Positions 1 through 64,000 of a stretch of DNA of 64,000 nt are shown piece by piece (the stretch's first letter is position 1; each line of letters starts with the position of its first letter). The stretch is from Tolypothrix sp. PCC 7910. Lineage in GTDB: Bacteria > Cyanobacteriota > Cyanobacteriia > Cyanobacteriales > Nostocaceae. The translations under genes were made by a program, and so were the position numbers. The notes beneath the pieces were generated by a model that ran no database searches, was not told the origin of the DNA, and saw only the letters and a program-made list of their open reading frames with translations. The DNA is taken from positions 4,961,501 through 5,025,500 of the forward strand of contig NZ_CP050440.1 in assembly GCF_011769525.1 (NCBI RefSeq), given 5' to 3'.

Positions 1-284
1 CTACTCTTCCTCATCCCCAGTACCCAGTACCCAGTACCCAATCCCCAATCCCCAACCCCCATGTATAAACCTTTCATCACCGCTGCGAAAATTTGGGTAT
101 GTTTGGGGATTCTTATTTGCCCATAAATAGTACAATTGTTCTAGTAAGAAAATTTAATTCCCAACTTCCAGCAACTTGAGTGCGTAGCTGCTGTGCAGCT
201 TGACGTTAGACATCGCCTTCTAGGAATCACCCAAGGCGGTTGATTTGTTGTGCAATATTGGGGAGTTTTTAGGAGGTCAACATC
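1..284. repeat. Short tandem repeats and gene-free leader
   Basis: No gene is visible. The first 60 bases are C-rich short units (CCCAGTA, then CCCAATC), a repeat class seen again at 30.8, 44.4 and 61.7 kb. Around 182 to 220 a stretch resembles the GCGTAG...GACATCGCC repeat found again beside 13.2 kb. The end of the region carries a strong ribosome binding site (AGGAGGT) for the next gene. Confidence 0.7.
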
Positions 285-962
285 ATGATCGCACAAGTGC
301 AGACTGTAATTTCATCCCAGGTTGACTCTAAAGTAGTTAAAAAATCTGAGTTTGAGCAATACGCCCAAGAAAAAGCCAATGCTTTGAAAAATGCTAGTGG
401 AGAAGAATTCTCCCTACTTTCCCTAGCTGATGTCACCAAAACAATTTTACATCATGCATTTTGGTTAGCTGAACAGAAACAGAAGCTTTCATTGAGGCAG
501 TACAAACAGCTATTGATTGAGCAAGGCTGGAAGGGTGAAGAAAAGAGATATCTGAAGATTGCAGCCGTATTTGGTGAATTTTCGCCCCAGGATTTGGCAC
601 AGATTGAACCATTGACTGTCTATCAGCTAGCAAATAACAGTAATAAATATAAGTCAGTAATAGACGCTCTTTTAGATTTAAGGGCTATTACTCAAGAAGC
701 TGTGCGTTCTCTAGTCAAACAAAAACGCACTCCTAAAGAACCAAAACCAGAAAAACCTAGTATTTGGCGGCGAACCAAGAATGGTGGCAGATATTGCCAA
801 ATCCCAGCCATTCATGAAGAGGATGAGCATACAGGTGTGGCTCTGCAAAGCATGATTGACACAGAAGGTTTGAGCGCTCAACAAATAGTAGCAGAAGCGA
901 TCGCACTGCGACAGGCATATAAGGAAGGACGTTTAGTTGTGGTGGAGGAAGATAAAAATTAA
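285..962 (+). CDS. Conserved hypothetical protein, plasmid-type
   Basis: A 225-residue soluble, mostly helical protein that I cannot name. The ATG start is supported by AGGAGGT eight bases upstream. Residues about 30 to 145 are predicted helical and end in a lysine-rich stretch (KQKRTPKEPKPEKP, about 145 to 158), followed by a short WRRTKNGGRY segment and an acidic tail (VVVEEDKN). The basic linker and WRR segment suggest possible nucleic-acid contact, but no catalytic motif is visible. From memory, proteins of this look occur on cyanobacterial plasmids; that is recollection, not evidence. A strong hairpin follows the gene. The CyRepA1-type gene 5 kb away is also plasmid-like, so the two may share an origin. 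Confidence 0.75.
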   Translation: MIAQVQTVISSQVDSKVVKKSEFEQYAQEKANALKNASGEEFSLLSLADVTKTILHHAFWLAEQKQKLSLRQYKQLLIEQGWKGEEKRYLKIAAVFGEFSPQDLAQIEPLTVYQLANNSNKYKSVIDALLDLRAITQEAVRSLVKQKRTPKEPKPEKPSIWRRTKNGGRYCQIPAIHEEDEHTGVALQSMIDTEGLSAQQIVAEAIALRQAYKEGRLVVVEEDKN

Positions 963-995
963 ACTTGCCATAGATTTGAGCAAAATAATCATGAT

Positions 996-1038
996 TAGGG
1001 GGTGAAGGGACTAACGAGTATAGCCCTTTCACCCCCTA
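996..1038. terminator. Convergent hairpin terminator
   Basis: Arms at 996-1006 and 1028-1038 pair perfectly over 11 bases (TAGGGGGTGAA), then three further G-C pairs follow after a one-base bulge. It lies between convergent genes and probably stops transcription from both sides. There is no long T run, so the assignment rests on stem strength and position. Confidence 0.6.
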
Positions 1039-1061
1039 GCTAAATATCAAAAAATCAAAAC

Positions 1062-1943
1062 TTAAAAACAGCCAACAATCATTCCACCCAATAAGATAAA
1101 ACCAATCCAGACATTTTGGCGAAACATCTCACCATAAATAGGGTTGGGTAAATTTGGTTTACTTAACTTTATTGATTGCCAAACCCAGCCAATTGTGGCA
1201 ATTACTAGGCTAATCCAAAAGGCTATGTGAAGGTGAGTCACAATTCCTAAGTAAGCCAGTAAAGCGATTGTTCCAGCAAAGAAAATCGCAATGGCTAAAG
1301 GTGCGTAATTCCCAAAAAATAGAGCGCTAGAATTAACACCAATCCGGCGATCATCTTCCTTGTCGCTCATCGCATATACAGTATCAAATCCCAATGTCCA
1401 CAGTACAGTTGCACCCCAAAGTAGCCAAGTTGGTTGGGAAATGTTTTGTGTAACTGCACTCCAGCTAATTAAGACAGCAAAACCCCAAGCGATTGACAGC
1501 ACTAATTGCGGTACGGGAAAAACTCGCTTCGCGCCTGGATATAGCAAAATTACCGGAACTGCTGCTGCTGATAACCAAAAAGTTAAAGGATTAAGATAAA
1601 ACGCCAAAACTGCGGCACAAGCCAGCGCTACTATGCCGACAACAATTCCGACTTTAATTGAAAGTGTACGGGCAGCTAGGGGGCGATCGCGAGTTCTTTC
1701 TACTTCGGGATCGATATCCCGATCCCACAAATCATTGACAACACACCCAGCCGCACTTGTGGCGAGAGTACCTAAAATAATTACGCCAACTAAAGGCAAA
1801 GGTGGTTTACCTGCGGCGGCTAAAAACACAGCCCACAGTGCAGGAATCATCAGGATTAATCGCCCTTCTGGTTTATGCCAGCGTAAAAGCCGAATAATTA
1901 TTAGCCATATCGGTTCGGAGTTGCTTTCTGGCGTTCTTAACAT
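1062..1943 (-). CDS. ubiA: 4-hydroxybenzoate polyprenyltransferase
   Basis: Membrane prenyltransferase that attaches a polyprenyl (in cyanobacteria solanesyl) chain to 4-hydroxybenzoate, an early step of plastoquinone synthesis. The first diphosphate-metal motif is NDLWDRDID followed by RTRDRPL; the second is DKEDDRR. The rest is a series of hydrophobic helices, as expected of this family. The frame can open at a TTG at 1955, but the ATG at 1943 gives MLRTPESN followed by the family-like IWLIIIRLLRWHKPEGR, about 293 residues, which is the usual size. No clear Shine-Dalgarno site is present. It is divergent from ppx with a 250-bp shared upstream region. Confidence 0.92.
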   Translation of the reverse strand: MLRTPESNSEPIWLIIIRLLRWHKPEGRLILMIPALWAVFLAAAGKPPLPLVGVIILGTLATSAAGCVVNDLWDRDIDPEVERTRDRPLAARTLSIKVGIVVGIVALACAAVLAFYLNPLTFWLSAAAVPVILLYPGAKRVFPVPQLVLSIAWGFAVLISWSAVTQNISQPTWLLWGATVLWTLGFDTVYAMSDKEDDRRIGVNSSALFFGNYAPLAIAIFFAGTIALLAYLGIVTHLHIAFWISLVIATIGWVWQSIKLSKPNLPNPIYGEMFRQNVWIGFILLGGMIVGCF

Positions 1944-2193
1944 AGAAGTAAACAAAAAATCAAGTAATTACTTTAGCTAGATGAATTAACACATCTTTAC
2001 ATATATAGAATATCTTTATTTGCTATTTGTAAAAACACAACCTAAACTTGCATCCTTAGATACATCTAAAAGGTCAATTTAGTTGTGAGCAGCAGAGTGA
2101 ATATTCTTGATCAAGGTTGAGTGAATCTTCACTTAACCTTTATGACCCCGACACACCAGTTTTTACTATCCTTACTAACAGAGAGAAAACTAG

Positions 2194-3846
2194 ATGCTAA
2201 GTTTAGTTTCGGCTAACCACGTGAGCATATCCACTCCGACCTTTAAGCAAAATCGGATTATTGCTGCCATTGACCTGGGTACAAATTCTCTGCATATGGT
2301 AGTGGTAAAAATTGACGCTACCCTACCAGCTTTTAGCATTATTGCCAGAGAAAAAGAAACTGTGAGATTAGGCGATCGCGATCTGGCTACAGGTAATCTT
2401 AAACCAGAAGTGATGGACAGGGCGATCGCTGCTTTAGGACGCTTTCAAACAGTTGCCGAAACTTTCAATGCGGAAACTATCGTGGCTGTCGCAACTAGCG
2501 CCGTGCGCGAAGCACCTAATGGTAAAGATTTTTTACACAGAGTCCTAGTTGATTTAGGTTTAAGCGTTGACTTAATTTCTGGACAAGAGGAAGCGCGGCG
2601 TATCTATTTGGGTGTGCTGTCGGGGATGGAATTTCACAACCAACCACACATGATTATTGATATTGGCGGTGGTTCCACAGAACTAATTTTGGGGGATAGT
2701 AACGAACCGCGTACGCTTACAAGTACGAAAATTGGTGCAGTCCGGCTGACTGGGGAGTTAATCACCACAGATCCCATCAGCAACGCTGAGTTTCAATATC
2801 TCCAAGCCTATGCACGGGGGATGTTAGAACGTTCTGTAGAAGAGGTAATCGCAAACCTCAAATTTGGGGAATCGCCACGTTTTGTAGGTACCTCTGGCAC
2901 GATTGAAACCTTAGCACTGATCGATGCCAGGGAAAAATTAGGTTATGAACCTTCCACACTCAATGGCTACCAATTAAGCTTAAAAGACTTAAGAGATTGG
3001 GTAAATCGCCTGCGGAAACTGACTAATATCGAAAAATCTGCGATACCTGGTATGCCAGATAAGCGGTCGGAAGTTATACTGGCAGGCGCAGTAATATTAC
3101 AGGAAGCTATGACCCTTTTGGGCGTTGAATCAATAACAACTTGTGAGCGTTCTTTACGCGAAGGTGTAATCGTGGACTGGATGCTAGCCCACGGTTTAAT
3201 CGAAGATAAACTGCGTTTCCAAAGTTCAATTCGGCAGCGTAGTGTACTCAAACAAGCTAATAAATACCAAATTAACTTAGAGCATAGCGATCGCGTCGCT
3301 GGGTTTGCTCTCAGTATATTTGACCAAACTCAAAATAAACTACATTTTTGGGGTGAGGAAGAACGGCAACTACTATGGGCTGCTGCGATATTACATAATT
3401 GCGGTCACCATGTCAGCCATTCCTCACACCACAAACATTCTTACTATCTAATTCGCAATAGTGAATTACTCGGTTATACCGAAAGCGAAATCGAAATTAT
3501 TGCAAATATAGCGCGCTATCATCGCAAATCTGCTCCTAAGAAAAAGCACGAAAATTTCCGCAATCTGCTAACTAAACAACACCGCCAAATGGTTAGCCAA
3601 TTAAGTACGCTGTTAAGATTGGCAGTTGCACTCGATAGGCGACAACTTGGTGCTATTGAAAGGGTAGAGTGTGAGTATCATCCACACACCATAAAATTGT
3701 ATCTGCGAATTTTCCCCTCCCATCCTGATGATGACTGTGCCTTAGAACTATGGAGTTTGGATTACAAAAAATCAGTATTTGAGGCAGAGTTTAATGTCCA
3801 TCTAATAACGACTTTAGAACCTTATACTATGGCAATTAGTTCATAG
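2194..3846 (+). CDS. ppx: Exopolyphosphatase, Ppx/GppA family
   Basis: Releases phosphate from polyphosphate chains (or acts on pppGpp) in the cytosol. The actin-like ATPase fold is clear: phosphate-1 motif AAIDLGTNSLHM near residue 25, phosphate-2 motif IDIGGGSTELILG near 154, and GTSGTIE near 231. The C-terminal third is the HD-like helical domain of long Ppx proteins, with ILHNCGHHVSHSSHHKHS near 398. At 550 residues it has full family length. The ATG start follows a purine-rich GAGAGAAAA stretch. Ppx and GppA cannot be told apart from sequence alone, but the length and C-terminal domain favour Ppx. Confidence 0.93.
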   Translation: MLSLVSANHVSISTPTFKQNRIIAAIDLGTNSLHMVVVKIDATLPAFSIIAREKETVRLGDRDLATGNLKPEVMDRAIAALGRFQTVAETFNAETIVAVATSAVREAPNGKDFLHRVLVDLGLSVDLISGQEEARRIYLGVLSGMEFHNQPHMIIDIGGGSTELILGDSNEPRTLTSTKIGAVRLTGELITTDPISNAEFQYLQAYARGMLERSVEEVIANLKFGESPRFVGTSGTIETLALIDAREKLGYEPSTLNGYQLSLKDLRDWVNRLRKLTNIEKSAIPGMPDKRSEVILAGAVILQEAMTLLGVESITTCERSLREGVIVDWMLAHGLIEDKLRFQSSIRQRSVLKQANKYQINLEHSDRVAGFALSIFDQTQNKLHFWGEEERQLLWAAAILHNCGHHVSHSSHHKHSYYLIRNSELLGYTESEIEIIANIARYHRKSAPKKKHENFRNLLTKQHRQMVSQLSTLLRLAVALDRRQLGAIERVECEYHPHTIKLYLRIFPSHPDDDCALELWSLDYKKSVFEAEFNVHLITTLEPYTMAISS

Positions 3847-4359
3847 TCACGCCGTTAATATTGGCAGCAAAATGTGAGAATGCTGGAAACAGCGAGTGCG
3901 TTATAGTCGAAGCTATGACGCACTTCAAGTAGATAAAATTTTTGCCTTAACGAAGTGTTACACATTATCAGAAATATATCGATAAAGGCTACCAAACCTT
4001 GAGAATAGCCTTCTGCATTACACTGTCCATAATTACGAACTACGAATTATTATTGGCTTTCTGGAATTGATTAGTGCTAGACTGTATTCAATATCAAACC
4101 TCTACAAATCGCTAGCGAGATAGCTTAAATGAAGTAGTAACAACCTCATGTTGCAACCAGCAACAAATGTCAAAACATAATCACCACAAGCAGTTTGACA
4201 GGTTACTTCAGAATAATCATGTTCTAAAAATATTGTGATTTACCGTCTTTAGATTTAGCCGTGAGCAAATTCTCTGCGGCTTGGTTTGTTGTGTACCGAA
4301 TCTACCCGGAATTGTTGTTAATCAACGGGTGGAAGTTTGGGAATTGAGGTTTGAGAAGA
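3847..4359. other. Intergenic region between ppx and ABC-F gene
   Basis: No gene seen in 510 bases. Around 4031 there is a short AATTACG-type repeat (also at 33.2, 43.4 and 55.7 kb). The last 60 bases could form a weak hairpin (ACCCG with CGGGT) just ahead of the ABC-F start. That placement would fit an upstream regulatory leader, but the stem is too weak to claim one. Confidence 0.5.
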
Positions 4360-5970
4360 ATGCAGAAAAAATCAATATTATTAGCTGAGAATTTAGGTTA
4401 TCAACTCGGCTCAACTAGGACTTTATTCGAGAAAGTTCAGGTGAGTATTGCTGCAGGCGATCGCATCGCTTTAGTTGGTAGTAATGGTGTAGGAAAATCC
4501 ACTCTATTGAAAATACTTGCAGGACAAATTACGCCTAGCAATGGTTCTGTATGGTGCAAGGGTAATGTCTACTATTTGCCCCAAATCAGCACCATCAGGC
4601 AAGAGATTAGCGCAGAGACCGTACTCGATTTCTTGAGTACCAAATCTGATGAATGGTGGCAGATTGAGGAAGTTTTACAAACGCAATTCCACACCACCAT
4701 AGATTTATCTTTATTAATGACTAACTTGAGTGGTGGCGAACTCACAAAACTATTTCTAGCAATTGGTTTATCTCAAGCACCAAACATACTATTGCTAGAT
4801 GAACCAACCAATCACATGGATCTACTAGCGCTAGAAAATTTAAGGCAAATTCTGGTAAATTTTTCTGGCGCATATATTATTGTTTCCCACAAGCCTTTAT
4901 TTTTGGATCAGGTGGCAGAAGTTACTTGGGAACTAACATCTGAAGGGGTAAAAGTATATGGAGGTAATTTTTCTGAATACCGCCAACAAAAAGAAATTGA
5001 GTTAGCAGCTGCAGTGCGATCGCATGAAGTCGCCAGAAAAGAACTCAAACGCGTCCAAACTACAGCCATGCAAGAACAGCAACGCGCCGCGCAATCTCAG
5101 CGTCAAGGGCGTGCTAAGTTTCTCAATGGCAGTATTGATCGGATGTCAGCCGGATTGATTAAAGCCAAAGCTGAGGCTGCTTCTGGGAATGCCAACAAGA
5201 AGCACGAGCTTGCAGTAGCAAAAGCTACCCGAAATGTGGCAGATACTAAAGTAAAAACCACAAAAGCAACCAGTATTCAGTTAGCCGAAAAAGCTCAAAA
5301 ACGCCGCAACCTGATTCATATTCAAAATGCCAATCTTTGGCTATCAGAACGCCTACTGATACAAAACATCCAACTGCATATTACCACAGGCGATCGCCTG
5401 GCAATTGTCGGTGCGAATGGTTCGGGTAAATCGACTCTCGCCAAAGCTATTTTAGGGATGAAACAGCCAACAGCGGTTTTGCATGAGGGTGAAGTTATAC
5501 TCGCACCAGCCATGAAAGCTGTATATCTTGATCAAACCTATGAACTAGTAAACCGCCAGCAGACAATATTAGAAAATATGCAAGCTGCGAACCCCAGTCT
5601 CAGCTATCAACTGCTGCGTCAACAGCTAGGACACTTTTTGTTTAAATACAATGACGTTCACAAAAGTGCATCAGTGTTGAGTGGGGGAGAATTAGCCAGA
5701 TTAGCGATCGCAATTATTAGTATCTCTGAAATTGACCTGTTGATTCTCGATGAGCCGACTAATAACTTAGATATTGCAACCGTCGAGCAAATGATAGTAG
5801 GTATTAATGAGTATCAAGGCGCGCTTTGGGTAATTTCCCACGATTTAGCTTTCCTCAGCCGCATTAACATTACTAAAAGCTACAAGTTAAGTAACCAAAC
5901 CTTGCAAATGACAAGCTATTTACCCAGTACACCAGAGCAATATTATCGAGAATTACTGCAAACTTATTAA
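4360..5970 (+). CDS. ABC-F family ATPase (ribosome-associated type)
   Basis: Soluble protein with two ATP-binding cassettes and no membrane domain, the ABC-F layout; members act on the ribosome as translation factors or in antibiotic protection. Cassette 1: Walker A GSNGVGKST (about 40), signature LSGGELTKL (about 123), Walker B LLLDEPTNHMD. Cassette 2: GANGSGKST (about 351), LSGGELARL (about 439), LILDEPTNNLD (about 462). The basic, alanine-rich linker (about 215 to 315) is the segment that would reach toward the ribosome's tRNA sites. The frame opens at a TTG at 4351, but the ATG at 4360 with GAGAAG just upstream is preferred. The 3' end overlaps the convergent CyRepA1 gene by four bases. 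Whether it confers resistance cannot be judged. Confidence 0.88.
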   Translation: MQKKSILLAENLGYQLGSTRTLFEKVQVSIAAGDRIALVGSNGVGKSTLLKILAGQITPSNGSVWCKGNVYYLPQISTIRQEISAETVLDFLSTKSDEWWQIEEVLQTQFHTTIDLSLLMTNLSGGELTKLFLAIGLSQAPNILLLDEPTNHMDLLALENLRQILVNFSGAYIIVSHKPLFLDQVAEVTWELTSEGVKVYGGNFSEYRQQKEIELAAAVRSHEVARKELKRVQTTAMQEQQRAAQSQRQGRAKFLNGSIDRMSAGLIKAKAEAASGNANKKHELAVAKATRNVADTKVKTTKATSIQLAEKAQKRRNLIHIQNANLWLSERLLIQNIQLHITTGDRLAIVGANGSGKSTLAKAILGMKQPTAVLHEGEVILAPAMKAVYLDQTYELVNRQQTILENMQAANPSLSYQLLRQQLGHFLFKYNDVHKSASVLSGGELARLAIAIISISEIDLLILDEPTNNLDIATVEQMIVGINEYQGALWVISHDLAFLSRINITKSYKLSNQTLQMTSYLPSTPEQYYRELLQTY

Positions 5971-8900
5971 TTCCGAATTGCTACTACTGGTTGCCATTCC
6001 GATATAGGATGAACCGACTCATCTCTCATATTTCGTAAATGAGTCAACATTAACTCATCCCTTCGATGCCAAATCGCAAATATTTTTTGTCTACCATCAT
6101 CAAGGGTTTCGGAGTCAATTTGATAACCTGCATCCACTCGTTTTAATTTTAAACCCAACAAATTTAACAACCGACTGAGTATTTTAATTCCCGAAATATG
6201 TTCGGGTATGCTTCCTAAATTAATACCCAGTACTCTCTTAATATGTTTACTATTCTGTACTGCTAAATTTTTCAACAGAATTAAATCTGGCTCATCTTCT
6301 GTAAATTCTCTACCTACTGCCAGAAAATCCACCATTCCTAAGGCTCTCATTGCCTCAACTTTTAGCGTATAAGTCTTTAAATCTGGTAGAAAAACCTGCC
6401 CATCACCCCATGATAATTGTTGGTGCCATTCCTGGCGATCGCGAATGTGAAAATACTCGCTTTCGTGGGTTAAATAATAGTGAGTTAACAGTTGCCCGTA
6501 ATATCCTCTATCATCTTGCAATTTCAAATTCGGCGTAACTTCTATACCGTATCTTTGCCTGAGAACATATTTCTCAACGGCGTTCCGTTCATCTTGAGTT
6601 AGGGAATGTTTAACCAACAAATTCTCATACTCAACATAATCAATATCCCTAGCATTAGCTACAGATGTTGCCGCTAACAATTGATTTTGCTGTTTAATAT
6701 CGCGAATTTTACGTTTAATCTCTTTAGATTTTTGCCGTTTTTCTGTCCATTCTTTTTGAACTTTGACAATCTCTAGAATTAACCTCTTGCGATTGGTGAA
6801 ATCTTGCGGATCTGTTGCTAAAAATGCTAGGCGTAAATCGCGAATAATATTATTATGTACGGCATTACTTCTTGCCCAAATTTGATGTCCATCTGTAATT
6901 AACCCTTCTTGTAAAGATTGGCGATAAAGACGAATGGAAGCATTTACCCTAGCAGATAATTTCGCCCATGTTCGTAAATGAATCGGGTCATAAACTAAGG
7001 GTAGATCAACATCAATTTTATGCAGAGGACTTAACAAAGCTAAATTGTCTTTTTGGTTCTCCTGATACCAATAGGAAAGCAAACGATAATTTGTACTGCC
7101 GCTACCAATTAAACCAATCCCCCGCTTGGCACACCAAACCACACGTGGCACATTATCCCGCACTCTCGCTAATGCTTGGCGAACCTCTGAATCTGGAATT
7201 ACGCCTTGGAAGATGCCATATACTCTATCAAAATGTTGCACGTCAATACTAATCCCTGTGCCAATGCTAGGGGTAACAAATACCGTCTCATATTCGGGAA
7301 TTTTTTCATTAATTTCTGCTACAAAATCAACTGCCGCATGGCCTGGTGTATTTGTAGTTTGGCTGCTAACCACTAAAGTTTTAGGAAATTGGCGGCGTAA
7401 TTTCTCCAGGCGTTCTTTTAAATACCGTTCAATTGTTTCACAACTGTAACGCCCAGTTCTACTATCGGTAGTTACATAACATTTTCGTCCAGCGATTAAA
7501 TCTAATTCCAATTGATGAATTAACGGCGTTGGGTTAGGAGAATCATAAAAAGTTACATCCCAACCTCGTTCGGGTTGCCATTGATTTAAAACTATCCAAG
7601 GCGTTAATTTAGTTCCGGCTAATCCCTGTAAATATTCCAAAGAAACATCAGATAAATCTGCATCTTGGGCAATTACTAATCCTCCAGTGCTTAAAACAGT
7701 AGAGATTAGTTGTTGGAATATTTTTAATATTTTGACGCGTTTTTGTTTACAAGTATTACTGTTTAGTAGATGCCATAAAGACTGCTCTACTTCATCTAAA
7801 ATTACAATTGCTCCTTGCCAATCTTCTGGATTCAGCTTCCAAATAGAATCGACGCACAATCCAAAGGAATTGGGCATAGGGCATGGGGGATTGGGCATTG
7901 GGTATTGGTAAATATTTTCTTGGCGTTCTCCGTAATTGATTCCCCAGTTAATGCCGATTTTTTCACATAAAAACTTTCCAAGTTGGATTCTATGGGTAAT
8001 TAATAAAATAGGTTGATTTCTATTTTTAGCTTGATGAACGACAGCTTTTAATCCTGTAGTTTTACCCGTTCCCTTAGCTGATTTCACCCCTACTAAACCA
8101 GAGGTGGGAAAAGGAATTTCACCTAAATAAGGGGAATTGACAGTAATTGCAGCGGGAATCGTTAATTCGGTATGGGGTTTGGTTAAAGCTAGATAAACTT
8201 CTAAATCAACACTTTGGCGATAAACCTTCTCAAAACTACCCGCACCTTTAGCAACAATAAACTCATCAACGCCTTTTTCTACTCCTGGTAGTTCAATAAC
8301 TTTTACAGGGCAGTTTTTTTCTTGGAATAAAAAACCTAGTTGAGAAATGGCGTTATTAACTGCGGCGATAGTTTTGGGTTTAGTTTCAAAATCAAAGCAA
8401 ATATAAAAAGTACGTTTTTTGAGAGTAAAAATTCCTAAGTCAGGAATTAGTTGACGACGAGTAACTTTACCAAAGTCATCTTTGACAACGCGGTAGCCAC
8501 TAGTAATTCCCGGAATTGCGATCGCAGCATATCCTTGGCTTAAGAGTGTGGCTGCTTTCTTCGCCCCTTCGCAAATAATTAGGGGAATATTCTGTTCCAT
8601 CACCCATTGCCAAAAGCCTACAGCTTCGCCACTGGCAGCAATACTAATACTGTTGGGTAAAGAGATATTGTAACGCTGGGCGACTTGCTGCCAAACATCG
8701 AGTGTCACGCGCAGACAAAACACCCGCGTTGGTGTACTGGGGGGATGTTCATACTTGATAGCCTTACCATTTTGATTTATCCGGGGTTGGTTTGGCTTAA
8801 AGCATCCCCATTCCATCATTTGCCAATTATTCACCGGATCGAGTCCCGAACACCACCAACCGCCTTCGGTGATATGGGCGTAACGCTGCAACCAGGCGTT

Positions 8901-9068
8901 TTTCACCATCCCGGTGTTGGTGCGGGGAAGTAACTCAGAAATCAACAGGTACTCATAGGCGTTAATCCCTTGAAGGGACAAAAAATTCAGCTTCGCAATG
9001 TGTAAATTTATGCCACTGCTCTTGACTAATTCCTCAAGGTGTTGGGGGTGTAAATAGTGCAGATGCAT
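5967..9068 (-). CDS. CyRepA1-type plasmid replication protein (DUF3854 plus helicase)
   Basis: A 1033-residue protein with the layout of the cyanobacterial plasmid replication family CyRepA1. The N-terminal part (about 100 to 270) is a toprim-like DUF3854 region with ICEGAKKA near 165, FDFE near 225 and KGVDEF near 265. It is followed by a superfamily-2-type helicase: Walker A SAKGTGKTT at about 330 to 338, Walker B VILDEVEQ at about 422 to 429, GTGISIDV near 602, and an arginine motif QALARVRD near 632. A charged helical tail follows. Residues about 387 to 400 (YQYPMPNPPCPMPN) are encoded by an intergenic-type tandem repeat in frame. All surrounding genes look chromosomal, and no partition or mobilisation gene is near, so it may be an integrated plasmid remnant or have a chromosomal role. 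ATG start; no clear ribosome site. Confidence 0.8.
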   Translation of the reverse strand: MHLHYLHPQHLEELVKSSGINLHIAKLNFLSLQGINAYEYLLISELLPRTNTGMVKNAWLQRYAHITEGGWWCSGLDPVNNWQMMEWGCFKPNQPRINQNGKAIKYEHPPSTPTRVFCLRVTLDVWQQVAQRYNISLPNSISIAASGEAVGFWQWVMEQNIPLIICEGAKKAATLLSQGYAAIAIPGITSGYRVVKDDFGKVTRRQLIPDLGIFTLKKRTFYICFDFETKPKTIAAVNNAISQLGFLFQEKNCPVKVIELPGVEKGVDEFIVAKGAGSFEKVYRQSVDLEVYLALTKPHTELTIPAAITVNSPYLGEIPFPTSGLVGVKSAKGTGKTTGLKAVVHQAKNRNQPILLITHRIQLGKFLCEKIGINWGINYGERQENIYQYPMPNPPCPMPNSFGLCVDSIWKLNPEDWQGAIVILDEVEQSLWHLLNSNTCKQKRVKILKIFQQLISTVLSTGGLVIAQDADLSDVSLEYLQGLAGTKLTPWIVLNQWQPERGWDVTFYDSPNPTPLIHQLELDLIAGRKCYVTTDSRTGRYSCETIERYLKERLEKLRRQFPKTLVVSSQTTNTPGHAAVDFVAEINEKIPEYETVFVTPSIGTGISIDVQHFDRVYGIFQGVIPDSEVRQALARVRDNVPRVVWCAKRGIGLIGSGSTNYRLLSYWYQENQKDNLALLSPLHKIDVDLPLVYDPIHLRTWAKLSARVNASIRLYRQSLQEGLITDGHQIWARSNAVHNNIIRDLRLAFLATDPQDFTNRKRLILEIVKVQKEWTEKRQKSKEIKRKIRDIKQQNQLLAATSVANARDIDYVEYENLLVKHSLTQDERNAVEKYVLRQRYGIEVTPNLKLQDDRGYYGQLLTHYYLTHESEYFHIRDRQEWHQQLSWGDGQVFLPDLKTYTLKVEAMRALGMVDFLAVGREFTEDEPDLILLKNLAVQNSKHIKRVLGINLGSIPEHISGIKILSRLLNLLGLKLKRVDAGYQIDSETLDDGRQKIFAIWHRRDELMLTHLRNMRDESVHPISEWQPVVAIRN
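7870..7908. repeat. Short tandem repeat inside CyRepA1 reading frame
   Basis: Units GGGCATT/GGGTATT on the plus strand match the intergenic repeat at 30.78 kb. Here they lie inside the CyRepA1-type gene, in frame, and encode a Pro/Met/Asn-rich loop between Walker A and Walker B. Confidence 0.8.
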
Positions 9069-9484
9069 AGTGCGAAGCTCTAAGCGAGGACGTTGGATTT
9101 AAAACTTATCATGCATCTGCTGATTTTTTATCATGGTTTTCATGAGGGTTTAATGACATTTTTTTTACTCAGTGGCGGGAGATACATCGGTAAAAGACAA
9201 AGTGAACGATTTTCTCTTTTATCTCGGTTCGGTAATAAGTTTGTATTGTGATAATTGTTTGCGATTAATTTTTAATTATCAGTAGAATCCTACATTAAGG
9301 AATGCGATCGCAGTAGCGGGATCTTTCCATATAAGTCTGCAAAGCAGTTCAAATGTATTGCCTTGTGCCTGCCTGATAAGCTCAAGTTATAGATACTATT
9401 TGTTATTTATTGTCAAGCTATATTGACCGATTGTAATAATTTAGTTAGATTAATTTGCATAAAGTAACAAACAAAGAAAAAACT
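9069..9484. other. Divergent upstream region of CyRepA1 and Ssl1498-type genes
   Basis: No gene seen. An inverted repeat with arms TGATAATT (9249-9256) and AATTATCA (9274-9281) lies in an AT-rich part, and one HIP1-like site is near 9304. I looked for iteron-like direct repeats expected at a plasmid origin beside a rep gene and saw none. Confidence 0.5.
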
Positions 9485-9655
9485 ATGTATACCACCATCA
9501 ACGAAAGCGGCATTCTTAACAATTACGCAACTGAACCCGAACTTTACTACGCTGAATATCCCAACCAAGAGTTGCAAAATCGTTACAAGTTTCAAGCAGC
9601 AATTGGTACTTTATTAGTCACAACTCTATTTTTAGTTGCTTTGGGCGTTAGCTAA
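9485..9655 (+). CDS. Ssl1498-family light-harvesting-like protein
   Basis: A 56-residue protein starting MYTTINESGILNNYA and ending in one hydrophobic helix (about 38 to 54). The N-terminal pattern MYTT...LNNYA.EP..YYAEYP is what I recall for the Ssl1498 group, small thylakoid proteins related to high-light-inducible proteins. The frame could open 30 bases earlier, but the ATG at 9485 starts exactly at the family N-terminus. A very clear terminator follows 55 bases downstream, so the gene is monocistronic. A chlorophyll or carotenoid binding role is family inference. Confidence 0.85.
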   Translation: MYTTINESGILNNYATEPELYYAEYPNQELQNRYKFQAAIGTLLVTTLFLVALGVS

Positions 9656-9708
9656 TATTTTTTACCTCGGTACAGTTATTTCTCATCGGAAAGGGCTTCT
9701 CCTAACTA

Positions 9709-9740
9709 CCTCAGCTACCAAGCTGAGGCTTTTTATTTTT
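9709..9740 (+). terminator. Rho-independent terminator of the Ssl1498-type gene
   Basis: Perfect 8-bp stem CCTCAGCT (9709-9716) and AGCTGAGG (9721-9728), four-base loop ACCA, then CTTTTTATTTTT. Confidence 0.92.
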
Positions 9741-10085
9741 ACGATGATTTTATTAGTGAAGCTAATGCACGTCTAAATTGCATAACTACTAATAAGTGCA
9801 ATTTAAAAGCAGAATAGCTTAGGAAACTCCAAAAAATAAATTACTCCATATTTAGATTGTTGACTGTTAACTGTTGACTGTTGACTGTCAACAATAACAT
9901 TTGGAATATTTTTTACTTGGAAGGCCCTTATGTAACGTGTGTTCGCCCTAAGCCGTAACGCACACACTCTCATTTAGTTACTTTCATCACGTTTGCATTA
10001 CTCAAATTGGTAAATTCTGAACTATATACTTACTCAACTTAAGTATTAAATAAAATGACTACCAATAAACTAGGAAAAGCAAAAC
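9741..10085. other. Intergenic region with TTGACTG repeats
   Basis: No gene seen. Positions about 9858 to 9893 are tandem TTGACTG/TTAACTG units, a repeat type that recurs near 22.87 and 61.35 kb. The rest is AT-rich upstream DNA of the next gene. Confidence 0.55.
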
Positions 10086-10448
10086 GTGAACCGTTTCCAA
10101 AAGCTATCCTCAATGGTTGTCCTACTATTAGCCTTCATCTATCCGCCTACTTTGGCTGAAGCTAAGGATACTACCCTCAATCATGTGTTCAATGAACAGA
10201 GTATTGACACACAAACAACATTATTAGGAGAGCAAAGTGAAGAGCTTTTGTTAGCTCACCGACGCACTCAAAGACGTTACCATAGACAGCGACAGACTAG
10301 AAAACATTATCAACGCCAGCAAAATCGAAAACATCATTATAGACGAGGTTATCGTTCTATACGTTATCGCGGACAAGCATATCGTTATGGACAATGGGAA
10401 CTTGTGCGCGATCGTCATGGCAGACTAATGTATGATTGGCGGCGTTAA
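10086..10448 (+). CDS. Small exported arginine-rich protein, unknown
   Basis: A 120-residue protein of unknown function. The GTG start gives a good signal peptide: charged n-region (NRFQK), hydrophobic core (VVLLLAFIYPP), and a likely cleavage site after AEA (about residue 26). The mature part has a short acidic or neutral linker, then from about residue 58 to the end it is dominated by Arg, His, Tyr and Gln (RRTQRRYHRQRQ, RKHYQRQQNRKHHYRR) and ends YDWRR. Such a basic exported domain could bind wall polysaccharide or another polyanion, but that is a guess. No upstream operon partner. The closing RHGRLMYDW segment is more ordinary and may be a small folded unit. Confidence 0.7.
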   Translation: MNRFQKLSSMVVLLLAFIYPPTLAEAKDTTLNHVFNEQSIDTQTTLLGEQSEELLLAHRRTQRRYHRQRQTRKHYQRQQNRKHHYRRGYRSIRYRGQAYRYGQWELVRDRHGRLMYDWRR

Positions 10449-10560
10449 TTATCAAGTTTAACTCCTCAATTTTCCCCAAGATTTTTTATGCGTAAGTCCT
10501 AATACATTTAGACTTTTTATAGATAATTTTTACCCTAAAAATATCCTTGCATTTATCAAA

Positions 10561-11403
10561 TTAACCATAAGCCCCATTAGGGAGAAATCCTAAAAGTTGT
10601 TTTAATCTTTCGTCTGCCCCTTCATAGCAATGACTAGGCATTTGATAATTCATAAATGGTGCATATTTATGACCAACTAGCCTTTTTGCGTAGGTAATCT
10701 GCGTAATATAGCGAGTGTTCGCAGAAGAGTTTTTAGAGCCTCTATGCCATACCTGATTGTTAAAGCAAACGGCAGAACCCATTGCGCCTAAGCAGCTATA
10801 AATTTTGTCTTCATATCCTGAAATATCACCATTGCAGAACTTACCAAATAGATGAGAGCCGGGAATCACCTGAGTAGGCCCATTTTCTTCAGATAGTACA
10901 TCTGTGAGGTAATAATTCACAGTGAATGCCAAAACATTTAAACGAACATTAGTTAAAGGTTGACCATCAAGGGAAAGTATGTGCGGAGTATCGTCTTGAT
11001 GCCAAGCATTTTTCGCCAAACCGTCAGTTTGCGAAGGAATTTTAAATGAGTTATTGTGAATCACATGAATGACATTTGCATTGGGAATCCCATCATTGAT
11101 TGCATAGCCTATTCCATTTGCTTCACCAATTAAATGTTCTGCAAATGTCACAATTGGCTCCATAGCAAAAAGATTCAGATTATGCTGAGAATGCTCAAAC
11201 ATTCGCTTCATAATCTTTTTGGATTTATGATAATTGTTACCTTCAGTCTGCTTGAGCGCTGTGTCTAAATCATTTCTAAGAAGTTCACATTGTTCAGGCG
11301 TTAACACATTCTCAATTACCAGAAAGCCATTAGTATGAAAATACTCAATCCATTTATTAATTTGCTCTCTAGTTGGCTTATTTCCGGCTAAATATTTAGA
11401 CAT
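10561..11403 (-). CDS. Phytanoyl-CoA dioxygenase (PhyH) family protein
   Basis: Non-heme Fe(II) and 2-oxoglutarate dependent dioxygenase, 280 residues. The iron ligands are visible as WHQDD (His135, Asp137) and VWHRGS (His220), with the 2-oxoglutarate arginine in TRYITQ (Arg231). The N-terminus (YFHTNGFLVIENVLTPEQC) is the usual start of the family, and the ENGPTQVIPGSH segment is typical. The substrate is unknown: members hydroxylate many small molecules and lipids. It starts at an ATG, stands alone, and is divergent from the next gene. Confidence 0.87.
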   Translation of the reverse strand: MSKYLAGNKPTREQINKWIEYFHTNGFLVIENVLTPEQCELLRNDLDTALKQTEGNNYHKSKKIMKRMFEHSQHNLNLFAMEPIVTFAEHLIGEANGIGYAINDGIPNANVIHVIHNNSFKIPSQTDGLAKNAWHQDDTPHILSLDGQPLTNVRLNVLAFTVNYYLTDVLSEENGPTQVIPGSHLFGKFCNGDISGYEDKIYSCLGAMGSAVCFNNQVWHRGSKNSSANTRYITQITYAKRLVGHKYAPFMNYQMPSHCYEGADERLKQLLGFLPNGAYG

Positions 11404-11642
11404 TATCCTTGAGCTTTATATTTATATTGGTATGTAATGCAGGCTTTATTGTTGAGCTAGTTAATTATAGTCTAAGAGATGATTCGTCAATAAAAGCTTA
11501 AAATACTTCATTCTGACTCAAACGCCGAAATCGATTGAGCCAGCCGAATGTCGGTTATATAATCCATTGAGTAGGCGATCGCTCCACTATCCACCGTTAC
11601 AAACAAAGCCTAAACTTGTACAGGTAAGTACTGGTGAGGATT

Positions 11643-12785
11643 ATGAAGACTTACGACTGGATTGTTGTTGGTGCGGGAATTACAGGTGCGACGCTTTCCT
11701 ACGAACTAGCAAAGGTTGGTTTTTCAGTTCTCTTGTTAGAACAATTTCAAACACCAGACAACGCAACCCGGTATAGTTATGGTGGGTTGGCTTATTGGTC
11801 AGGAACTACACCGCTAACTCGTCAACTCTGCGAAGAAGCGATCGCGCGTTATCAAATCCTATCCCAAGAATTAGGCACTGATATTGAATTTCGCGAATTA
11901 GATTTATTACTAACTATTCCAGCTGCTATCGATCCACAAATCACAGCTACATCCTATAATAATGTCCGCATTCCGCCCCAACTACTTACCGTTACCGAAG
12001 CTTGTGAACTAGAACCACTGTTAAATAAAGATGCAATCTCAGGTGCTTTAACGGTAAAACACGGACATATTCATGCAGAAAAAACTACACAAGCCTACAT
12101 CCAAGCTTTTCTCCGGCTTGGCGGTGAAATCAAAATAGAACGAGTATTACAGATATTACCTAACGTTGTTAAAACAAGTACTACAAATTTCAGCAGTGCT
12201 AATGTTGCGATTTGCGCTGGTGGACTCAGCCGCCAGTTACTCAAATCTGCTGGAATTGCCATCAAAGTATATTTTACCCACGCAGAAGTGATTAAAACTC
12301 CACCTGTTGAATTGCGGTTAAATACTTTAGTAATGCCAGCAAATATGCAAAGATTTCAACTAGAAGCCAAATCTACTCAAGTTGATGAATTATGGAATCA
12401 ACCTGATAACGAACCACTGCCACCAATCTTAGATGCAGGTGCAATTCAGTTTCAAGATGGTAGTTTGCGCTTAGGACAAATTAGCCGCGTTCTCACAAAC
12501 CCTGATGGTAAGGTAAACTCCCAAGAAAGTGAAAATTGGTTGCGAAAAAGTATTGGCAAAGTTTTACCACTGTTAGAAAATTTACCTGGTACGTGGCACA
12601 AATGTTTAGTTGCTTTTAGTAGCAATAGCTTACCTTTAATTGGTGCTGTTCCAGAATGTGAAAGCATACATATTTTTTCTGGCTTTAGCAATCCTTTAGT
12701 ATTAGTACCACCTTTAGCACAGCGCTTTGCTAACTTTGCTAGCACCAAGCAAGATGATATTATTACCCAACTATTATTAAAGTAA
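11643..12785 (+). CDS. FAD-dependent oxidoreductase, DAO/glycine-oxidase-like
   Basis: About 380 residues with an N-terminal dinucleotide fold VVGAGITGATLSYELAKVG and the D-amino-acid-oxidase-like layout: a glutamate at the end of the second strand (LLEQF), a central AVAICAGGLSR segment for FAD, and a C-terminal SSNSLPLIGAVPE...FSGFSNPLVL motif. Expected reaction: oxidation of an amine or amino acid with FAD. The substrate cannot be inferred. The frame opens at GTG 11634, but the ATG at 11643, right after GTGAGGA, is the better start. A 20-bp palindromic repeat follows the gene and may end transcription. Confidence 0.85.
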   Translation: MKTYDWIVVGAGITGATLSYELAKVGFSVLLLEQFQTPDNATRYSYGGLAYWSGTTPLTRQLCEEAIARYQILSQELGTDIEFRELDLLLTIPAAIDPQITATSYNNVRIPPQLLTVTEACELEPLLNKDAISGALTVKHGHIHAEKTTQAYIQAFLRLGGEIKIERVLQILPNVVKTSTTNFSSANVAICAGGLSRQLLKSAGIAIKVYFTHAEVIKTPPVELRLNTLVMPANMQRFQLEAKSTQVDELWNQPDNEPLPPILDAGAIQFQDGSLRLGQISRVLTNPDGKVNSQESENWLRKSIGKVLPLLENLPGTWHKCLVAFSSNSLPLIGAVPECESIHIFSGFSNPLVLVPPLAQRFANFASTKQDDIITQLLLK

Positions 12786-12803
12786 AAATTTTAACTCTTT
12801 ACT

Positions 12804-12830
12804 CTTGTACAGACGCGATTAATCGCGTCT
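12804..12830. repeat. Dispersed palindromic repeat, copy 1
   Basis: CTTGTAC is followed by a perfect 20-bp palindrome (AGACGCGATT plus its complement, 12811-12830). A second copy in the opposite orientation, with one base difference over 27, lies at 61644-61670. It sits between convergent genes and may also act as a terminator (TTT follows). Confidence 0.85.
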
Positions 12831-12836
12831 TTGCAA

Positions 12837-13199
12837 CTAATTAAATTCAGCCTCCACGGGTAATAAAACACATCCGTTAATTTTCCATGTAATGTCAGGC
12901 TGCTTTTCCATTAAATATAATGTTTTAACAGGCACTCCATCTGGGCCAAGTAACAGTACAGGTTGAGTTATTTTTCCGTGGATAGTGATTATATTTTGAA
13001 ATAATACAGAGCGAGGACGATAAACAGCCGGATAAGTTACCCGCACCATTTCTATAAAGTTTTCTGCAGTGCGAAATTGGGTTTTAATTCCCGGACTAGC
13101 AAAAGCAAAAGCGCCTACAGTATCATCCTTTTGAAAAGCTTCTAATTGACGTTCAATAACATAACGTATGGCGATAGTATCGCTATTAGTGATTTCCAT
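12837..13199 (-). CDS. DUF4864 domain protein
   Basis: A 120-residue soluble protein that I assign to DUF4864 from its start (IRYVIERQLEAFQKDDTVGAFAFASP) and the segments F..MV...YPAVYRP and LMEKQPD.TWKINGC. The fold is likely NTF2/SnoaL-like, with a helix pair then a curved sheet. No catalytic residues are evident. ATG start. It follows the GDSL hydrolase on the same strand after a 39-bp gap filled by a dispersed repeat, so co-transcription is possible. Confidence 0.78.
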   Translation of the reverse strand: MEITNSDTIAIRYVIERQLEAFQKDDTVGAFAFASPGIKTQFRTAENFIEMVRVTYPAVYRPRSVLFQNIITIHGKITQPVLLLGPDGVPVKTLYLMEKQPDITWKINGCVLLPVEAEFN

Positions 13200-13208
13200 A
13201 ATCTAAAT

Positions 13209-13238
13209 TGCGTAGGCATAGCCCGTCGTAGACATCGC
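13209..13238. repeat. Dispersed GCGTAGG...GACATCGC repeat
   Basis: A 30-base copy of a repeat I know from Nostocales genomes (TGCGTAGGCATAGCCC then GTCGTAGACATCGC). It ends exactly at the stop codon of the GDSL gene. Partial relatives are near 182-220 and 22645. Confidence 0.6.
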
Positions 13239-14303
13239 TTAATTATCGCGCTGACTTAGCCTTAATTCTATCTGGTCTAATGCTGCTTGCCAAACTTCAT
13301 ACCCATCGGGTGAAAGATGTAAGCCATCAGTAGTCAACTCTAGACGCAAATTACCTTCAAAGTCTGTAAACCACCTATACATATTCGCATAACTAACTTT
13401 TTCTTGTTTGGCCATCAGTGCCAGTTGATTATTGAGATTACGAATACGTTGGTTAGAAATTGTTGGTAGACGAGTCGGTAAAATCGATTGAATAATAATT
13501 TGAGCTTTTGGGTGATTCTGTCGTAAGCGGCGCATAATCTGGCGATGATTACGCAAAATTACTTCATCACTTACACCTTTGCGTAAATCGTTAATCCCAG
13601 CCATGACGTATATAACATCTGGTCGTGTTTGAGAAAATGCTCCCAATCTTTTTAAGACACCACCAGAGGTATCTCCGGATATTCCTTGATTAAGCCACAA
13701 TTTAGTAGATGGCAGTTTTTCCTCTGGAAACCACATACTTAAAGAATCGCCTACCATAATACCTAGGCGATTTCCCCCTTGACTTTGGGCGATCGCTTTA
13801 GCTTCCAAAGCTAATAAACGTTTCCAATCTTCATAGGTTAATTGTGGTTTCTTCGCTGACTCCGAGAGCGATCGCAAGCTATCATCATCTACGCCTTTAG
13901 AAACTTGGCCTGTTTTTAGGGCGGCTAGTCTTTGATAATAAAGTTGGCTACCTGATGCCAGTGTGCGGTTAGTGCCAACTGAAGTAGGATTAAGTGATGA
14001 TTGTACTGGCGTTGCTAAATCCTGGTTGGTCAAATCTGGTAAGAAAAAATTACCATTGGGGATGGTTTTCTTTGCTAATGCTGGCTGTGTATTTAAAAAT
14101 TGCAAAGCCTGACTAGTAAAGTCCGATAGGGAGATGTCAAAATTAGGGATGGCTTTTTCAGCCACTGTTAGCTGCGAATTTTGATTTAATTCCCACTGTA
14201 ATTGAGAATTTTCTGGCAGGATAATCGACATCTGGGGAAGAGCCGATGCTGGTATTGCCAATCCTGTTAACAAGCTTGCTGCCAACAGATAAGAATCCCT
14301 CAT
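13239..14303 (-). CDS. Exported SGNH/GDSL-type hydrolase
   Basis: About 354 residues: a signal peptide (MRDSYLLAASLLTGLAIPASA), a low-complexity Ser/Asn/Gln-rich linker of about 140 residues, and a C-terminal SGNH esterase domain. Block I is GIMVGDSLSMWF (about 184), block II ISGDTSGG, block III VMAGINDLRKG (the N of SGNH), and block V DGLHLSPDGY (Asp and His of the triad, about 324). Likely an ester hydrolase acting outside the cytoplasmic membrane, substrate unknown. The frame is open to 14360, but the ATG at 14303 has AGGAGAG eight bases upstream and starts the signal peptide, so it is chosen. Confidence 0.88.
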   Translation of the reverse strand: MRDSYLLAASLLTGLAIPASALPQMSIILPENSQLQWELNQNSQLTVAEKAIPNFDISLSDFTSQALQFLNTQPALAKKTIPNGNFFLPDLTNQDLATPVQSSLNPTSVGTNRTLASGSQLYYQRLAALKTGQVSKGVDDDSLRSLSESAKKPQLTYEDWKRLLALEAKAIAQSQGGNRLGIMVGDSLSMWFPEEKLPSTKLWLNQGISGDTSGGVLKRLGAFSQTRPDVIYVMAGINDLRKGVSDEVILRNHRQIMRRLRQNHPKAQIIIQSILPTRLPTISNQRIRNLNNQLALMAKQEKVSYANMYRWFTDFEGNLRLELTTDGLHLSPDGYEVWQAALDQIELRLSQRDN

Positions 14304-15128
14304 CGTTTTATCTCTCCTATACTCATTACTTAGTTTGATAACAGTATTACCTGAATGCAATCAGGCAAATTTTACTTCGGTTAAGTCTTATTGTGATTGA
14401 CTCTGTCTCTGTCTGTAAAGCAGGTTCACGGACTCCAGTTAGACAATTTACAATCTCTTTAAAGCCGATTTTTGCTCAAATAAGACAACTTTGCCCTATA
14501 GTAAGACTTTGAATACCAAACCGATTTTACTATCCCTCAGACTTAGATCTCCTATATTTAAGTGTTTTACGCTACTATTGGCTATCTCCAAAGGAAAAAT
14601 TTAGTAATTTTTGGTAGCTTATAAAACTAGTGGATTCTGTAAATACACAGTCAGGAGATGGTGAATGCTTTTTGATGTTTTCATCAACACCCGATATAAG
14701 TGGAACACAACTCATACCGTGGATGGCAATTTCATGCAGTACAGATCACACAAGTGTTCACGGCTTTGAGTCTAGTAAATAGAACCTACCCCATAACTCA
14801 ATACGCTTGGGTTAAGCTCATTAGCGATTGATTTGTCACTGATTAAAAAAGCCAACTCAATTGGGGGATTCTCCCCCAAACCCCCGATTGGGTGACGGTT
14901 GCGTCCCCCAAACCCCCTCCAAAATTATTGTTCTGTTTTTTGTTGAGTAACTAGTTTTTTGGTTTTGTTATCAATTAATTTTCTTAACTGAACTATATTT
15001 CCCTATAACTTGGTCTAATTAAGGCTTGTCAACTTCATATCCCCACCTTAAAAACGTTCAAACCTCAAAACTTTGAGGGTTTTGAGGTTTAGACTTCAGG
15101 GTTTACAATTAATTGTCTTGCTAAAAAC
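14304..15128. other. Gene-free region with G/C-run repeat
   Basis: About 820 bases without a gene. At 14852-14930 there is a C-run repeat containing a perfect hairpin, TTGGGGGA (14861-14868) with TCCCCCAA (14872-14879), followed by further CCCCC blocks. The remainder is the upstream region of the GDSL gene and the 3' side of the DUF2382 gene. Confidence 0.6.
15060..15090 (-). terminator. Hairpin terminator downstream of DUF2382 gene
   Basis: Perfect 12-bp stem AAACCTCAAAAC (15060-15071) and GTTTTGAGGTTT (15079-15090) with a 7-base loop, about 40 bases past the stop codon of the minus-strand gene. On that strand GAACGTTTTTAAGG follows. Confidence 0.75.
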
Positions 15129-16043
15129 TTATAATTCTGGCTTTGGTGGTTGACCTAAAGAACAACGGTCAAACCACTCTTGGTATTTTTGACGGTATTC
15201 CTCATCTTCCACAACAATAGACACTCTTACCTGCTTACAACCTTGTTGCTTTTCAAGTGCGATCGCATTCAACAGTAGGCTAGCAATTTTAGGAGAAGTA
15301 AACAAGCCGCTTACAGTTAAACCATTTTCCAAACTGGCAACTTCTGGTATTTCTCCTGCATTCAATGCAATCTCAGAAATTTCCTCTTGTCCTAAATCAA
15401 TTTCAGCTAATTGTTTATGTTCTGGGCTAACTTGTTCCACAATTAGCTTTTCACGACGCATAGGAACTTGCACCATCCGGGTTTCAATTTCTTTGCGGAC
15501 AATTATGTCTCCAATTTTCCGCTTGTCACTATTAATTACCAAGCGTTCTTCTAATAATTTAATAGTTCTCTCGTCGCTAATTTCTGAAGATTTTTCCGTA
15601 TCTAGGCTGTTATTTATAGTTTGGCTATAAGCCATTTCCCCAGTTGAGCCATTAGATACTATTTGTTCGCTGGGTTTATGGTTTTCTAAATTATCTGACA
15701 TATTTTCAATTTCTGATTTTTCTAAATCTATGAGAATTGATTTAGTAGGATTATCAATTTTTTTTATTCTCTGGCTCCTTAATAGAAATGACTTTTGCTT
15801 ATCAGCAACTTGTTGGGCACCAGATTCTTCACTATTTTGGTTTATATGTTTAGATATAACTAAGTTTAGTCTATTTTGAGCATCTAAAACTAAATCTTTG
15901 ACTACACCAAGCAGTTGTCCTTGCCTATCTATGACAGCAAAATTCCTCACTTTGCTTCCCAAATTATCCAGCAAGTTGCTAATGCGTTTATTGATGGGTG
16001 GACTTGCTTGTGTGTTATTTTGTGACAAAGTTTGGCTATTCAT
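15129..16043 (-). CDS. DUF2382 (YsnF/AvaK) domain protein with PRC-like N-terminus
   Basis: 304 residues. The C-terminal half is a DUF2382 domain: LLEERLVINSDKRKIGDIIVRKEIETR then VPMRREKLIVEQVSP (about 165 to 215). The N-terminus (NFAVIDRQGQLLGVVKDLVLDAQNRLNLVIS, about 36 to 66) resembles half a PRC barrel, and a Ser/Asn/Lys-rich linker lies between. It is the most diverged of three same-strand paralogues here. The closing segment (QQGCKQVRVSIVVEDEEYRQKYQEWFDRC) is absent from the other two. DUF2382 proteins are linked to general stress responses and desiccation. The molecular role is unknown. Confidence 0.82.
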   Translation of the reverse strand: MNSQTLSQNNTQASPPINKRISNLLDNLGSKVRNFAVIDRQGQLLGVVKDLVLDAQNRLNLVISKHINQNSEESGAQQVADKQKSFLLRSQRIKKIDNPTKSILIDLEKSEIENMSDNLENHKPSEQIVSNGSTGEMAYSQTINNSLDTEKSSEISDERTIKLLEERLVINSDKRKIGDIIVRKEIETRMVQVPMRREKLIVEQVSPEHKQLAEIDLGQEEISEIALNAGEIPEVASLENGLTVSGLFTSPKIASLLLNAIALEKQQGCKQVRVSIVVEDEEYRQKYQEWFDRCSLGQPPKPEL

Positions 16044-16189
16044 AAGGCAAATTTTATTTAACTGCTATTTGACAAGCTAACTGATATGTTGAGCTAAATA
16101 ATGGAATACAAGTACAGGTAAAGCTATCAGTTAACTCTACCTGCACTTTATTTAATTAGTTATTAGTGATGAGCTAATAACTAAGTCGA

Positions 16190-17116
16190 TTAGCGTTCTT
16201 CAATTGGTAGACCACCAGTTGTGTCTACATCTAATTCTTCACGACGTACTGTTGCTTGCGCTTCTGATGTTTCTTGCTCAACAACTTTTGTCACTCTGAC
16301 TTCTTCACGCACAAATGCTTCTTTGCGAATTTCAGGAGTTTCTTCATAAATTTCTACGCGAGCAACTTCACCTTCACGGAAGTTAGCTTCACCTGGAGTA
16401 ACAGTAGCACCCGCATCTGTTGGTGTAACACGCTCAATTACCACACGTTCTCTTTCTACAGGAACTGCTACTCTTGCAGTGTCAGTTTCCACTCGCTTAC
16501 CAATCGCTACTTCTCCAGTTTTCTGGCGTTTCTTATTAGCAATTAGGCGTTCTTCATATAATCTCAGAGTTTGATTATCCGCCTCGTTAATTCCGAACAA
16601 AGAAGGCTCGTGTTCGTAACGATAAGTATCGCGGTTGTAAGTTGGGGTTGGTGTAACTGCTGGCTGATAGTTTCTATCTAAAGGTGCAGAAGCATCTAGA
16701 GGTGTTGCTGATTCTAGAGTAGACGTGCCTTCTAAAGAACGGTTTGATGCTAGGTCACCAGGACGACGATATACACCACGTACTCGCTCTTCATAGTCGT
16801 AATCAACTCCTGAGCGTTCATTAAACTCAGGTAAGTCTTCTGCTTGCTTTCTGGTCATACCGATAGCATAGACGCGATCAACGTTATAGTCGATGCGCGC
16901 ACGTCCAATGGGTAACAATACTTTTTTACCAAAAATCCAGAAACCCAAATCAACGACTAAATAACGGAAATGTCCTTCATCGTCTACTAAAACATCACTT
17001 ACACTACCAATTTTGTCATCGCTGCCTTCCGCATAGACACCAAGTCCTTTAATATCATCACCTTGAAAGGTATCTCGGTAGTTAGGATCGAAATCTTCTA
17101 GTTTGTATAGCGCCAT
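16190..17116 (-). CDS. PRC-barrel and DUF2382 domain protein
   Basis: 308 residues. The N-terminal PRC barrel (about 20 to 105) reads DKIGSVSDVLVDDEGHFRYLVVD...KKVLLPIGRARIDYNVDRVYA. The C-terminal DUF2382 (about 180 to 300) reads LYEERLIANKKRQKTGEVAIGKRVETD then VPVERERVVIERVTP, ending in the conserved REELDVDT. A Pro/Thr-rich linker joins them. The ATG start has GAGGT nine bases upstream. It closely resembles the 279-residue gene upstream, so the pair is a tandem duplication. A soluble stress-associated protein by family. No terminator was seen before the next gene, 146 bp downstream. Confidence 0.88.
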   Translation of the reverse strand: MALYKLEDFDPNYRDTFQGDDIKGLGVYAEGSDDKIGSVSDVLVDDEGHFRYLVVDLGFWIFGKKVLLPIGRARIDYNVDRVYAIGMTRKQAEDLPEFNERSGVDYDYEERVRGVYRRPGDLASNRSLEGTSTLESATPLDASAPLDRNYQPAVTPTPTYNRDTYRYEHEPSLFGINEADNQTLRLYEERLIANKKRQKTGEVAIGKRVETDTARVAVPVERERVVIERVTPTDAGATVTPGEANFREGEVARVEIYEETPEIRKEAFVREEVRVTKVVEQETSEAQATVRREELDVDTTGGLPIEER

Positions 17117-17666
17117 TCTATGTTTACCTCAAATTTTTTCTTTCATCCGTTAATAACTAAGGTATAAATTTATATTTTTTTTGCCATCTGACTAACGACT
17201 GAAGTAAATCAATAATTCTCTTATCTGAAGTGGTATATATTTGGTTTTTATATAATTAACTTTTCTTGATTTCACCCAAGATCAATTAAATCTCTAAATT
17301 TTTTAAATTAAAAATTTTAGTATATTAAATTTAATTACATTTTTAAATTTTAAATAGACTAATTATGTTTTTTATAAAAATTAATAATTAATTTCCCATA
17401 GCGGTACTATTCATCTTGCCCAATCCACAATAGCTATATAATTAATTTTTGTCTATCACATATCTATAATCTGCTGTAAAAGCTTTATTTCTATCTAAAA
17501 TAACAAAAGAAAATAGATGGGTATAATTAACCCATCTACATTTTCTAGTGGATTTGTGAGTTTTTAACGTCAGTTTGCTCTCATTGGAAAATTCAATTGA
17601 CCTGAGCATATCACCTGCTTGCAAATTGAGCAGGCCCCAGTAGCTTTCCTGGAATCTTGACTATGA
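17117..17666. other. AT-rich region between DUF2382 paralogues
   Basis: About 550 bases, very AT-rich from 17160 to 17450 (TTTAAATT blocks). A 60-codon minus-strand frame at 17442-17624 exists, but it lacks a ribosome site and any recognisable composition, so I do not call it. Likely the promoter region of the 308-residue paralogue. Confidence 0.5.
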
Positions 17667-18506
17667 TTAAATTAACTGATCTCTAGCAGGAGCAGTTTCA
17701 TTCACATTCAAATTACCGGAAGTATCAATATCTAACTCTTCACGACGAATTGTGCCTTCTGCTTCCACGGTATCGTTATCAACTACTTTTTTAACCCTAA
17801 CTTCTTCACGCACAAAAGTTTCTTTACGAATTTCAGGGGTTTCTTCGTAAACTTCTATGCGTGCTACTTCTCCTTCTTGGAACTGTGATTCTCTCGCATC
17901 AACTACAGCGTCTGCTGCTGTTGGAGTAACTCTTTCAATGACAATACGCTCTTTTTGGATAGGTACAGAAACTTGTGCAGTTTCTGTTTCAATACGCTTT
18001 CCAACTGTTACTTCTCCAGCTTTAACCCGATTTTTGTTAGCAATCAATCTTTCTTCATACAGTTTGAAAGTTTGATGATCTCGCTCATTCAAATCGTATA
18101 AATCAGGTTCTTGGTAATTATAGCTGTCTCGGTCGTAAGTGAATTGGCTATTGGGTGAGCGATAAGCACTGCGAACATTCTCTTCATATTCGGGATCAAC
18201 GACTAAGCTATCTCTATATTCAGGTAATCTTGCTACTTGTTCTTTACTCAATCCATCAACATAAACACGTTTTTGATCGTAATTAATCCGAGACAGCCCT
18301 ATTGGTAGTAATATCTTTTTATCAACAGCATCTAAACGTGTATTAATCACTAAATAGCGGAAACGACCATCTTGGTCAACTAAAGCATCATCAACTGAAC
18401 CAACTCTTACTCCGCTTTCAGTGTATAGATCCAAGACTTTAACGTCTTCACCACCAAAAATTTCTTTATAATCGGGTTCAAAATCTTCAAGTCTGTAGAG
18501 AGGCAT
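17667..18506 (-). CDS. PRC-barrel and DUF2382 domain protein
   Basis: 279 residues, the first of three paralogues in transcription order. The PRC barrel (about 25 to 100) reads RVGSVDDALVDQDGRFRYLVI...KKILLPIGLSRINYDQKRVYVDG. DUF2382 (about 150 to 265) reads LYEERLIANKNRVKAGEVTVGKRIETE then VPIQKERIVIERVTP, ending REELDIDTSGNL. The first residues, MPLYRLEDFEPDY, match MALYKLEDFDPNY of the neighbouring paralogue, which supports both starts. Differences between the two are spread along the length, so the duplication is not recent. Function unknown beyond a family link with stress. Confidence 0.88.
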   Translation of the reverse strand: MPLYRLEDFEPDYKEIFGGEDVKVLDLYTESGVRVGSVDDALVDQDGRFRYLVINTRLDAVDKKILLPIGLSRINYDQKRVYVDGLSKEQVARLPEYRDSLVVDPEYEENVRSAYRSPNSQFTYDRDSYNYQEPDLYDLNERDHQTFKLYEERLIANKNRVKAGEVTVGKRIETETAQVSVPIQKERIVIERVTPTAADAVVDARESQFQEGEVARIEVYEETPEIRKETFVREEVRVKKVVDNDTVEAEGTIRREELDIDTSGNLNVNETAPARDQLI

Positions 18507-19047
18507 AGGTTATTCCAAAGTGGCTGCAAATATCTATGCTTTAGCCTAAAAATTATAAAATTATTTTTCCTCCTGCTGGCGACTGAATTTACAAAAAATC
18601 TTCATGCTTAATAGATGAAAAATCAGAAGTCTCAACTAATTAAATTGCCAATTGGCATATGACTTAAGATATAGTAATCCGGTGTGATTGCTGAAATCAG
18701 TTGCGGAGTAAGGGAACAGAAAGGAATCAAGGTATACTGAATTTTTACAAAAATCAAATAAGAGCCATATATAAAGCAAGATTATTAGGTGAAGGATGTA
18801 TTTGTAATCTAGGACACAAATTTTCCTAAGGTGAATTGTTAAGGTTTCTGTGGATTTTGACCCATGAGGTCAAGTGCGATCGCAGTATTAAATTATTACT
18901 ACCTACTTTCAAGCCAATGCCACTTTCTTTAGGTTTAGTTGACAGAACTACAGCAAACTTGTGTTGATTTATTTCTACTGAGTGATTTAATTGGCAGTTG
19001 GTTTAGAGTGAAGTTAAAACCTCCCTCTTCAACATGGAAAAAGTGTT
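18507..19047. other. Divergent upstream region
   Basis: About 540 bases with no gene seen. It contains one HIP1-type site near 18876 and upstream sequences of the divergent genes on each side. No repeat or strong hairpin was noticed. Confidence 0.45.
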
Positions 19048-19263
19048 ATGTGGAAAACTGTGTTTTTAACACTGATATTATTGATTGCCTCAGTTTTATT
19101 AATTGCTGAAACTACCTTTGCTACTCCTTGGATTGAAGGAAATACATGGCCTGCTGAGACGACTATCAAGGCTACTCAACCTGAGGTACCACCATCCCAA
19201 GAATTACCAAAGGCTAATGATGAAGCGACAAGCAATCAACAACCCCACGCTAGCGAAACATAG
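19048..19263 (+). CDS. Small exported protein, unknown
   Basis: 71 residues. An N-terminal hydrophobic segment (VFLTLILLIASVLLIAETTFA) ends at a plausible signal-peptidase site after TFA (about residue 26). The mature part is 45 residues, rich in Pro, Glu, Thr and Gln (PWIEGNTWPAETT, QPEVPPSQELPKAN) and probably unstructured. No cysteine or lipobox. Function unknown. It could be a short-lived exported peptide or a membrane-anchored protein if the segment is not cleaved. Confidence 0.6.
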   Translation: MWKTVFLTLILLIASVLLIAETTFATPWIEGNTWPAETTIKATQPEVPPSQELPKANDEATSNQQPHASET

Positions 19264-19537
19264 AATTAGAACAAACCTGTAGAAAAACAATCAGTTATCA
19301 ACGCTGTCTATCTACGAGCTGCTAATCCTGCTGTATGTAGATCAGCAGAAATAGAAATATATTAAGAAGTATATATTAAGAATTATAAAAAGTAAGAGTC
19401 ACAAAAGGCTGTACCCTGCAGGGAAGCAAGCTAGGCTTAGCATCTGTGAGCAGAGGAGTCTCAAAGTTGAAGTATGAACTAAATCAGCTTGTATAGTCAG
19501 CCTTATGTCGCTATGGGATGGGTAATTTATTTACGGC

Positions 19538-19567
19538 GTATTGTACGGTATTGTACGGTATTGTACG
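19538..19567. promoter_or_regulatory. Threefold GTATTGTACG repeat forming two NtcA-type sites
   Basis: Three perfect copies of GTATTGTACG. The overlap creates two perfect GTA-N8-TAC matches, at 19543-19556 and 19553-19566, the consensus of the nitrogen regulator NtcA. The location between two convergent gene ends is odd for a promoter, and no good -10 element stands at the right distance. It may be coincidence created by the repeat. Confidence 0.4.
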
Positions 19568-19603
19568 AGTTACAAAAGCGATCGCTTTTTTCTTAGTCCA
19601 TAA

Positions 19604-19641
19604 AATTATCGTTCCTCAGCTAGAGCTTAGGAACGATAATT
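19604..19641. terminator. Long hairpin between convergent genes
   Basis: A perfect 13-bp stem, AATTATCGTTCCT (19604-19616) and its complement (19629-19641), with a 12-base loop. It lies between convergent genes and probably ends transcription from either side. Confidence 0.65.
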
Positions 19642-19731
19642 AAAACTTAAGGAAACACTAATATATTGGAACTCTAGGACTTTAACTAATCCCTGCCTGC
19701 GATCGCAATTTTGCCTTCAAGACAACTTGAG

Positions 19732-19956
19732 CTATAGCTTCGCTAAAGAAGCCTCAACTAATTTTTTAAATTTCAAGTATGCTTCTGGTGCGGTCAGACC
19801 TATTGAAGTGTCTTCATCAGGGATATAGAATACTGGGCTATCGGCGTAGTGACGAACAACAAAAGAAGGAATCAGCTTCAAATTAACTGCTTTTCTTCCC
19901 CATGATTCTGCTTGTTCTGCTAAGGTAGCTTCATCGTGAAATGTGTGGTGGTTCAT
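19732..19956 (-). CDS. Small conserved hypothetical protein
   Basis: 74 residues, unrecognised. ATG start. The composition is that of a folded soluble protein: an N-terminal helix (EATLAEQAESWGRKAVNL), a strand-like SFVVRHYADSPVFYIPD, and a C-terminal helix (APEAYLKFKKLVEASLAKL). There is no cysteine, signal peptide or known motif. The regular residue pattern and good codon use support a real gene, not a chance frame. It stands alone between long gene-free regions. Confidence 0.65.
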   Translation of the reverse strand: MNHHTFHDEATLAEQAESWGRKAVNLKLIPSFVVRHYADSPVFYIPDEDTSIGLTAPEAYLKFKKLVEASLAKL

Positions 19957-20563
19957 AACAATAATAGAGGCTTGAGTTTCTTTATTAGAAATTACGTAGC
20001 ACTTTGCGCTTACTGTACGCCATTAGGCTTTCTTGTAAGGCAGAGTATTATGAATTAAGATTGATTCAATTCGCAGCAGTTAGATAGATAACACTTCAGC
20101 AGTGTTATATTCCCAATTGTCTAAGACCATTACCATTGTCTGATTTTCAAGAGAGTGAGAAATGTTGCATCAGACTTGGGTATTGGTTTGATGACAAGTT
20201 AGCATTATCTGGAATGATGAATATCAGTAGTTACCAGAGTTTTTAACTTCTGATTCTCATCTTATTGACTTGTTATAAACATAAAATTTGAGGAACTTGT
20301 GAGGATTACTTATAAGGTCAGCAGATTTCAGATATCCAATTAATTACCATAAAAAACTCTATGGGTTTCACCTATTAAGCTCAAGTTTATCTATCACTTA
20401 AAGTCACTTCACGAAGATTGGCAACAGATACAAACTTAGAGTAATAATTCACTATTTCGTAAATTTTAGTAAAGCGCCAGATAAAACACATCTAATTTAC
20501 ATATCTATGGTGTGGGTATCTGGGTATCTTGTAAGCTACGGCTGTAATTTATATGTTTTATTG
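19957..20563. other. Gene-free region
   Basis: About 600 bases in which I see no gene, repeat or strong hairpin. Most of it is AT-rich. Confidence 0.5.
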
Positions 20564-20602
20564 ATAAAAAAATCCCGTTGTCAACTTAGCAACAACGGGA
20601 TT
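20564..20602 (-). terminator. Rho-independent terminator
   Basis: An 11-bp perfect stem (20571-20581 and 20592-20602) with a 10-base loop. Read on the minus strand it is followed by seven T. It lies 25 bases past the stop codon of the 438-residue gene. Confidence 0.92.
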
Positions 20603-20626
20603 CTAGGGAATTTTATATAAATTAGA

Positions 20627-21943
20627 CTATCGATAAGCAACCTGTGGGCCTGCCCAAACTTCTGTTAGCTTTTGACCAAAAGTAATAGGCTCATCTGTAT
20701 CTGTATTTGTAGTTACAGTTTTACCATCACTTGCCACTTTTACTAAAGGCCAGTCTTCTTCACCTAGTTCACCAGCTCTAAATAGCACGTGATCGGGTTG
20801 ACTCTTACTCCAACCTAATAACACTGCAATCTTTTCATGTTCATCTTCTGCTTGTGCAGGAGAAACAGTGTTAGCAAGATTATTTTGCCGATCCCAAATC
20901 ACTGCACGATCTGTAGAGTCTGCTGTATTGAATATACCTTCAAACCGACGAGCTAAGAAGCGATCGCCTTTTTCTGACCAACTCACAGGAACTAATACAC
21001 CAATTGTTCCGTTTGGCTGGGTTGCTTCTCCTGAGCGCGCTTTTGTTTGTAACAGTGGATCACTAAGTACAGAAGTTGAAGCAATTACCCGTAACTTTTT
21101 AGTTTGGACATCTTCAACAAACAAAACGCTAGTAACACGACTATTGTACATTTGGGGTTGTACTTCTAGGCGCACTCTACTATAAACCACATACTTACCA
21201 TCAGGAGAAACTACAGGCATACTGCGGTAGTAACGGACTCCCGAACGGCCTTGAGAACCAAGAGCTTCTTGAGTCGCTGTGATCCATTTCCAAGGAATGG
21301 GATGAGGACTACCTATAGGATCTGCTTGTGCTGCTTGCTCTGGCCCTGGTTGTTCAGAAACAGGAACTTCCGTTGCGAAGTTTGGTTGTGAGTCTCTGGG
21401 AATTGGTTGAGTTGCTGTCAATGATTGAGCAATATTTAACTCTTTTACCTGAGAATTACCTGCTGCCAAAGATTTGATTTTCGAGTCTTTTAATTTTTTT
21501 AATAAATTTAATTGACTAGAAGTCAGCTTTGTCGAAGGTGCAAGTTCCACTACTGATAATGGATCGCTTACAGGTACATTGCTGCTAGGTAGAGATTGCG
21601 AATTTGCTGCTACTGCCGAAGGATCAATTGCTTCTGGTGGTAATAATTGCGGTTCTCCAACAGTAGCCATTGCTTGTGGCTGAGAGTCAGATTCTCCTGC
21701 CAAGGAGTCAATTGTAGCTGCTTTTAATAATTCAGTTACATTAGGTTCATTACCAGTAGCCATTTCTACTGGTGCTGAATTTGATTTTTCTAAATCAGGA
21801 GTGCTATTTGCTACTTCTGATTGCTTAGCTGAGGTAGAGTGACCTGATGCTGCCACGAGAGGTGCGATCAGTATCGCAACGACAGCATATTTAACAAATG
21901 GTTGCACGCGGAACCATCCTGACAGCAAAAGAGGTTTAAGCAT
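20627..21943 (-). CDS. Exported protein with TolB-like beta-propeller segment, unknown
   Basis: 438 residues. The N-terminus has a hydrophobic segment (FVKYAVVAILIAPLVAASG, about 16 to 34), a signal peptide or anchor. Residues about 40 to 215 are low-complexity Ser/Pro/Glu/Gln-rich and likely unstructured. The C-terminal half holds beta-propeller-like strands such as MPVVSPDGKYVVYSRVRLE, VPVSWSEKGDRFLARRFEG and LVKVASDGKTVT, which recall TolB/WD40-like blades. No enzyme motif is visible. Probably periplasmic or envelope-associated. The gene is monocistronic, with its own strong terminator. Confidence 0.75.
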   Translation of the reverse strand: MLKPLLLSGWFRVQPFVKYAVVAILIAPLVAASGHSTSAKQSEVANSTPDLEKSNSAPVEMATGNEPNVTELLKAATIDSLAGESDSQPQAMATVGEPQLLPPEAIDPSAVAANSQSLPSSNVPVSDPLSVVELAPSTKLTSSQLNLLKKLKDSKIKSLAAGNSQVKELNIAQSLTATQPIPRDSQPNFATEVPVSEQPGPEQAAQADPIGSPHPIPWKWITATQEALGSQGRSGVRYYRSMPVVSPDGKYVVYSRVRLEVQPQMYNSRVTSVLFVEDVQTKKLRVIASTSVLSDPLLQTKARSGEATQPNGTIGVLVPVSWSEKGDRFLARRFEGIFNTADSTDRAVIWDRQNNLANTVSPAQAEDEHEKIAVLLGWSKSQPDHVLFRAGELGEEDWPLVKVASDGKTVTTNTDTDEPITFGQKLTEVWAGPQVAYR

Positions 21944-22910
21944 GGGTTGACTCTCTAGGGGGTGGCAGTTGCTGTGTGGGGAGCAAGCCTCTGCAGCAAT
22001 GAAGTAGGCTATGAATATAGGTATAACAAGAAACTAAATACTTTAACGAGATAATTTGTTCAAATTTATGACTGCTTTACAAAAATTAAGTATCATATTT
22101 AACTCCTTGCTTTCCTAGTATAGTGTTATCTGCGATCACAGCAATAATGCAGATTAACCAAGCAATATAAGACACACAATAAACTATTCAGTATTCAGCC
22201 TTTAAAACCATACTGTACCTAGGGGTATCAGCATACAGGTAATAAACGCGAATTCAGGCAGATAACAAATACAGCCAAGATTCAAATAACTGGGCTGTGA
22301 GGACTTTTTTGGAGGATAACTAACCTATAGGCTGCTTCCTTATATAACCTGCGACAACAGCGCAGAAGCCGAATCTGAGGGAATTTGAGGCGTTAGTTGA
22401 AAAGCTAGCAAAGCTGACGCGCAACATATTGACTACTCAAAAACCACTACTAGTATCTACTCAAGATCATAGTTTTGTCATCTGCTCTACATTAATTGTG
22501 AGAAGACAGTGACATTTTAGCGATGTAAATACACCTACAGCTAACTTAAAGGAAACACAAAGAAACGAAACTGATCTTGTAGATGCACAGTGGTGTGGCA
22601 GACCTGCAGCGAATCAACCTCCGTGATTTAGCATCCGAAGGCATTGTCGTCAGACATCGCCAAAGAATTAGGCTCGCTCCAGCAAAAGCTGTTACTACTA
22701 GCTTACTTGCTGTCTAACATAAACTTAATTATAAGTTTATCAAGGAACCTTGAATTTCACCAATACCAAAACACTTTAGCACCAAAAAACTTAATTTGTT
22801 AAAAGATTATGGTGTAAAAAACAAATATTAAAAGTCAAGTATCTAAAGTCTAAATTTCATCAGCCTTTGACACTTGACTATTCACCCTTGACACTTAACT
22901 ATTAACTCAG
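21944..22910. other. Long divergent intergenic region
   Basis: About 970 bases with no convincing gene on either strand. Near 22620-22670 there is a fragment similar to the GACATCGCC repeat, and 22860-22908 holds TTGACA/CTTAACTATT-type units ending at the fmt start codon. The rest is unremarkable. Confidence 0.5.
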
Positions 22911-23912
22911 ATGAAAATCGTATTTTTTGGTACTCCCCAATTTGCTGTTCCTACTTTAGAAAAATTGCTGCATCACCCAGAATTTGAGGTTTTAGGAGTA
23001 GTTACCCAACCAGACAAACGCCGAGAAAGAGGGAATAAATTAACACCTTCACCAGTCAAAACTATTGCTACTTCTTTTAATATTCCAGTATGGCAACCAC
23101 AGCGGCTGAAAAAGCACACTGCAACCTTAACTAAACTTAAAGAATCAGATGCAGATGCGTTTGTGGTTGTGGCTTATGGGCAAATATTGTCTCAAGCAAT
23201 CTTAGATATACCTAAGTTGGGTTGTATTAATGTACATGGCTCTATTTTGCCACAGTATCGGGGTGCAGCTCCCATTCAGTGGTGCTTGTACAATGGCGAG
23301 CTAGAAACAGGGATCACAACCATGTTAATGGATGCAGGCATGGATACAGGGGCTATGCTGCTTACAGCCACTACACCTATTGAATTACTAGATAATACCT
23401 ATAATTTAGCCGAGCGATTGGCGACAATTGGTGCTGATCTACTAGTGGAAACCTTATTCAAACTCCAACAGCAGGAACTTGTTCCTATTCCTCAAGATAA
23501 TGTCGCAGCGACTTATGCACCTTTAATTCAAAAGCAAGATTATGGATTGGATTGGTCTAAAAGCGCTATGCAATTACATAACCAAATCAGAGGCTTTTAT
23601 CCCAACTGCACAGCCAGCTTTCGCAACCAAGTTGTGAAAATTACGGCTACCGTTCCCCTTGGTTGTGCCTACAGCTATCAGCTACCACCAGAATTAGCAA
23701 AAATACTTGATAAATTGCCTGATTTGTCAACTTTATCCGGTAGTCCGGGAGAAGTGGTAAGCATTACCAAGGGAATTGGAGCTATTGTCCAAACTGGCGA
23801 AGGTATGTTGTTGTTACGAGAGGTTCAGTTAGCTGGTAAACGTCCTCAGTCGGGATGGGATTTTGTTAATGGTACCCGCTTAACTGTAGGAGAAGTGTTT
23901 GAAAAAGGCTGA
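22911..23912 (+). CDS. fmt: Methionyl-tRNA formyltransferase
   Basis: Adds a formyl group from 10-formyl-tetrahydrofolate to Met-tRNA(fMet) for translation initiation. 333 residues, the normal length. The N-terminal Rossmann domain begins [20 protein letters not shown]. The catalytic segment is [19 protein letters not shown] (Asn and His), followed by [18 protein letters not shown] with the catalytic Asp. The C-terminal OB-like domain begins near 205 and ends with [16 protein letters not shown]. No Shine-Dalgarno site is visible; the start codon directly follows repeat DNA. The stop codon lies inside the edge of a dispersed repeat. Confidence 0.96.
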
Positions 23913-23970
23913 AGGATGTACCCCTACGGGTAAGCAAGCTACGAGCAGCGTCCCCTAGAGAAGGATGAAG
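23908..23970 (+). repeat. Dispersed ~60-bp repeat, copy 1
   Basis: Contains TGTACCCCTACGGGTAAGCA then AGCTAC and GCGTC blocks. The same order of blocks is found inverted at 56641-56700 and partly at 19407-19442. It begins at the fmt stop codon. Confidence 0.75.
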
Positions 23971-23978
23971 TGTGAATT

Positions 23979-24344
23979 TCAGCTTTCATCCTTGCTCTTT
24001 TCATAAAAACGGCAAGAATTACAAGGGCCACTGGGATTGACTGCACAACGTACAATTTCTGAATGGGCATTGAAGCTACAGGTAGCATCACCGATGACCC
24101 ATCGTCCCCCTACCAAACTTTTCTCCGCTGGTCTTTGAGCAGATTGTACGTAAAGGGCTATATTATGCAAGCGATAGCGCCCTGCTTTTAATTGATATTT
24201 GTGGCGGCGCTCTAAAACTGCGTAGGTTTTACCGTCAAAATCGAGATAGTTTCCTGGTTGCGGTGTCCAATCAAGTTGCGTTCTACCGAGGTACTGACGC
24301 GGATGCGTCAATATTACCTCGGTTGGTAAAGAGTCTGGCTCCAT
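23979..24344 (-). CDS. Cyanobacterial conserved protein with Cys motif (possibly DUF6464)
   Basis: 121 residues, cytosolic. The N-terminal part (LTHPRQYLGRTQLDWTPQPG then YAVLERRHKYQLKAGRY) looks like a small beta-barrel. The C-terminus has four cysteines in a C-x11-C-x7-C-x2-C pattern ending GPCNSCRFY, which could bind a metal or a cluster. I associate this pattern with DUF6464, a cyanobacterial family of unknown function, but without a search that is only moderately sure. ATG start, no strong ribosome site, convergent with fmt. Confidence 0.75.
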   Translation of the reverse strand: MEPDSLPTEVILTHPRQYLGRTQLDWTPQPGNYLDFDGKTYAVLERRHKYQLKAGRYRLHNIALYVQSAQRPAEKSLVGGRWVIGDATCSFNAHSEIVRCAVNPSGPCNSCRFYEKSKDES

Positions 24345-25221
<877 letters not shown>

Positions 25222-25295
25222 GTTTTTGAGGAATTCATTTTAATTTCTCATTTTGCTCGCAATCAGTTTCTTCATTAGCAAGCACCTTTAGCAAC

Positions 25296-25320
25296 GTAGG
25301 GTGGGAACTTGCCACCCTAC
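25296..25320. terminator. Hairpin between psaC and glmS
   Basis: Perfect 9-bp stem GTAGGGTGG (25296-25304) and CCACCCTAC (25312-25320), 7-base loop. No T run follows, and the GTAGGGTGGG...CCACCCTAC form also occurs as a dispersed repeat in cyanobacteria, so it could be either. Confidence 0.6.
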
Positions 25321-25449
25321 AGTATCGTTCTTTAAAAATAGTGACTATTAAAAGGAGTAATATGCTCCTTTTTTCTTTGCTAAAATGTCACTTCTATGAT
25401 ACCAACTTAAACAGGTTGGAGTCATCCTCAACAGGGAATGGTGAACTAA

Positions 25450-27327
25450 ATGTGCGGAATTGTTGGCTATATCGGCACTCAAGCAGCAACAGAAATCCTA
25501 CTAGCTGGACTAGAAAAACTAGAGTATCGTGGGTATGATTCCGCTGGAATCGCTACCATCTGGGAAGGTGATGTTCAATGTGTGCGGGCTAAGGGTAAAC
25601 TGCATAACTTACGTTCTAAACTAGAACTAATGGAAACCCCCGCCCAAATTGGTATCGGTCACACTCGTTGGGCAACACATGGTAAGCCAGAAGAATATAA
25701 TGCTCATCCTCACTTAGACACAGCAATGCGAGTAGCGGTAGTGCAAAATGGCATTATCGAAAACTACCGCGAATTACGGGAAGAATTGAAATCGAAAGGT
25801 CATCAGTTTCGTTCGGAAACAGATACCGAAGTCATTCCCCATCTCATTGCAGAAATTATCAAAAAATCTCCCTCTTCTTTATTAGAAGCAGTGCGCCAAG
25901 CCGTAACCCGCCTAGAAGGCGCATTTGCACTGGCTGTGATTTCTGCTGACTACCCAGATGAATTGATTGTAGTTCGGCAACAAGCACCCTTGGTAATTGG
26001 CTTTGGGCAAGGTGAGTTTTTTTGTGCTTCCGATACACCAGCGATCGTTGCATATACCCGGGCTGTACTACCATTAGACAATGGCGAAATTGCCCGGTTA
26101 ACACCTCTAGGTGTGGAAGTTTATAACTTTGCTGGAGATAGACTGAAAAAACAACCCCGACTGCTGAATTTGAATCCCACGATGGTAGAAAAGCAGGGAT
26201 TCAAACACTTTATGCTCAAAGAAATTTATGAGCAACCAGGAGTAGTACGCGCTAGTTTAGAAGCTTATTTTAATAATGATGCTAATGCGGCTGGAGCTAG
26301 CCAGTCACCGATTAATTTAGGTTTACCTGAATCATTCTATGCAGATATAGAACAAATTCAAATCGTTGCTTGTGGTACTAGCTGGCACGCAGCTTTAGTA
26401 GGAAAATATTTACTAGAACAATTAGCTGGTATTTCTACACAAGTACATTATGCCTCGGAATATCGCTATGCACCATCACCTTTGATAGCTAATACATTAA
26501 TTATTGGTGTTACGCAATCAGGAGAAACAGCTGATACTTTGGCAGCTTTAGCAATGGAAAAAGAACGCCGCCAAGGTAAAGAAGCTAAATATCAAGCGCG
26601 ATTGTTGGGTATTACCAATCGTCCAGAAAGCAGCTTGGGTCATCTAGTTCCCCATATTATTAATACATTAGCCGGAATTGAAATAGGGGTTGCAGCCACA
26701 AAAACCTTTGTTGCCCAATTAATGGCATTTTATGCTTTAGCTTTAGATTTAGCTGCTCATCGTCAATCAATTTCCCCCGATAAAATTGCCGAGATTATTG
26801 AAGGGTTGCGACAAATTCCTAAAGAAATTGAAGCCACTTTAGAAACGCAAGAAAGTTTAACAGAACAACTCGCCCATCAATTTGCTGAAACCCAAGATTT
26901 CATCTTTTTAGGTAGAGGAATTAACTTCCCCATCGCTTTAGAAGGTGCTTTGAAATTAAAAGAAATTAGCTATATTCACGCTGAAGGTTATCCCGCCGGC
27001 GAAATGAAACACGGCCCCATCGCCCTTTTGGATGCGAAAGTCCCAGTAGTTGCGATCGCAGTTCCTGGTAGTGTTTACGAAAAAGTAATTTCTAACGCCC
27101 AAGAAGCAAAAGCCCGAGATTCTCGTTTAATTGGTGTAACTCCCGTCAAAGACGGCGAAGCAGCCGAAATCTTTAACGATTTATTGCCAGTACCAACTGT
27201 AGATGAATTGCTTTCCCCAATTGTATCGGTTATACCTCTGCAATTATTGGCTTATCACATTGCTGCCCGTCGCGGCTTAGATGTCGATCAGCCCAGGAAC
27301 CTAGCAAAATCAGTAACTGTTGAGTAG
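25450..27327 (+). CDS. glmS: Glutamine-fructose-6-phosphate aminotransferase
   Basis: Makes glucosamine-6-phosphate from fructose-6-phosphate and glutamine, the first step toward UDP-GlcNAc for the cell wall. 625 residues, full length. The N-terminal class II glutaminase begins MCGIVGYIG with the nucleophile Cys2, with GHTRWATHG near 75. Two SIS sugar-isomerase domains follow, with VACGTSWHAALVGKYLLEQ and TQSGETADTLAAL in the first and FLGRGINFPIALEGALKLKE in the second. The C-terminus DQPRNLAKSVTVE is the family end. ATG start. A structured terminator lies 70 bases downstream. No glmS-ribozyme-like sequence is evident upstream. Confidence 0.97.
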   Translation: MCGIVGYIGTQAATEILLAGLEKLEYRGYDSAGIATIWEGDVQCVRAKGKLHNLRSKLELMETPAQIGIGHTRWATHGKPEEYNAHPHLDTAMRVAVVQNGIIENYRELREELKSKGHQFRSETDTEVIPHLIAEIIKKSPSSLLEAVRQAVTRLEGAFALAVISADYPDELIVVRQQAPLVIGFGQGEFFCASDTPAIVAYTRAVLPLDNGEIARLTPLGVEVYNFAGDRLKKQPRLLNLNPTMVEKQGFKHFMLKEIYEQPGVVRASLEAYFNNDANAAGASQSPINLGLPESFYADIEQIQIVACGTSWHAALVGKYLLEQLAGISTQVHYASEYRYAPSPLIANTLIIGVTQSGETADTLAALAMEKERRQGKEAKYQARLLGITNRPESSLGHLVPHIINTLAGIEIGVAATKTFVAQLMAFYALALDLAAHRQSISPDKIAEIIEGLRQIPKEIEATLETQESLTEQLAHQFAETQDFIFLGRGINFPIALEGALKLKEISYIHAEGYPAGEMKHGPIALLDAKVPVVAIAVPGSVYEKVISNAQEAKARDSRLIGVTPVKDGEAAEIFNDLLPVPTVDELLSPIVSVIPLQLLAYHIAARRGLDVDQPRNLAKSVTVE

Positions 27328-27396
27328 CATTTTATGCCATCAATCTCAGTGTTGTAGAGGGATAATTCGGTTGAACAATTAATAAAACGATTCAAC

Positions 27397-27460
27397 AATA
27401 ACCTCTGAGGGAGTACTATTGTACCAAGTAAAGGTGCGATCGCTTCCCGAGGTTATTTTT
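27397..27460 (+). terminator. glmS terminator
   Basis: Outer stem AATAACCTC (27397-27405) and GAGGTTATT (27449-27457), inner GGGA/TCCC pairing, then a run of T. Long loop that contains a HIP1 site. Confidence 0.75.
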
Positions 27461-28073
27461 ATAGTGAGGGGCAGAAGAGAATAGACTCAAGCTAAATATG
27501 AGCGATATATAAAATAAGGTCGTGGTCGAGGAATAGGTAATTACTATAAACCTTGGCTTACAATCCAAGATGAATTTAATTCTATAACAATTTTGAGTAA
27601 ATCCTCTAAGCGGTCAACATATTCAAACTCGGAAATTTTTGCAATTTGCATGACTTGTAGTACATTAATACCAACTCATTAGAGTATAGTGCCAAACTAG
27701 TCTTTTGAATTTTTCTGTACTGTGTGCCACAACTTACTGAAATACCAGCATAAATAGCAGCTTTTTTAGAGCCTATTACCATATCCAGCAGAGAAGGTAT
27801 TTAAATTCACAGGAATTACTAGCAATTGTTTATCTTCTTAGGGGTTGTTAATCAAAGCCTATTATATTTAAGCTTACCTTTAATTTAAAGGTAAGCTTAT
27901 GTGTTTTCTTAGTTGATCAACTTTAAGTATCAATAAACGCAAAAATCTAACTTTTTGAGCTAGATATAGTATTTTTGTATTTCTTATAGCTACTAAATTT
28001 ATAGCTTAAGCCTTCTTGTTGGTTTAGATATATATTACTTAGATTGAGAGAAAACTTAAAAATTTATCAGAGG
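27461..28073. other. Gene-free region with a 31-bp palindrome
   Basis: About 610 bases without a gene. At 27869-27899 there is an almost perfect palindrome, with 15-bp arms beginning TAAGCTTACCTTTAA around one central base. It is far from any gene end (540 bases after glmS), so it is not an obvious terminator. Confidence 0.6.
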
Positions 28074-28145
28074 TGGGTGACCTGAGATTCGAACTCAGAA
28101 CCAGCGGATTAAGAGTCCGATGCTCTACCGTTGAGCTAGTCACCC
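28074..28145 (-). tRNA. tRNA-Lys (anticodon CTT)
   Basis: On the minus strand all arms fold: 7-bp acceptor stem GGGTGAC/GTCACCC, D arm GCTC...GAGC, anticodon loop CTCTTAA with anticodon CTT reading AAG, T arm CTGAG-TTCGAAT-CTCAG, discriminator A. CCA is not encoded. The first anticodon-stem pair is mismatched. 72 bases. Confidence 0.95.
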
Positions 28146-28206
28146 ACACGAATAATGATTATAGCAAATTGCTGGCGGCTTTACTAGTGCAGTCTGAGAG
28201 CAGGTT

Positions 28207-30456
28207 TTAAGCTCTAGGGAGTTTTACTATAAATGTAGTTTTTCCGGCTACACTTTCTACATGAATTGTACCGCCTAAATTTGTGACCATTTTTTGCACT
28301 AATGCTAGTTCTAGTCCGGTGCCGCTATGTTTCCAGGGGTCATTTTTGGCGATGTGATAAAATGGCTCAAAAATTCTTGCCCGTTGTTGAGCAGATATCT
28401 CTAATCCGGAGTTGTGGAAACTAATCTGCATCATATCTGCTATCAGTTGCACTGATACTGTAATGGTTTCGCCGGCAGGTGTGTATTTGCAGATATGATG
28501 AAGCAGTTCTGTAACAATTCGCTCGAATTCTGTAATCTCTGTTGCTAAAGTTGGTAGTGCAGTGCCAATCTCCAGCTTTAATTGCTGTTGCTGACAAGCA
28601 GTGACTTCCCGAAAAGACTCGACAATTGGGGGTAACCAGGTTTGTAAGTCGATGGGAATGAGGGTTTCGGGATCGGCTGGGGTTTGGTGCTGGCTAAGTG
28701 TGAGCAAGTCTTGAATTAAGTTACTACCTCTACCACATTCGCTATGGAGTATCTGCAATAGTTGCGGCACTATGTCTTTATCTGATAGCCCTTCTAAGGT
28801 AAGCATACTTTCAAGGGTTTGGGCTGCAAGGCTAATGCTAGTAATGGGCGTGCGGAGTTGTTGCGCCAAGGCGCGGAGAAATTGGTTGTTGAGGCGTTGG
28901 ATTGTTTCTATTTCTTGAGATTGGGTTTGGATGGTTTGTTGTAGTCGCGAATTACGAATGGCGATCGCACATTGATTGGCGATTTGTTGCGCTATCCCAT
29001 TTTCCCATTCATCAAAGGGCTGTTGGGTGGTGCGGATCAGCCACAGATTGCCGAGCATTCCTTGGCGATCAAAAATTGGATAAGCTAGCTGGGTAATTAC
29101 CTGCAATGTTGGTTGCCATCCAGGAAGAATTTCCACAGAATGCAGGGATTGTTTTTGCAATAAGCGTTGGTAAATTTCTGGGAAGTCTGCAACTTGCTTG
29201 CTTACACCTTGATACAAACGTGAAGTGTGGGTGTATCCATAGGCAATAGTTGCTAAGGTGCAGTCAGTGTCATAGAGTTCGATATGACAGCGATCGCTTT
29301 TAAGTAACTGCGCTAAATCTTGAACTGCTGTTTCTAGGATTTGGCTGAGATCAACATTGTCGCGGATATGTTCTGTGATGCGTTGCGACAATGCTTGAAA
29401 GTCTTGAATCTTTTGGACTTGAGCCGCATACTCTTGGCGTTGCAACTCCATCTCAGCTTTCAGGTTTTCTACCTGTTGCTGCAGTGCTGCTTGCTGGCTA
29501 GCAATGCCAATTTGATCTGCTAACTGCTTGAGTAGGTCAATTTCTGCATCTCGCCATTGATGGGGTTTATTACAATACTGGGCAATTAATAACCCCCATA
29601 ACTCTTGGTGTAAGAGAATTGGCACAACTAAATTGGCCCTAACTTGCAAAGAGGCGAGAAAATCTATTTGGCAAGGATGTAACCCCGCTGCATAAATGTC
29701 TTCAATAACTTGAATCCCGCCTTTTTTGTAGCGTTCTTGATGTTTAGTAGTAAAGCAAGGATCGTGGATGTTTTTCCCCAATAGCGGGCCATGAACAACT
29801 ATAGTTGCTTCCGCAGCGATCGCACCAGTACCATCAGTCTCAAAGCGGTAAACCAAAACGCGATCGCATCTCAATAAATTCCGCGCTTCCTTAACTATTT
29901 GTGGCAGAATTGTCTCTAAATCTTGCGATTGGCAAATTTTTTGGTCTATATCTGCCAATAGTTGCGCTTTTTCTGCTTGCAGTTTCCCGTTGCGTTCTAT
30001 CTGCTTGATTGGACTGATACTGCTACTAGTACCAATCAAGCGATAAATCTTTGAGTTAGCATCTCGCAACGGTGTCAGCGTCGTACTCCACCATGTAGGC
30101 ACACCTTGGAATTGCAAGCATTGTTCGTAGGAAATAGTTTTGCCGAAGCGCACGCAATCATTGTAATGTTGACGTACTTTCGCCGCATCCATAGGTGATA
30201 GTATATCCTCTGGCCTTTTCCCTTGGAGTTCCTCGGAGCTCATTCCCAGCCAGCGTTCATGAGTTGGATTCAGTGCCACATAGCGAAAATCCCCATCTTC
30301 CAGCACATCTACTACAAAAATTGATGCCTGTCCAGAATCGTAGATGCTGAGTAGAAACTGCTCACTACTACTTTTGTCCGCATCTTTGCCGAAGAGAAGA
30401 TAAGGCGGTGATAGTGGCTTCAGTTCTACAGTGGATTCAGATTGGTTAATATTCAT
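28207..30456 (-). CDS. PAS-GAF-GAF histidine-kinase-like sensor with degenerate catalytic motifs
   Basis: 749 residues, no membrane segment. PAS domain about 40 to 150, phytochrome-like GAF about 170 to 320 (HDPCF...LVVPILLHQELWGLLIAQYC), a coiled coil, a second GAF about 360 to 505, then a kinase module. The dimerisation helix reads FLRALAQQLRTPITSI: Gln532 stands where the phosphoacceptor His belongs. The N-box (LLHHICKYTPAG) lacks the usual Asn, the G1 box is FHNSGLEI instead of DxGxG, and the G2 box is GTGLELA. So it probably cannot autophosphorylate and may act as a scaffold or a partner of another kinase. No response regulator is adjacent. ATG start. Codon use looks normal and the frame is intact. 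Confidence 0.87.
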   Translation of the reverse strand: MNINQSESTVELKPLSPPYLLFGKDADKSSSEQFLLSIYDSGQASIFVVDVLEDGDFRYVALNPTHERWLGMSSEELQGKRPEDILSPMDAAKVRQHYNDCVRFGKTISYEQCLQFQGVPTWWSTTLTPLRDANSKIYRLIGTSSSISPIKQIERNGKLQAEKAQLLADIDQKICQSQDLETILPQIVKEARNLLRCDRVLVYRFETDGTGAIAAEATIVVHGPLLGKNIHDPCFTTKHQERYKKGGIQVIEDIYAAGLHPCQIDFLASLQVRANLVVPILLHQELWGLLIAQYCNKPHQWRDAEIDLLKQLADQIGIASQQAALQQQVENLKAEMELQRQEYAAQVQKIQDFQALSQRITEHIRDNVDLSQILETAVQDLAQLLKSDRCHIELYDTDCTLATIAYGYTHTSRLYQGVSKQVADFPEIYQRLLQKQSLHSVEILPGWQPTLQVITQLAYPIFDRQGMLGNLWLIRTTQQPFDEWENGIAQQIANQCAIAIRNSRLQQTIQTQSQEIETIQRLNNQFLRALAQQLRTPITSISLAAQTLESMLTLEGLSDKDIVPQLLQILHSECGRGSNLIQDLLTLSQHQTPADPETLIPIDLQTWLPPIVESFREVTACQQQQLKLEIGTALPTLATEITEFERIVTELLHHICKYTPAGETITVSVQLIADMMQISFHNSGLEISAQQRARIFEPFYHIAKNDPWKHSGTGLELALVQKMVTNLGGTIHVESVAGKTTFIVKLPRA

Positions 30457-30882
30457 GCGAGAGTCCCTGTCTGGTATAACTGACTCATCTAGGCGCTCTC
30501 TAGTATAGTTACAGTCGTAAAAATTATCCTTAGCGCCTACAGCAAAGGATTGTCAGCTTAGATCTATTGATATTTGCGTCTTTCTCTATTTCTCTTCAGA
30601 AATTACGGAAAGCCCATAAAAGTAAGCTTAACAAATCCTGCTGGTTGAAGAATAAAATACATGGGCAGGTTAGTTTAAAGTTACTTGATATTGATTTGTT
30701 AATAATTCTTTAAATATTTTTGCACATATTTTAAGTAGAATCAAGGACTATTATCAATTATTGTGATTATTCTTAATAGGTGGGGCATTGGGTATTGGGC
30801 ATTGGGCATTGGTAATTGGTAATTGGTAATTGGTAATGGGTAATTGGTATTTTCTCCTTGTCCCCCAGTCCCTAGTCCCCAA
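30457..30882. repeat. Intergenic region with tandem GGGCATT and GTAATTG repeats
   Basis: Positions about 30779 to 30880 are runs of GGGCATT, then GTAATTG, then C-rich CCCCAGTC units, ending at the next gene's stop codon. The GGGCATT part is the same repeat type found in frame within the CyRepA1 gene. Nothing else is seen in the region. Confidence 0.75.
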
Positions 30883-31452
30883 TCACTTCAACAACTTGTA
30901 AGCATTCATCCCCGTCAAAATAGCAACCAGCAGCCAAGCGATCGCTAAACCGATGACTTCGCCTAGAAAAAACTGTGTGAGTTGGCGTAAAATCAAGCCA
31001 ATAGCTGCACCAATGGGCATGGCAATTGCCCAACTAAATGCACTAATAAATATCCAGCGCCAAGCTAAAGGAACTGATTGGTAAATAGCCCACCATTGAG
31101 CAAATCCAATGACAAAGCCGCCAATTAACCCAGAAAGCGCCTCATCAAGCATCCTCGTCGGGAGTAAGTCAGTTGTGGGTACAATCCAACCTATAGCACC
31201 TATACCAATAATTGCGATCGCCCCCCAACCCCCCATTGTGAACAATACCCACTTCAGGTAAAAGCTGGTATGGGTGAGCATGATAGTCTGAGCTAGTGCG
31301 ATCGCTAATCCACCAATCATCGCCTGTAATAAACCCAAATCTGGCTTTTCGCCAATTTCAATGAATAGCAGACTCACCAAAAAACCGCTCAAAGTGGCTA
31401 TTGTCCATTGCAATGTAAAGCTAAATTGAGTTTTGACAGGTACAAATAACAT
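30883..31452 (-). CDS. Small multi-spanning membrane protein, unknown
   Basis: 189 residues with five or six hydrophobic segments, for example IATLSGFLVSLLFIEIG, MIGGLAIALAQTIML, IAIIGIGAIGWIVP, LIGGFVIGFAQWWAIY, AMPIGAAIGLIL and GLAIAWLLVAILTGM. Three contain repeated GG..I.FAQ-type pieces, which suggests an internally repeated helical hairpin. No transporter motif is recognised. The frame opens at a TTG one codon earlier; the ATG at 31452 shares its A with the TGA stop of the upstream glycosidase (TGATG), so the two are translationally coupled and form an operon. Confidence 0.75.
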   Translation of the reverse strand: MLFVPVKTQFSFTLQWTIATLSGFLVSLLFIEIGEKPDLGLLQAMIGGLAIALAQTIMLTHTSFYLKWVLFTMGGWGAIAIIGIGAIGWIVPTTDLLPTRMLDEALSGLIGGFVIGFAQWWAIYQSVPLAWRWIFISAFSWAIAMPIGAAIGLILRQLTQFFLGEVIGLAIAWLLVAILTGMNAYKLLK

Positions 31453-32696
31453 CAAATTTTCTTTGGTAGGAGAATTGGTGTCGCAGCTTTGGTGTTAAAC
31501 ATCTCTAGAAAAGCCCTGCGTCGCCTTTGGGGGGACTCTGGAGAGATATAACCCCATAAACTTTCCCAGTAGAAAAATGAGATACCATTAAATTTGCGAT
31601 CGCGCGCTATCTTAACCTGTTCTTTGATTTGGGCGATCTCTACGGAATCGCGCAATGTGCCAGTTGATATCCCAATGCCTACAGGTATTTGGCTGCGAGC
31701 AAATTCCACGGCTGGCTGTTCTAGTTCTGCGATAAAACTATTTTTGCTATCTCGATATACCTGCAAAATCAACTCATCTATTAAACCTTTTTTTACCCAA
31801 TCTTCCCAATTTTGCAAATAATATTTGTAAGCAAAAGCTTGAGAGTTAGGAGACAAAGAAATTTTTGCATAAGGTTTAACTGCTTTCACAGCTTGATAAA
31901 TTGCTGCCATGAAATCAGTCAGTTTTTCGGCTCGCCAACGCATCCATTCTGAATTAAAAGGGTTTTTGGGCGGACTTTTACCTTGATGTTCTTGTTGGTA
32001 AAGTTCGATAGTAAAAGCATCGTAACCAAACTGTACTGGCATCCCAAAATGGTCGTCAAGCTGAATTCCATCCACATCATATTTACTGACAACTTCTACA
32101 ATTAGTTCTTGAATAAATTCTTGAACTTGTGGATGGAGTGGATTCAGCCAAGCTAGTTTACTAACATGATTATTGCCAACTTCTTCCGGTGGAATTTCAT
32201 TAATCGACCTGATACCTTCTTGCCCATTTGTTAACCATTCCGGGTAATGCAGCGCTAATTGAGAATATGGTGGTGTCATAAACCCATATTCAAACCAAGG
32301 GATAATTCTGATACCTTGAGGTTTAGCAAGTTGAATTAACTCTGCTAAAATATCTTGTCCACCATGCATAATTTTGAGTAAAGGTTGAGTATCTGAACCT
32401 GTTACTCTTTTCGCAACTGTACTATTATAAAAAGTATGACCTCTGTTCCAAACTACAGGATAAATAGTATTAAAGTTAAGCGCCGAAAGTTGGTTGACAG
32501 CGCGGTTAATACCCCAAGGGACAAAGAATACACCACTGGCAACATTAGTTAGCCAAACACCACGAATTTCGGTTGTAGTTGGAGGACTGGCTTTTTGGTA
32601 ATAAACTGAATGAGAAGGAAGAGAAAATGCTATGAAGCATAATAATAATTCCAAACACAGCCAGTAACAAAAATAACGGCGGGCAAACCGATTCAT
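31452..32696 (-). CDS. Glycosyl hydrolase-like protein, GHL10/DUF187 family
   Basis: 414 residues. The N-terminal hydrophobic segment (FCYWLCLELLLCFIAFSLPSHS) looks like a signal peptide or anchor. The TIM-barrel domain begins EIRGVWLTNVASGVFF and contains the family segments FNTIYPVVWNRGHTFYNS, IIPWFEYGF, WLNPLHPQVQEFI, and DGIQLDDHFGMP with the acidic residues expected at the active site. Members are extracytoplasmic glycosidases, some acting on peptidoglycan. The exact substrate is not known. It is coupled by a TGATG overlap to the membrane protein that follows. Confidence 0.88.
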   Translation of the reverse strand: MNRFARRYFCYWLCLELLLCFIAFSLPSHSVYYQKASPPTTTEIRGVWLTNVASGVFFVPWGINRAVNQLSALNFNTIYPVVWNRGHTFYNSTVAKRVTGSDTQPLLKIMHGGQDILAELIQLAKPQGIRIIPWFEYGFMTPPYSQLALHYPEWLTNGQEGIRSINEIPPEEVGNNHVSKLAWLNPLHPQVQEFIQELIVEVVSKYDVDGIQLDDHFGMPVQFGYDAFTIELYQQEHQGKSPPKNPFNSEWMRWRAEKLTDFMAAIYQAVKAVKPYAKISLSPNSQAFAYKYYLQNWEDWVKKGLIDELILQVYRDSKNSFIAELEQPAVEFARSQIPVGIGISTGTLRDSVEIAQIKEQVKIARDRKFNGISFFYWESLWGYISPESPQRRRRAFLEMFNTKAATPILLPKKI

Positions 32697-33258
32697 TTAT
32701 GGGCTTGACTTCGTTTTGAAGAGATAGAAAGGATAGAAGGAAAATATATAACTACAAAGTCAATCTCCAGCTTCCGGATTATGTAGTTATATCATCAACT
32801 TTAGCAAATATCTCAAAATCAAATTTGCTCAAATTTAACTATTTTAATCTTTGAGAATAACAAACATACTCATCCTTATCAAACAGTAAATATATGCAAA
32901 AAAAGCCTGGTTCAGCAGGCTTTTATACTATAGCAGTCCTCAAAGTTATTCGTCATCAGTTATCAAAGCTAAAATGACAAATTGCAGCATCAACAGAGTT
33001 TTACATCTGCCAAAAATCATACAAATTCAAATATTTTTGCGTTACGTAAATTATGCGGGTGCAAAGCTGCAAGTAAAGACAATTGTAAGGACAAAGCAGT
33101 GCCTTGCCCCTACTAATATATCTCATCGTAATTTCTAGTAGAAATCTAGACTGAATACAACATAATTTTCATTATCAGGTCATCATTCAAAACTTTCTAA
33201 TTGCTCAGTTTGCTTCGTAAGTCCTAATTCTCTTAGTTTAATTACGAATTACGAATTA
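32697..33258. other. Gene-free region between glcD and GHL10 gene
   Basis: About 560 bases with no gene. It has a terminator-like hairpin near 32901 and AATTACG repeats at 33240-33260 directly beside the glcD stop codon. Confidence 0.55.
32901..32924 (-). terminator. Hairpin terminator
   Basis: Perfect stem AAAAGCCTG (32901-32909) and CAGGCTTTT (32916-32924), 6-base loop. On the minus strand it is followed by further T, so it probably ends the glcD transcript, 335 bases past the stop codon. Confidence 0.75.
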
Positions 33259-34731
33259 TTAAAATCTCTCAATTCCTTCAAAATTTTTAGCGCTTACTGC
33301 ATTTGCAGCTTCTCCACAAGTGCGTGGTGTAGGAAATATCTTATCTGGATTAGCTAAACCTTTAGGATTAAAAACTTGCCTCAACCATTGCATAGTTTCT
33401 AAATCAGCTTGACTAAACATATCTGGCATATAGCATTTTTTATCTGCACCAATACCATGTTCACCCGAAATACTACCGCCAACTTTCACGCAAAGTTTCA
33501 GAATTTCTCCGCCTAATTCTTCAACTTTTTCTAATGCCCCATGTACGGAATTATCGTAAAGAATTAGTGGGTGAAGATTACCATCGCCCGCATGAAATAC
33601 ATTGGCAACTCGATAACCAAATTTTTGGCTTAATGCCTCAATTTCTTGTAACACATAGGGTAACTGAGTTCGAGGAATTACTCCATCTTGCACATAATAA
33701 TCTGGGCTTAAATGTCCAGCAGCCGCAAAAGCAGCTTTCCGCCCTTTCCAAAGTTTTAATCGCGTTTCGGGATCACTGGCAGAAGTGACACTACGTGCAC
33801 CATTTCGTTTACAAATTTCTATTACCCGTTGTTTATTACCTGCAACTTCTACCTCTAAACCATCGATTTCAATTAGTAAAATTGCTGTAGCATCGCGAGG
33901 ATAACAATTAGTAGCTACCACATCTTCCACAGCATTAATACTAAAGTTATCCATCATTTCCATACCACCAGGAATAATCCCCGCACTGATGATATCGGAA
34001 ACTGCAGCCCCAGCCGCTTCAACACTCGTAAAGTCTGCTAACAATACACAAATTGATTCCGCAGTTTTAAGAATTTTCAGGGTAATTTCTGTAGCAATCC
34101 CCAAAGTACCTTCCGAACCTACAAATATACCTGTTAAATCATAACCAGGCATTTCAGGAATTTGTCCGCCTACATCTACAATCTCACCATCAGGCAACAC
34201 TAACTTTAATCCCAAAACATGGTTAGTAGTTACACCATATTTTAGACAATGCACGCCCCCAGAATTTTCCGCGATATTGCCGCCAATTGAACAGATAATT
34301 TGGCTGGAGGGGTCTGGTGCATAATAAAATCCTGCGCCACTTACCGCTTGTGTTACCCAGCTATTAATTACTCCTGGTTGCACCACAGCGCGTTGATTTT
34401 CTAAATCAATGCTGAGTATTTGCCGCATTAAAGAAGTAACAATTAAAACTGAATCTTCCCCAGGCAAAGCGCCACCAGATAACCCAGTTCCAGAACCCCG
34501 TGCAATGAAGGGAAGAGAGTATTGGTTGCATATCTTTACTGCCGCTGCAACCTGTTCTGTAGTTCTGGGAAGTACAACTACTGCCGGACGCTGGCGATAG
34601 CCTGTTAAACCATCGCATTCATAAGTAATCAGTTCCTCACGGCGTTGTACTACACCATTTTTACCCAGAACAGCCTCAAATGCTTGAATGATGGGTTTCC
34701 AGTTACGTTGTTGTTTGTCTTGGGTGAGCAT
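33259..34731 (-). CDS. glcD: Glycolate oxidase/dehydrogenase subunit GlcD-like, FAD-linked
   Basis: 490 residues. Oxidises glycolate (or D-lactate) to the 2-keto acid; in cyanobacteria it belongs to the photorespiratory glycolate route. The PCMH-type FAD domain (about 50 to 230) contains PFIARGSGTGLSGGALP and CSIGGNIAENSGGVHCLKYG. The C-terminal FAD-oxidase domain ends with NVFHAGDGNLHPL and GSISGEHGIGADK, which supply the substrate-site histidines. ATG start. No glcE or glcF lies next to it in this window. D-lactate dehydrogenase activity is an alternative. Confidence 0.9.
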   Translation of the reverse strand: MLTQDKQQRNWKPIIQAFEAVLGKNGVVQRREELITYECDGLTGYRQRPAVVVLPRTTEQVAAAVKICNQYSLPFIARGSGTGLSGGALPGEDSVLIVTSLMRQILSIDLENQRAVVQPGVINSWVTQAVSGAGFYYAPDPSSQIICSIGGNIAENSGGVHCLKYGVTTNHVLGLKLVLPDGEIVDVGGQIPEMPGYDLTGIFVGSEGTLGIATEITLKILKTAESICVLLADFTSVEAAGAAVSDIISAGIIPGGMEMMDNFSINAVEDVVATNCYPRDATAILLIEIDGLEVEVAGNKQRVIEICKRNGARSVTSASDPETRLKLWKGRKAAFAAAGHLSPDYYVQDGVIPRTQLPYVLQEIEALSQKFGYRVANVFHAGDGNLHPLILYDNSVHGALEKVEELGGEILKLCVKVGGSISGEHGIGADKKCYMPDMFSQADLETMQWLRQVFNPKGLANPDKIFPTPRTCGEAANAVSAKNFEGIERF

Positions 34732-35552
34732 AACTTGTTTCTGATAGGGGTAGGATGCAGTCCAGGTTGATCACCTTAGCCTGCAAATGCATGGCTCATA
34801 CTAAAGAATATTGTGACAGGAGTTACAAGAGTGCGATCGCCTTTTTTGCATTTATTTGAGTACCCGTTCACAAACATAGCTTAAGCACTGAGAGCTAGAT
34901 ATAAGCAATTTTTATTACAAGCATTGTGATTGATAGCATAACTATCTAGCTTAAAAAAGCTGAAATATATGGGAATAATTAATCGCATTAGATATTAAAC
35001 AAAAAAATAATTATCATTCGTGCTTTGGGACTATTTCATCATGGATCTCGAATAGATAAAAGTTTTTTTGTGCGCTATCTTGTGTGTTTTTGATTATCAA
35101 ATTATGATTATCAAATCATGATAATCAATCTAATATTATTTATTCTGCCTTTATTGCTAAGAATATTTGCAAATAAATACTTTTATTAAAATTTTCTCAT
35201 CTACTTTCTGAGTTCAGAAATATATTTGAAAAACGGTATTCAATAATACAAATACATATTTGTTTTTGATTTTTTTATATTAAAGTGATTACTGAATATT
35301 AATCACTTGATAACTCATAGATAACTCTTCACGGATTAACTGTTTGTAAATATTCTTTAGCGCTATTTCAAAAGCTTTCCCAACATAAACACTTTTTCAA
35401 GAGTGTTCTTAAAGCTTGCAGGCGTTAAGATGAAAAATTTTCCAATCATCTGCCCAAATGGTTGATGTTCCAATATTGAGGAGTTTCTTGTAATTCCTCA
35501 ATATTGAAAATCAAAAATTAGGTAATACTTATTGGTAGTGAAGAATACAACT
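34732..35552. other. Long AT-rich divergent upstream region
   Basis: About 820 bases between divergent glcD and the kinase-cyclase gene, with no gene seen. A HIP1 site lies near 34831. A set of TGATTATCA repeats is listed separately. Around 35485-35512 is a local inverted repeat (CAATATTGAGGA...TCCTCAATATTG). Confidence 0.55.
35091..35127. promoter_or_regulatory. Three regularly spaced TGATTATCA boxes
   Basis: TGATTATCA occurs at 35091-35099 and 35105-35113, and inverted (TGATAATCA) at 35119-35127, a 14-bp spacing each time. It lies 430 bases ahead of the kinase-cyclase gene. It looks like a binding-site array, but no regulator can be named. Confidence 0.4.
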
Positions 35553-38500
35553 ATGATTACAGTATCAGGGCATCAAATTCTAGAAACTATTTATATAGGG
35601 TCAAAAACCCTTATTTATCGGGGCTTTAGACTAGGGGATCAACAACCAATAATTGTAAAAGTGGTTAACAAAGAATATCCCACTCTTAATGATATCGCCA
35701 GATTGAAGCATGAATATGACATCACCCAATTTCTGAATATGCCAGGAATTGTCAAGTCTTATTGCTTGAAAAATACTAATGGCTCTCTAGCATTGATATT
35801 AGAAGATTTTGGAGGAGAATCGCTATATCAATATATTCAAATAAAAACCCTAAAAATTACAGCATTTTTGACAATTGCCATTAAATTAGTAGATATTTTA
35901 GGCGAATTATTCAAAAAACGGATTATTCATCAGGATATTAAGCCACACAATATTATTATTAACTCGCAAACTGGCGAGATAAAAATTACAGATTTTGCGA
36001 TCGCTTCCCGAGTTTCTAGAGAAACCCAGTTTATTTGTAATCTCAATCGCTTGGAAGGGACATTGGCTTATATGTCCCCAGAGCAAACAGGTAGGATGAA
36101 TAGATCAATAGACTATCGGACTGACTTTTACTCTTTAGGTGTCACCTTTTATGAAATGCTCACCCAGCATTTGCCATTTGAAACTAACGATGCAATGGAG
36201 TTGGTTCATTGTCATATTGCAAAACAGCCGCTACCACCTCATGAATTGAATTCAGCTATTCCCGAAACAATTTCCGCTATTATCTTGAAATTGTTAGCAA
36301 AAACACCGGAAGAAAGATATCAAAGTAGCTATGGATTAAGAGCAGATTTGCAAAAATGCCTCAATCAATTATGCGAAACTAACCAAATTTCATACTTTAC
36401 ATTAGGACAGCAAGATATTTCACCAATCTTTCAAATACCACAAAAATTGTATGGCAGAGATAGAGAAATTGCCACCTTATTAACTGCTTGCGAACGAGTA
36501 CTAGGGGTAAATCGAGAAAACTTATGCTTATATTCCCCATCTGGCTATTCAGAAATGATGCTCATATCTGGTTATTCTGGTATCGGCAAATCAGCATTAG
36601 TACAAGAAGTATATCAACCAATTACTAAGCACAAAGGATACTTTATTGCTGGAAAATGTGACATCTTGCAGAGAAATATTCCCTATGCTTCTCTAATTCA
36701 AGCATTTCAGAAATTAATTCGCCAATTGTTGACAGAATCTGATACCCAAATTGCTGTCTGGCGGGAAAAAATTTTAGCTGCCTTATCGACTAATTGCCAG
36801 GTGATTATTAATGTAATTCCTGAAATCGAACTCATTGTAGGTCAACAGCCTGCTGTACCGGAGCTAGGGGTAGTAGAATCACAAAATCGCTTTAACAGAG
36901 TCTTACAAAACTTCATCCATATATTTAGTAAACCTGAACACCCTTTAGTACTTTTTTTAGATGATTTGCAATGGGCAGATTCTGCTTCTCTAAAACTCAT
37001 CCAATTGCTAATGACAGAAGCAGATAGTCATTATTTATTTCTCATAGGTGCCTATCGAGATAAAGAAGTTAATGCAACTCATCCATTAATGTTGGCATTA
37101 GAAGAGATTCAAAAGCAGAATCATAAAATCACTTATGGTAACAAGCTTTTTCCTAAGCTCAACTATATCTCTCTTTATCCGTTAAATTTAGCTGATGTTA
37201 CGCAGTTAATTACAGATACTTTACACTGCGATCAATCTAGAGCAACGTCATTGGCGGAACTGGTAATTGAGAAAACTCATGGTAATCCTTTTTTTGTAAA
37301 CGAGTTCTTGAAATCTTTATACGCACAAGAACTACTAGAATTTGATTTTGATCAGGGAGTATGGCAGTGGAATATAGCGGATATTCAAGCCACACCAATT
37401 ACAAATAATGTTGTTGATTTGATGGCAGATAAAATTCAAAGGCTCTCTGCTCAGACACAACAAATTTTAAAGCTAGCCGCTTGTATTGGGTATCAATTTG
37501 ATTTGCAAACACTATCAATTGTCTATAAAAAAACTGCAATTGCTACTGCTAGTGATTTATGGGAAGCAATTGAGTCAGGGCTAATTCTGCCTTTGGGAAA
37601 TGAGGATCAACTGCTGAGGGCTGAGGCTTGGATTAAGCAAGAGACAGACACAGAGTCAACATTTGCCGTTGCTCATCTCCCAGCTTTGATATCTTACAAA
37701 TTCTTACACGATCGCGTACAGCAAGCTGCTTATTGCTTAATTCCCGAAGGACAAAAACAAATAGTACATCTACAAGTAGGGCAACTACTGCTCAAAAATA
37801 ATCAATGTGCGCGAGAAGAAAAAATCTTTGATATTGTTAATCAACTCAACTTTGGTATGCAATTAATTATTAATCAATCAGAAAAGTATGAGTTAGCAGA
37901 ATTAAATCTCTATGCTGGTAAAAAATCTAAATTATCCGCAGCCTATAATTCGGCAATGAATTACTTGCGAAATGGTATGAAGCTGTTAGGTAATTGTAGC
38001 TGGGAGGAGCAATATGAACTAACACTAGCACTTTATCAAGAAGCCGTAGAAGCAGCCTACATCAATGGCGAGTTTGCAGAAATGGATAATTATATCCAAA
38101 TAGTTTTACAACAAGCAAAGACTGTGCTTGACAAAGTAAAAGTCTATGAAATTAAAATTCAATTTTGTGCTGCTCGTAATAAGATGCAGGGAACAATAGA
38201 AACAACCTTAGAAATTTTGGATTTGTTAGAAATTAGGTTTCCACCAAATCCCAGTAAATTAGATGTTCAACAGAGTTATACAGAAACAAAATATGCATTA
38301 GCTGGTAAAGAACCTCTGGATTTACTTGAACTACCAGAAATGACAGATCCCTATAAAATAGCTGCTCTCCAGCTAATGTCAAATGTGACTATTAGTGCTT
38401 ACAATACAGCACCTATTATCTTTCAATTGATGACTCTGCAACAAGTGAAGCTCTTAGTTCAGTATGGTAATTCTGCAGTTGCTGCCTCATCTTATGCTTG

Positions 38501-41261
38501 GTATGGCTTATTTTTGTCTGGGATTGTGGATGATATTGATACAGGTTATGAGTTTGGTCAATTGGCATTAAAGATTTTAGATAAATTCGATGCTAAAGAA
38601 TTTCAAGCTAAGACTTTTTTTGCCTTTAACATCTTTATTATGCCCTGGAAAGTGCATGTTAAAGAAACACTAAACCCCTTACTTAGTAATTATCAGATAG
38701 GTATAGAAATGGCAGATTTTGAATATGCTGCCCGAGCGGCTTTACACTATGGTTGCCATTCTTATCTCGCAGGTAATCCATTGGTAGACACTGAACAGGA
38801 GATGTCAAAATACAGCCATTTAATGCTGGAATTAAAACAGGAGTCAGTACTTTGTAAGAATGAGATAATTCGTCGCTCTATTTTGAAATTACTGGACAGA
38901 TTTGAACCCACAGTTGGTTGTAACTGCGGCGATTTTAATGATGAAAAACTCTTAAAATTTCTGCTAGAAGCTAATCTATGTAACACAATTTTTGTTTTGG
39001 CAATTAACAGACTGATAGTTAGTTACTTACTGCAAGATTTTCCGCTAGTAAATAAATATGCTGTGCTAGCAGAAACATACTTAGATAGTGGATGTGCATT
39101 TATTCTCGGAGCTATATTTAATTTTTATGAGTCTTTATACCAACTAGCTATATATGCAGAAGCTGAAAGCGATGAAAAAATCCAGATATTAGAGAAAGTA
39201 CATACTAACCAACAAAAAATGCAAATCTGGGCATACCATGCACCGATGAATTTCTTACACAAGTATCATTTAGTGGCAGCAGAAAGGCATCGAGTTATGG
39301 GTGAAGATATTCAGGCAATAGATAACTATAATCGCGCTATAGAATTGTCTAGAGAACATGAATATTTACAAGAAGAAGCTTTAGCAAACGAACTAGCAGC
39401 TAAGTTTTATTTAACAAAAGGCATGACCAAAATTGCTCAGGTTTACATGGTAGATGCCCATTATTGTTATCAGCGATGGGGAGCGATCGCCAAAATTAGA
39501 CAGCTAGAAGAGACCTATTCTCATCTGCTTATATGGCAATCTAGTAGTTTTGAAAAAGCACGTACCAGCATCAGTCAAACCCTAAATAGGCTGACAACTT
39601 CCGCAACTTCTTCTAGCAGTGATAGTGGTGTTGCGGAAGCGCTAGACTTGGCAACTGTAATCAAAGCTTCCCAAGCGATCGCAGGTGAAATCGTCTTGGA
39701 GAATTTACTAGCGAAATTGATGGCGATCGTGATTGAAAATGCGGGAGCAACTAAAGGTGTTTTAATCCTCTGCCAAAACGGTGAACTGTGGATTAAAGCT
39801 GTCAAAGAAGTGGGTAGCGATACTGTCAAAGTTCTACAATCATTGCCAGTGAATCACAGCGATGTGTTACCAACAGTCATCGTCAATTATGTAGCTAGAA
39901 CCCAGTCGGATATTGTCCTCACCAATGCTACTTGTGAAGGGCTATTTATTAAAGATATTTTTATTCAGGAAAATCAACCCCAATCAGTTCTTTGTACTCC
40001 CATCCTGAATCAAGGCAAACTTATGGGTGTGTTGTATTTGGAAAATCACTTAACAACAGGTGCATTTACAGACAATCACCTAGAAGTTTTGAAAATTTTA
40101 TCTTCTCAAGCCGCTATTTCCATTGAAAACGCACTGCTCTACCAAAATTTAGAACAAAAAGTGCAGGAACGCACTGCCCAACTGGCTGAAGCCAATATGG
40201 ACTTAGAAAAACGGAATTTACTGATCCGTCAGGTGTTTGGACGTTATTTGAGTGATGATATTGTTGCTAATTTGCTAGAAAGCCCAGAAAGATTGAAACT
40301 TGGTGGTGATAGACGCAAAATGACGATCCTGACTTCTGATTTAAGAGGATTCACAGCCATCTCAGAGCGATCGCAACCAGAAGAAGTCATTAGTATCCTC
40401 AACATCTATTTTGAATACATGGCAGATGTCATTACCAAGTATCAGGGAAGCATTAATGAGTTCATGGGTGATGGAATTTTGGTGCTATTTGGTGCTCCTA
40501 CACCCAGAGAAGATGACGCGCTAAGAGCTGTAGCTTGTGCTTGTGCTATGCAGTTAGCGATGAATGCTGTGAATGAAAAGTTGAAGTATTTAAATTTCCC
40601 TCAACTAGACATGGGTATTGGTATCAATACAGGTTTGGTAATTTTGGGAAATATTGGCTCAGAGAAACGTACTAAGTACGGTATTGTTGGCAGCCAAGTA
40701 AATCTAGCTTACCGAATTGAATCTTACAGTCTAGGGGGTGAGATTCTGATTTCAGAACAAACATTACAAGAAGTTGGCTCTATTGTCAGAATCAATGGGC
40801 AAAAGCAGGTACATCCTAAAGGAGTGAAACAACTAATTAATATTTACTGTGTTGACGGTATTGGCAAACCATACAACCTTTTTATACCCAGAGAAGAAGA
40901 GATATTCTTCACTCTGACTGAAATCATCCCCATCCAGTACGCCATGATTGAGGAAAAGCATATTAATGAAACTATGTTTCAGGGAAGTGTAATCCAAATC
41001 TCAGAAAAGGGAGCTAAAGTCTACTGTAATCATGTATCTGAGGGTTGTTTACCACCTGCACAAACAAACATTAAACTCAACTTATTAGTACCGAATATTC
41101 CAGCAGAACTGCAAGAAGATATATATGCTAAAGTATCAGAAAATTTAGCAGATTCCCGGAGCTTTTATCTTCATTTTTCTAGAAAATCTCTAGCTTTAGA
41201 GATGATGCGTTGGGCGAAATCCAGTCAAAAAATATGCTTGTTTCCTAGCTCAATTAATTAA
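35553..41261 (+). CDS. Ser/Thr kinase - AAA ATPase - GAF - nucleotide cyclase multidomain sensor
   Basis: 1902 residues. Protein-kinase domain about 1 to 265: Lys36, HQDIKPHN with Asp128, ITDFAIAS in place of DFG (Asp147), then GTLAYMSPEQTGRMNRS. AAA/STAND ATPase from about 298: YGRDREI, Walker A GYSGIGKS (340-347), Walker B LFLDDLQWAD (about 470). A long helical TPR-like region follows to about 1350, then GAF (about 1385 to 1535), a short coiled coil, a class III cyclase (about 1555 to 1760) with metal Asp1596 and Asp1640, and a C-terminal PilZ-like module. The purine-selecting Lys is replaced by Glu1636. The frame opens at TTG 35532, but the ATG at 35553 matches the family start (MITVSGHQIL). 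The next gene repeats the last 350 residues. Confidence 0.9.
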   Translation: MITVSGHQILETIYIGSKTLIYRGFRLGDQQPIIVKVVNKEYPTLNDIARLKHEYDITQFLNMPGIVKSYCLKNTNGSLALILEDFGGESLYQYIQIKTLKITAFLTIAIKLVDILGELFKKRIIHQDIKPHNIIINSQTGEIKITDFAIASRVSRETQFICNLNRLEGTLAYMSPEQTGRMNRSIDYRTDFYSLGVTFYEMLTQHLPFETNDAMELVHCHIAKQPLPPHELNSAIPETISAIILKLLAKTPEERYQSSYGLRADLQKCLNQLCETNQISYFTLGQQDISPIFQIPQKLYGRDREIATLLTACERVLGVNRENLCLYSPSGYSEMMLISGYSGIGKSALVQEVYQPITKHKGYFIAGKCDILQRNIPYASLIQAFQKLIRQLLTESDTQIAVWREKILAALSTNCQVIINVIPEIELIVGQQPAVPELGVVESQNRFNRVLQNFIHIFSKPEHPLVLFLDDLQWADSASLKLIQLLMTEADSHYLFLIGAYRDKEVNATHPLMLALEEIQKQNHKITYGNKLFPKLNYISLYPLNLADVTQLITDTLHCDQSRATSLAELVIEKTHGNPFFVNEFLKSLYAQELLEFDFDQGVWQWNIADIQATPITNNVVDLMADKIQRLSAQTQQILKLAACIGYQFDLQTLSIVYKKTAIATASDLWEAIESGLILPLGNEDQLLRAEAWIKQETDTESTFAVAHLPALISYKFLHDRVQQAAYCLIPEGQKQIVHLQVGQLLLKNNQCAREEKIFDIVNQLNFGMQLIINQSEKYELAELNLYAGKKSKLSAAYNSAMNYLRNGMKLLGNCSWEEQYELTLALYQEAVEAAYINGEFAEMDNYIQIVLQQAKTVLDKVKVYEIKIQFCAARNKMQGTIETTLEILDLLEIRFPPNPSKLDVQQSYTETKYALAGKEPLDLLELPEMTDPYKIAALQLMSNVTISAYNTAPIIFQLMTLQQVKLLVQYGNSAVAASSYAWYGLFLSGIVDDIDTGYEFGQLALKILDKFDAKEFQAKTFFAFNIFIMPWKVHVKETLNPLLSNYQIGIEMADFEYAARAALHYGCHSYLAGNPLVDTEQEMSKYSHLMLELKQESVLCKNEIIRRSILKLLDRFEPTVGCNCGDFNDEKLLKFLLEANLCNTIFVLAINRLIVSYLLQDFPLVNKYAVLAETYLDSGCAFILGAIFNFYESLYQLAIYAEAESDEKIQILEKVHTNQQKMQIWAYHAPMNFLHKYHLVAAERHRVMGEDIQAIDNYNRAIELSREHEYLQEEALANELAAKFYLTKGMTKIAQVYMVDAHYCYQRWGAIAKIRQLEETYSHLLIWQSSSFEKARTSISQTLNRLTTSATSSSSDSGVAEALDLATVIKASQAIAGEIVLENLLAKLMAIVIENAGATKGVLILCQNGELWIKAVKEVGSDTVKVLQSLPVNHSDVLPTVIVNYVARTQSDIVLTNATCEGLFIKDIFIQENQPQSVLCTPILNQGKLMGVLYLENHLTTGAFTDNHLEVLKILSSQAAISIENALLYQNLEQKVQERTAQLAEANMDLEKRNLLIRQVFGRYLSDDIVANLLESPERLKLGGDRRKMTILTSDLRGFTAISERSQPEEVISILNIYFEYMADVITKYQGSINEFMGDGILVLFGAPTPREDDALRAVACACAMQLAMNAVNEKLKYLNFPQLDMGIGINTGLVILGNIGSEKRTKYGIVGSQVNLAYRIESYSLGGEILISEQTLQEVGSIVRINGQKQVHPKGVKQLINIYCVDGIGKPYNLFIPREEEIFFTLTEIIPIQYAMIEEKHINETMFQGSVIQISEKGAKVYCNHVSEGCLPPAQTNIKLNLLVPNIPAELQEDIYAKVSENLADSRSFYLHFSRKSLALEMMRWAKSSQKICLFPSSIN

Positions 41262-41479
41262 ACTATAAATAACGCTTGCAATAATCAGCGTTGCAGATAT
41301 TTATCAAAGAATAGAAAACTTCACATTTGTAGATATTGCCAGAAAAAATACAAATACAACAATTAGCAGTTTTAGTAAGTAAATGTAGATAAATTACATA
41401 TAACTTATCTACAATGTTTCTTGAGATATATTAATAGTTTGTGAAAAAATAAAGTAATAAATACTACTCAAATTGGGCG

Positions 41480-43342
41480 ATGAATACGTTCATTTCTCGC
41501 GTATGGCGCTTTTTCCTCAACCTGCTTTTTAAACAGACTGTTTTGATTCTTCTACTCTTATTTTCTATTGGAGTAGGTGTAGCTTTAGCAAATATGTCTA
41601 GTCTTTCGACTAGCCTCATAAAATCCCAAGCACTGATGAATGCCGAATTGCAAGCAAAATCAATAATTGATGCTTGGAACCTTTATAGTAGTGCAGGTGC
41701 CGATCGCGCCAGAAAAGTTAAGGGAATTAGCGTTATCCACAACTACCTGATCAAAGAAGGTGCTATTCCTCCGCCTGCAACTTACGCCATTGAACTTGGA
41801 AAAAATATCAGCGAACAAAAGGCTGGGATGGCAGTCCGATTATACAGTGATTATCCGTATCCCTGGCGAAAAGCTGAAGGTGGGCCCAGAGATGATTTTG
41901 AGAAACAGGCACTTACCTACTTAAGACAACATCCTGAAGAGAACAATTTTTCTCGTCTTGAGAAAAAAGATGGTCGTAGCTTATGGCGATATGGGCAATC
42001 TGTACGCATGGAGGCTAGCTGCGTCGCTTGTCACGACAGCGATCCTAATAGTCCAAAACGCGACTGGCAAGTAGGAGACGTGCGGGGAGTTTTGGCGATT
42101 ACTCAATCTCTAGACAGCTTTACAGAAAAAACTAATAAAAGTTTACAAACAACATTTGTGATGTTGGGAGGATTATCTGTACTAGGACTTACAGGTTTAA
42201 CCTTGGTTATTGGTAGATTGCGTCAAACAACAAGAGAATTAGAAGTGCGTGTCACAGAACGCACGGCTGATTTAGCTCAAGCCAATACAGATTTAGAAAA
42301 AAGAAATTCCCTAATTCGCCAAGTGTTTGGCCGTTATCTCAGTAATGAAATTGTCGCGAACTTGTTAGATAGCCCAGAAGGGTTGAAACTTGGGGGTGAG
42401 AGACGGAAAATTACAATCCTGACTTCTGATTTAAGAGGATTTACAGCCATCTCAGAGCGATCGCAACCAGAAGAAGTTATCACAATCCTCAACATCTATC
42501 TCGAATACATGGCTGATGTCATTACCCAGTATCAAGGAACTATTAATGAATTCATGGGTGATGGGATTTTAGTGCTATTTGGCGCGCCTATGCCTAAAGA
42601 AGATGATGCTGCTAAAGCTGTAGCTTGTGCTTGTGCCATGCAATTAGCCATGACTGCTGTTAATGAAAGACTACAACATTTAGGTTTCCCTCAACTAGAT
42701 ATGGGGATTGGGATTAATACTGGACTAGTTATTTTGGGCAATATCGGCTCACAAAAACGCACTAAATATGGTGTCGTTGGTAGTCAGGTAAACCTTACTT
42801 ATCGCATTGAATCTTACACAACAAGTGGCGAAATTCTGATTTCCGATGAGACATTAAAAGCGGCTGGATCAATTGTGCAAGTAAGTGGACATAGACAAGT
42901 ACAACCAAAAGGAGTAAGACAGCCAGTTACTGTACACCAAGTTTATGGAATTAGCGGAGATTACAATCTCTTTCTGCCCATAGAAGCAGAAGCATTTTTA
43001 CCACTCTCAGGTATCATACCTATACAATATGCGTTGTTAGAAGAAAAGCATATTAGCACGACTATATATCAAGGAAGTATCATTGAACTCTCAGCTAAGG
43101 GCGCTAAAATTCGCATGGAAAATGCAGCAGGAGTTTCTCCACCACCTGCACAGACTAATATCAAACTTAAATTATTAGTACCAAACATCCCCCCAGAGCT
43201 TCAAGAAGATATCTATGCCAAGGTGTTTGACAGACCAGCAGAAAATGGCAGTTTTTATCTTCATTTCACTGCCAAGCCTCCTGCTATTCAAGCGAGATTA
43301 GACGCTATATACCAATCTCTGAAAGGAGCAGCACAATCATGA
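41480..43342 (+). CDS. Membrane c-heme (Tll0287-like/DUF3365) sensor with nucleotide cyclase
   Basis: 620 residues. TM helix about 18 to 37, an extracytoplasmic domain about 40 to 222 of the Tll0287-like DUF3365 type with a c-type heme motif CVACH (181 to 185), TM helix about 225 to 246, a coiled coil (ELEVRVTERTADLAQANTDL), a class III cyclase about 280 to 490 and a C-terminal PilZ-like module. Metal residues are Asp317 and Asp361, transition-state residues Asn438 and Arg442. Purine-selecting positions are Glu357 and Gly431, which points to GTP. The likely role is to turn heme redox or ligand state into a cyclic nucleotide signal. It lies 218 bp after the kinase-cyclase gene, whose C-terminal part it closely resembles. 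Confidence 0.92.
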   Translation: MNTFISRVWRFFLNLLFKQTVLILLLLFSIGVGVALANMSSLSTSLIKSQALMNAELQAKSIIDAWNLYSSAGADRARKVKGISVIHNYLIKEGAIPPPATYAIELGKNISEQKAGMAVRLYSDYPYPWRKAEGGPRDDFEKQALTYLRQHPEENNFSRLEKKDGRSLWRYGQSVRMEASCVACHDSDPNSPKRDWQVGDVRGVLAITQSLDSFTEKTNKSLQTTFVMLGGLSVLGLTGLTLVIGRLRQTTRELEVRVTERTADLAQANTDLEKRNSLIRQVFGRYLSNEIVANLLDSPEGLKLGGERRKITILTSDLRGFTAISERSQPEEVITILNIYLEYMADVITQYQGTINEFMGDGILVLFGAPMPKEDDAAKAVACACAMQLAMTAVNERLQHLGFPQLDMGIGINTGLVILGNIGSQKRTKYGVVGSQVNLTYRIESYTTSGEILISDETLKAAGSIVQVSGHRQVQPKGVRQPVTVHQVYGISGDYNLFLPIEAEAFLPLSGIIPIQYALLEEKHISTTIYQGSIIELSAKGAKIRMENAAGVSPPPAQTNIKLKLLVPNIPPELQEDIYAKVFDRPAENGSFYLHFTAKPPAIQARLDAIYQSLKGAAQS

Positions 43343-43426
43343 ATAAATGACATTGTTATGTTCCTCAAGTAATGAGCAGTTAATTTTTAATTACGAATTA
43401 CGAACTACGAATTAGTAATTCTTTTT

Positions 43427-44323
43427 TCATTTGTCCATAAACTCCTCCACACGCCGCAAAACTTTAGCGAATAAATCAGGATCGTTGGCACCAAACCATT
43501 CAATTTGGGGATATCCTCGAAACCAAGTACGTTGTCGCTTGGCAAATTGCCGTGTATGTAAAACTATTAATTCCTGAGCTTCCTCTAAGGAAATTTCCCC
43601 AGCTAAATATTGCTTAATTTCTTGATATCCTAAAGTGTTTAACAAAGGTAAATCAGCACCATATTTCTGACAAATATAATCGACCTCAGCCACTAATCCA
43701 TCGGCAATCATCTGCTCAGTACGCTTGTGAATGCGTAAGCATAACTCGTCAGTAGCACAATCTAAGCCAATTTGTAAAATTGGGTAATTTGGCGGATTCT
43801 CCTCTTGTAGGTCAGAAATAGGGATTCCCGTCACATAATATACTTCTAAAGCCCTTAAAGTCCGTACAGGGTCATGGGGATGAATTTTTTGAGCAGCAAT
43901 AGGATCAACTTGTTGCAACATAGCGTAAAGTTGATTTTGACCAAGTTCTGTGAGTTGAGATCGCAGTTGCAATTGCGGTGCCACTCGCGGAATTTTCATG
44001 CCTTGAACAATAGAACGTATGTATAAACCAGTGCCTCCAACCAATAACAGAGGAGAACTAGCCACAGAAGTAATTAAAGCTTGTGCTTGTTCTTGGTAAT
44101 CTGCTACCGTCATCGTGTTTGTCGGCGTGCAGATATCTATTAAATAGTGCGGTACCAATTTTTGTTCCGCTACTGTCGGTTTAGCTGTACCAATATTAAA
44201 CTCGCGATAAACTTGGCGAGAATCAGCACTGAGAATCACAGTCTCCAGTCCCCTAGCTAAAGCTAAACCCAAACCCGACTTCCCCGTCGCCGTTGCTCCA
44301 CAAATTACAACTAATTTAGTCAT
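43427..44323 (-). CDS. miaA: tRNA dimethylallyltransferase
   Basis: 298 residues. Transfers dimethylallyl to A37 of tRNAs that read U-starting codons. Visible: P-loop VICGATATGKSGLGLALA (residues 5 to 22), LSADSRQVYREFNIGTAKP, GGTGLYIRSI, the DPVRTLRALEVYYVTG helix, and the C-terminal QRTWFRGYPQIEWF segment. Full length with an ATG start. It is followed by AATTACG repeats and preceded by a long block of short repeats. The neighbouring gyrB is divergent. Confidence 0.96.
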   Translation of the reverse strand: MTKLVVICGATATGKSGLGLALARGLETVILSADSRQVYREFNIGTAKPTVAEQKLVPHYLIDICTPTNTMTVADYQEQAQALITSVASSPLLLVGGTGLYIRSIVQGMKIPRVAPQLQLRSQLTELGQNQLYAMLQQVDPIAAQKIHPHDPVRTLRALEVYYVTGIPISDLQEENPPNYPILQIGLDCATDELCLRIHKRTEQMIADGLVAEVDYICQKYGADLPLLNTLGYQEIKQYLAGEISLEEAQELIVLHTRQFAKRQRTWFRGYPQIEWFGANDPDLFAKVLRRVEEFMDK

Positions 44324-44330
44324 TTGTTAT

Positions 44331-46538
<2,208 letters not shown>

Positions 46539-46616
46539 TAAGTTGTGGCTTTAATTAGCTCGTCAAGAGTTAAAGTTAGCCGGAAGTTGAACTCTTGAGT
46601 GGCAAACATGAAAACT

Positions 46617-46653
46617 AAAGTGCAATTTTGTTGATTAACTTATTGCACTTTTT
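46617..46653 (+). terminator. gyrB terminator
   Basis: 10-bp perfect stem AAAGTGCAAT (46617-46626) and ATTGCACTTT (46642-46651), 15-base loop, then TT. About 80 bases past the gyrB stop codon. Confidence 0.85.
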
Positions 46654-46682
46654 CCGTCTCATAGGTTAATCAACTATATTGC

Positions 46683-46706
46683 AAGGCGCGGTAAACGCGC
46701 CTTTAT
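46683..46706 (+). terminator. Second hairpin after gyrB
   Basis: AAGGCGCG (46683-46690) pairs with CGCGCCTT (46696-46703) around GTAAA, followed by TATAG. A back-up terminator or a dispersed GGCGCG repeat. Confidence 0.65.
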
Positions 46707-48106
46707 AGTTACTCTCAGCTTTTTTCCGTATAGCACGCACCCAAAAGCAATATAGTTAATGATGAGAATTAGTTGATAAAATACATAAACTTTAATCACA
46801 AAAATAATAAAATTCACTGAAACTTCACACTGCATGGAAAGTTTTCTTTGTCAAGCCATATCTTTTATTCTCAGTAGTTAAGCATTGGCAAGTTTGTTAA
46901 CTTCACCAATATTTCAACTACATAAGGTACAAATGTTTTGCTTTATTGAGTATCAGTAAATCTTGCCCCACTCAGAAATGTATTTGCTATCCTTGAATAG
47001 CAAAGCGCTATTTCATATCCGCGAAGGGATTTGTTCAGCAGCTGCAATATTCCTAGTTAACAAGAGAACTTACAAATTACTGTAGTAATGAGTATTAAAA
47101 ATTACAAATATTTTACTTAAGTGGTTGTCCAAGTAGGTGTATAACCCCTTCTTTAAACTATTTAGCTTCAGTAGGAAAATTAATGTTCATTAGTAATGTC
47201 AAATCCTTTATGAATTGATTAAAATATCGTTGTATACAATAGGAAAAGTTTGTCAAGTTTCATAGGGCTGAAATCTCAGCAGTGCGCTAACGTGTGAATA
47301 AGACCAAATTTATTTCAATCTCACTTGAAGTATCAGGCTGATTCTGCCATTACCTTAACTCCTCAGTTTAGGTATTTAGCACACAAAATGAAGATTCCCC
47401 TCAGACAAACACCAGCATATTAGCTGTATCTACCTAGCGAGAACTCCCGACTTAGCTTCACGGATTTACGACTTTATGAAGGAAATGTAAAAATACGTGC
47501 GCTAAACCTTCTCGCTTGAGTTAATATAAAATGCGCTGTTTCTAAGTAATAAATGTTGTGCATTGTACTTGGAATAGTGCATGGGCAGGGATACTTAAGT
47601 CTTAATGTAATGACAATGCCACTGCAATTCCAAAAAGTTTCAGAAAAGATTTAAGGGCATGACTACCATTTGGAAGTTCTTTTTGATAATAGTGGCTTTA
47701 CCTGCCTTAAGGACTACAAGATTAACACACAAAAAGAGTGCAATTTCTGTGAAACAGGCTACAATCGGAACAGTCTTTACGGAAAAAATCTATCAACAGT
47801 TATGTTTATTTAACTGTAGTGGTAATTTTTTTGATCAAGACATGTCTTTTTTTAGACAAGTCAGTTAAAGGTAATATGCGCTAATAATTACGCATAGCCT
47901 TTACTAGTGTGAGTAAGTTAGCTACAACAGCGATTTCCACACTTAGTAATAAACTCTCCAATAGGAGATCTAAAATTCCCGAAAATATCTCAGGCGACCT
48001 GGCCAAAAAAATATTTTCGGTGGCAAACTAGCTCTTAATATCTTAATAAAAGAGCAATACACACATCTTGAGTAATTGATTCTGCAAGGAGCATGAGGAA
48101 CGCGGC
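46707..48106. other. Long gene-free region upstream of sigA
   Basis: About 1.4 kb, the longest gap in the window. A 69-codon plus-strand frame at 47659-47868 exists, but its composition (random-looking, no domain) and poor ribosome site do not convince me. The last 100 bases are the sigA leader. A long upstream region would fit multiple promoters for a principal sigma factor or an unannotated RNA. Confidence 0.5.
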
Positions 48107-49279
48107 ATGAACCAGGCTAACAACGTACTCGAAAGCATATATCAGCCTGACCTAGAAATAATGAATCAGCCTGAGCTCGAGTTAGAAGAACTCCTAATAG
48201 AAGATGAAGAGGACTTGCTGATAACTGATGATGGCGACATTGATGATTTTTTAGAGCCTCAGTCTGATGAGGACGACGCAAAGTCTGGAAAAGCCGCTAA
48301 ATCGCGTCGTCGGACACAAAGCAAGAAAAAGCACTATACCGAAGATTCTATTCGCCTTTACTTGCAAGAAATTGGTCGAATTCGTCTGTTGCGGGCAGAT
48401 GAAGAAATTGAATTGGCAAGGAAAATTGCCGATTTACTGGAATTAGAAAGGATACGGGAAAGGCTTTCAGAACAGTTGGAACGCGATCCTCGCGATAGCG
48501 AATGGGCAGAAGCTGTGCAACTACCATTGCCAGCATTTCGCTACCGCTTGCATGTTGGTCGCAGGGCAAAAGATAAGATGGTGCAATCTAACCTCCGCCT
48601 TGTAGTTTCAATTGCCAAGAAATACATGAATCGTGGCTTATCCTTCCAAGATTTGATTCAAGAAGGTAGCCTTGGCTTGATTCGCGCCGCAGAAAAATTT
48701 GACCACGAAAAAGGTTATAAGTTTTCTACCTACGCTACATGGTGGATTCGTCAAGCAATTACCAGAGCAATCGCCGATCAATCCCGCACTATCCGTCTTC
48801 CAGTTCACCTCTACGAAACCATCTCCCGCATCAAGAAAACCACTAAGCTGCTTTCTCAAGAAATGGGTCGCAAACCAACTGAAGAAGAAATTGCGACTCG
48901 GATGGAAATGACAATTGAGAAGCTACGGTTTATTGCTAAATCTGCCCAATTGCCTATTTCTTTAGAAACACCTATTGGGAAAGAAGAAGACTCCCGCCTA
49001 GGCGATTTTATTGAATCCGATGGCGAAACTCCAGAAGACCAAGTTTCTAAAAATCTTCTGAGAGAAGATTTAGAAAAAGTCCTCGACAGCCTCAGCCCCC
49101 GCGAAAGAGATGTTCTAAGATTACGTTACGGTTTGGATGATGGCCGCATGAAAACCTTAGAGGAAATTGGCCAAATTTTCAATGTGACTCGAGAACGCAT
49201 TCGTCAAATTGAGGCGAAAGCACTCCGCAAGTTACGCCACCCAAATCGCAATAGTGTTCTTAAAGAATATATCCGGTAG
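48107..49279 (+). CDS. sigA: Principal RNA polymerase sigma factor, RpoD/SigA type
   Basis: 390 residues, the size of cyanobacterial principal sigma factors. The N-terminus is strongly acidic (about residues 20 to 65), then a basic [10 protein letters not shown] patch. Region 1.2 is [21 protein letters not shown]. Region 2 is [20 protein letters not shown]..., with the -10 recognition helix [17 protein letters not shown]. Region 3 is [15 protein letters not shown]. Region 4 has [19 protein letters not shown] and the -35 helix [23 protein letters not shown] start. A group 2 sigma would look similar, but the acidic N-terminus and length favour SigA. A perfect palindromic terminator follows. Confidence 0.93.
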
Positions 49280-49343
49280 TGATTAATTATCAGTTTTTAG
49301 TCATTAGCGTTTAACAAATGACTAATGACCAAGGACAAGGAAC

Positions 49344-49379
49344 AAAAAACCTGGGAATGTATACATTCCCAGGTTTTTT
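49344..49379. terminator. Perfect bidirectional terminator
   Basis: A 36-bp perfect palindrome whose arms begin AAAAAACCTGGGAATGTA, giving a T run in both directions. It lies between convergent sigA and hli genes. Confidence 0.95.
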
Positions 49380-49430
49380 ATTTATACCTAATTTTGTATT
49401 TTAAGATTGATAGCAAATTAAAGATTGGTA

Positions 49431-49613
49431 TTAGAGAATACCCCAGAAGTGGAGAAAGCCTTTACCAGAGAAAAGCTCAATTAAAGCTGCTGCTAAAAAG
49501 CCAATCATTGCTAAACGGCCGTTCCAAATTTCTGCTTGCGGGGTAAAGCCCCAACGCCAAGAATTGCGATCTTCAACTACAGGCGCAGATAGGGTCTTGG
49601 TTGCGTTTGTCAT
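49431..49613 (-). CDS. High-light-inducible protein (HLIP, CAB/ELIP superfamily)
   Basis: 60 residues with one chlorophyll-binding helix: [20 protein letters not shown], where Glu, Asn and Arg are the pigment-binding residues of the family, followed by [13 protein letters not shown]. The N-terminal 25 residues ([15 protein letters not shown]) are as usual for HLIPs. Thylakoid-membrane protein that protects chlorophyll and photosystem II during high light and assembly. ATG start. Its terminator is shared with sigA. Confidence 0.95.
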
Positions 49614-50139
49614 GGTAGGTACTCCAAAGTGACTTTAATAAGATTTATGGGGTTATGTAAACTAATATAACAATGATTTTCATAATTGCAAGGATGTGTT
49701 TGTACTTTTATTGCTAAAACTTGACGCAGAAAACACTAACTGATATCCAAAGACCAAAATCTCTATCTTTAGAGGTAGGAGCAGATTTAATCTGCTGGCA
49801 AGGAGAGAACGTAATTATACTCAGATAAATTTAAAAAATTACCTTTCCTCAAGCCAGAGGCTGAATTAGATGGCTTTACTGCGAGTAAAGTGATAATTTA
49901 TTGAAATAGTTTTGCAACTATTCTACCTGGATTGCAGAAATTGCTCAATTTGAAAAAATTATGGCAATTCAGGTACTAGCTATAAAGACTTGATATTTCA
50001 CGTCTCTATCAAGTACCTGGCGCATTTTTTTGCCAATTTACTATTAGTCTGATTCTCAGAAATATTAATATTTGTTCACATTTATAGTGTGAGAAATGCG
50101 AACAAACCTGCGATCGCACAATATGTTATGCTTTGTTGA
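49614..50139. other. Intergenic region upstream of hli
   Basis: About 525 bases with no gene. Contains the hli promoter side and the 3' side of the topoisomerase gene. I see no clear terminator or repeat beyond one HIP1-type site near 50111. Confidence 0.5.
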
Positions 50140-52656
50140 CTAACGTACTTCTACAACGCTGATAATTTTCTCATCGCGGTTGAGTTGGAGGATGCATTCG
50201 CCTTTGCTATCTCTATCGGCAAAAGGTACTGTTTCTAGAGGTAGTCGCACTAATCGTTCTTTATTTGTGAGTAAAGCTATCTCAGAAGAGGCGATCGCCA
50301 CCAACATTGCGGCTAAGTTGTCGGTTTTGTTAGTGAATTTCAGCGCTTGCGTGCCTAAATCACCACGATTAGCAGCTTTTAATTGGTTAGCAGTTAGGCG
50401 CTTGGCATAACCTTCTTGAGTAACTAGCAATAACTCTTCTTGTCCACTCACAACACCACAGCCCACCATTTGCTGTTGTCTTAACATGCGTAATGCTTGT
50501 AATCCCATAGCAGCACGTCCCATAATGGGCAGTTGTTCATCATTTACAGCAAATCGCAACAGCCGTCCGCTGGAACTAGCAACAATCAGATGTTTACCTG
50601 TAGTAATGAATTGGCTATATAACAATTCATCATCATCTTTGAGTTTTAAAATTGTTACCCGACGAGTGAGGTTGGTTAATTCTTCTAAAGAAAGGCGCTT
50701 AATTCGACCCTGCTTTGTCAGGAGAATCATCTGAGTATTGGCTACATTTTCTGGTAAAAACAAGCGATTGATCACGGCTTCTTGATTACCTTGAGCCGTA
50801 TTCGAGAGCAGGGTAATCAGTGGTGTACCCTTGGGAGAACGCCCTGTCACTGCAGGGATATCGCCAACTCTTACCGGATAAACTTTTGCACCGCTAGTGA
50901 GTACCAATAACTCTTTATCCGTATCAGTTGACTCAGTTTGGATAATAAAGTCGTTATCATTGAGGCCATTTTCGGTTTTCGGTTTTTTACCGTTAACTGA
51001 AATCCGGCGGACATATCCCCGGTGAGTAAACTCTAAAATTGCTTCTTCTGCGGGGACTTCTGATTTGAGATTTTCCGAGCTAACTTTGAGATTTTCAGCG
51101 TCGCGATCGCCTGTTCTTTTCTGAGTTTCTCCTTGTTTTTTGATTTCCTCAGCACTCAAGTTGACTAGCTTAGTTCGACGAGGATCGCTGTATTTACGCT
51201 TGAGCGATCGCAAATCTTTTTTCAACGCCTTGAGTAATTCTTTGCGATCGCTGAGTAAGATGCGTAATAAATTTATTTGTTGTGTGAGTTGCTCAAACTC
51301 CTGTTGTAAATTCTGCTGTTCTAAACTTGTTAAGCGACGCAATGGCATTGCTAAGATTGCATCTGCTTGGACTTCGCTTAAATTTAGTTGACTACATAGA
51401 GTAATTTTCGCGGTGCTACCGTCGGGAGCTTGGCGCAAAATTTCAATTACCGTATCAACATTTGATAAAGCTAAGAGTAAACCTTCCACTAAATGCAACC
51501 GACTTTCAGCTTTCCCCAACTCATAGCTATAGCGGCGGGAGAGTGTCTGCTCACGGAAACTTAAAAATTCCAGCAACAACTGACGCAAGCTTAACTGGCG
51601 AGGTTGTCCGTCTACTAAAGCTAAGAGAATCGCCCCAAAATTGGTTTGTAATGCAGTTTGGTGATACAAATGCTGGAGGATTTCTTGGGGATTAATATCG
51701 CGTTTGAGTTCAATTACTACGCGCATACCTTCGCGATCGCTCTCGTCGCGAATATCAGAAATGCCTTGCAAGCGCCCTTGATTTACCAATTCTGCTACTT
51801 TTTCAATCCAGGCGGCTTTATTTACTTGATAGGGCAGTTCTGTGATGATAATTGCTGTGCGTCGCTTGCTTCCTCTTACGGGTGCGATTTCTTCTAGCTG
51901 CGCCACACCCCGCAACACAATCCCACCTTTACCTGTGGTGTAGGCTTCCCGAATTCCGGTTGAACCAATAATTTCTCCGCCTGTGGGAAAGTCTGGCCCT
52001 GGAATTAACTCAAATAATTTGTCATCCGATAAATCTGGGCTGTCGATTAAGGCGATTAATCCATCAACTATTTCTCCTAAATTGTGTGGTGGAATATTCG
52101 TCGCCATCCCCACCGCAATTCCAGAGCAGCCGTTAAGTAATAGGAATGGTAACTGTGCTGGTAATACTGTGGGTTCTTGTTGAGAATTATCGAAATTGCC
52201 GATAAATTCCACAGTTTCATCGCCAATTTCCGTCAGCATTCCCTCATGGCCAATGGCTGCGAGGCGTGTTTCTGTATAACGCATCGCTGCTGGCGGGTCG
52301 TTGTCAACGCTGCCAAAGTTACCATGTCCGGCTAGTAAGGGATAGCGGCTGGAAAAATCCTGCACTAGCCTAACTAAAGCATCATAAACAGATTGGTCAC
52401 CGTGGGGATGGTATTTACCAAGCACATCCCCCACCACACGAGCACATTTCCGATATGGTCTATCTGGTGTCAAACCCAGTTCGTGCATCGCATACAAAAT
52501 CCGGCGATGTACTGGCTTTAAGCCATCACGCACATCTGGCAACGCTCTCCCGACAATTACGCTCATGGCATATTCGAGGTAAGACCGTTGCATCTCTGTG
52601 TGCAGGGCTGTTGTGATTACCTGTCCCGTGGAGAGAAGGTTTAACTGTTTTGCCAT
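50140..52656 (-). CDS. Type IIA topoisomerase A subunit, GyrA/ParC family, without GyrA box
   Basis: 838 residues. The N-terminal breakage-reunion domain is complete: [38 protein letters not shown] (the quinolone region) and [10 protein letters not shown] with catalytic Tyr127. The coiled-coil region carries two HIP1 octamers. The C-terminal beta-pinwheel starts [17 protein letters not shown]. Where gyrases have the QRRGGKG-type GyrA box I see [14 protein letters not shown], and the later blade reads [13 protein letters not shown]. Without the box, DNA wrapping and true supercoiling are doubtful, so it may be a second A subunit (ParC-like) or a diverged GyrA. Cyanobacteria often have two such paralogues. 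ATG start, divergent from the response regulator. Confidence 0.9.
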
Positions 52657-52882
52657 GAGCTTTTTCCCTGAAATTTAATTACACAAAAGTCGCTGGAAAC
52701 TAACGCTGCAACAACCACAGCATAACGGATGAAAAGCAATTTATAACCAAATATTGTTAGTCAAATGATAAGAAGCAGTAGTATTATCCTTGATGACGGG
52801 AATACACACTGAAGATTAAAAAGGAGGCAGACAACTGTTTTTCCAGATGTTCATCCCCCCAATTCCTATAAGTTAAGTTCTC

Positions 52883-53281
52883 ATGAAAACTGTTTTGATT
52901 GTAGAAGACGATCTCATTAATGCTCGCGTTTTTTCCAAAATTTTGACCAAGCGCGGGGGCTTAGATGTTAAGCATACAGAAAATGTGGAAGAGGTAATAA
53001 AAATTGCCCAATCTGGAGATGCAGACCTGATTTTAATGGATGTTTCTTTGTCTCGGAGTGTTTACCAGGGCAAGTCTGTTGATGGTATCAAGATTACACA
53101 AATGTTAAAATCCGATCCGCAAACAGCAAACTTACCTGTGATTCTGGTGACTGCTCACGCTATGGAAGGCGATCGCGAGAACTTCTTGAAACAAAGCGGC
53201 GCTGATGGCTACATTTCTAAGCCTGTTGTTGACCATCAACTTTTTGTTGATCAGATCCTGGCACTTCTACCCAAAGACTAG
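52883..53281 (+). CDS. Single-domain response regulator, CheY/DivK-like
   Basis: 132 residues, receiver domain only. Acidic pocket VEDD (residues 7 to 10), phosphoacceptor Asp53 in LILMDVSL, Thr90 in LVTAHA, Lys113 in ISKP: all are present, so it should be phosphorylated normally. Asp9/Asp10 bind the metal. The MEGDRENFLKQSGADGYISKPV segment is typical of DivK-like regulators. No output domain, so it must act by protein contact or phosphotransfer. No kinase is adjacent. ATG start; the leader contains AAAAGGAGG about 60 bases upstream, too far to be its ribosome site. Confidence 0.93.
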   Translation: MKTVLIVEDDLINARVFSKILTKRGGLDVKHTENVEEVIKIAQSGDADLILMDVSLSRSVYQGKSVDGIKITQMLKSDPQTANLPVILVTAHAMEGDRENFLKQSGADGYISKPVVDHQLFVDQILALLPKD

Positions 53282-53508
53282 CACTACTACGCGGCAGTCA
53301 AAAGGCTCTGATTTGAGCCTGTTGAACTGTTTTTCATAATTTATACCCGCAACGTATGTACTAGTATTCGAGAATTGGTGACTTTTTTCAGGAATGCACT
53401 ACTAGCTATCAACCAGTATATATGTACTATGAAATGGCATCATTAGGCAAGTGGTAAGAGGTAATGGGTAAAAGCGGCTCCAATTACCAATTGCCCATTA
53501 GTCCTTTT

Positions 53509-54390
53509 CTATTGCGGTTCTTGGCTGGAATTTAATGGGCTTTCCCGCTGCTGGAGGGCTGCTTGAATCCTCGGTAATTCGAGGAACTTTTTGGTATCAG
53601 ATAGTAGACGTTCACCCCAAAGATTTTGCTTGAGGAAATCCAAATCACCATAGCGTTGGTCAATGCGGAGTGCAGCTTCTCCCATTGCCAAACCTTGTTG
53701 GCGATCGCCTTTAGTATATAGAGCTACTGCTAGCGCTAGTAAAGGTTCTGCGGCTTGTTTATCTAAAGATACAGCCCTTTGCCATTGTTTAATAGCATTT
53801 TGGGTATCACCTTGTTCGTATTGAATTAAGCCAGTGTTGTTAATTGCTGGCCAGAATTTCTGATCGAAGGAAACCGCTTTATTATATTGGGCGATCGCAT
53901 CAGGTAAGCGACCCATCATGTAATAAGCATTACCCAAATCAAACAAAGCGTCTGCATCTTTAGGTTTTAGCTTCAAACCAGCTTGGTAATTAGCAACAGC
54001 TAACTGATATTTTTTCTGCTGAAAATTAGCCGAACCCATTGCAAATAAAACGTCGGCATTTTTGGGATTGAGAGTTTGAGCCTTTTTCAGGGCTGCGAGT
54101 GCAGCGTCAAACTCTTTGTTTTGCAGATGCAACCCACCCAATAGAAACCAAACTTTATCATTTTTTGGAGCTAGTTGACTAGCCAAACGAGCTCGTGGCA
54201 AAGCCAAATCAAACTGTTGAAACTGACTCAGTTGTGCCGCTTCTTGTGCCAAACTCAAACCTTGTTTTTCCAATTTGCTGGCATCTAGTTGCAGTGTATG
54301 AGGTAGTAGTGCCTGTGCGTGTGCTGCTTTTGGCATACCCCACAAACTACAGACAACAACAAGAGACATTAATCCAAAATTTTTACGCAC
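53509..54390 (-). CDS. Exported TPR-repeat protein
   Basis: About 293 residues with a signal peptide (LMSLVVVCSLWGMPKAAHAQA) and about six tetratricopeptide repeats, e.g. AKNDKVWFLLGGLHLQNKEFDAAL-type units ending in Pro-Lys-Asn/Asp. A cyanobacterial periplasmic or envelope TPR protein, presumably a protein-interaction scaffold. The frame is open to a TTG at 54486, which would put 32 extra residues ahead of the signal peptide. I prefer the GTG at 54390 (VRKNFGLMSL), which gives a normal signal peptide, but the start is uncertain. The C-terminal 45 residues (LLSDTKKFLELPRIQAALQQ) are outside the repeats. Confidence 0.83.
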   Translation of the reverse strand: MRKNFGLMSLVVVCSLWGMPKAAHAQALLPHTLQLDASKLEKQGLSLAQEAAQLSQFQQFDLALPRARLASQLAPKNDKVWFLLGGLHLQNKEFDAALAALKKAQTLNPKNADVLFAMGSANFQQKKYQLAVANYQAGLKLKPKDADALFDLGNAYYMMGRLPDAIAQYNKAVSFDQKFWPAINNTGLIQYEQGDTQNAIKQWQRAVSLDKQAAEPLLALAVALYTKGDRQQGLAMGEAALRIDQRYGDLDFLKQNLWGERLLSDTKKFLELPRIQAALQQRESPLNSSQEPQ

Positions 54391-54668
54391 ACTCTTACCG
54401 CCTTTTACCCATAAATCAAAGAATCTTTCAGCTAGCTTAAACGATCTGCGCTCTAGACGAAAAGCAAATTTTGTCCTTAAAGTCAACGAGGCTTTGACTT
54501 TTGGTAGATATTCGTAGCCTCAGACGAGCAACTAGACAATCTTTCAAAGGTATATCTAGGGACAATTCCACCTGAATTTGACCATATATTAACAAGGGAA
54601 CAGAAAATAGGAAATCCTGTTCCCTACTCTCTGTTCCCTTGTTGATGAGGCAAGATATTCTAATATAC

Positions 54669-55586
54669 CTATTTTTCTAACAGAGATAAGATGCGATCGC
54701 TCAATGCCCAACGATTAGAATTAGGCCTAATCCAGCATTTTTCTGCTTCATTGAAATTGCGTTGATGTATCAGTGCCGACAGCAAGTCTTTTTTCTGCTG
54801 TTCGTTGAGTTGGGATACCATCTTTTGGGCTGCACGCAATGCACAAGTCTGCTCGAAGGCTGTTTCTGAGTTATTAATAATACTTAGCACTGCATAAAAA
54901 TAATTTGCATCTCCCGACCATTCCGTTATGGAAAGTCCTAGCAATCGCTTACCTTGGTCGTTAGATTTGAGGAGATTATTTACTTCTGATGCAGAAAAAT
55001 TCACCTCCGGAGCTAGCGCCCGCATTCGTCCTGCAATAGACTCCATTTCAAATGTGCGTTTTGCTCCCGATGGTAGGGAACTTCTGAGTTCTTTATAGCG
55101 TTGACTTAAACGCTCAATTTGTTGACGTGCTTCCGAGCCAGGAACCGTTGATGCGTAGGCTTTCTGCCATTCATGACGTATTTGCCGCATTTCTAGCTGC
55201 TGTTGTGGTGGCGCAACATCTTCTGCTAGCTTGGTCTGCTCAATCAAATATCCTAAGGTATCTCCCGTTAGAGACTGTAGCATTGGCATCATACTAGAGC
55301 CAGTAATTTCACCTGCAGGTGTCTTCACTGCTCCGCCAGTCAAAGCAAATATCTTGAGGATAGAAGGTAACCAAGTTAGAGCTAAAAAAATAGCTGTTGT
55401 ATTTGTAACTTGAAATTTAAAGGTTAATTTTTCCCCACCATTGACTTGAAAGGTGCTGAGGAGAATAAAAATACTACTAATAATTAACCAGTTTTTCGGG
55501 ATGTGAATAATTCGCTTTAGCAGCCAATCTACTGCTTCACGAGAAATCTGGTTGTTACCAGGCTCTTTATCTGATTTGCTATTCAT
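54669..55586 (-). CDS. Membrane-anchored hypothetical protein
   Basis: 305 residues, unrecognised. Two hydrophobic segments near the N-terminus (WLIISSIFILLSTFQV, about 33 to 48, and TTAIFLALTWLPSILKIFAL, about 63 to 82) should form a membrane hairpin. Residues about 110 to 175 are charged and helical (QQQLEMRQIRHEWQKAY, RQQIERLSQRYKELRS), probably a coiled coil. The last 110 residues are helical repeats (LLGLSITEWSGDANYFYAVLSII...), HEAT- or TPR-like. A membrane-tethered helical adaptor located beside the toxin-like RES gene. Whether it belongs to that module is unknown. ATG start. Confidence 0.7.
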   Translation of the reverse strand: MNSKSDKEPGNNQISREAVDWLLKRIIHIPKNWLIISSIFILLSTFQVNGGEKLTFKFQVTNTTAIFLALTWLPSILKIFALTGGAVKTPAGEITGSSMMPMLQSLTGDTLGYLIEQTKLAEDVAPPQQQLEMRQIRHEWQKAYASTVPGSEARQQIERLSQRYKELRSSLPSGAKRTFEMESIAGRMRALAPEVNFSASEVNNLLKSNDQGKRLLGLSITEWSGDANYFYAVLSIINNSETAFEQTCALRAAQKMVSQLNEQQKKDLLSALIHQRNFNEAEKCWIRPNSNRWALSDRILSLLEK

Positions 55587-55766
55587 ATTTTTATAGGGCA
55601 GTGCAATTAAATATAATTGGCAAGGGATGTCATTTGTTATTTGTCATTTGTCATTTGTAAGCATTCAGTTAATCATAGCGACATATAAATTTTCGTAAAG
55701 GGCAAGTTTTCCTCGCCCAATGATATTTTGCGCTAACTTCCTTAATTACGAATTACGAACTACAAA

Positions 55767-56429
55767 TTACCAATATGGAATTACTTCTAAATTATTCTCT
55801 TCCGCTGCTTTTAAGATTGGCCCGCGTAATAACTCGTGTTTTAGCGGCAATACATTGCCTGGATTACAACTAAAGAAATGTTCTGCACGCTCATAAATAG
55901 CGATCGCATCTTCGTTATTATGGGCATTACAATAAATTAACCCGTGAATTTGGGAATAAATTTCTGGCTGCTCATAAAAATAACGTGACCAAGCTTGGCT
56001 AAGACCACGCTTTTCTGTCTTGGCGAGAGTAGCTTCATTTGCACCAGCGCGCATGGCTCCGTTTCCGCGCAAATCGAGTAATTTTAAATCTCTTGTCGCA
56101 GTCACAATCGCAATCAGCTGGTCAGTAATTTCAATACAACCAATATCACCAAAAACTTCCACTAGACAACTCGAAAGTTTTGGGGCAATGTAGTATATAC
56201 CGCGTTCCTGGTCATTGGCTGGTTGGTAGTCCAATGGCTCGTAGGACAAACTGGGAAAATTGCCGCGATGATGATCGAAGCGAAAAAGTGGCCCCCACTC
56301 CCGAAAAGTCAGCGCAGTCGTGCCAAAGTCTGTGCGGAAAATCCGAAAAAATTCCGTTCCCTTCTTTAAAATATGAAATTTTGGTGTTGGCCTGCCAAAG
56401 CTAGGTGGCGGGACAATGAGTTTGACCAC
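55767..56429 (-). CDS. RES-domain protein, NAD+ phosphorylase toxin candidate
   Basis: 220 residues, RES family. The known members of res-xre toxin-antitoxin pairs degrade NAD+ and stop growth. Visible core: FFRIFR (Arg29), the RFDHHRG segment, GIYYIAPKLSSCLVEVFG with Tyr79 or Tyr80 and Glu91, and the later LLDLRG and GLIYCNAHNN segments. The GTG start is supported by GAGGAG nine bases upstream. Its likely antitoxin (MbcA/ParS-like) is the next gene upstream on the same strand, but the gap is 558 bp and filled with repeats, so co-transcription is doubtful. Some RES proteins are not toxins. Confidence 0.82.
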   Translation of the reverse strand: MVKLIVPPPSFGRPTPKFHILKKGTEFFRIFRTDFGTTALTFREWGPLFRFDHHRGNFPSLSYEPLDYQPANDQERGIYYIAPKLSSCLVEVFGDIGCIEITDQLIAIVTATRDLKLLDLRGNGAMRAGANEATLAKTEKRGLSQAWSRYFYEQPEIYSQIHGLIYCNAHNNEDAIAIYERAEHFFSCNPGNVLPLKHELLRGPILKAAEENNLEVIPYW

Positions 56430-56987
56430 CTTGATTACTCCTCATCTGGTTGACTGACAAAATGGGAATACTTGACCGCAAAAGTATGAAAGACAAAGGA
56501 TAAAGGATAAAAGATGAAACAACAATAAAAGTTTGCTCTGATTCGCTGGGATTTATCCATTAAGAAAATCAAAGCAAACCTACCGCCGTTGTGAGCCGCC
56601 TTTGATTTATAGGGTTTACTTCATCTTTTATGCTTTATACTTCTCCTGTCGGAGACGCTACATGTAGCTTGCTTCCCTATAGGGGTACAGCCTTCAGTTG
56701 AAGTTGCAGATTTTTACTGCCTCTGTAAACTAGTACATTAAAACTACATCTACAGAAAAATTCAAAAGTTGGCTACGTATTTCCGGACATTTTTATCTAT
56801 TCAAGTGTAGTCTGTGTAACTTTTGCCAGCCACTCAGATGATTTTTTGGCAAGATTTATACTTAAAGACTGAGAAAGCAGACGCGGAGGTAGAGATAGCA
56901 AAGACGCGAGGAATTTTCATTCTCCACGTCAAAGCGTCTCAACTGCTCCGCGTTGATTCTGATGCTCATTTTTTGATTGCAAGATGA
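56430..56987. other. Repeat-filled gap between RES gene and antitoxin-like gene
   Basis: No gene seen in 558 bases. It holds a copy of the 60-bp dispersed repeat and an AGACGCG-rich stretch with CGCGGAG (56884) and its complement CTCCGCG (about 56955). In typical res-xre operons the two genes overlap or lie a few bases apart. Confidence 0.6.
56641..56700 (-). repeat. Dispersed ~60-bp repeat, copy 2 (inverted)
   Basis: Reverse complement shares ordered blocks with the copy after fmt: CTGAAGG, TGTACCCCTA, AAGCAAGCTAC, AGCGTC, AGAAG. Lies between the RES gene and the antitoxin-like gene. Confidence 0.75.
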
Positions 56988-57602
56988 CTATAAAACTCCG
57001 ACAGTCCTAGCAGCAGCAATTACATCGTCTATCTGCCCAAACTTCAAAGCTTCGATGGGTGTTAGCCCATTTAAAGCGATGTTGGGTTTAGTTAGCCAAC
57101 TAATTTTTGATAAAGCAGGAACATTCAGAGCTTTTAAAACATCAGGTAGCCCAGCGATTACTCCATCTGGCCCCTCCGGATCGAATTGCCAGGTGGGAAA
57201 TTTCCAAACTCCGTTATCTTGAATGGCAATTAGGCTATTCTTTTTTAAGCGATCGTGTGGTGTCTGACGGGTCGTGTTCAACAAATCGGCTACTTGTGGT
57301 GCCGTTAATGAAGATTTAAGTAGTTCTTGTCTCCATTTAAAATTTTTCGTGAGGGCAGCCAGTTCTAATTTACTACGCTCCTCATCGCTGATTAGATTGG
57401 CACCAAGCTTGGCAGCAAAGTTGATTTCAGCTTGGGAATACTTTGGCTTGATATTAGTAGGCGTTAACCGTTCAGCTAAACATTTTATTTCCTCAGGTTG
57501 TAAGGAATTGAGATAATCCTGAAATTCTCTGGCGATTAGCTCTAGCGCTTGTTTCACATATTTTCCGGTAGGAGCGTCAATCGTGACGTTAATGCCGCTC
57601 AT
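56988..57602 (-). CDS. HTH protein with MbcA/ParS-like toxin-binding end, antitoxin candidate
   Basis: 204 residues. The central helix-turn-helix reads LTAPQVADLLNTTRQTPHDRLKKNSLIA, followed by WKFPTWQFDPEGPDGVIAGLPDVLKAL and a C-terminal PNIALNGLTPIEALKFGQIDDVIAAAR: the Y/FP.WQF...G.TP.E.L pattern of the Xre/MbcA/ParS antitoxin family, which binds RES toxins. The frame opens at GTG 57623, but the ATG at 57602 is directly preceded by AAAGGAGGG, so it is chosen. It should repress its own promoter, in the region shared with the NACHT gene. The N-terminal 60 residues are charged and helical. Confidence 0.8.
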   Translation of the reverse strand: MSGINVTIDAPTGKYVKQALELIAREFQDYLNSLQPEEIKCLAERLTPTNIKPKYSQAEINFAAKLGANLISDEERSKLELAALTKNFKWRQELLKSSLTAPQVADLLNTTRQTPHDRLKKNSLIAIQDNGVWKFPTWQFDPEGPDGVIAGLPDVLKALNVPALSKISWLTKPNIALNGLTPIEALKFGQIDDVIAAARTVGVL

Positions 57603-57804
57603 AATCCCTCCTTTGCCGATCACATAACATAATCTTCACTTCTTCATGTAAGAGATGTCAAATATCTAGATCTCTAGATTCGCACTCTCATGTATGATTT
57701 ACAATCATTCTTGAGCATGATTTGTGTATGACTTTTGAGTGATTTATGTATGATTTTACTTAAAAGTAGTAATATAATTAACAAAATCATTAGAGATAGA
57801 GGTA
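57603..57804. promoter_or_regulatory. Divergent control region with palindrome and direct repeats
   Basis: A 200-bp region between the antitoxin-like and HTH-NACHT genes. Palindrome ATCTAGA-TC-TCTAGAT at 57664-57679. Direct repeats TGTATGAYTT at 57691, 57725 and 57747. Both flanking proteins carry helix-turn-helix domains, so these are candidate operators. Confidence 0.5.
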
Positions 57805-59298
57805 ATGACTAGGCGATCGCTCCAAGCATCGGCTAAGGGAATTAGTAAGGCCGAAGCTGCGCTAATCCGTAATTCCTTGACACAGCAGGGGTTAGCGGGA
57901 GAACTAGGAATTAGCCGCCAGCCAGTTACCAAGTTTTTTCAAGGTAAACCAGTTGATCGCTATATCTTCGTGACAATTTGCGAAAAGCTGAATCTCAATT
58001 GGGAAGACATTATCATCTCCTCATCCTTCCCGGAGGTAGAACAGCCAGCCAGCGTTAGTCAGATGCAAAGTTTGGTGCAGATTGTCCGCGAAAAAGTCCA
58101 CGACAGTATTCAAAGGCGTTGTGGTGTGATGCGGGTGCTAGATATGGAACAGCCCAGAAGGTTGGATACTATCTACACTCAAGTCAATATTTGGCAACGA
58201 GTGAGTGGACGAAGGCGGCTGGATATTGCGGAGATATCGCGGAATTTTGAGCCAGGGAAGTATAACTGCTTTAACTTAGGTAGTTTACAACAACCCCGCC
58301 GACCTGCCTTAGAAGCCGTAGAAACCCACGATAAATTGATAATTTTAGGTAACCCAGGGACAGGCAAAACCATATTTTTAAAATGGTTAGCCATTCAGTG
58401 TAACTTAGGCGAGTATAAAGGCGATCGCGTCCCGATTTTTATTCATCTCAAAGACTTTGCAGAGGCGAGGGAGCAACCAAACTTATTAGAGTACATCACA
58501 GAACAGTTTGAAGAATGCGGCGTTGCTGTACCCAATGCAGTACTCAATCTTTTAACTGAGGGTTTAGCATTCGTTTTATTGGATGGGTTAGATGAAATTC
58601 AGGATGCAGATTTTGAACGAGTTGTAAGAGATATTCACAGGTTTACAACCAGATTTTATACTAATCGCTTTGTGATTACTTGTAGGGTAGCAGCACGCAA
58701 ATATATTTTTGAGCAGTTTACAGAAGTAGAAATTGCCGATTTTGATGAGCAGCAGATGACTGAGTTTGTTAGCAAGTGGTTTCGGGAAGAAGCACCCATA
58801 AAAGCACAATATGTTTTACACAAGCTGCAAGAAAATCAATCTCTGGAAGAGTTGGCAACTAATCCTTTATTGCTCACATTTTTATGTTCATTTTTTGCAG
58901 AAGTTGCAGATTTTGATCAAGCACAAATTTATCAAGAAGCATTGAATATATTAATTAAAGAATGGGATGAGCAACGTTATATTCAACGAGATGGAGGTAA
59001 TAAGCAAATTTCTTCACAGCTAATCGAAGAATTATTAAGTGAAATTGCCCAAAATACTTGGGACAGAAGAGAGTATTTTTTTAAACAAGAAGCGATTGTA
59101 CAGATGATTAGCGAATATATTCAGAACTTATCTGATGCTAAAAGAAACATCAATGTAGTGGAAATCGATAGCGCAGCGCTTCTCAAGTATATTCAAGTTC
59201 AAAATGGGTTATTAGTAGAGAGAGCAAAAAGGATTTACTCTTTTTCTCATATTACATTTCAGCAATTTTTGGCTGGTAAAAACAGAAGATACTTTTGA
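57805..59298 (+). CDS. HTH-NACHT NTPase, truncated after the NTPase module
   Basis: 497 residues. Residues about 15 to 70 are a helix-turn-helix (LTQQGLAGELGISRQPVTKFFQGKPV). A linker follows, then a NACHT NTPase: Walker A GNPGTGKT (182 to 189), Walker B FVLLDGLDEI (256 to 265), ITCR (291 to 294), NPLLLTFLC near 365, and the closing RIYSFSHITFQQFLAG. Full NACHT proteins normally continue after FSH.TFQEF with a sensor of HEAT, leucine-rich or other repeats. Here a stop comes nine residues later (KNRRYF), and a C-rich short repeat follows. Bacterial NACHT proteins include anti-phage defences. Either a stand-alone short form or a gene that lost its sensor. ATG start after AGAGGTA. Confidence 0.88.
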   Translation: MTRRSLQASAKGISKAEAALIRNSLTQQGLAGELGISRQPVTKFFQGKPVDRYIFVTICEKLNLNWEDIIISSSFPEVEQPASVSQMQSLVQIVREKVHDSIQRRCGVMRVLDMEQPRRLDTIYTQVNIWQRVSGRRRLDIAEISRNFEPGKYNCFNLGSLQQPRRPALEAVETHDKLIILGNPGTGKTIFLKWLAIQCNLGEYKGDRVPIFIHLKDFAEAREQPNLLEYITEQFEECGVAVPNAVLNLLTEGLAFVLLDGLDEIQDADFERVVRDIHRFTTRFYTNRFVITCRVAARKYIFEQFTEVEIADFDEQQMTEFVSKWFREEAPIKAQYVLHKLQENQSLEELATNPLLLTFLCSFFAEVADFDQAQIYQEALNILIKEWDEQRYIQRDGGNKQISSQLIEELLSEIAQNTWDRREYFFKQEAIVQMISEYIQNLSDAKRNINVVEIDSAALLKYIQVQNGLLVERAKRIYSFSHITFQQFLAGKNRRYF

Positions 59299-59372
59299 TG
59301 TAGTTTTAACTTCCCCCTGCTCCCTGCCCCTCTGCCTACAGAGTGATAGTATATTGTTTAGTTGGAAGTCCC

Positions 59373-60110
59373 TTAAATATTATCTGGATCGATTCCCAAT
59401 TCTCTGAGTTTGGCTGCTAATCGTTCTTTTTGTTGGCGTTCGGCTTGCGTCTGTTGTTGAGCTAGTTCTCGCTGTTGGCGTTCGGTTTGAGCCACTTCCT
59501 CTGCAGTTGGGTAGCGAGTAACAGTTTCGTCATACCAATACAACGCCTCTCGTTGAATTGTCCCAGATGTATAACGCGATCGCCCAATTCCCAATCCAAT
59601 TTCTGCCATCCAAAAAGGTTCGCCTATTTGCAGTTGATATTCGCCATCAATCAACTTATACAGTTCAAAGGGTTGATGTTGGTCGCGTCGCCAGTACTGC
59701 GGATTGTAGATAACGTAGTAAAAGACACCTAATTTAGCATAGATATTGAGCTTATTATCATATTCATCACCAGGCGTTTTGGAAACTACTTCCAAAACCA
59801 ACTTGGGTACTATGTTTTCTTCCTCCCAAACTACATAACTTGAGCGCGATGTATTTGATTTGCGCCGTTGCACTCCTAAGCTCAAAAAACCATCAGGAAC
59901 TACTGGTACTAGATGGCTCACTCCTGTTGTGTGGTAAATACCCATATCCACCCCAAAAAACCAGTCATTCCTGTTTGCCCAAATTGACTCTAGGAGAAAC
60001 AGCAGTAAATTAGGAATAAAATTCTGATCTTCGTTATCCACTGGCGTATCGTCCGAACAAGGCAGTTCAGCGCTGGTAGGCAGAGCATGATATGGTTGAG
60101 ACTTTACCAT
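59373..60110 (-). CDS. Uma2 family endonuclease-like protein (DUF820)
   Basis: 245 residues. PD-(D/E)XK-type fold common in many copies in cyanobacteria: VPDGFLSLGV supplies the Asp, PKLVLEVVSKTPGDEYDNKL the Glu and Lys region, then YAKLGVFYYVIYNP. The last 45 residues are a Gln/Glu-rich coiled coil (TERQQRELAQQQTQAERQQK) ending LRELGIDPDNI, the usual tail. ATG start. The biological role of the family is unsettled; nuclease activity is inferred from the fold. It converges on the NACHT gene with a 74-bp gap. Confidence 0.9.
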   Translation of the reverse strand: MVKSQPYHALPTSAELPCSDDTPVDNEDQNFIPNLLLFLLESIWANRNDWFFGVDMGIYHTTGVSHLVPVVPDGFLSLGVQRRKSNTSRSSYVVWEEENIVPKLVLEVVSKTPGDEYDNKLNIYAKLGVFYYVIYNPQYWRRDQHQPFELYKLIDGEYQLQIGEPFWMAEIGLGIGRSRYTSGTIQREALYWYDETVTRYPTAEEVAQTERQQRELAQQQTQAERQQKERLAAKLRELGIDPDNI

Positions 60111-60417
60111 AGGTCATTAATTATGGTCGTTTGCCCAATAGTTCAATTTTAGGCGATCGCATTTAACTGTATTCAATTTTCCTATTCAATTGTTCTCAAA
60201 ATACCAGCGATGCCGCTATACAATCAACAATAAGTCAGATAGCGGCCATCATTTAGTTCTTTATATTTAATTTTTAATTCCCCTCAGAGGTTTGGCTTAT
60301 TAGGGAATTGCAGAAATTAAATTATCCAATTTTGAGAGCGAAGACAAACTCAGATTCTTTCTCCTCTGCCTCCTCTGCTAACATAGCGATGAGATAATTT
60401 TCTTAGTAGTTCCTTAT
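60111..60417. other. Intergenic region
   Basis: About 300 bases without a gene. CTCCTCTGC repeats at about 60360-60380 and a HIP1-type site near 60155. Confidence 0.5.
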
Positions 60418-61296
60418 TTACTCCCAACGTCCTTCTTCCCAGGCTTTGATAGCGTAAAAAACAGCTGAATAATCATCATTAGCAAATGACATTTTCATTG
60501 CGGAGTGTAAGATTTGCCGCACACCTTTAATACTGCTAACATCCAATTCAACTGTTTTAGCTTCATTGATAAATAAGTCCGTATCTTTCAACAAATGTTT
60601 AGTGGGGAAATTCGGATTTGCAAAATTTCCATCTAACATTCGTGCCAGCTTTTTATCAAAAGTAGGAGCGTAAAGTACACTTTCTCGTAGAATTTCCATG
60701 AATTTCTCTACGTCAATACCCTGGCGCTGCACAAAAGCTAAACTCAACGCAAAACTAGTTGTCAGCGAAGCAATTAATTGATTAAGTGCCAATTTCACAG
60801 ATGCAGCCGCACCTACAGGGCCTACTAACCGAGGTTCCGGGCCAAAATTTTGTAGTAAATTTAAGTAGCGCTGAAATTGATCTTCACGAGCGCCTACCAT
60901 GACAATGAGTTTGCCTGTTTGTGCTTCTGGGATACTACCTAAAACAGGTGCCTCTAGATACTCGCCACCAGCAGCCACTACCGCATCTCGAATTTCTTGG
61001 CTTTCTGTGGGGGTAATTGTCCCCATTTGAATGACGGTGCGTCCTGAGAGAGTCCGCCATGAAGTGTCAGAAAGCAAGACACTATAAATAGCAGCAGCAT
61101 TAGTGAGCATGAGAATTATGCAATCAGCAGCCCGAATTGCATAGCGGGGATGTGTCGCAATTTCTGCACCAGCTGCTTGTAGTGGTGCTAATTTTTCTGG
61201 GGTGCGGTTATAGGCAACTAACTCTATATTTGCAGCTAATAGCCTTTGGGCCATCGGTAGTCCCATTAGTCCAGTTCCCAGAAATGCCACCTTCAT
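60418..61296 (-). CDS. NAD(P)-dependent beta-hydroxyacid dehydrogenase family protein
   Basis: 292 residues, 3-hydroxyisobutyrate dehydrogenase superfamily. The N-terminal Rossmann motif is MKVAFLGTGLMGLPMAQRLL (residues 1 to 20), with NRTPEKL after the second strand suggesting NADPH preference. The substrate-loop segment is EAPVLGSIPEAQTGKLIVMVG (about 115 to 135). The catalytic Lys is near 168 in SVKLALNQL. The all-helical C-terminal domain ends with LLKDTDLFINEAKTVELDV. Candidates include tartronate semialdehyde or glyoxylate/succinic semialdehyde reductase; the substrate cannot be fixed from sequence. ATG start. Confidence 0.9.
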   Translation of the reverse strand: MKVAFLGTGLMGLPMAQRLLAANIELVAYNRTPEKLAPLQAAGAEIATHPRYAIRAADCIILMLTNAAAIYSVLLSDTSWRTLSGRTVIQMGTITPTESQEIRDAVVAAGGEYLEAPVLGSIPEAQTGKLIVMVGAREDQFQRYLNLLQNFGPEPRLVGPVGAAASVKLALNQLIASLTTSFALSLAFVQRQGIDVEKFMEILRESVLYAPTFDKKLARMLDGNFANPNFPTKHLLKDTDLFINEAKTVELDVSSIKGVRQILHSAMKMSFANDDYSAVFYAIKAWEEGRWE

Positions 61297-61357
61297 TGTT
61301 TACGTTCCTTTGGTACAGCGATCGCGTTTCCATTATCAGTTAATAGTTAACAGCTAA

Positions 61358-61397
61358 CAGTTACCAGTTAACAGTGTTGACTGATAACTGGTAACTG
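61358..61397. repeat. TTAACAG/ACTGGTAAC repeat forming a hairpin
   Basis: 13-bp perfect arms (61358-61370 and 61385-61397) built from short TTAACAG-type units. It lies just downstream of the 31-residue ORF and could end its transcript. Confidence 0.6.
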
Positions 61398-61421
61398 AAT
61401 GCTGATTCCCGGATATGGTGA

Positions 61422-61517
61422 TTAGCCACCTGCGGCAAAAGTTGCCATAATCACAACCGACAGTAAAATACCGGGAGTCAGTAGTGTTATTAGCATTAAC
61501 AAGTCATGAGTACTCAT
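61422..61517 (-). CDS. 31-residue single-helix membrane protein
   Basis: A short minus-strand frame starting ATG with AGGA about ten bases upstream. It begins MSTHDLLMLITLLTPGI and ends VVIMATFAAGG. Residues 5 to 28 form one hydrophobic helix with a central Pro-Gly. Size and topology match the many tiny subunits of thylakoid complexes (photosystems, cytochrome b6f, NDH-1), but I cannot match it to a named one (not PsaM, PetN or PsbX by sequence). The start codon lies in a 12-bp palindrome (ATGAGTACTCAT). Its regular hydrophobic pattern, ribosome site and flanking hairpin make a real gene likely. Confidence 0.65.
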   Translation of the reverse strand: MSTHDLLMLITLLTPGILLSVVIMATFAAGG

Positions 61518-61643
61518 AATTTTTAATTCCTGATGCTTTAGTTCTCACTGTAACAGTGTTACTTAGTCTCTGAAGACTAGTACGGCATTACATAGAGTTT
61601 TAAGTTTTCAACTAGGGTGACGGTGGTGAGTCAAGAGTTGGAG

Positions 61644-61670
61644 AGACGCGATGAATCGCGTCTGTACAAG
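61644..61670. repeat. Dispersed palindromic repeat, copy 2
   Basis: AGACGCGAT-GA-ATCGCGTCT followed by GTACAAG, the inverse orientation of the copy at 12804-12830 with one changed base in 27. Confidence 0.85.
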
Positions 61671-61733
61671 AGTCAAAATTTATTTGTTTACTTCTCTTCT
61701 CCCATTACCCATTACCCATTCCCCAACCTACTT

Positions 61734-62960
61734 TCACTCTGGCACAGTTAATCCTTTAAGTGATTGCGAGATAGCTTTGTCTTTGAATCCTTTGCTTTGA
61801 ACTAAGACACCAAAGCCACCTAGTCCTAAAGGGTTAAGAAGTTCGTGTAGAGATTCTCGCCGCCGCAACAATTGTGAAATAGATTGTTCTTGATGAGAAA
61901 GGGCAGCTATGCGAGTGCCCAACCCTAAAGCCATCAAAAATAATCCTTGCTGGGTAAAACCAACTTTTTCTAAACCACAGCGATCGCCCCATCGCTCCAA
62001 AGCAGTAAAATCAACGTGAGCTGTGATGTCTTGCTGCCCGATGTTGACATAAGGGTTGTCATGGTGGCGATGTTGATAATAGCACTGTAACGTTCCTTGC
62101 GATCGCCTGGGGTTATAGTAACGACTAGCGGGGTAGCCATAATCAATTGTTAACACATAGCCACACTGCAAGCGGTCTGCCACTATACTCAACCAATCTA
62201 GAGCAGCTAAATTAATCTCACTACGGTAGCCATCTGTATAAGCACCTTGGGTAATTTCGATTCCCACTAAATCGAAATATTCTGCTAACCGAGGCGTAGA
62301 AGGTTCCCCTGAAATTTCCACAAATGATGATGGAAAAGATAGGTTAGCAGCCGCAGATGAGAAAGTTGGTAGAGGTGAAAAATCAATATCTCCCTCTCCC
62401 CTGGTTGTCACATAAATTTCTCGCAGTTCCCCTACTTCTAGGATAAACTGATGCACTGGCAATGCATCCACCAATTCATTAGAAAAAAAACAACCTGTAA
62501 TGGAATTTGGTGTTATTTCTTCTAAATCACACCACTGTACAGAGAAATCTTGTAAAGTTTGCTGCTGTTCTTGCTTGAGTGATGGCGATTTCTCCACAAT
62601 GATATATTCCAGGGCGGCAAAAAAGTTGGGATAGTTCTGCTGACAGTAATTCAGGATATGTGACGCTAATAGTCCTTGTCCTGCTCCCATTTCTACCAGA
62701 GAAAAGGTATCAGGTTGCCCTAAAATTTCCCACATTTGCAGAAATTGTTCTGCTAGTAATTCCCCGAAGTCATTGCCAAGATGGACAGAAGTAAAAAAAT
62801 CACCACCCTCAAACCCAATTTTGACTGCATTGCTGGAATAATAACCATGTTCAGGATGATATAACACCATATCCATGTATTCAGCAAAAGTAATTCGCCG
62901 TTGGGGACTAGTTTGAATAAGATTGGCAATAGCTTTACAAAGTGCGGGATTGGAATCCAT
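61734..62960 (-). CDS. Class I SAM-dependent methyltransferase, MidA/NDUFAF7 family
   Basis: 408 residues. Family start ITFAEYMDMVLYHPEHGYYSS, then GGDFFTSVHLGNDFGELLAEQFLQMW and the SAM motif LVEMGAGQGLLASHIL (about 87 to 102). Later segments are FFSNELVDALPVHQF and LTIDYGYPASRYYNPRRSQGTLQCYYQHRHHDNPY, all characteristic. The mitochondrial relative methylates an arginine of a complex I subunit during assembly, so a role in NDH-1 maturation is an attractive but untested inference in a cyanobacterium. ATG start, no operon partner. Confidence 0.9.
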   Translation of the reverse strand: MDSNPALCKAIANLIQTSPQRRITFAEYMDMVLYHPEHGYYSSNAVKIGFEGGDFFTSVHLGNDFGELLAEQFLQMWEILGQPDTFSLVEMGAGQGLLASHILNYCQQNYPNFFAALEYIIVEKSPSLKQEQQQTLQDFSVQWCDLEEITPNSITGCFFSNELVDALPVHQFILEVGELREIYVTTRGEGDIDFSPLPTFSSAAANLSFPSSFVEISGEPSTPRLAEYFDLVGIEITQGAYTDGYRSEINLAALDWLSIVADRLQCGYVLTIDYGYPASRYYNPRRSQGTLQCYYQHRHHDNPYVNIGQQDITAHVDFTALERWGDRCGLEKVGFTQQGLFLMALGLGTRIAALSHQEQSISQLLRRRESLHELLNPLGLGGFGVLVQSKGFKDKAISQSLKGLTVPE

Positions 62961-63309
62961 AAAATTTTGTGTGGAGTGAGTCTATCATTATTAATTTGAT
63001 TATCAATTTTTAATTTAAAACTAACTTTGGCTTTATAGTCTGCAAAGTTTCAGAATTAATTTGAATATACTGATTTAAATTACACTGGATTTCAGGCTAA
63101 TGAAGTCAATGTAGGATGCGTTACTAACGCATCCTACATTTATTGGGAAATTTATCTTTTAGTATTTTCTAGGAACACAACATATTGTGACCTGACAATT
63201 ATCCGTAACTGGTTTTTTCCTTTTCTTTTAAATTAGGAAAGCAAAAGTCAAGATAATTCTACTCAAACTAGTCAAAGATTGGCTATTCTAAATAATATTG
63301 TCATTTTTA
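62961..63309. other. Intergenic region with GTAGGATGCGTTA palindrome
   Basis: About 350 bases without a gene. At 63108-63140 is a palindrome with perfect 16-bp arms (AATGTAGGATGCGTTA) around one C, a type of dispersed repeat known in cyanobacteria. It may serve as terminator for the VOC gene, although 170 bases away. Confidence 0.65.
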
Positions 63310-63699
63310 TTATCCACTGACTAATGACACCAGTACACCATTAATATCGCGGACGCGAGCAACCATTTGTCCAGTAGGTTGGCGTTTTGGCGCATCTAAT
63401 GATTTTGCACCTGCTCCCAATGCTCTCATATAAGCAGTAGCAACATCCGGTGTGATAAATGAGATTTGAATTAAGGAAGGCGCTTGTGTAATATCGTTAG
63501 CATAGAAGCCATTAGGAAATAACGTTTGGGCTTCATTAGTTGAGGAAAAAGCTAGGGTAGTTTCACCAGTTTCAATTTCTGCCCAAGTAACTTGATTCTG
63601 CTCCCGGATGTTGCGACGAACAAGACCAAAGGCTTTTTCGTAAAACTCAACGGTCTTCATCACATCATCTACCCAAATTACTGTATGACCAAATTTCAT
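63310..63699 (-). CDS. VOC family (glyoxalase/dioxygenase-fold) protein
   Basis: 129 residues, one vicinal-oxygen-chelate domain of two beta-alpha-beta-beta-beta units: FGHTVIWVDDVMKTVEFYEKAFGL then LAFSSTNEAQ, and ISFITPDVATAYMRALGAGAKSL then ARVRDINGVLVSLVSG. Candidate metal ligands are His4, Glu45 or Glu48 and the acidic/Asn residues of the last strands, but the usual second His is not obvious. Enzymatic activity and substrate are unknown. ATG start. Divergent from the following lipoprotein gene. Confidence 0.87.
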   Translation of the reverse strand: MKFGHTVIWVDDVMKTVEFYEKAFGLVRRNIREQNQVTWAEIETGETTLAFSSTNEAQTLFPNGFYANDITQAPSLIQISFITPDVATAYMRALGAGAKSLDAPKRQPTGQMVARVRDINGVLVSLVSG

Positions 63700-63740
63700 C
63701 TTTGTTTCTCCTAAATTATAGTTGCTGTAAATGCAAAGAT

Positions 63741-64000
63741 ATGTGGAAAAATCAAAAACTTATACTATTAATACCTTTATTCTTACTGTCTGGATGTTTA
63801 AATTTAAATTTCGGTAAGAACTACAGTAATCAAAATCAACAAAAACCTCCTTTAGAGGTAATAGAAAAGTGGTTGGGTGCGCCTTTACCTACTAATTATT
63901 CAGATTTAAATTATGAAATTATTAGCGATACTCCTGATCCACAAGTAAGAATAGCTGTCAATGTGCCAAAGGAATATTTTCAAACGTTGATTAATCAAAA
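63741..64000 (+). CDS. Lipoprotein, N-terminal part (gene runs off the window)
   Basis: An open frame from the ATG at 63741 to the window end (86 codons). It begins MWKNQKLILLIPLFLLSGC, a type II signal peptide with lipobox LSGC (Cys19), then an Asn/Gln-rich linker, then a folded-looking PPLEVIEKWLGAPLPTNYSD and PDPQVRIAVNVPKEYFQTL. Probably a periplasmic, membrane-anchored lipoprotein. The family cannot be judged from the fragment. It is divergent from the VOC gene with a 41-base gap between starts. Confidence 0.7.
   Translation, partial: MWKNQKLILLIPLFLLSGCLNLNFGKNYSNQNQQKPPLEVIEKWLGAPLPTNYSDLNYEIISDTPDPQVRIAVNVPKEYFQTLINQ

Follow-up and report, generated by a model that had tools for sequence, protein, structure and literature searches.

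MbcTA and ParST are RES-Xre type II toxin-antitoxin systems. NatR-NatT is another, in which the RES gene follows a gene of the Xre/MbcA/ParS type and the RES toxin, NatT, degrades NAD+ (PMC11535050, in excerpt). In Synechocystis sp. PCC 6803, the HTH-STAND protein XssQ is an activator of polysaccharide genes and in gel shifts binds AAGTTXXAC, single or in tandem (PMC8205485, in excerpt), and XssQ together with XssR was sufficient in another cyanobacterium (PMC13125312, in excerpt). NACHT proteins of clades other than the one described here defend against phages, and clade 14 of these bNACHT proteins has just a short C-terminal SNaCT domain (PMC12169576, in excerpt).

We describe here a locus of Tolypothrix sp. 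PCC 7910, in an analyzed stretch of 64,000 nucleotides (hereafter the window), where a short HTH-NACHT gene and an Xre gene are divergent with 181 bp between them (Table 1). The short HTH-NACHT protein, a bacterial relative of the immune receptors of animals and plants, is probably a STAND transcription regulator of the XssQ kind that has lost its sensor and is dedicated to its own RES-Xre locus, a reading that draws on gene order, conservation, a repeat array, constraint and homology to XssQ as they appear from sequence comparison. The locus resembles the RES-Xre type II systems in that RES comes after an Xre/MbcA/ParS-type gene and in having a conserved box at the Xre promoter, but it has an extra divergent NACHT gene and an extra gene for a putative membrane protein, and in cassettes of this type RES starts 200–1093 bp past Xre in 26 of the 27 loci having both. 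Like XssQ, the window protein has an N-terminal HTH and a NACHT module; SGL_RS00265, which adjoins two response regulator genes and is taken as XssQ on account of that position, shares 33% identity with the window protein (residues 1–493). The XssQ sites are also like the array of the window in being tandem, about one or two helical turns apart and read towards the target gene: two Synechocystis xss genes carry AAGTTNNAC 73–106 bp before their start at a spacing of 12 or 23 bp, and the copies at other xss genes are single. XssQ differs in retaining a C-terminal region with NCH2, in its partners (a response regulator and a kinase) and polysaccharide targets (PMC8205485, in excerpt), and in its site sequence, AAGTTNNAC rather than the AARTCATRC cores of the window. 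With the bNACHT anti-phage proteins the window protein shares a central NACHT, while its N-terminal HTH, its end before any recognized C-terminal domain and its toxin-antitoxin pairing set it apart. That pairing, judged in a preliminary description of this DNA to be a new arrangement, was not found in searches of open-licence papers, and the available part of PMC3710099 does not report it.

Table 1. Features of the locus, and divergent STAND genes at other Xre-RES pairs (positions in the window unless another locus is named).
Feature	Position	Strand	Remarks
Cassette gene, putative membrane protein	54669–55586	−	305 aa; hydrophobic at ~26–44 and ~65–83, then helical part
RES-domain toxin gene	55767–56429	−	220 aa; PF08808 4e-8, over its cut-off
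Xre/MbcA/ParS-type antitoxin gene	56988–57623	−	211 aa; Xre_MbcA_ParS_C PF09722 1.8e-4, under its cut-off
Box TTGACATCTCTTACA	57647–57661	−	presumed Xre operator; overlaps TTGACA −35
Repeat array	57691–57756		11-bp-step units in 57718–57756 plus one unit 23 bp before; presumed HTH-NACHT sites
TATAAT, possible NACHT −10	57773–57778	+	last repeat would lie at the expected −35 place
Short HTH-NACHT gene	57805–59298	+	497 aa, ATG start; HTH ~residues 1–75, linker, NACHT 178–329 (PF05729, E 7e-18), helical/winged-helix part to ~490
Divergent STAND gene, genome G051	L162 6969–10666
Divergent STAND gene, genome G180	L189 6245–10437
Divergent STAND gene, genome G076	L190
Divergent STAND gene, genome G064	L197 3–4283

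The preliminary description had an HTH and NACHT protein ending nine residues after FSHITFQQF, back to back with an antitoxin-like gene, and this is what we see: after FSHITFQQF come the residues LAGKNRRYF and then the stop codon. The protein has both Walker A (GNPGTGKT, 182) and DGLDE (260), with the D[GS]LD motif intact. The N-terminus scored just under the HTH_26 cut-off (E 4e-4, 21.0 bits against 22); HTH_3 was found at E<=0.01 in 11 of 14 N-termini scanned, that of the window included, and a profile of the 14 matched HipB antitoxin structures at E 0.001. A domain scan of the window protein gave no NCH2. The window genome (8.76 Mb) holds 30 NACHT matches at E<=0.001, and the open frame of the window gene (506 aa) compares with 746–846 aa for five other matches in that genome (E<=1e-60). 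These five paralogues extend 227–352 aa beyond the part matched by the window protein, and NCH2 lies in the extension of all four tested. The 6-kb locus of one paralogue, of 772 aa, includes a stretch resembling a response regulator. Predicted structures were poor (mean pLDDT 49 for the NACHT protein and 45 for the 305-aa protein, from 8 close sequences each).

The pairing with a RES/antitoxin unit proposed earlier is real. Xre is held by 27 of 217 genomes of the family, and the identical 27 hold the gene for the 305-aa protein (both E<=1e-15); the short NACHT gene is divergent from Xre in 25 of these, the other two (G334 and G335) having Xre-RES with no adjacent NACHT gene. RES was found in 26 of the 27; it was not found in the two stretches read of G009, whose 305-aa gene is on a different contig, and in G319 RES and the 305-aa gene are ~14 kb away from Xre. 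An extra locus in Tolypothrix sp. FACHB-123 (L064) brings the short NACHT proteins to 26, with lengths of 480–609 aa and identities to the window protein down to 43%; every one has Walker A and a frame free of internal stops. A dehydrogenase and/or methyltransferase gene, as beside the window cassette, was present in 23 of 28 loci in the stretches read (the 26 with short NACHT plus G334 and G335), which suggests that the cassette occupies a fixed chromosomal site. In an order-wide sample of 243 genomes, Xre relatives occurred in 26 and 305-aa relatives in 6, the window genome being in both sets; BLAST with the window proteins gave no Xre or RES in the 10–16 kb read around the 305-aa relatives of the 5 other genomes, among which the G047 locus sits at a contig end.

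The Xre of the window can be aligned over its length with the Xre of pairs that lack NACHT, and the conserved residues of its RES are common to NACHT-less Xre-RES pairs; in several relatives the Xre ORF starts 7 codons later. The gap between Xre and RES in the window is 558 bp (56430–56987), as against most NACHT-less pairs of the order, which overlap or almost touch. Given this wide spacing in nearly all the cassettes, RES may have a promoter of its own in the gap; before RES we found no array core and just one weak box (G011). A separate sensor had been proposed, possibly among the neighboring genes, and we recognized none: no cassette gene is a candidate with a recognized sensor domain, the remaining one encoding a putative membrane protein. 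Its 305-aa product gave nothing below E 0.14 against solved structures, and its Pfam hits to Sfi1_C (22.8 bits, cut-off 21) and Knl1_RWD_C (under cut-off) were taken as chance helical matches.

By alignment, and in the four paralogues tested from the window genome, full-length relatives have a C-terminal region that closes with NCH2. All 26 short proteins lack the middle of this region, and all fall in a single clade (support 90/79; 88% of 200 bootstrap trees). The earliest branch, G327 (609 aa), has lost the middle of the region but keeps its start and roughly half of NCH2, G027 retains just the beginning, and a ten-member group of 554–608 aa lacks the middle and retains varied remains of the end. 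In G011, NCH2 is weak. Thirteen proteins including that of the window (480–509 aa) and, separately, that of G028 stop straight after the SFSH..F motif. The acid after DGLD is replaced by Q, R or A in 6 of the 26 (G006, G001, Tolypothrix, G009, G318, and G317), so the ATP-driven switch may be lost in those six. A lost sensor still visible in relatives was looked for downstream, and searches with 31 C-terminal queries (tblastn, E<=0.01) gave no remnant, the stretch covered being 2 kb past the gene at 25 loci and 579 bp at the 26th. Between the two possibilities raised at the outset, a truncated gene and a minimal form, the stable minimal form is supported, and a recent frameshift or assembly artefact is rejected in view of the 26 stop-free short frames in one clade with no remnant in the downstream stretches searched. 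A C-rich stretch does follow the stop in the window (59310–59339), as the preliminary description had it, yet it is missing in G007, G002, and G004, whose NACHT proteins stop at the same place.

By contrast with these frames, the G308 gene is split (L198 5285–7606), a 518-aa HTH-NACHT ORF being followed after 21 bp by an NCH2 ORF. C-terminal loss is not unique to the cassette: at least G308, G282:C430, G283, G427, G376, and G294 are short or cut too, and among the matches listed as short or cut frames, G391 and G110 lie at contig ends. Fourteen frames were below 620 aa, 13 of them cassette members; the fourteenth, G028:C13, stops 126 bases short of a contig end. The NACHT tree and the Xre-RES tree agree in outline. 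G334 and G335 fall inside the cassette clade of the latter, beside G027, G327, and G028 (98/95), which makes loss of NACHT from these two genomes the simpler reading.

Loss of the C-terminal region was accompanied by a shift of constraint to the HTH. Across the five closest genomes (that of the window, G002, G003, G004, and G007; six of ten pairs computed), dN of the short NACHT gene was 0–0.005 in residues 1–85, which hold the HTH, 0.023–0.043 in NACHT and 0.042–0.096 in residues 336–490. The HTH again had the lowest dN in more distant genus pairs (0.026–0.069 in three). The full-length 772-aa paralogue of the same genomes (10 of 10 pairs, one orthologue set) showed the reverse: dN was 0.005–0.044 in the HTH, 0.005–0.019 in NACHT and 0.003–0.030 in residues 336–490, and the HTH exceeded residues 336–490 in every pair. 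The short NACHT thus conserves its HTH over the winged-helix part and the paralogue does the opposite, which points to regulation. A second set, of five full-length proteins, did not consist of orthologues, dS being saturated in most pairs, and decides nothing on this matter, its two closer pairs conflicting: the HTH was the most divergent part in one, and near-identical with a divergent rest in the other. Gene-wide dN/dS of the short NACHT was 0.13–0.40 (15 pairs), and that of the HTH 0–0.12 (ten pairs).

The divergent promoter carries two kinds of site. Four AARTCATRC cores, read towards Xre, lie 133, 111, 100, and 77 bp before the Xre start in the window, and an invariant GTAAGAGATGTC together with a repeat array was present in all 25 aligned intergenic regions (the alignment leaves out G285, with 624 bp). 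The best period was 11 or 22 bp in 25 of 26 cassette arrays and reached p<=0.05 in 22 (100 shuffles each), the statistics being weak in four loci. At that level, arrays of period 11/22 occurred in 3 of 179 control upstream regions, a comparison in which the Fisher value overstates the difference because the 26 loci are related. In the 8.76 Mb of the genome, the exact array pattern of the window gave three overlapping matches, all in this intergenic region; with one mismatch allowed it gave 19 elsewhere, as against 11 for a backward control. Of 22 NACHT-less Xre promoters, one showed such an array, in an unrelated sequence, and at the Xre promoters of G334 and G335 the box is two-armed and a tandem array is absent. 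The box itself, the invariant GTAAGAGATGTC, is presumed to be the Xre operator. With up to two mismatches, it occurred in two copies at 8 of the 22 NACHT-less Xre loci (32–39 bp apart), in one at 6 and in none at 8, while 24 of the 26 cassette loci have exactly one, G327 has one plus a weak one and G285 has none within 330 bp. A box TTGACATCTCTTAC is found at the box position of the window and at the Xre promoters of L107, L108, L117–L119, L122, L124, L125, and L132, and it appears to be an operator shared by the Xre-RES genes of cyanobacteria.

Tandem repeats of ~9–11 bp (or double that) and varying sequence also lie upstream of full-length HTH-NACHT genes (among them L028, L053, L056, L035, and L001). 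Such arrays reached p<=0.05 in 9 of 31 upstream regions, with periods of 9–11 or 19–21, and 6 of 179 controls matched with periods of 9–11 or 18–22; the excess is only suggestive, given that the period range was picked after seeing the data, and tandem repeats of any period are frequent (36 of 179 controls). Autoregulation through such repeats may be general among full-length HTH-NACHT genes.

If the short protein is a regulator of its own locus, the HTH would occupy the row of sites in the divergent promoter (181 bp), roughly one for each helical turn, with the NACHT module letting several copies assemble side by side on the array. DNA binding, assembly, the direction of regulation and the action of the toxin are what we infer. 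The bound regulator would most likely activate the Xre side (Xre, perhaps also RES and the putative membrane protein), a direction read from position alone, the array matching XssQ sites in position and orientation, and would limit its own transcription. Xre would sit on its own box over the −35 and repress, and the two proteins would jointly set the level of antitoxin against an NAD+-consuming RES toxin. Alternatively, the sites of the array could be those of Xre, alone or shared with HTH-NACHT. Should the model be true, NLR-like STAND receptors would be tied to NAD-consuming RES toxins through plain transcription control, and the cassette would offer a natural experiment on what a NACHT protein does once its sensor is gone. 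An operator of 181 bp with two kinds of site makes the model directly testable.

The preliminary description saw the gene as a possible defense gene. In that case the locus might be an abortive-infection module, the short NACHT detecting an invader or its effect and freeing the RES toxin to drain NAD+, and phage defense by NACHT proteins of other clades (PMC12169576, in excerpt), the breakdown of NAD+ by a RES toxin (PMC11535050, in excerpt) and the repeated presence of STAND genes beside Xre-RES pairs (see below) all speak for it. We consider it unlikely, however, since both the C-terminal sensor and a recognized effector domain are absent, the candidate defense model PDC-S60 is matched only in part (residues 173–480), and the shared dehydrogenase and/or methyltransferase neighbors in 23 of 28 loci suggest a fixed chromosomal site. 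Moreover, the homologue with laboratory data, XssQ, is a metabolic regulator and transcription activator (PMC8205485, in excerpt), and the array and the constraint on the HTH indicate regulation, so the claim of a defense gene is not supported; a bacterial NACHT gene need not mean phage defense.

The short NACHT could also be a third toxin-antitoxin partner that holds or releases the Xre-RES complex and acts on proteins rather than DNA. Its pairing with Xre in 25 of 27 genomes and the parallel inheritance of NACHT and Xre-RES are what such a partner would show, but the strongest constraint is on the HTH, and the array accompanies the NACHT gene and is absent without it, so that this reading appears improbable. 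That the gene has no role today and is what slow decay has left of a full-length HTH-NACHT gene is the least credible account and very improbable: its stepwise C-terminal loss, the faster change in residues 336–490 and the missing acid after DGLD in 6 of 26 agree with decay, but not the 26 of 26 stop-free frames with Walker A at identities down to 43%, nor the dN/dS values gene-wide and in the HTH.

STAND genes also lie at other Xre-RES pairs. In G051, a full-length HTH-NACHT-NCH2 gene and a distantly related Xre-RES pair (28% identity each) are transcribed away from each other, and an 11-bp array lies in the region that separates them. With the G051 RES as query, 25 loci were found in 20 of 243 genomes, with Xre at 23, and a STAND gene was the divergent neighbor in 4 of these 23 (G051, G180, G076, and G064). 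The G180 gene has an HTH with NB-ARC and is followed by a separate, overlapping TPR ORF; that of G076 is a relative without HTH; and that of G064 has an HTH-like N-terminus (by eye), NA-iREase1, a NACHT-like stretch and WD40. This recurrence is only suggestive, given that the search started from G051, that G076 is related to G180 and that the flanks of several loci are short. A broader scheme, which we put forward tentatively, would be a recurrent three-part cyanobacterial system: a divergent Xre-RES operon would be driven by a STAND protein that in most cases has an HTH, and the sensor arm would vary. In the cassette, the receptor would be an immune-receptor module reduced to a DNA-binding oligomer on an 11-bp array and acting as a promoter switch for an NAD-consuming toxin. 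The sensor arm might then, as a possible but doubtful assignment, be none in the Nostocaceae cassette, NCH2 in G051, WD40 in G064 and a separate TPR gene in G180. At the 22 window-type Xre loci without NACHT, where the neighbor considered was the longest ORF in the 1.5 kb preceding Xre, no divergent Walker A gene was seen (L135 was not judgeable). At L119, L123, L124, and L126, a gene with a Walker A-like motif lies directly upstream of Xre on the same strand.
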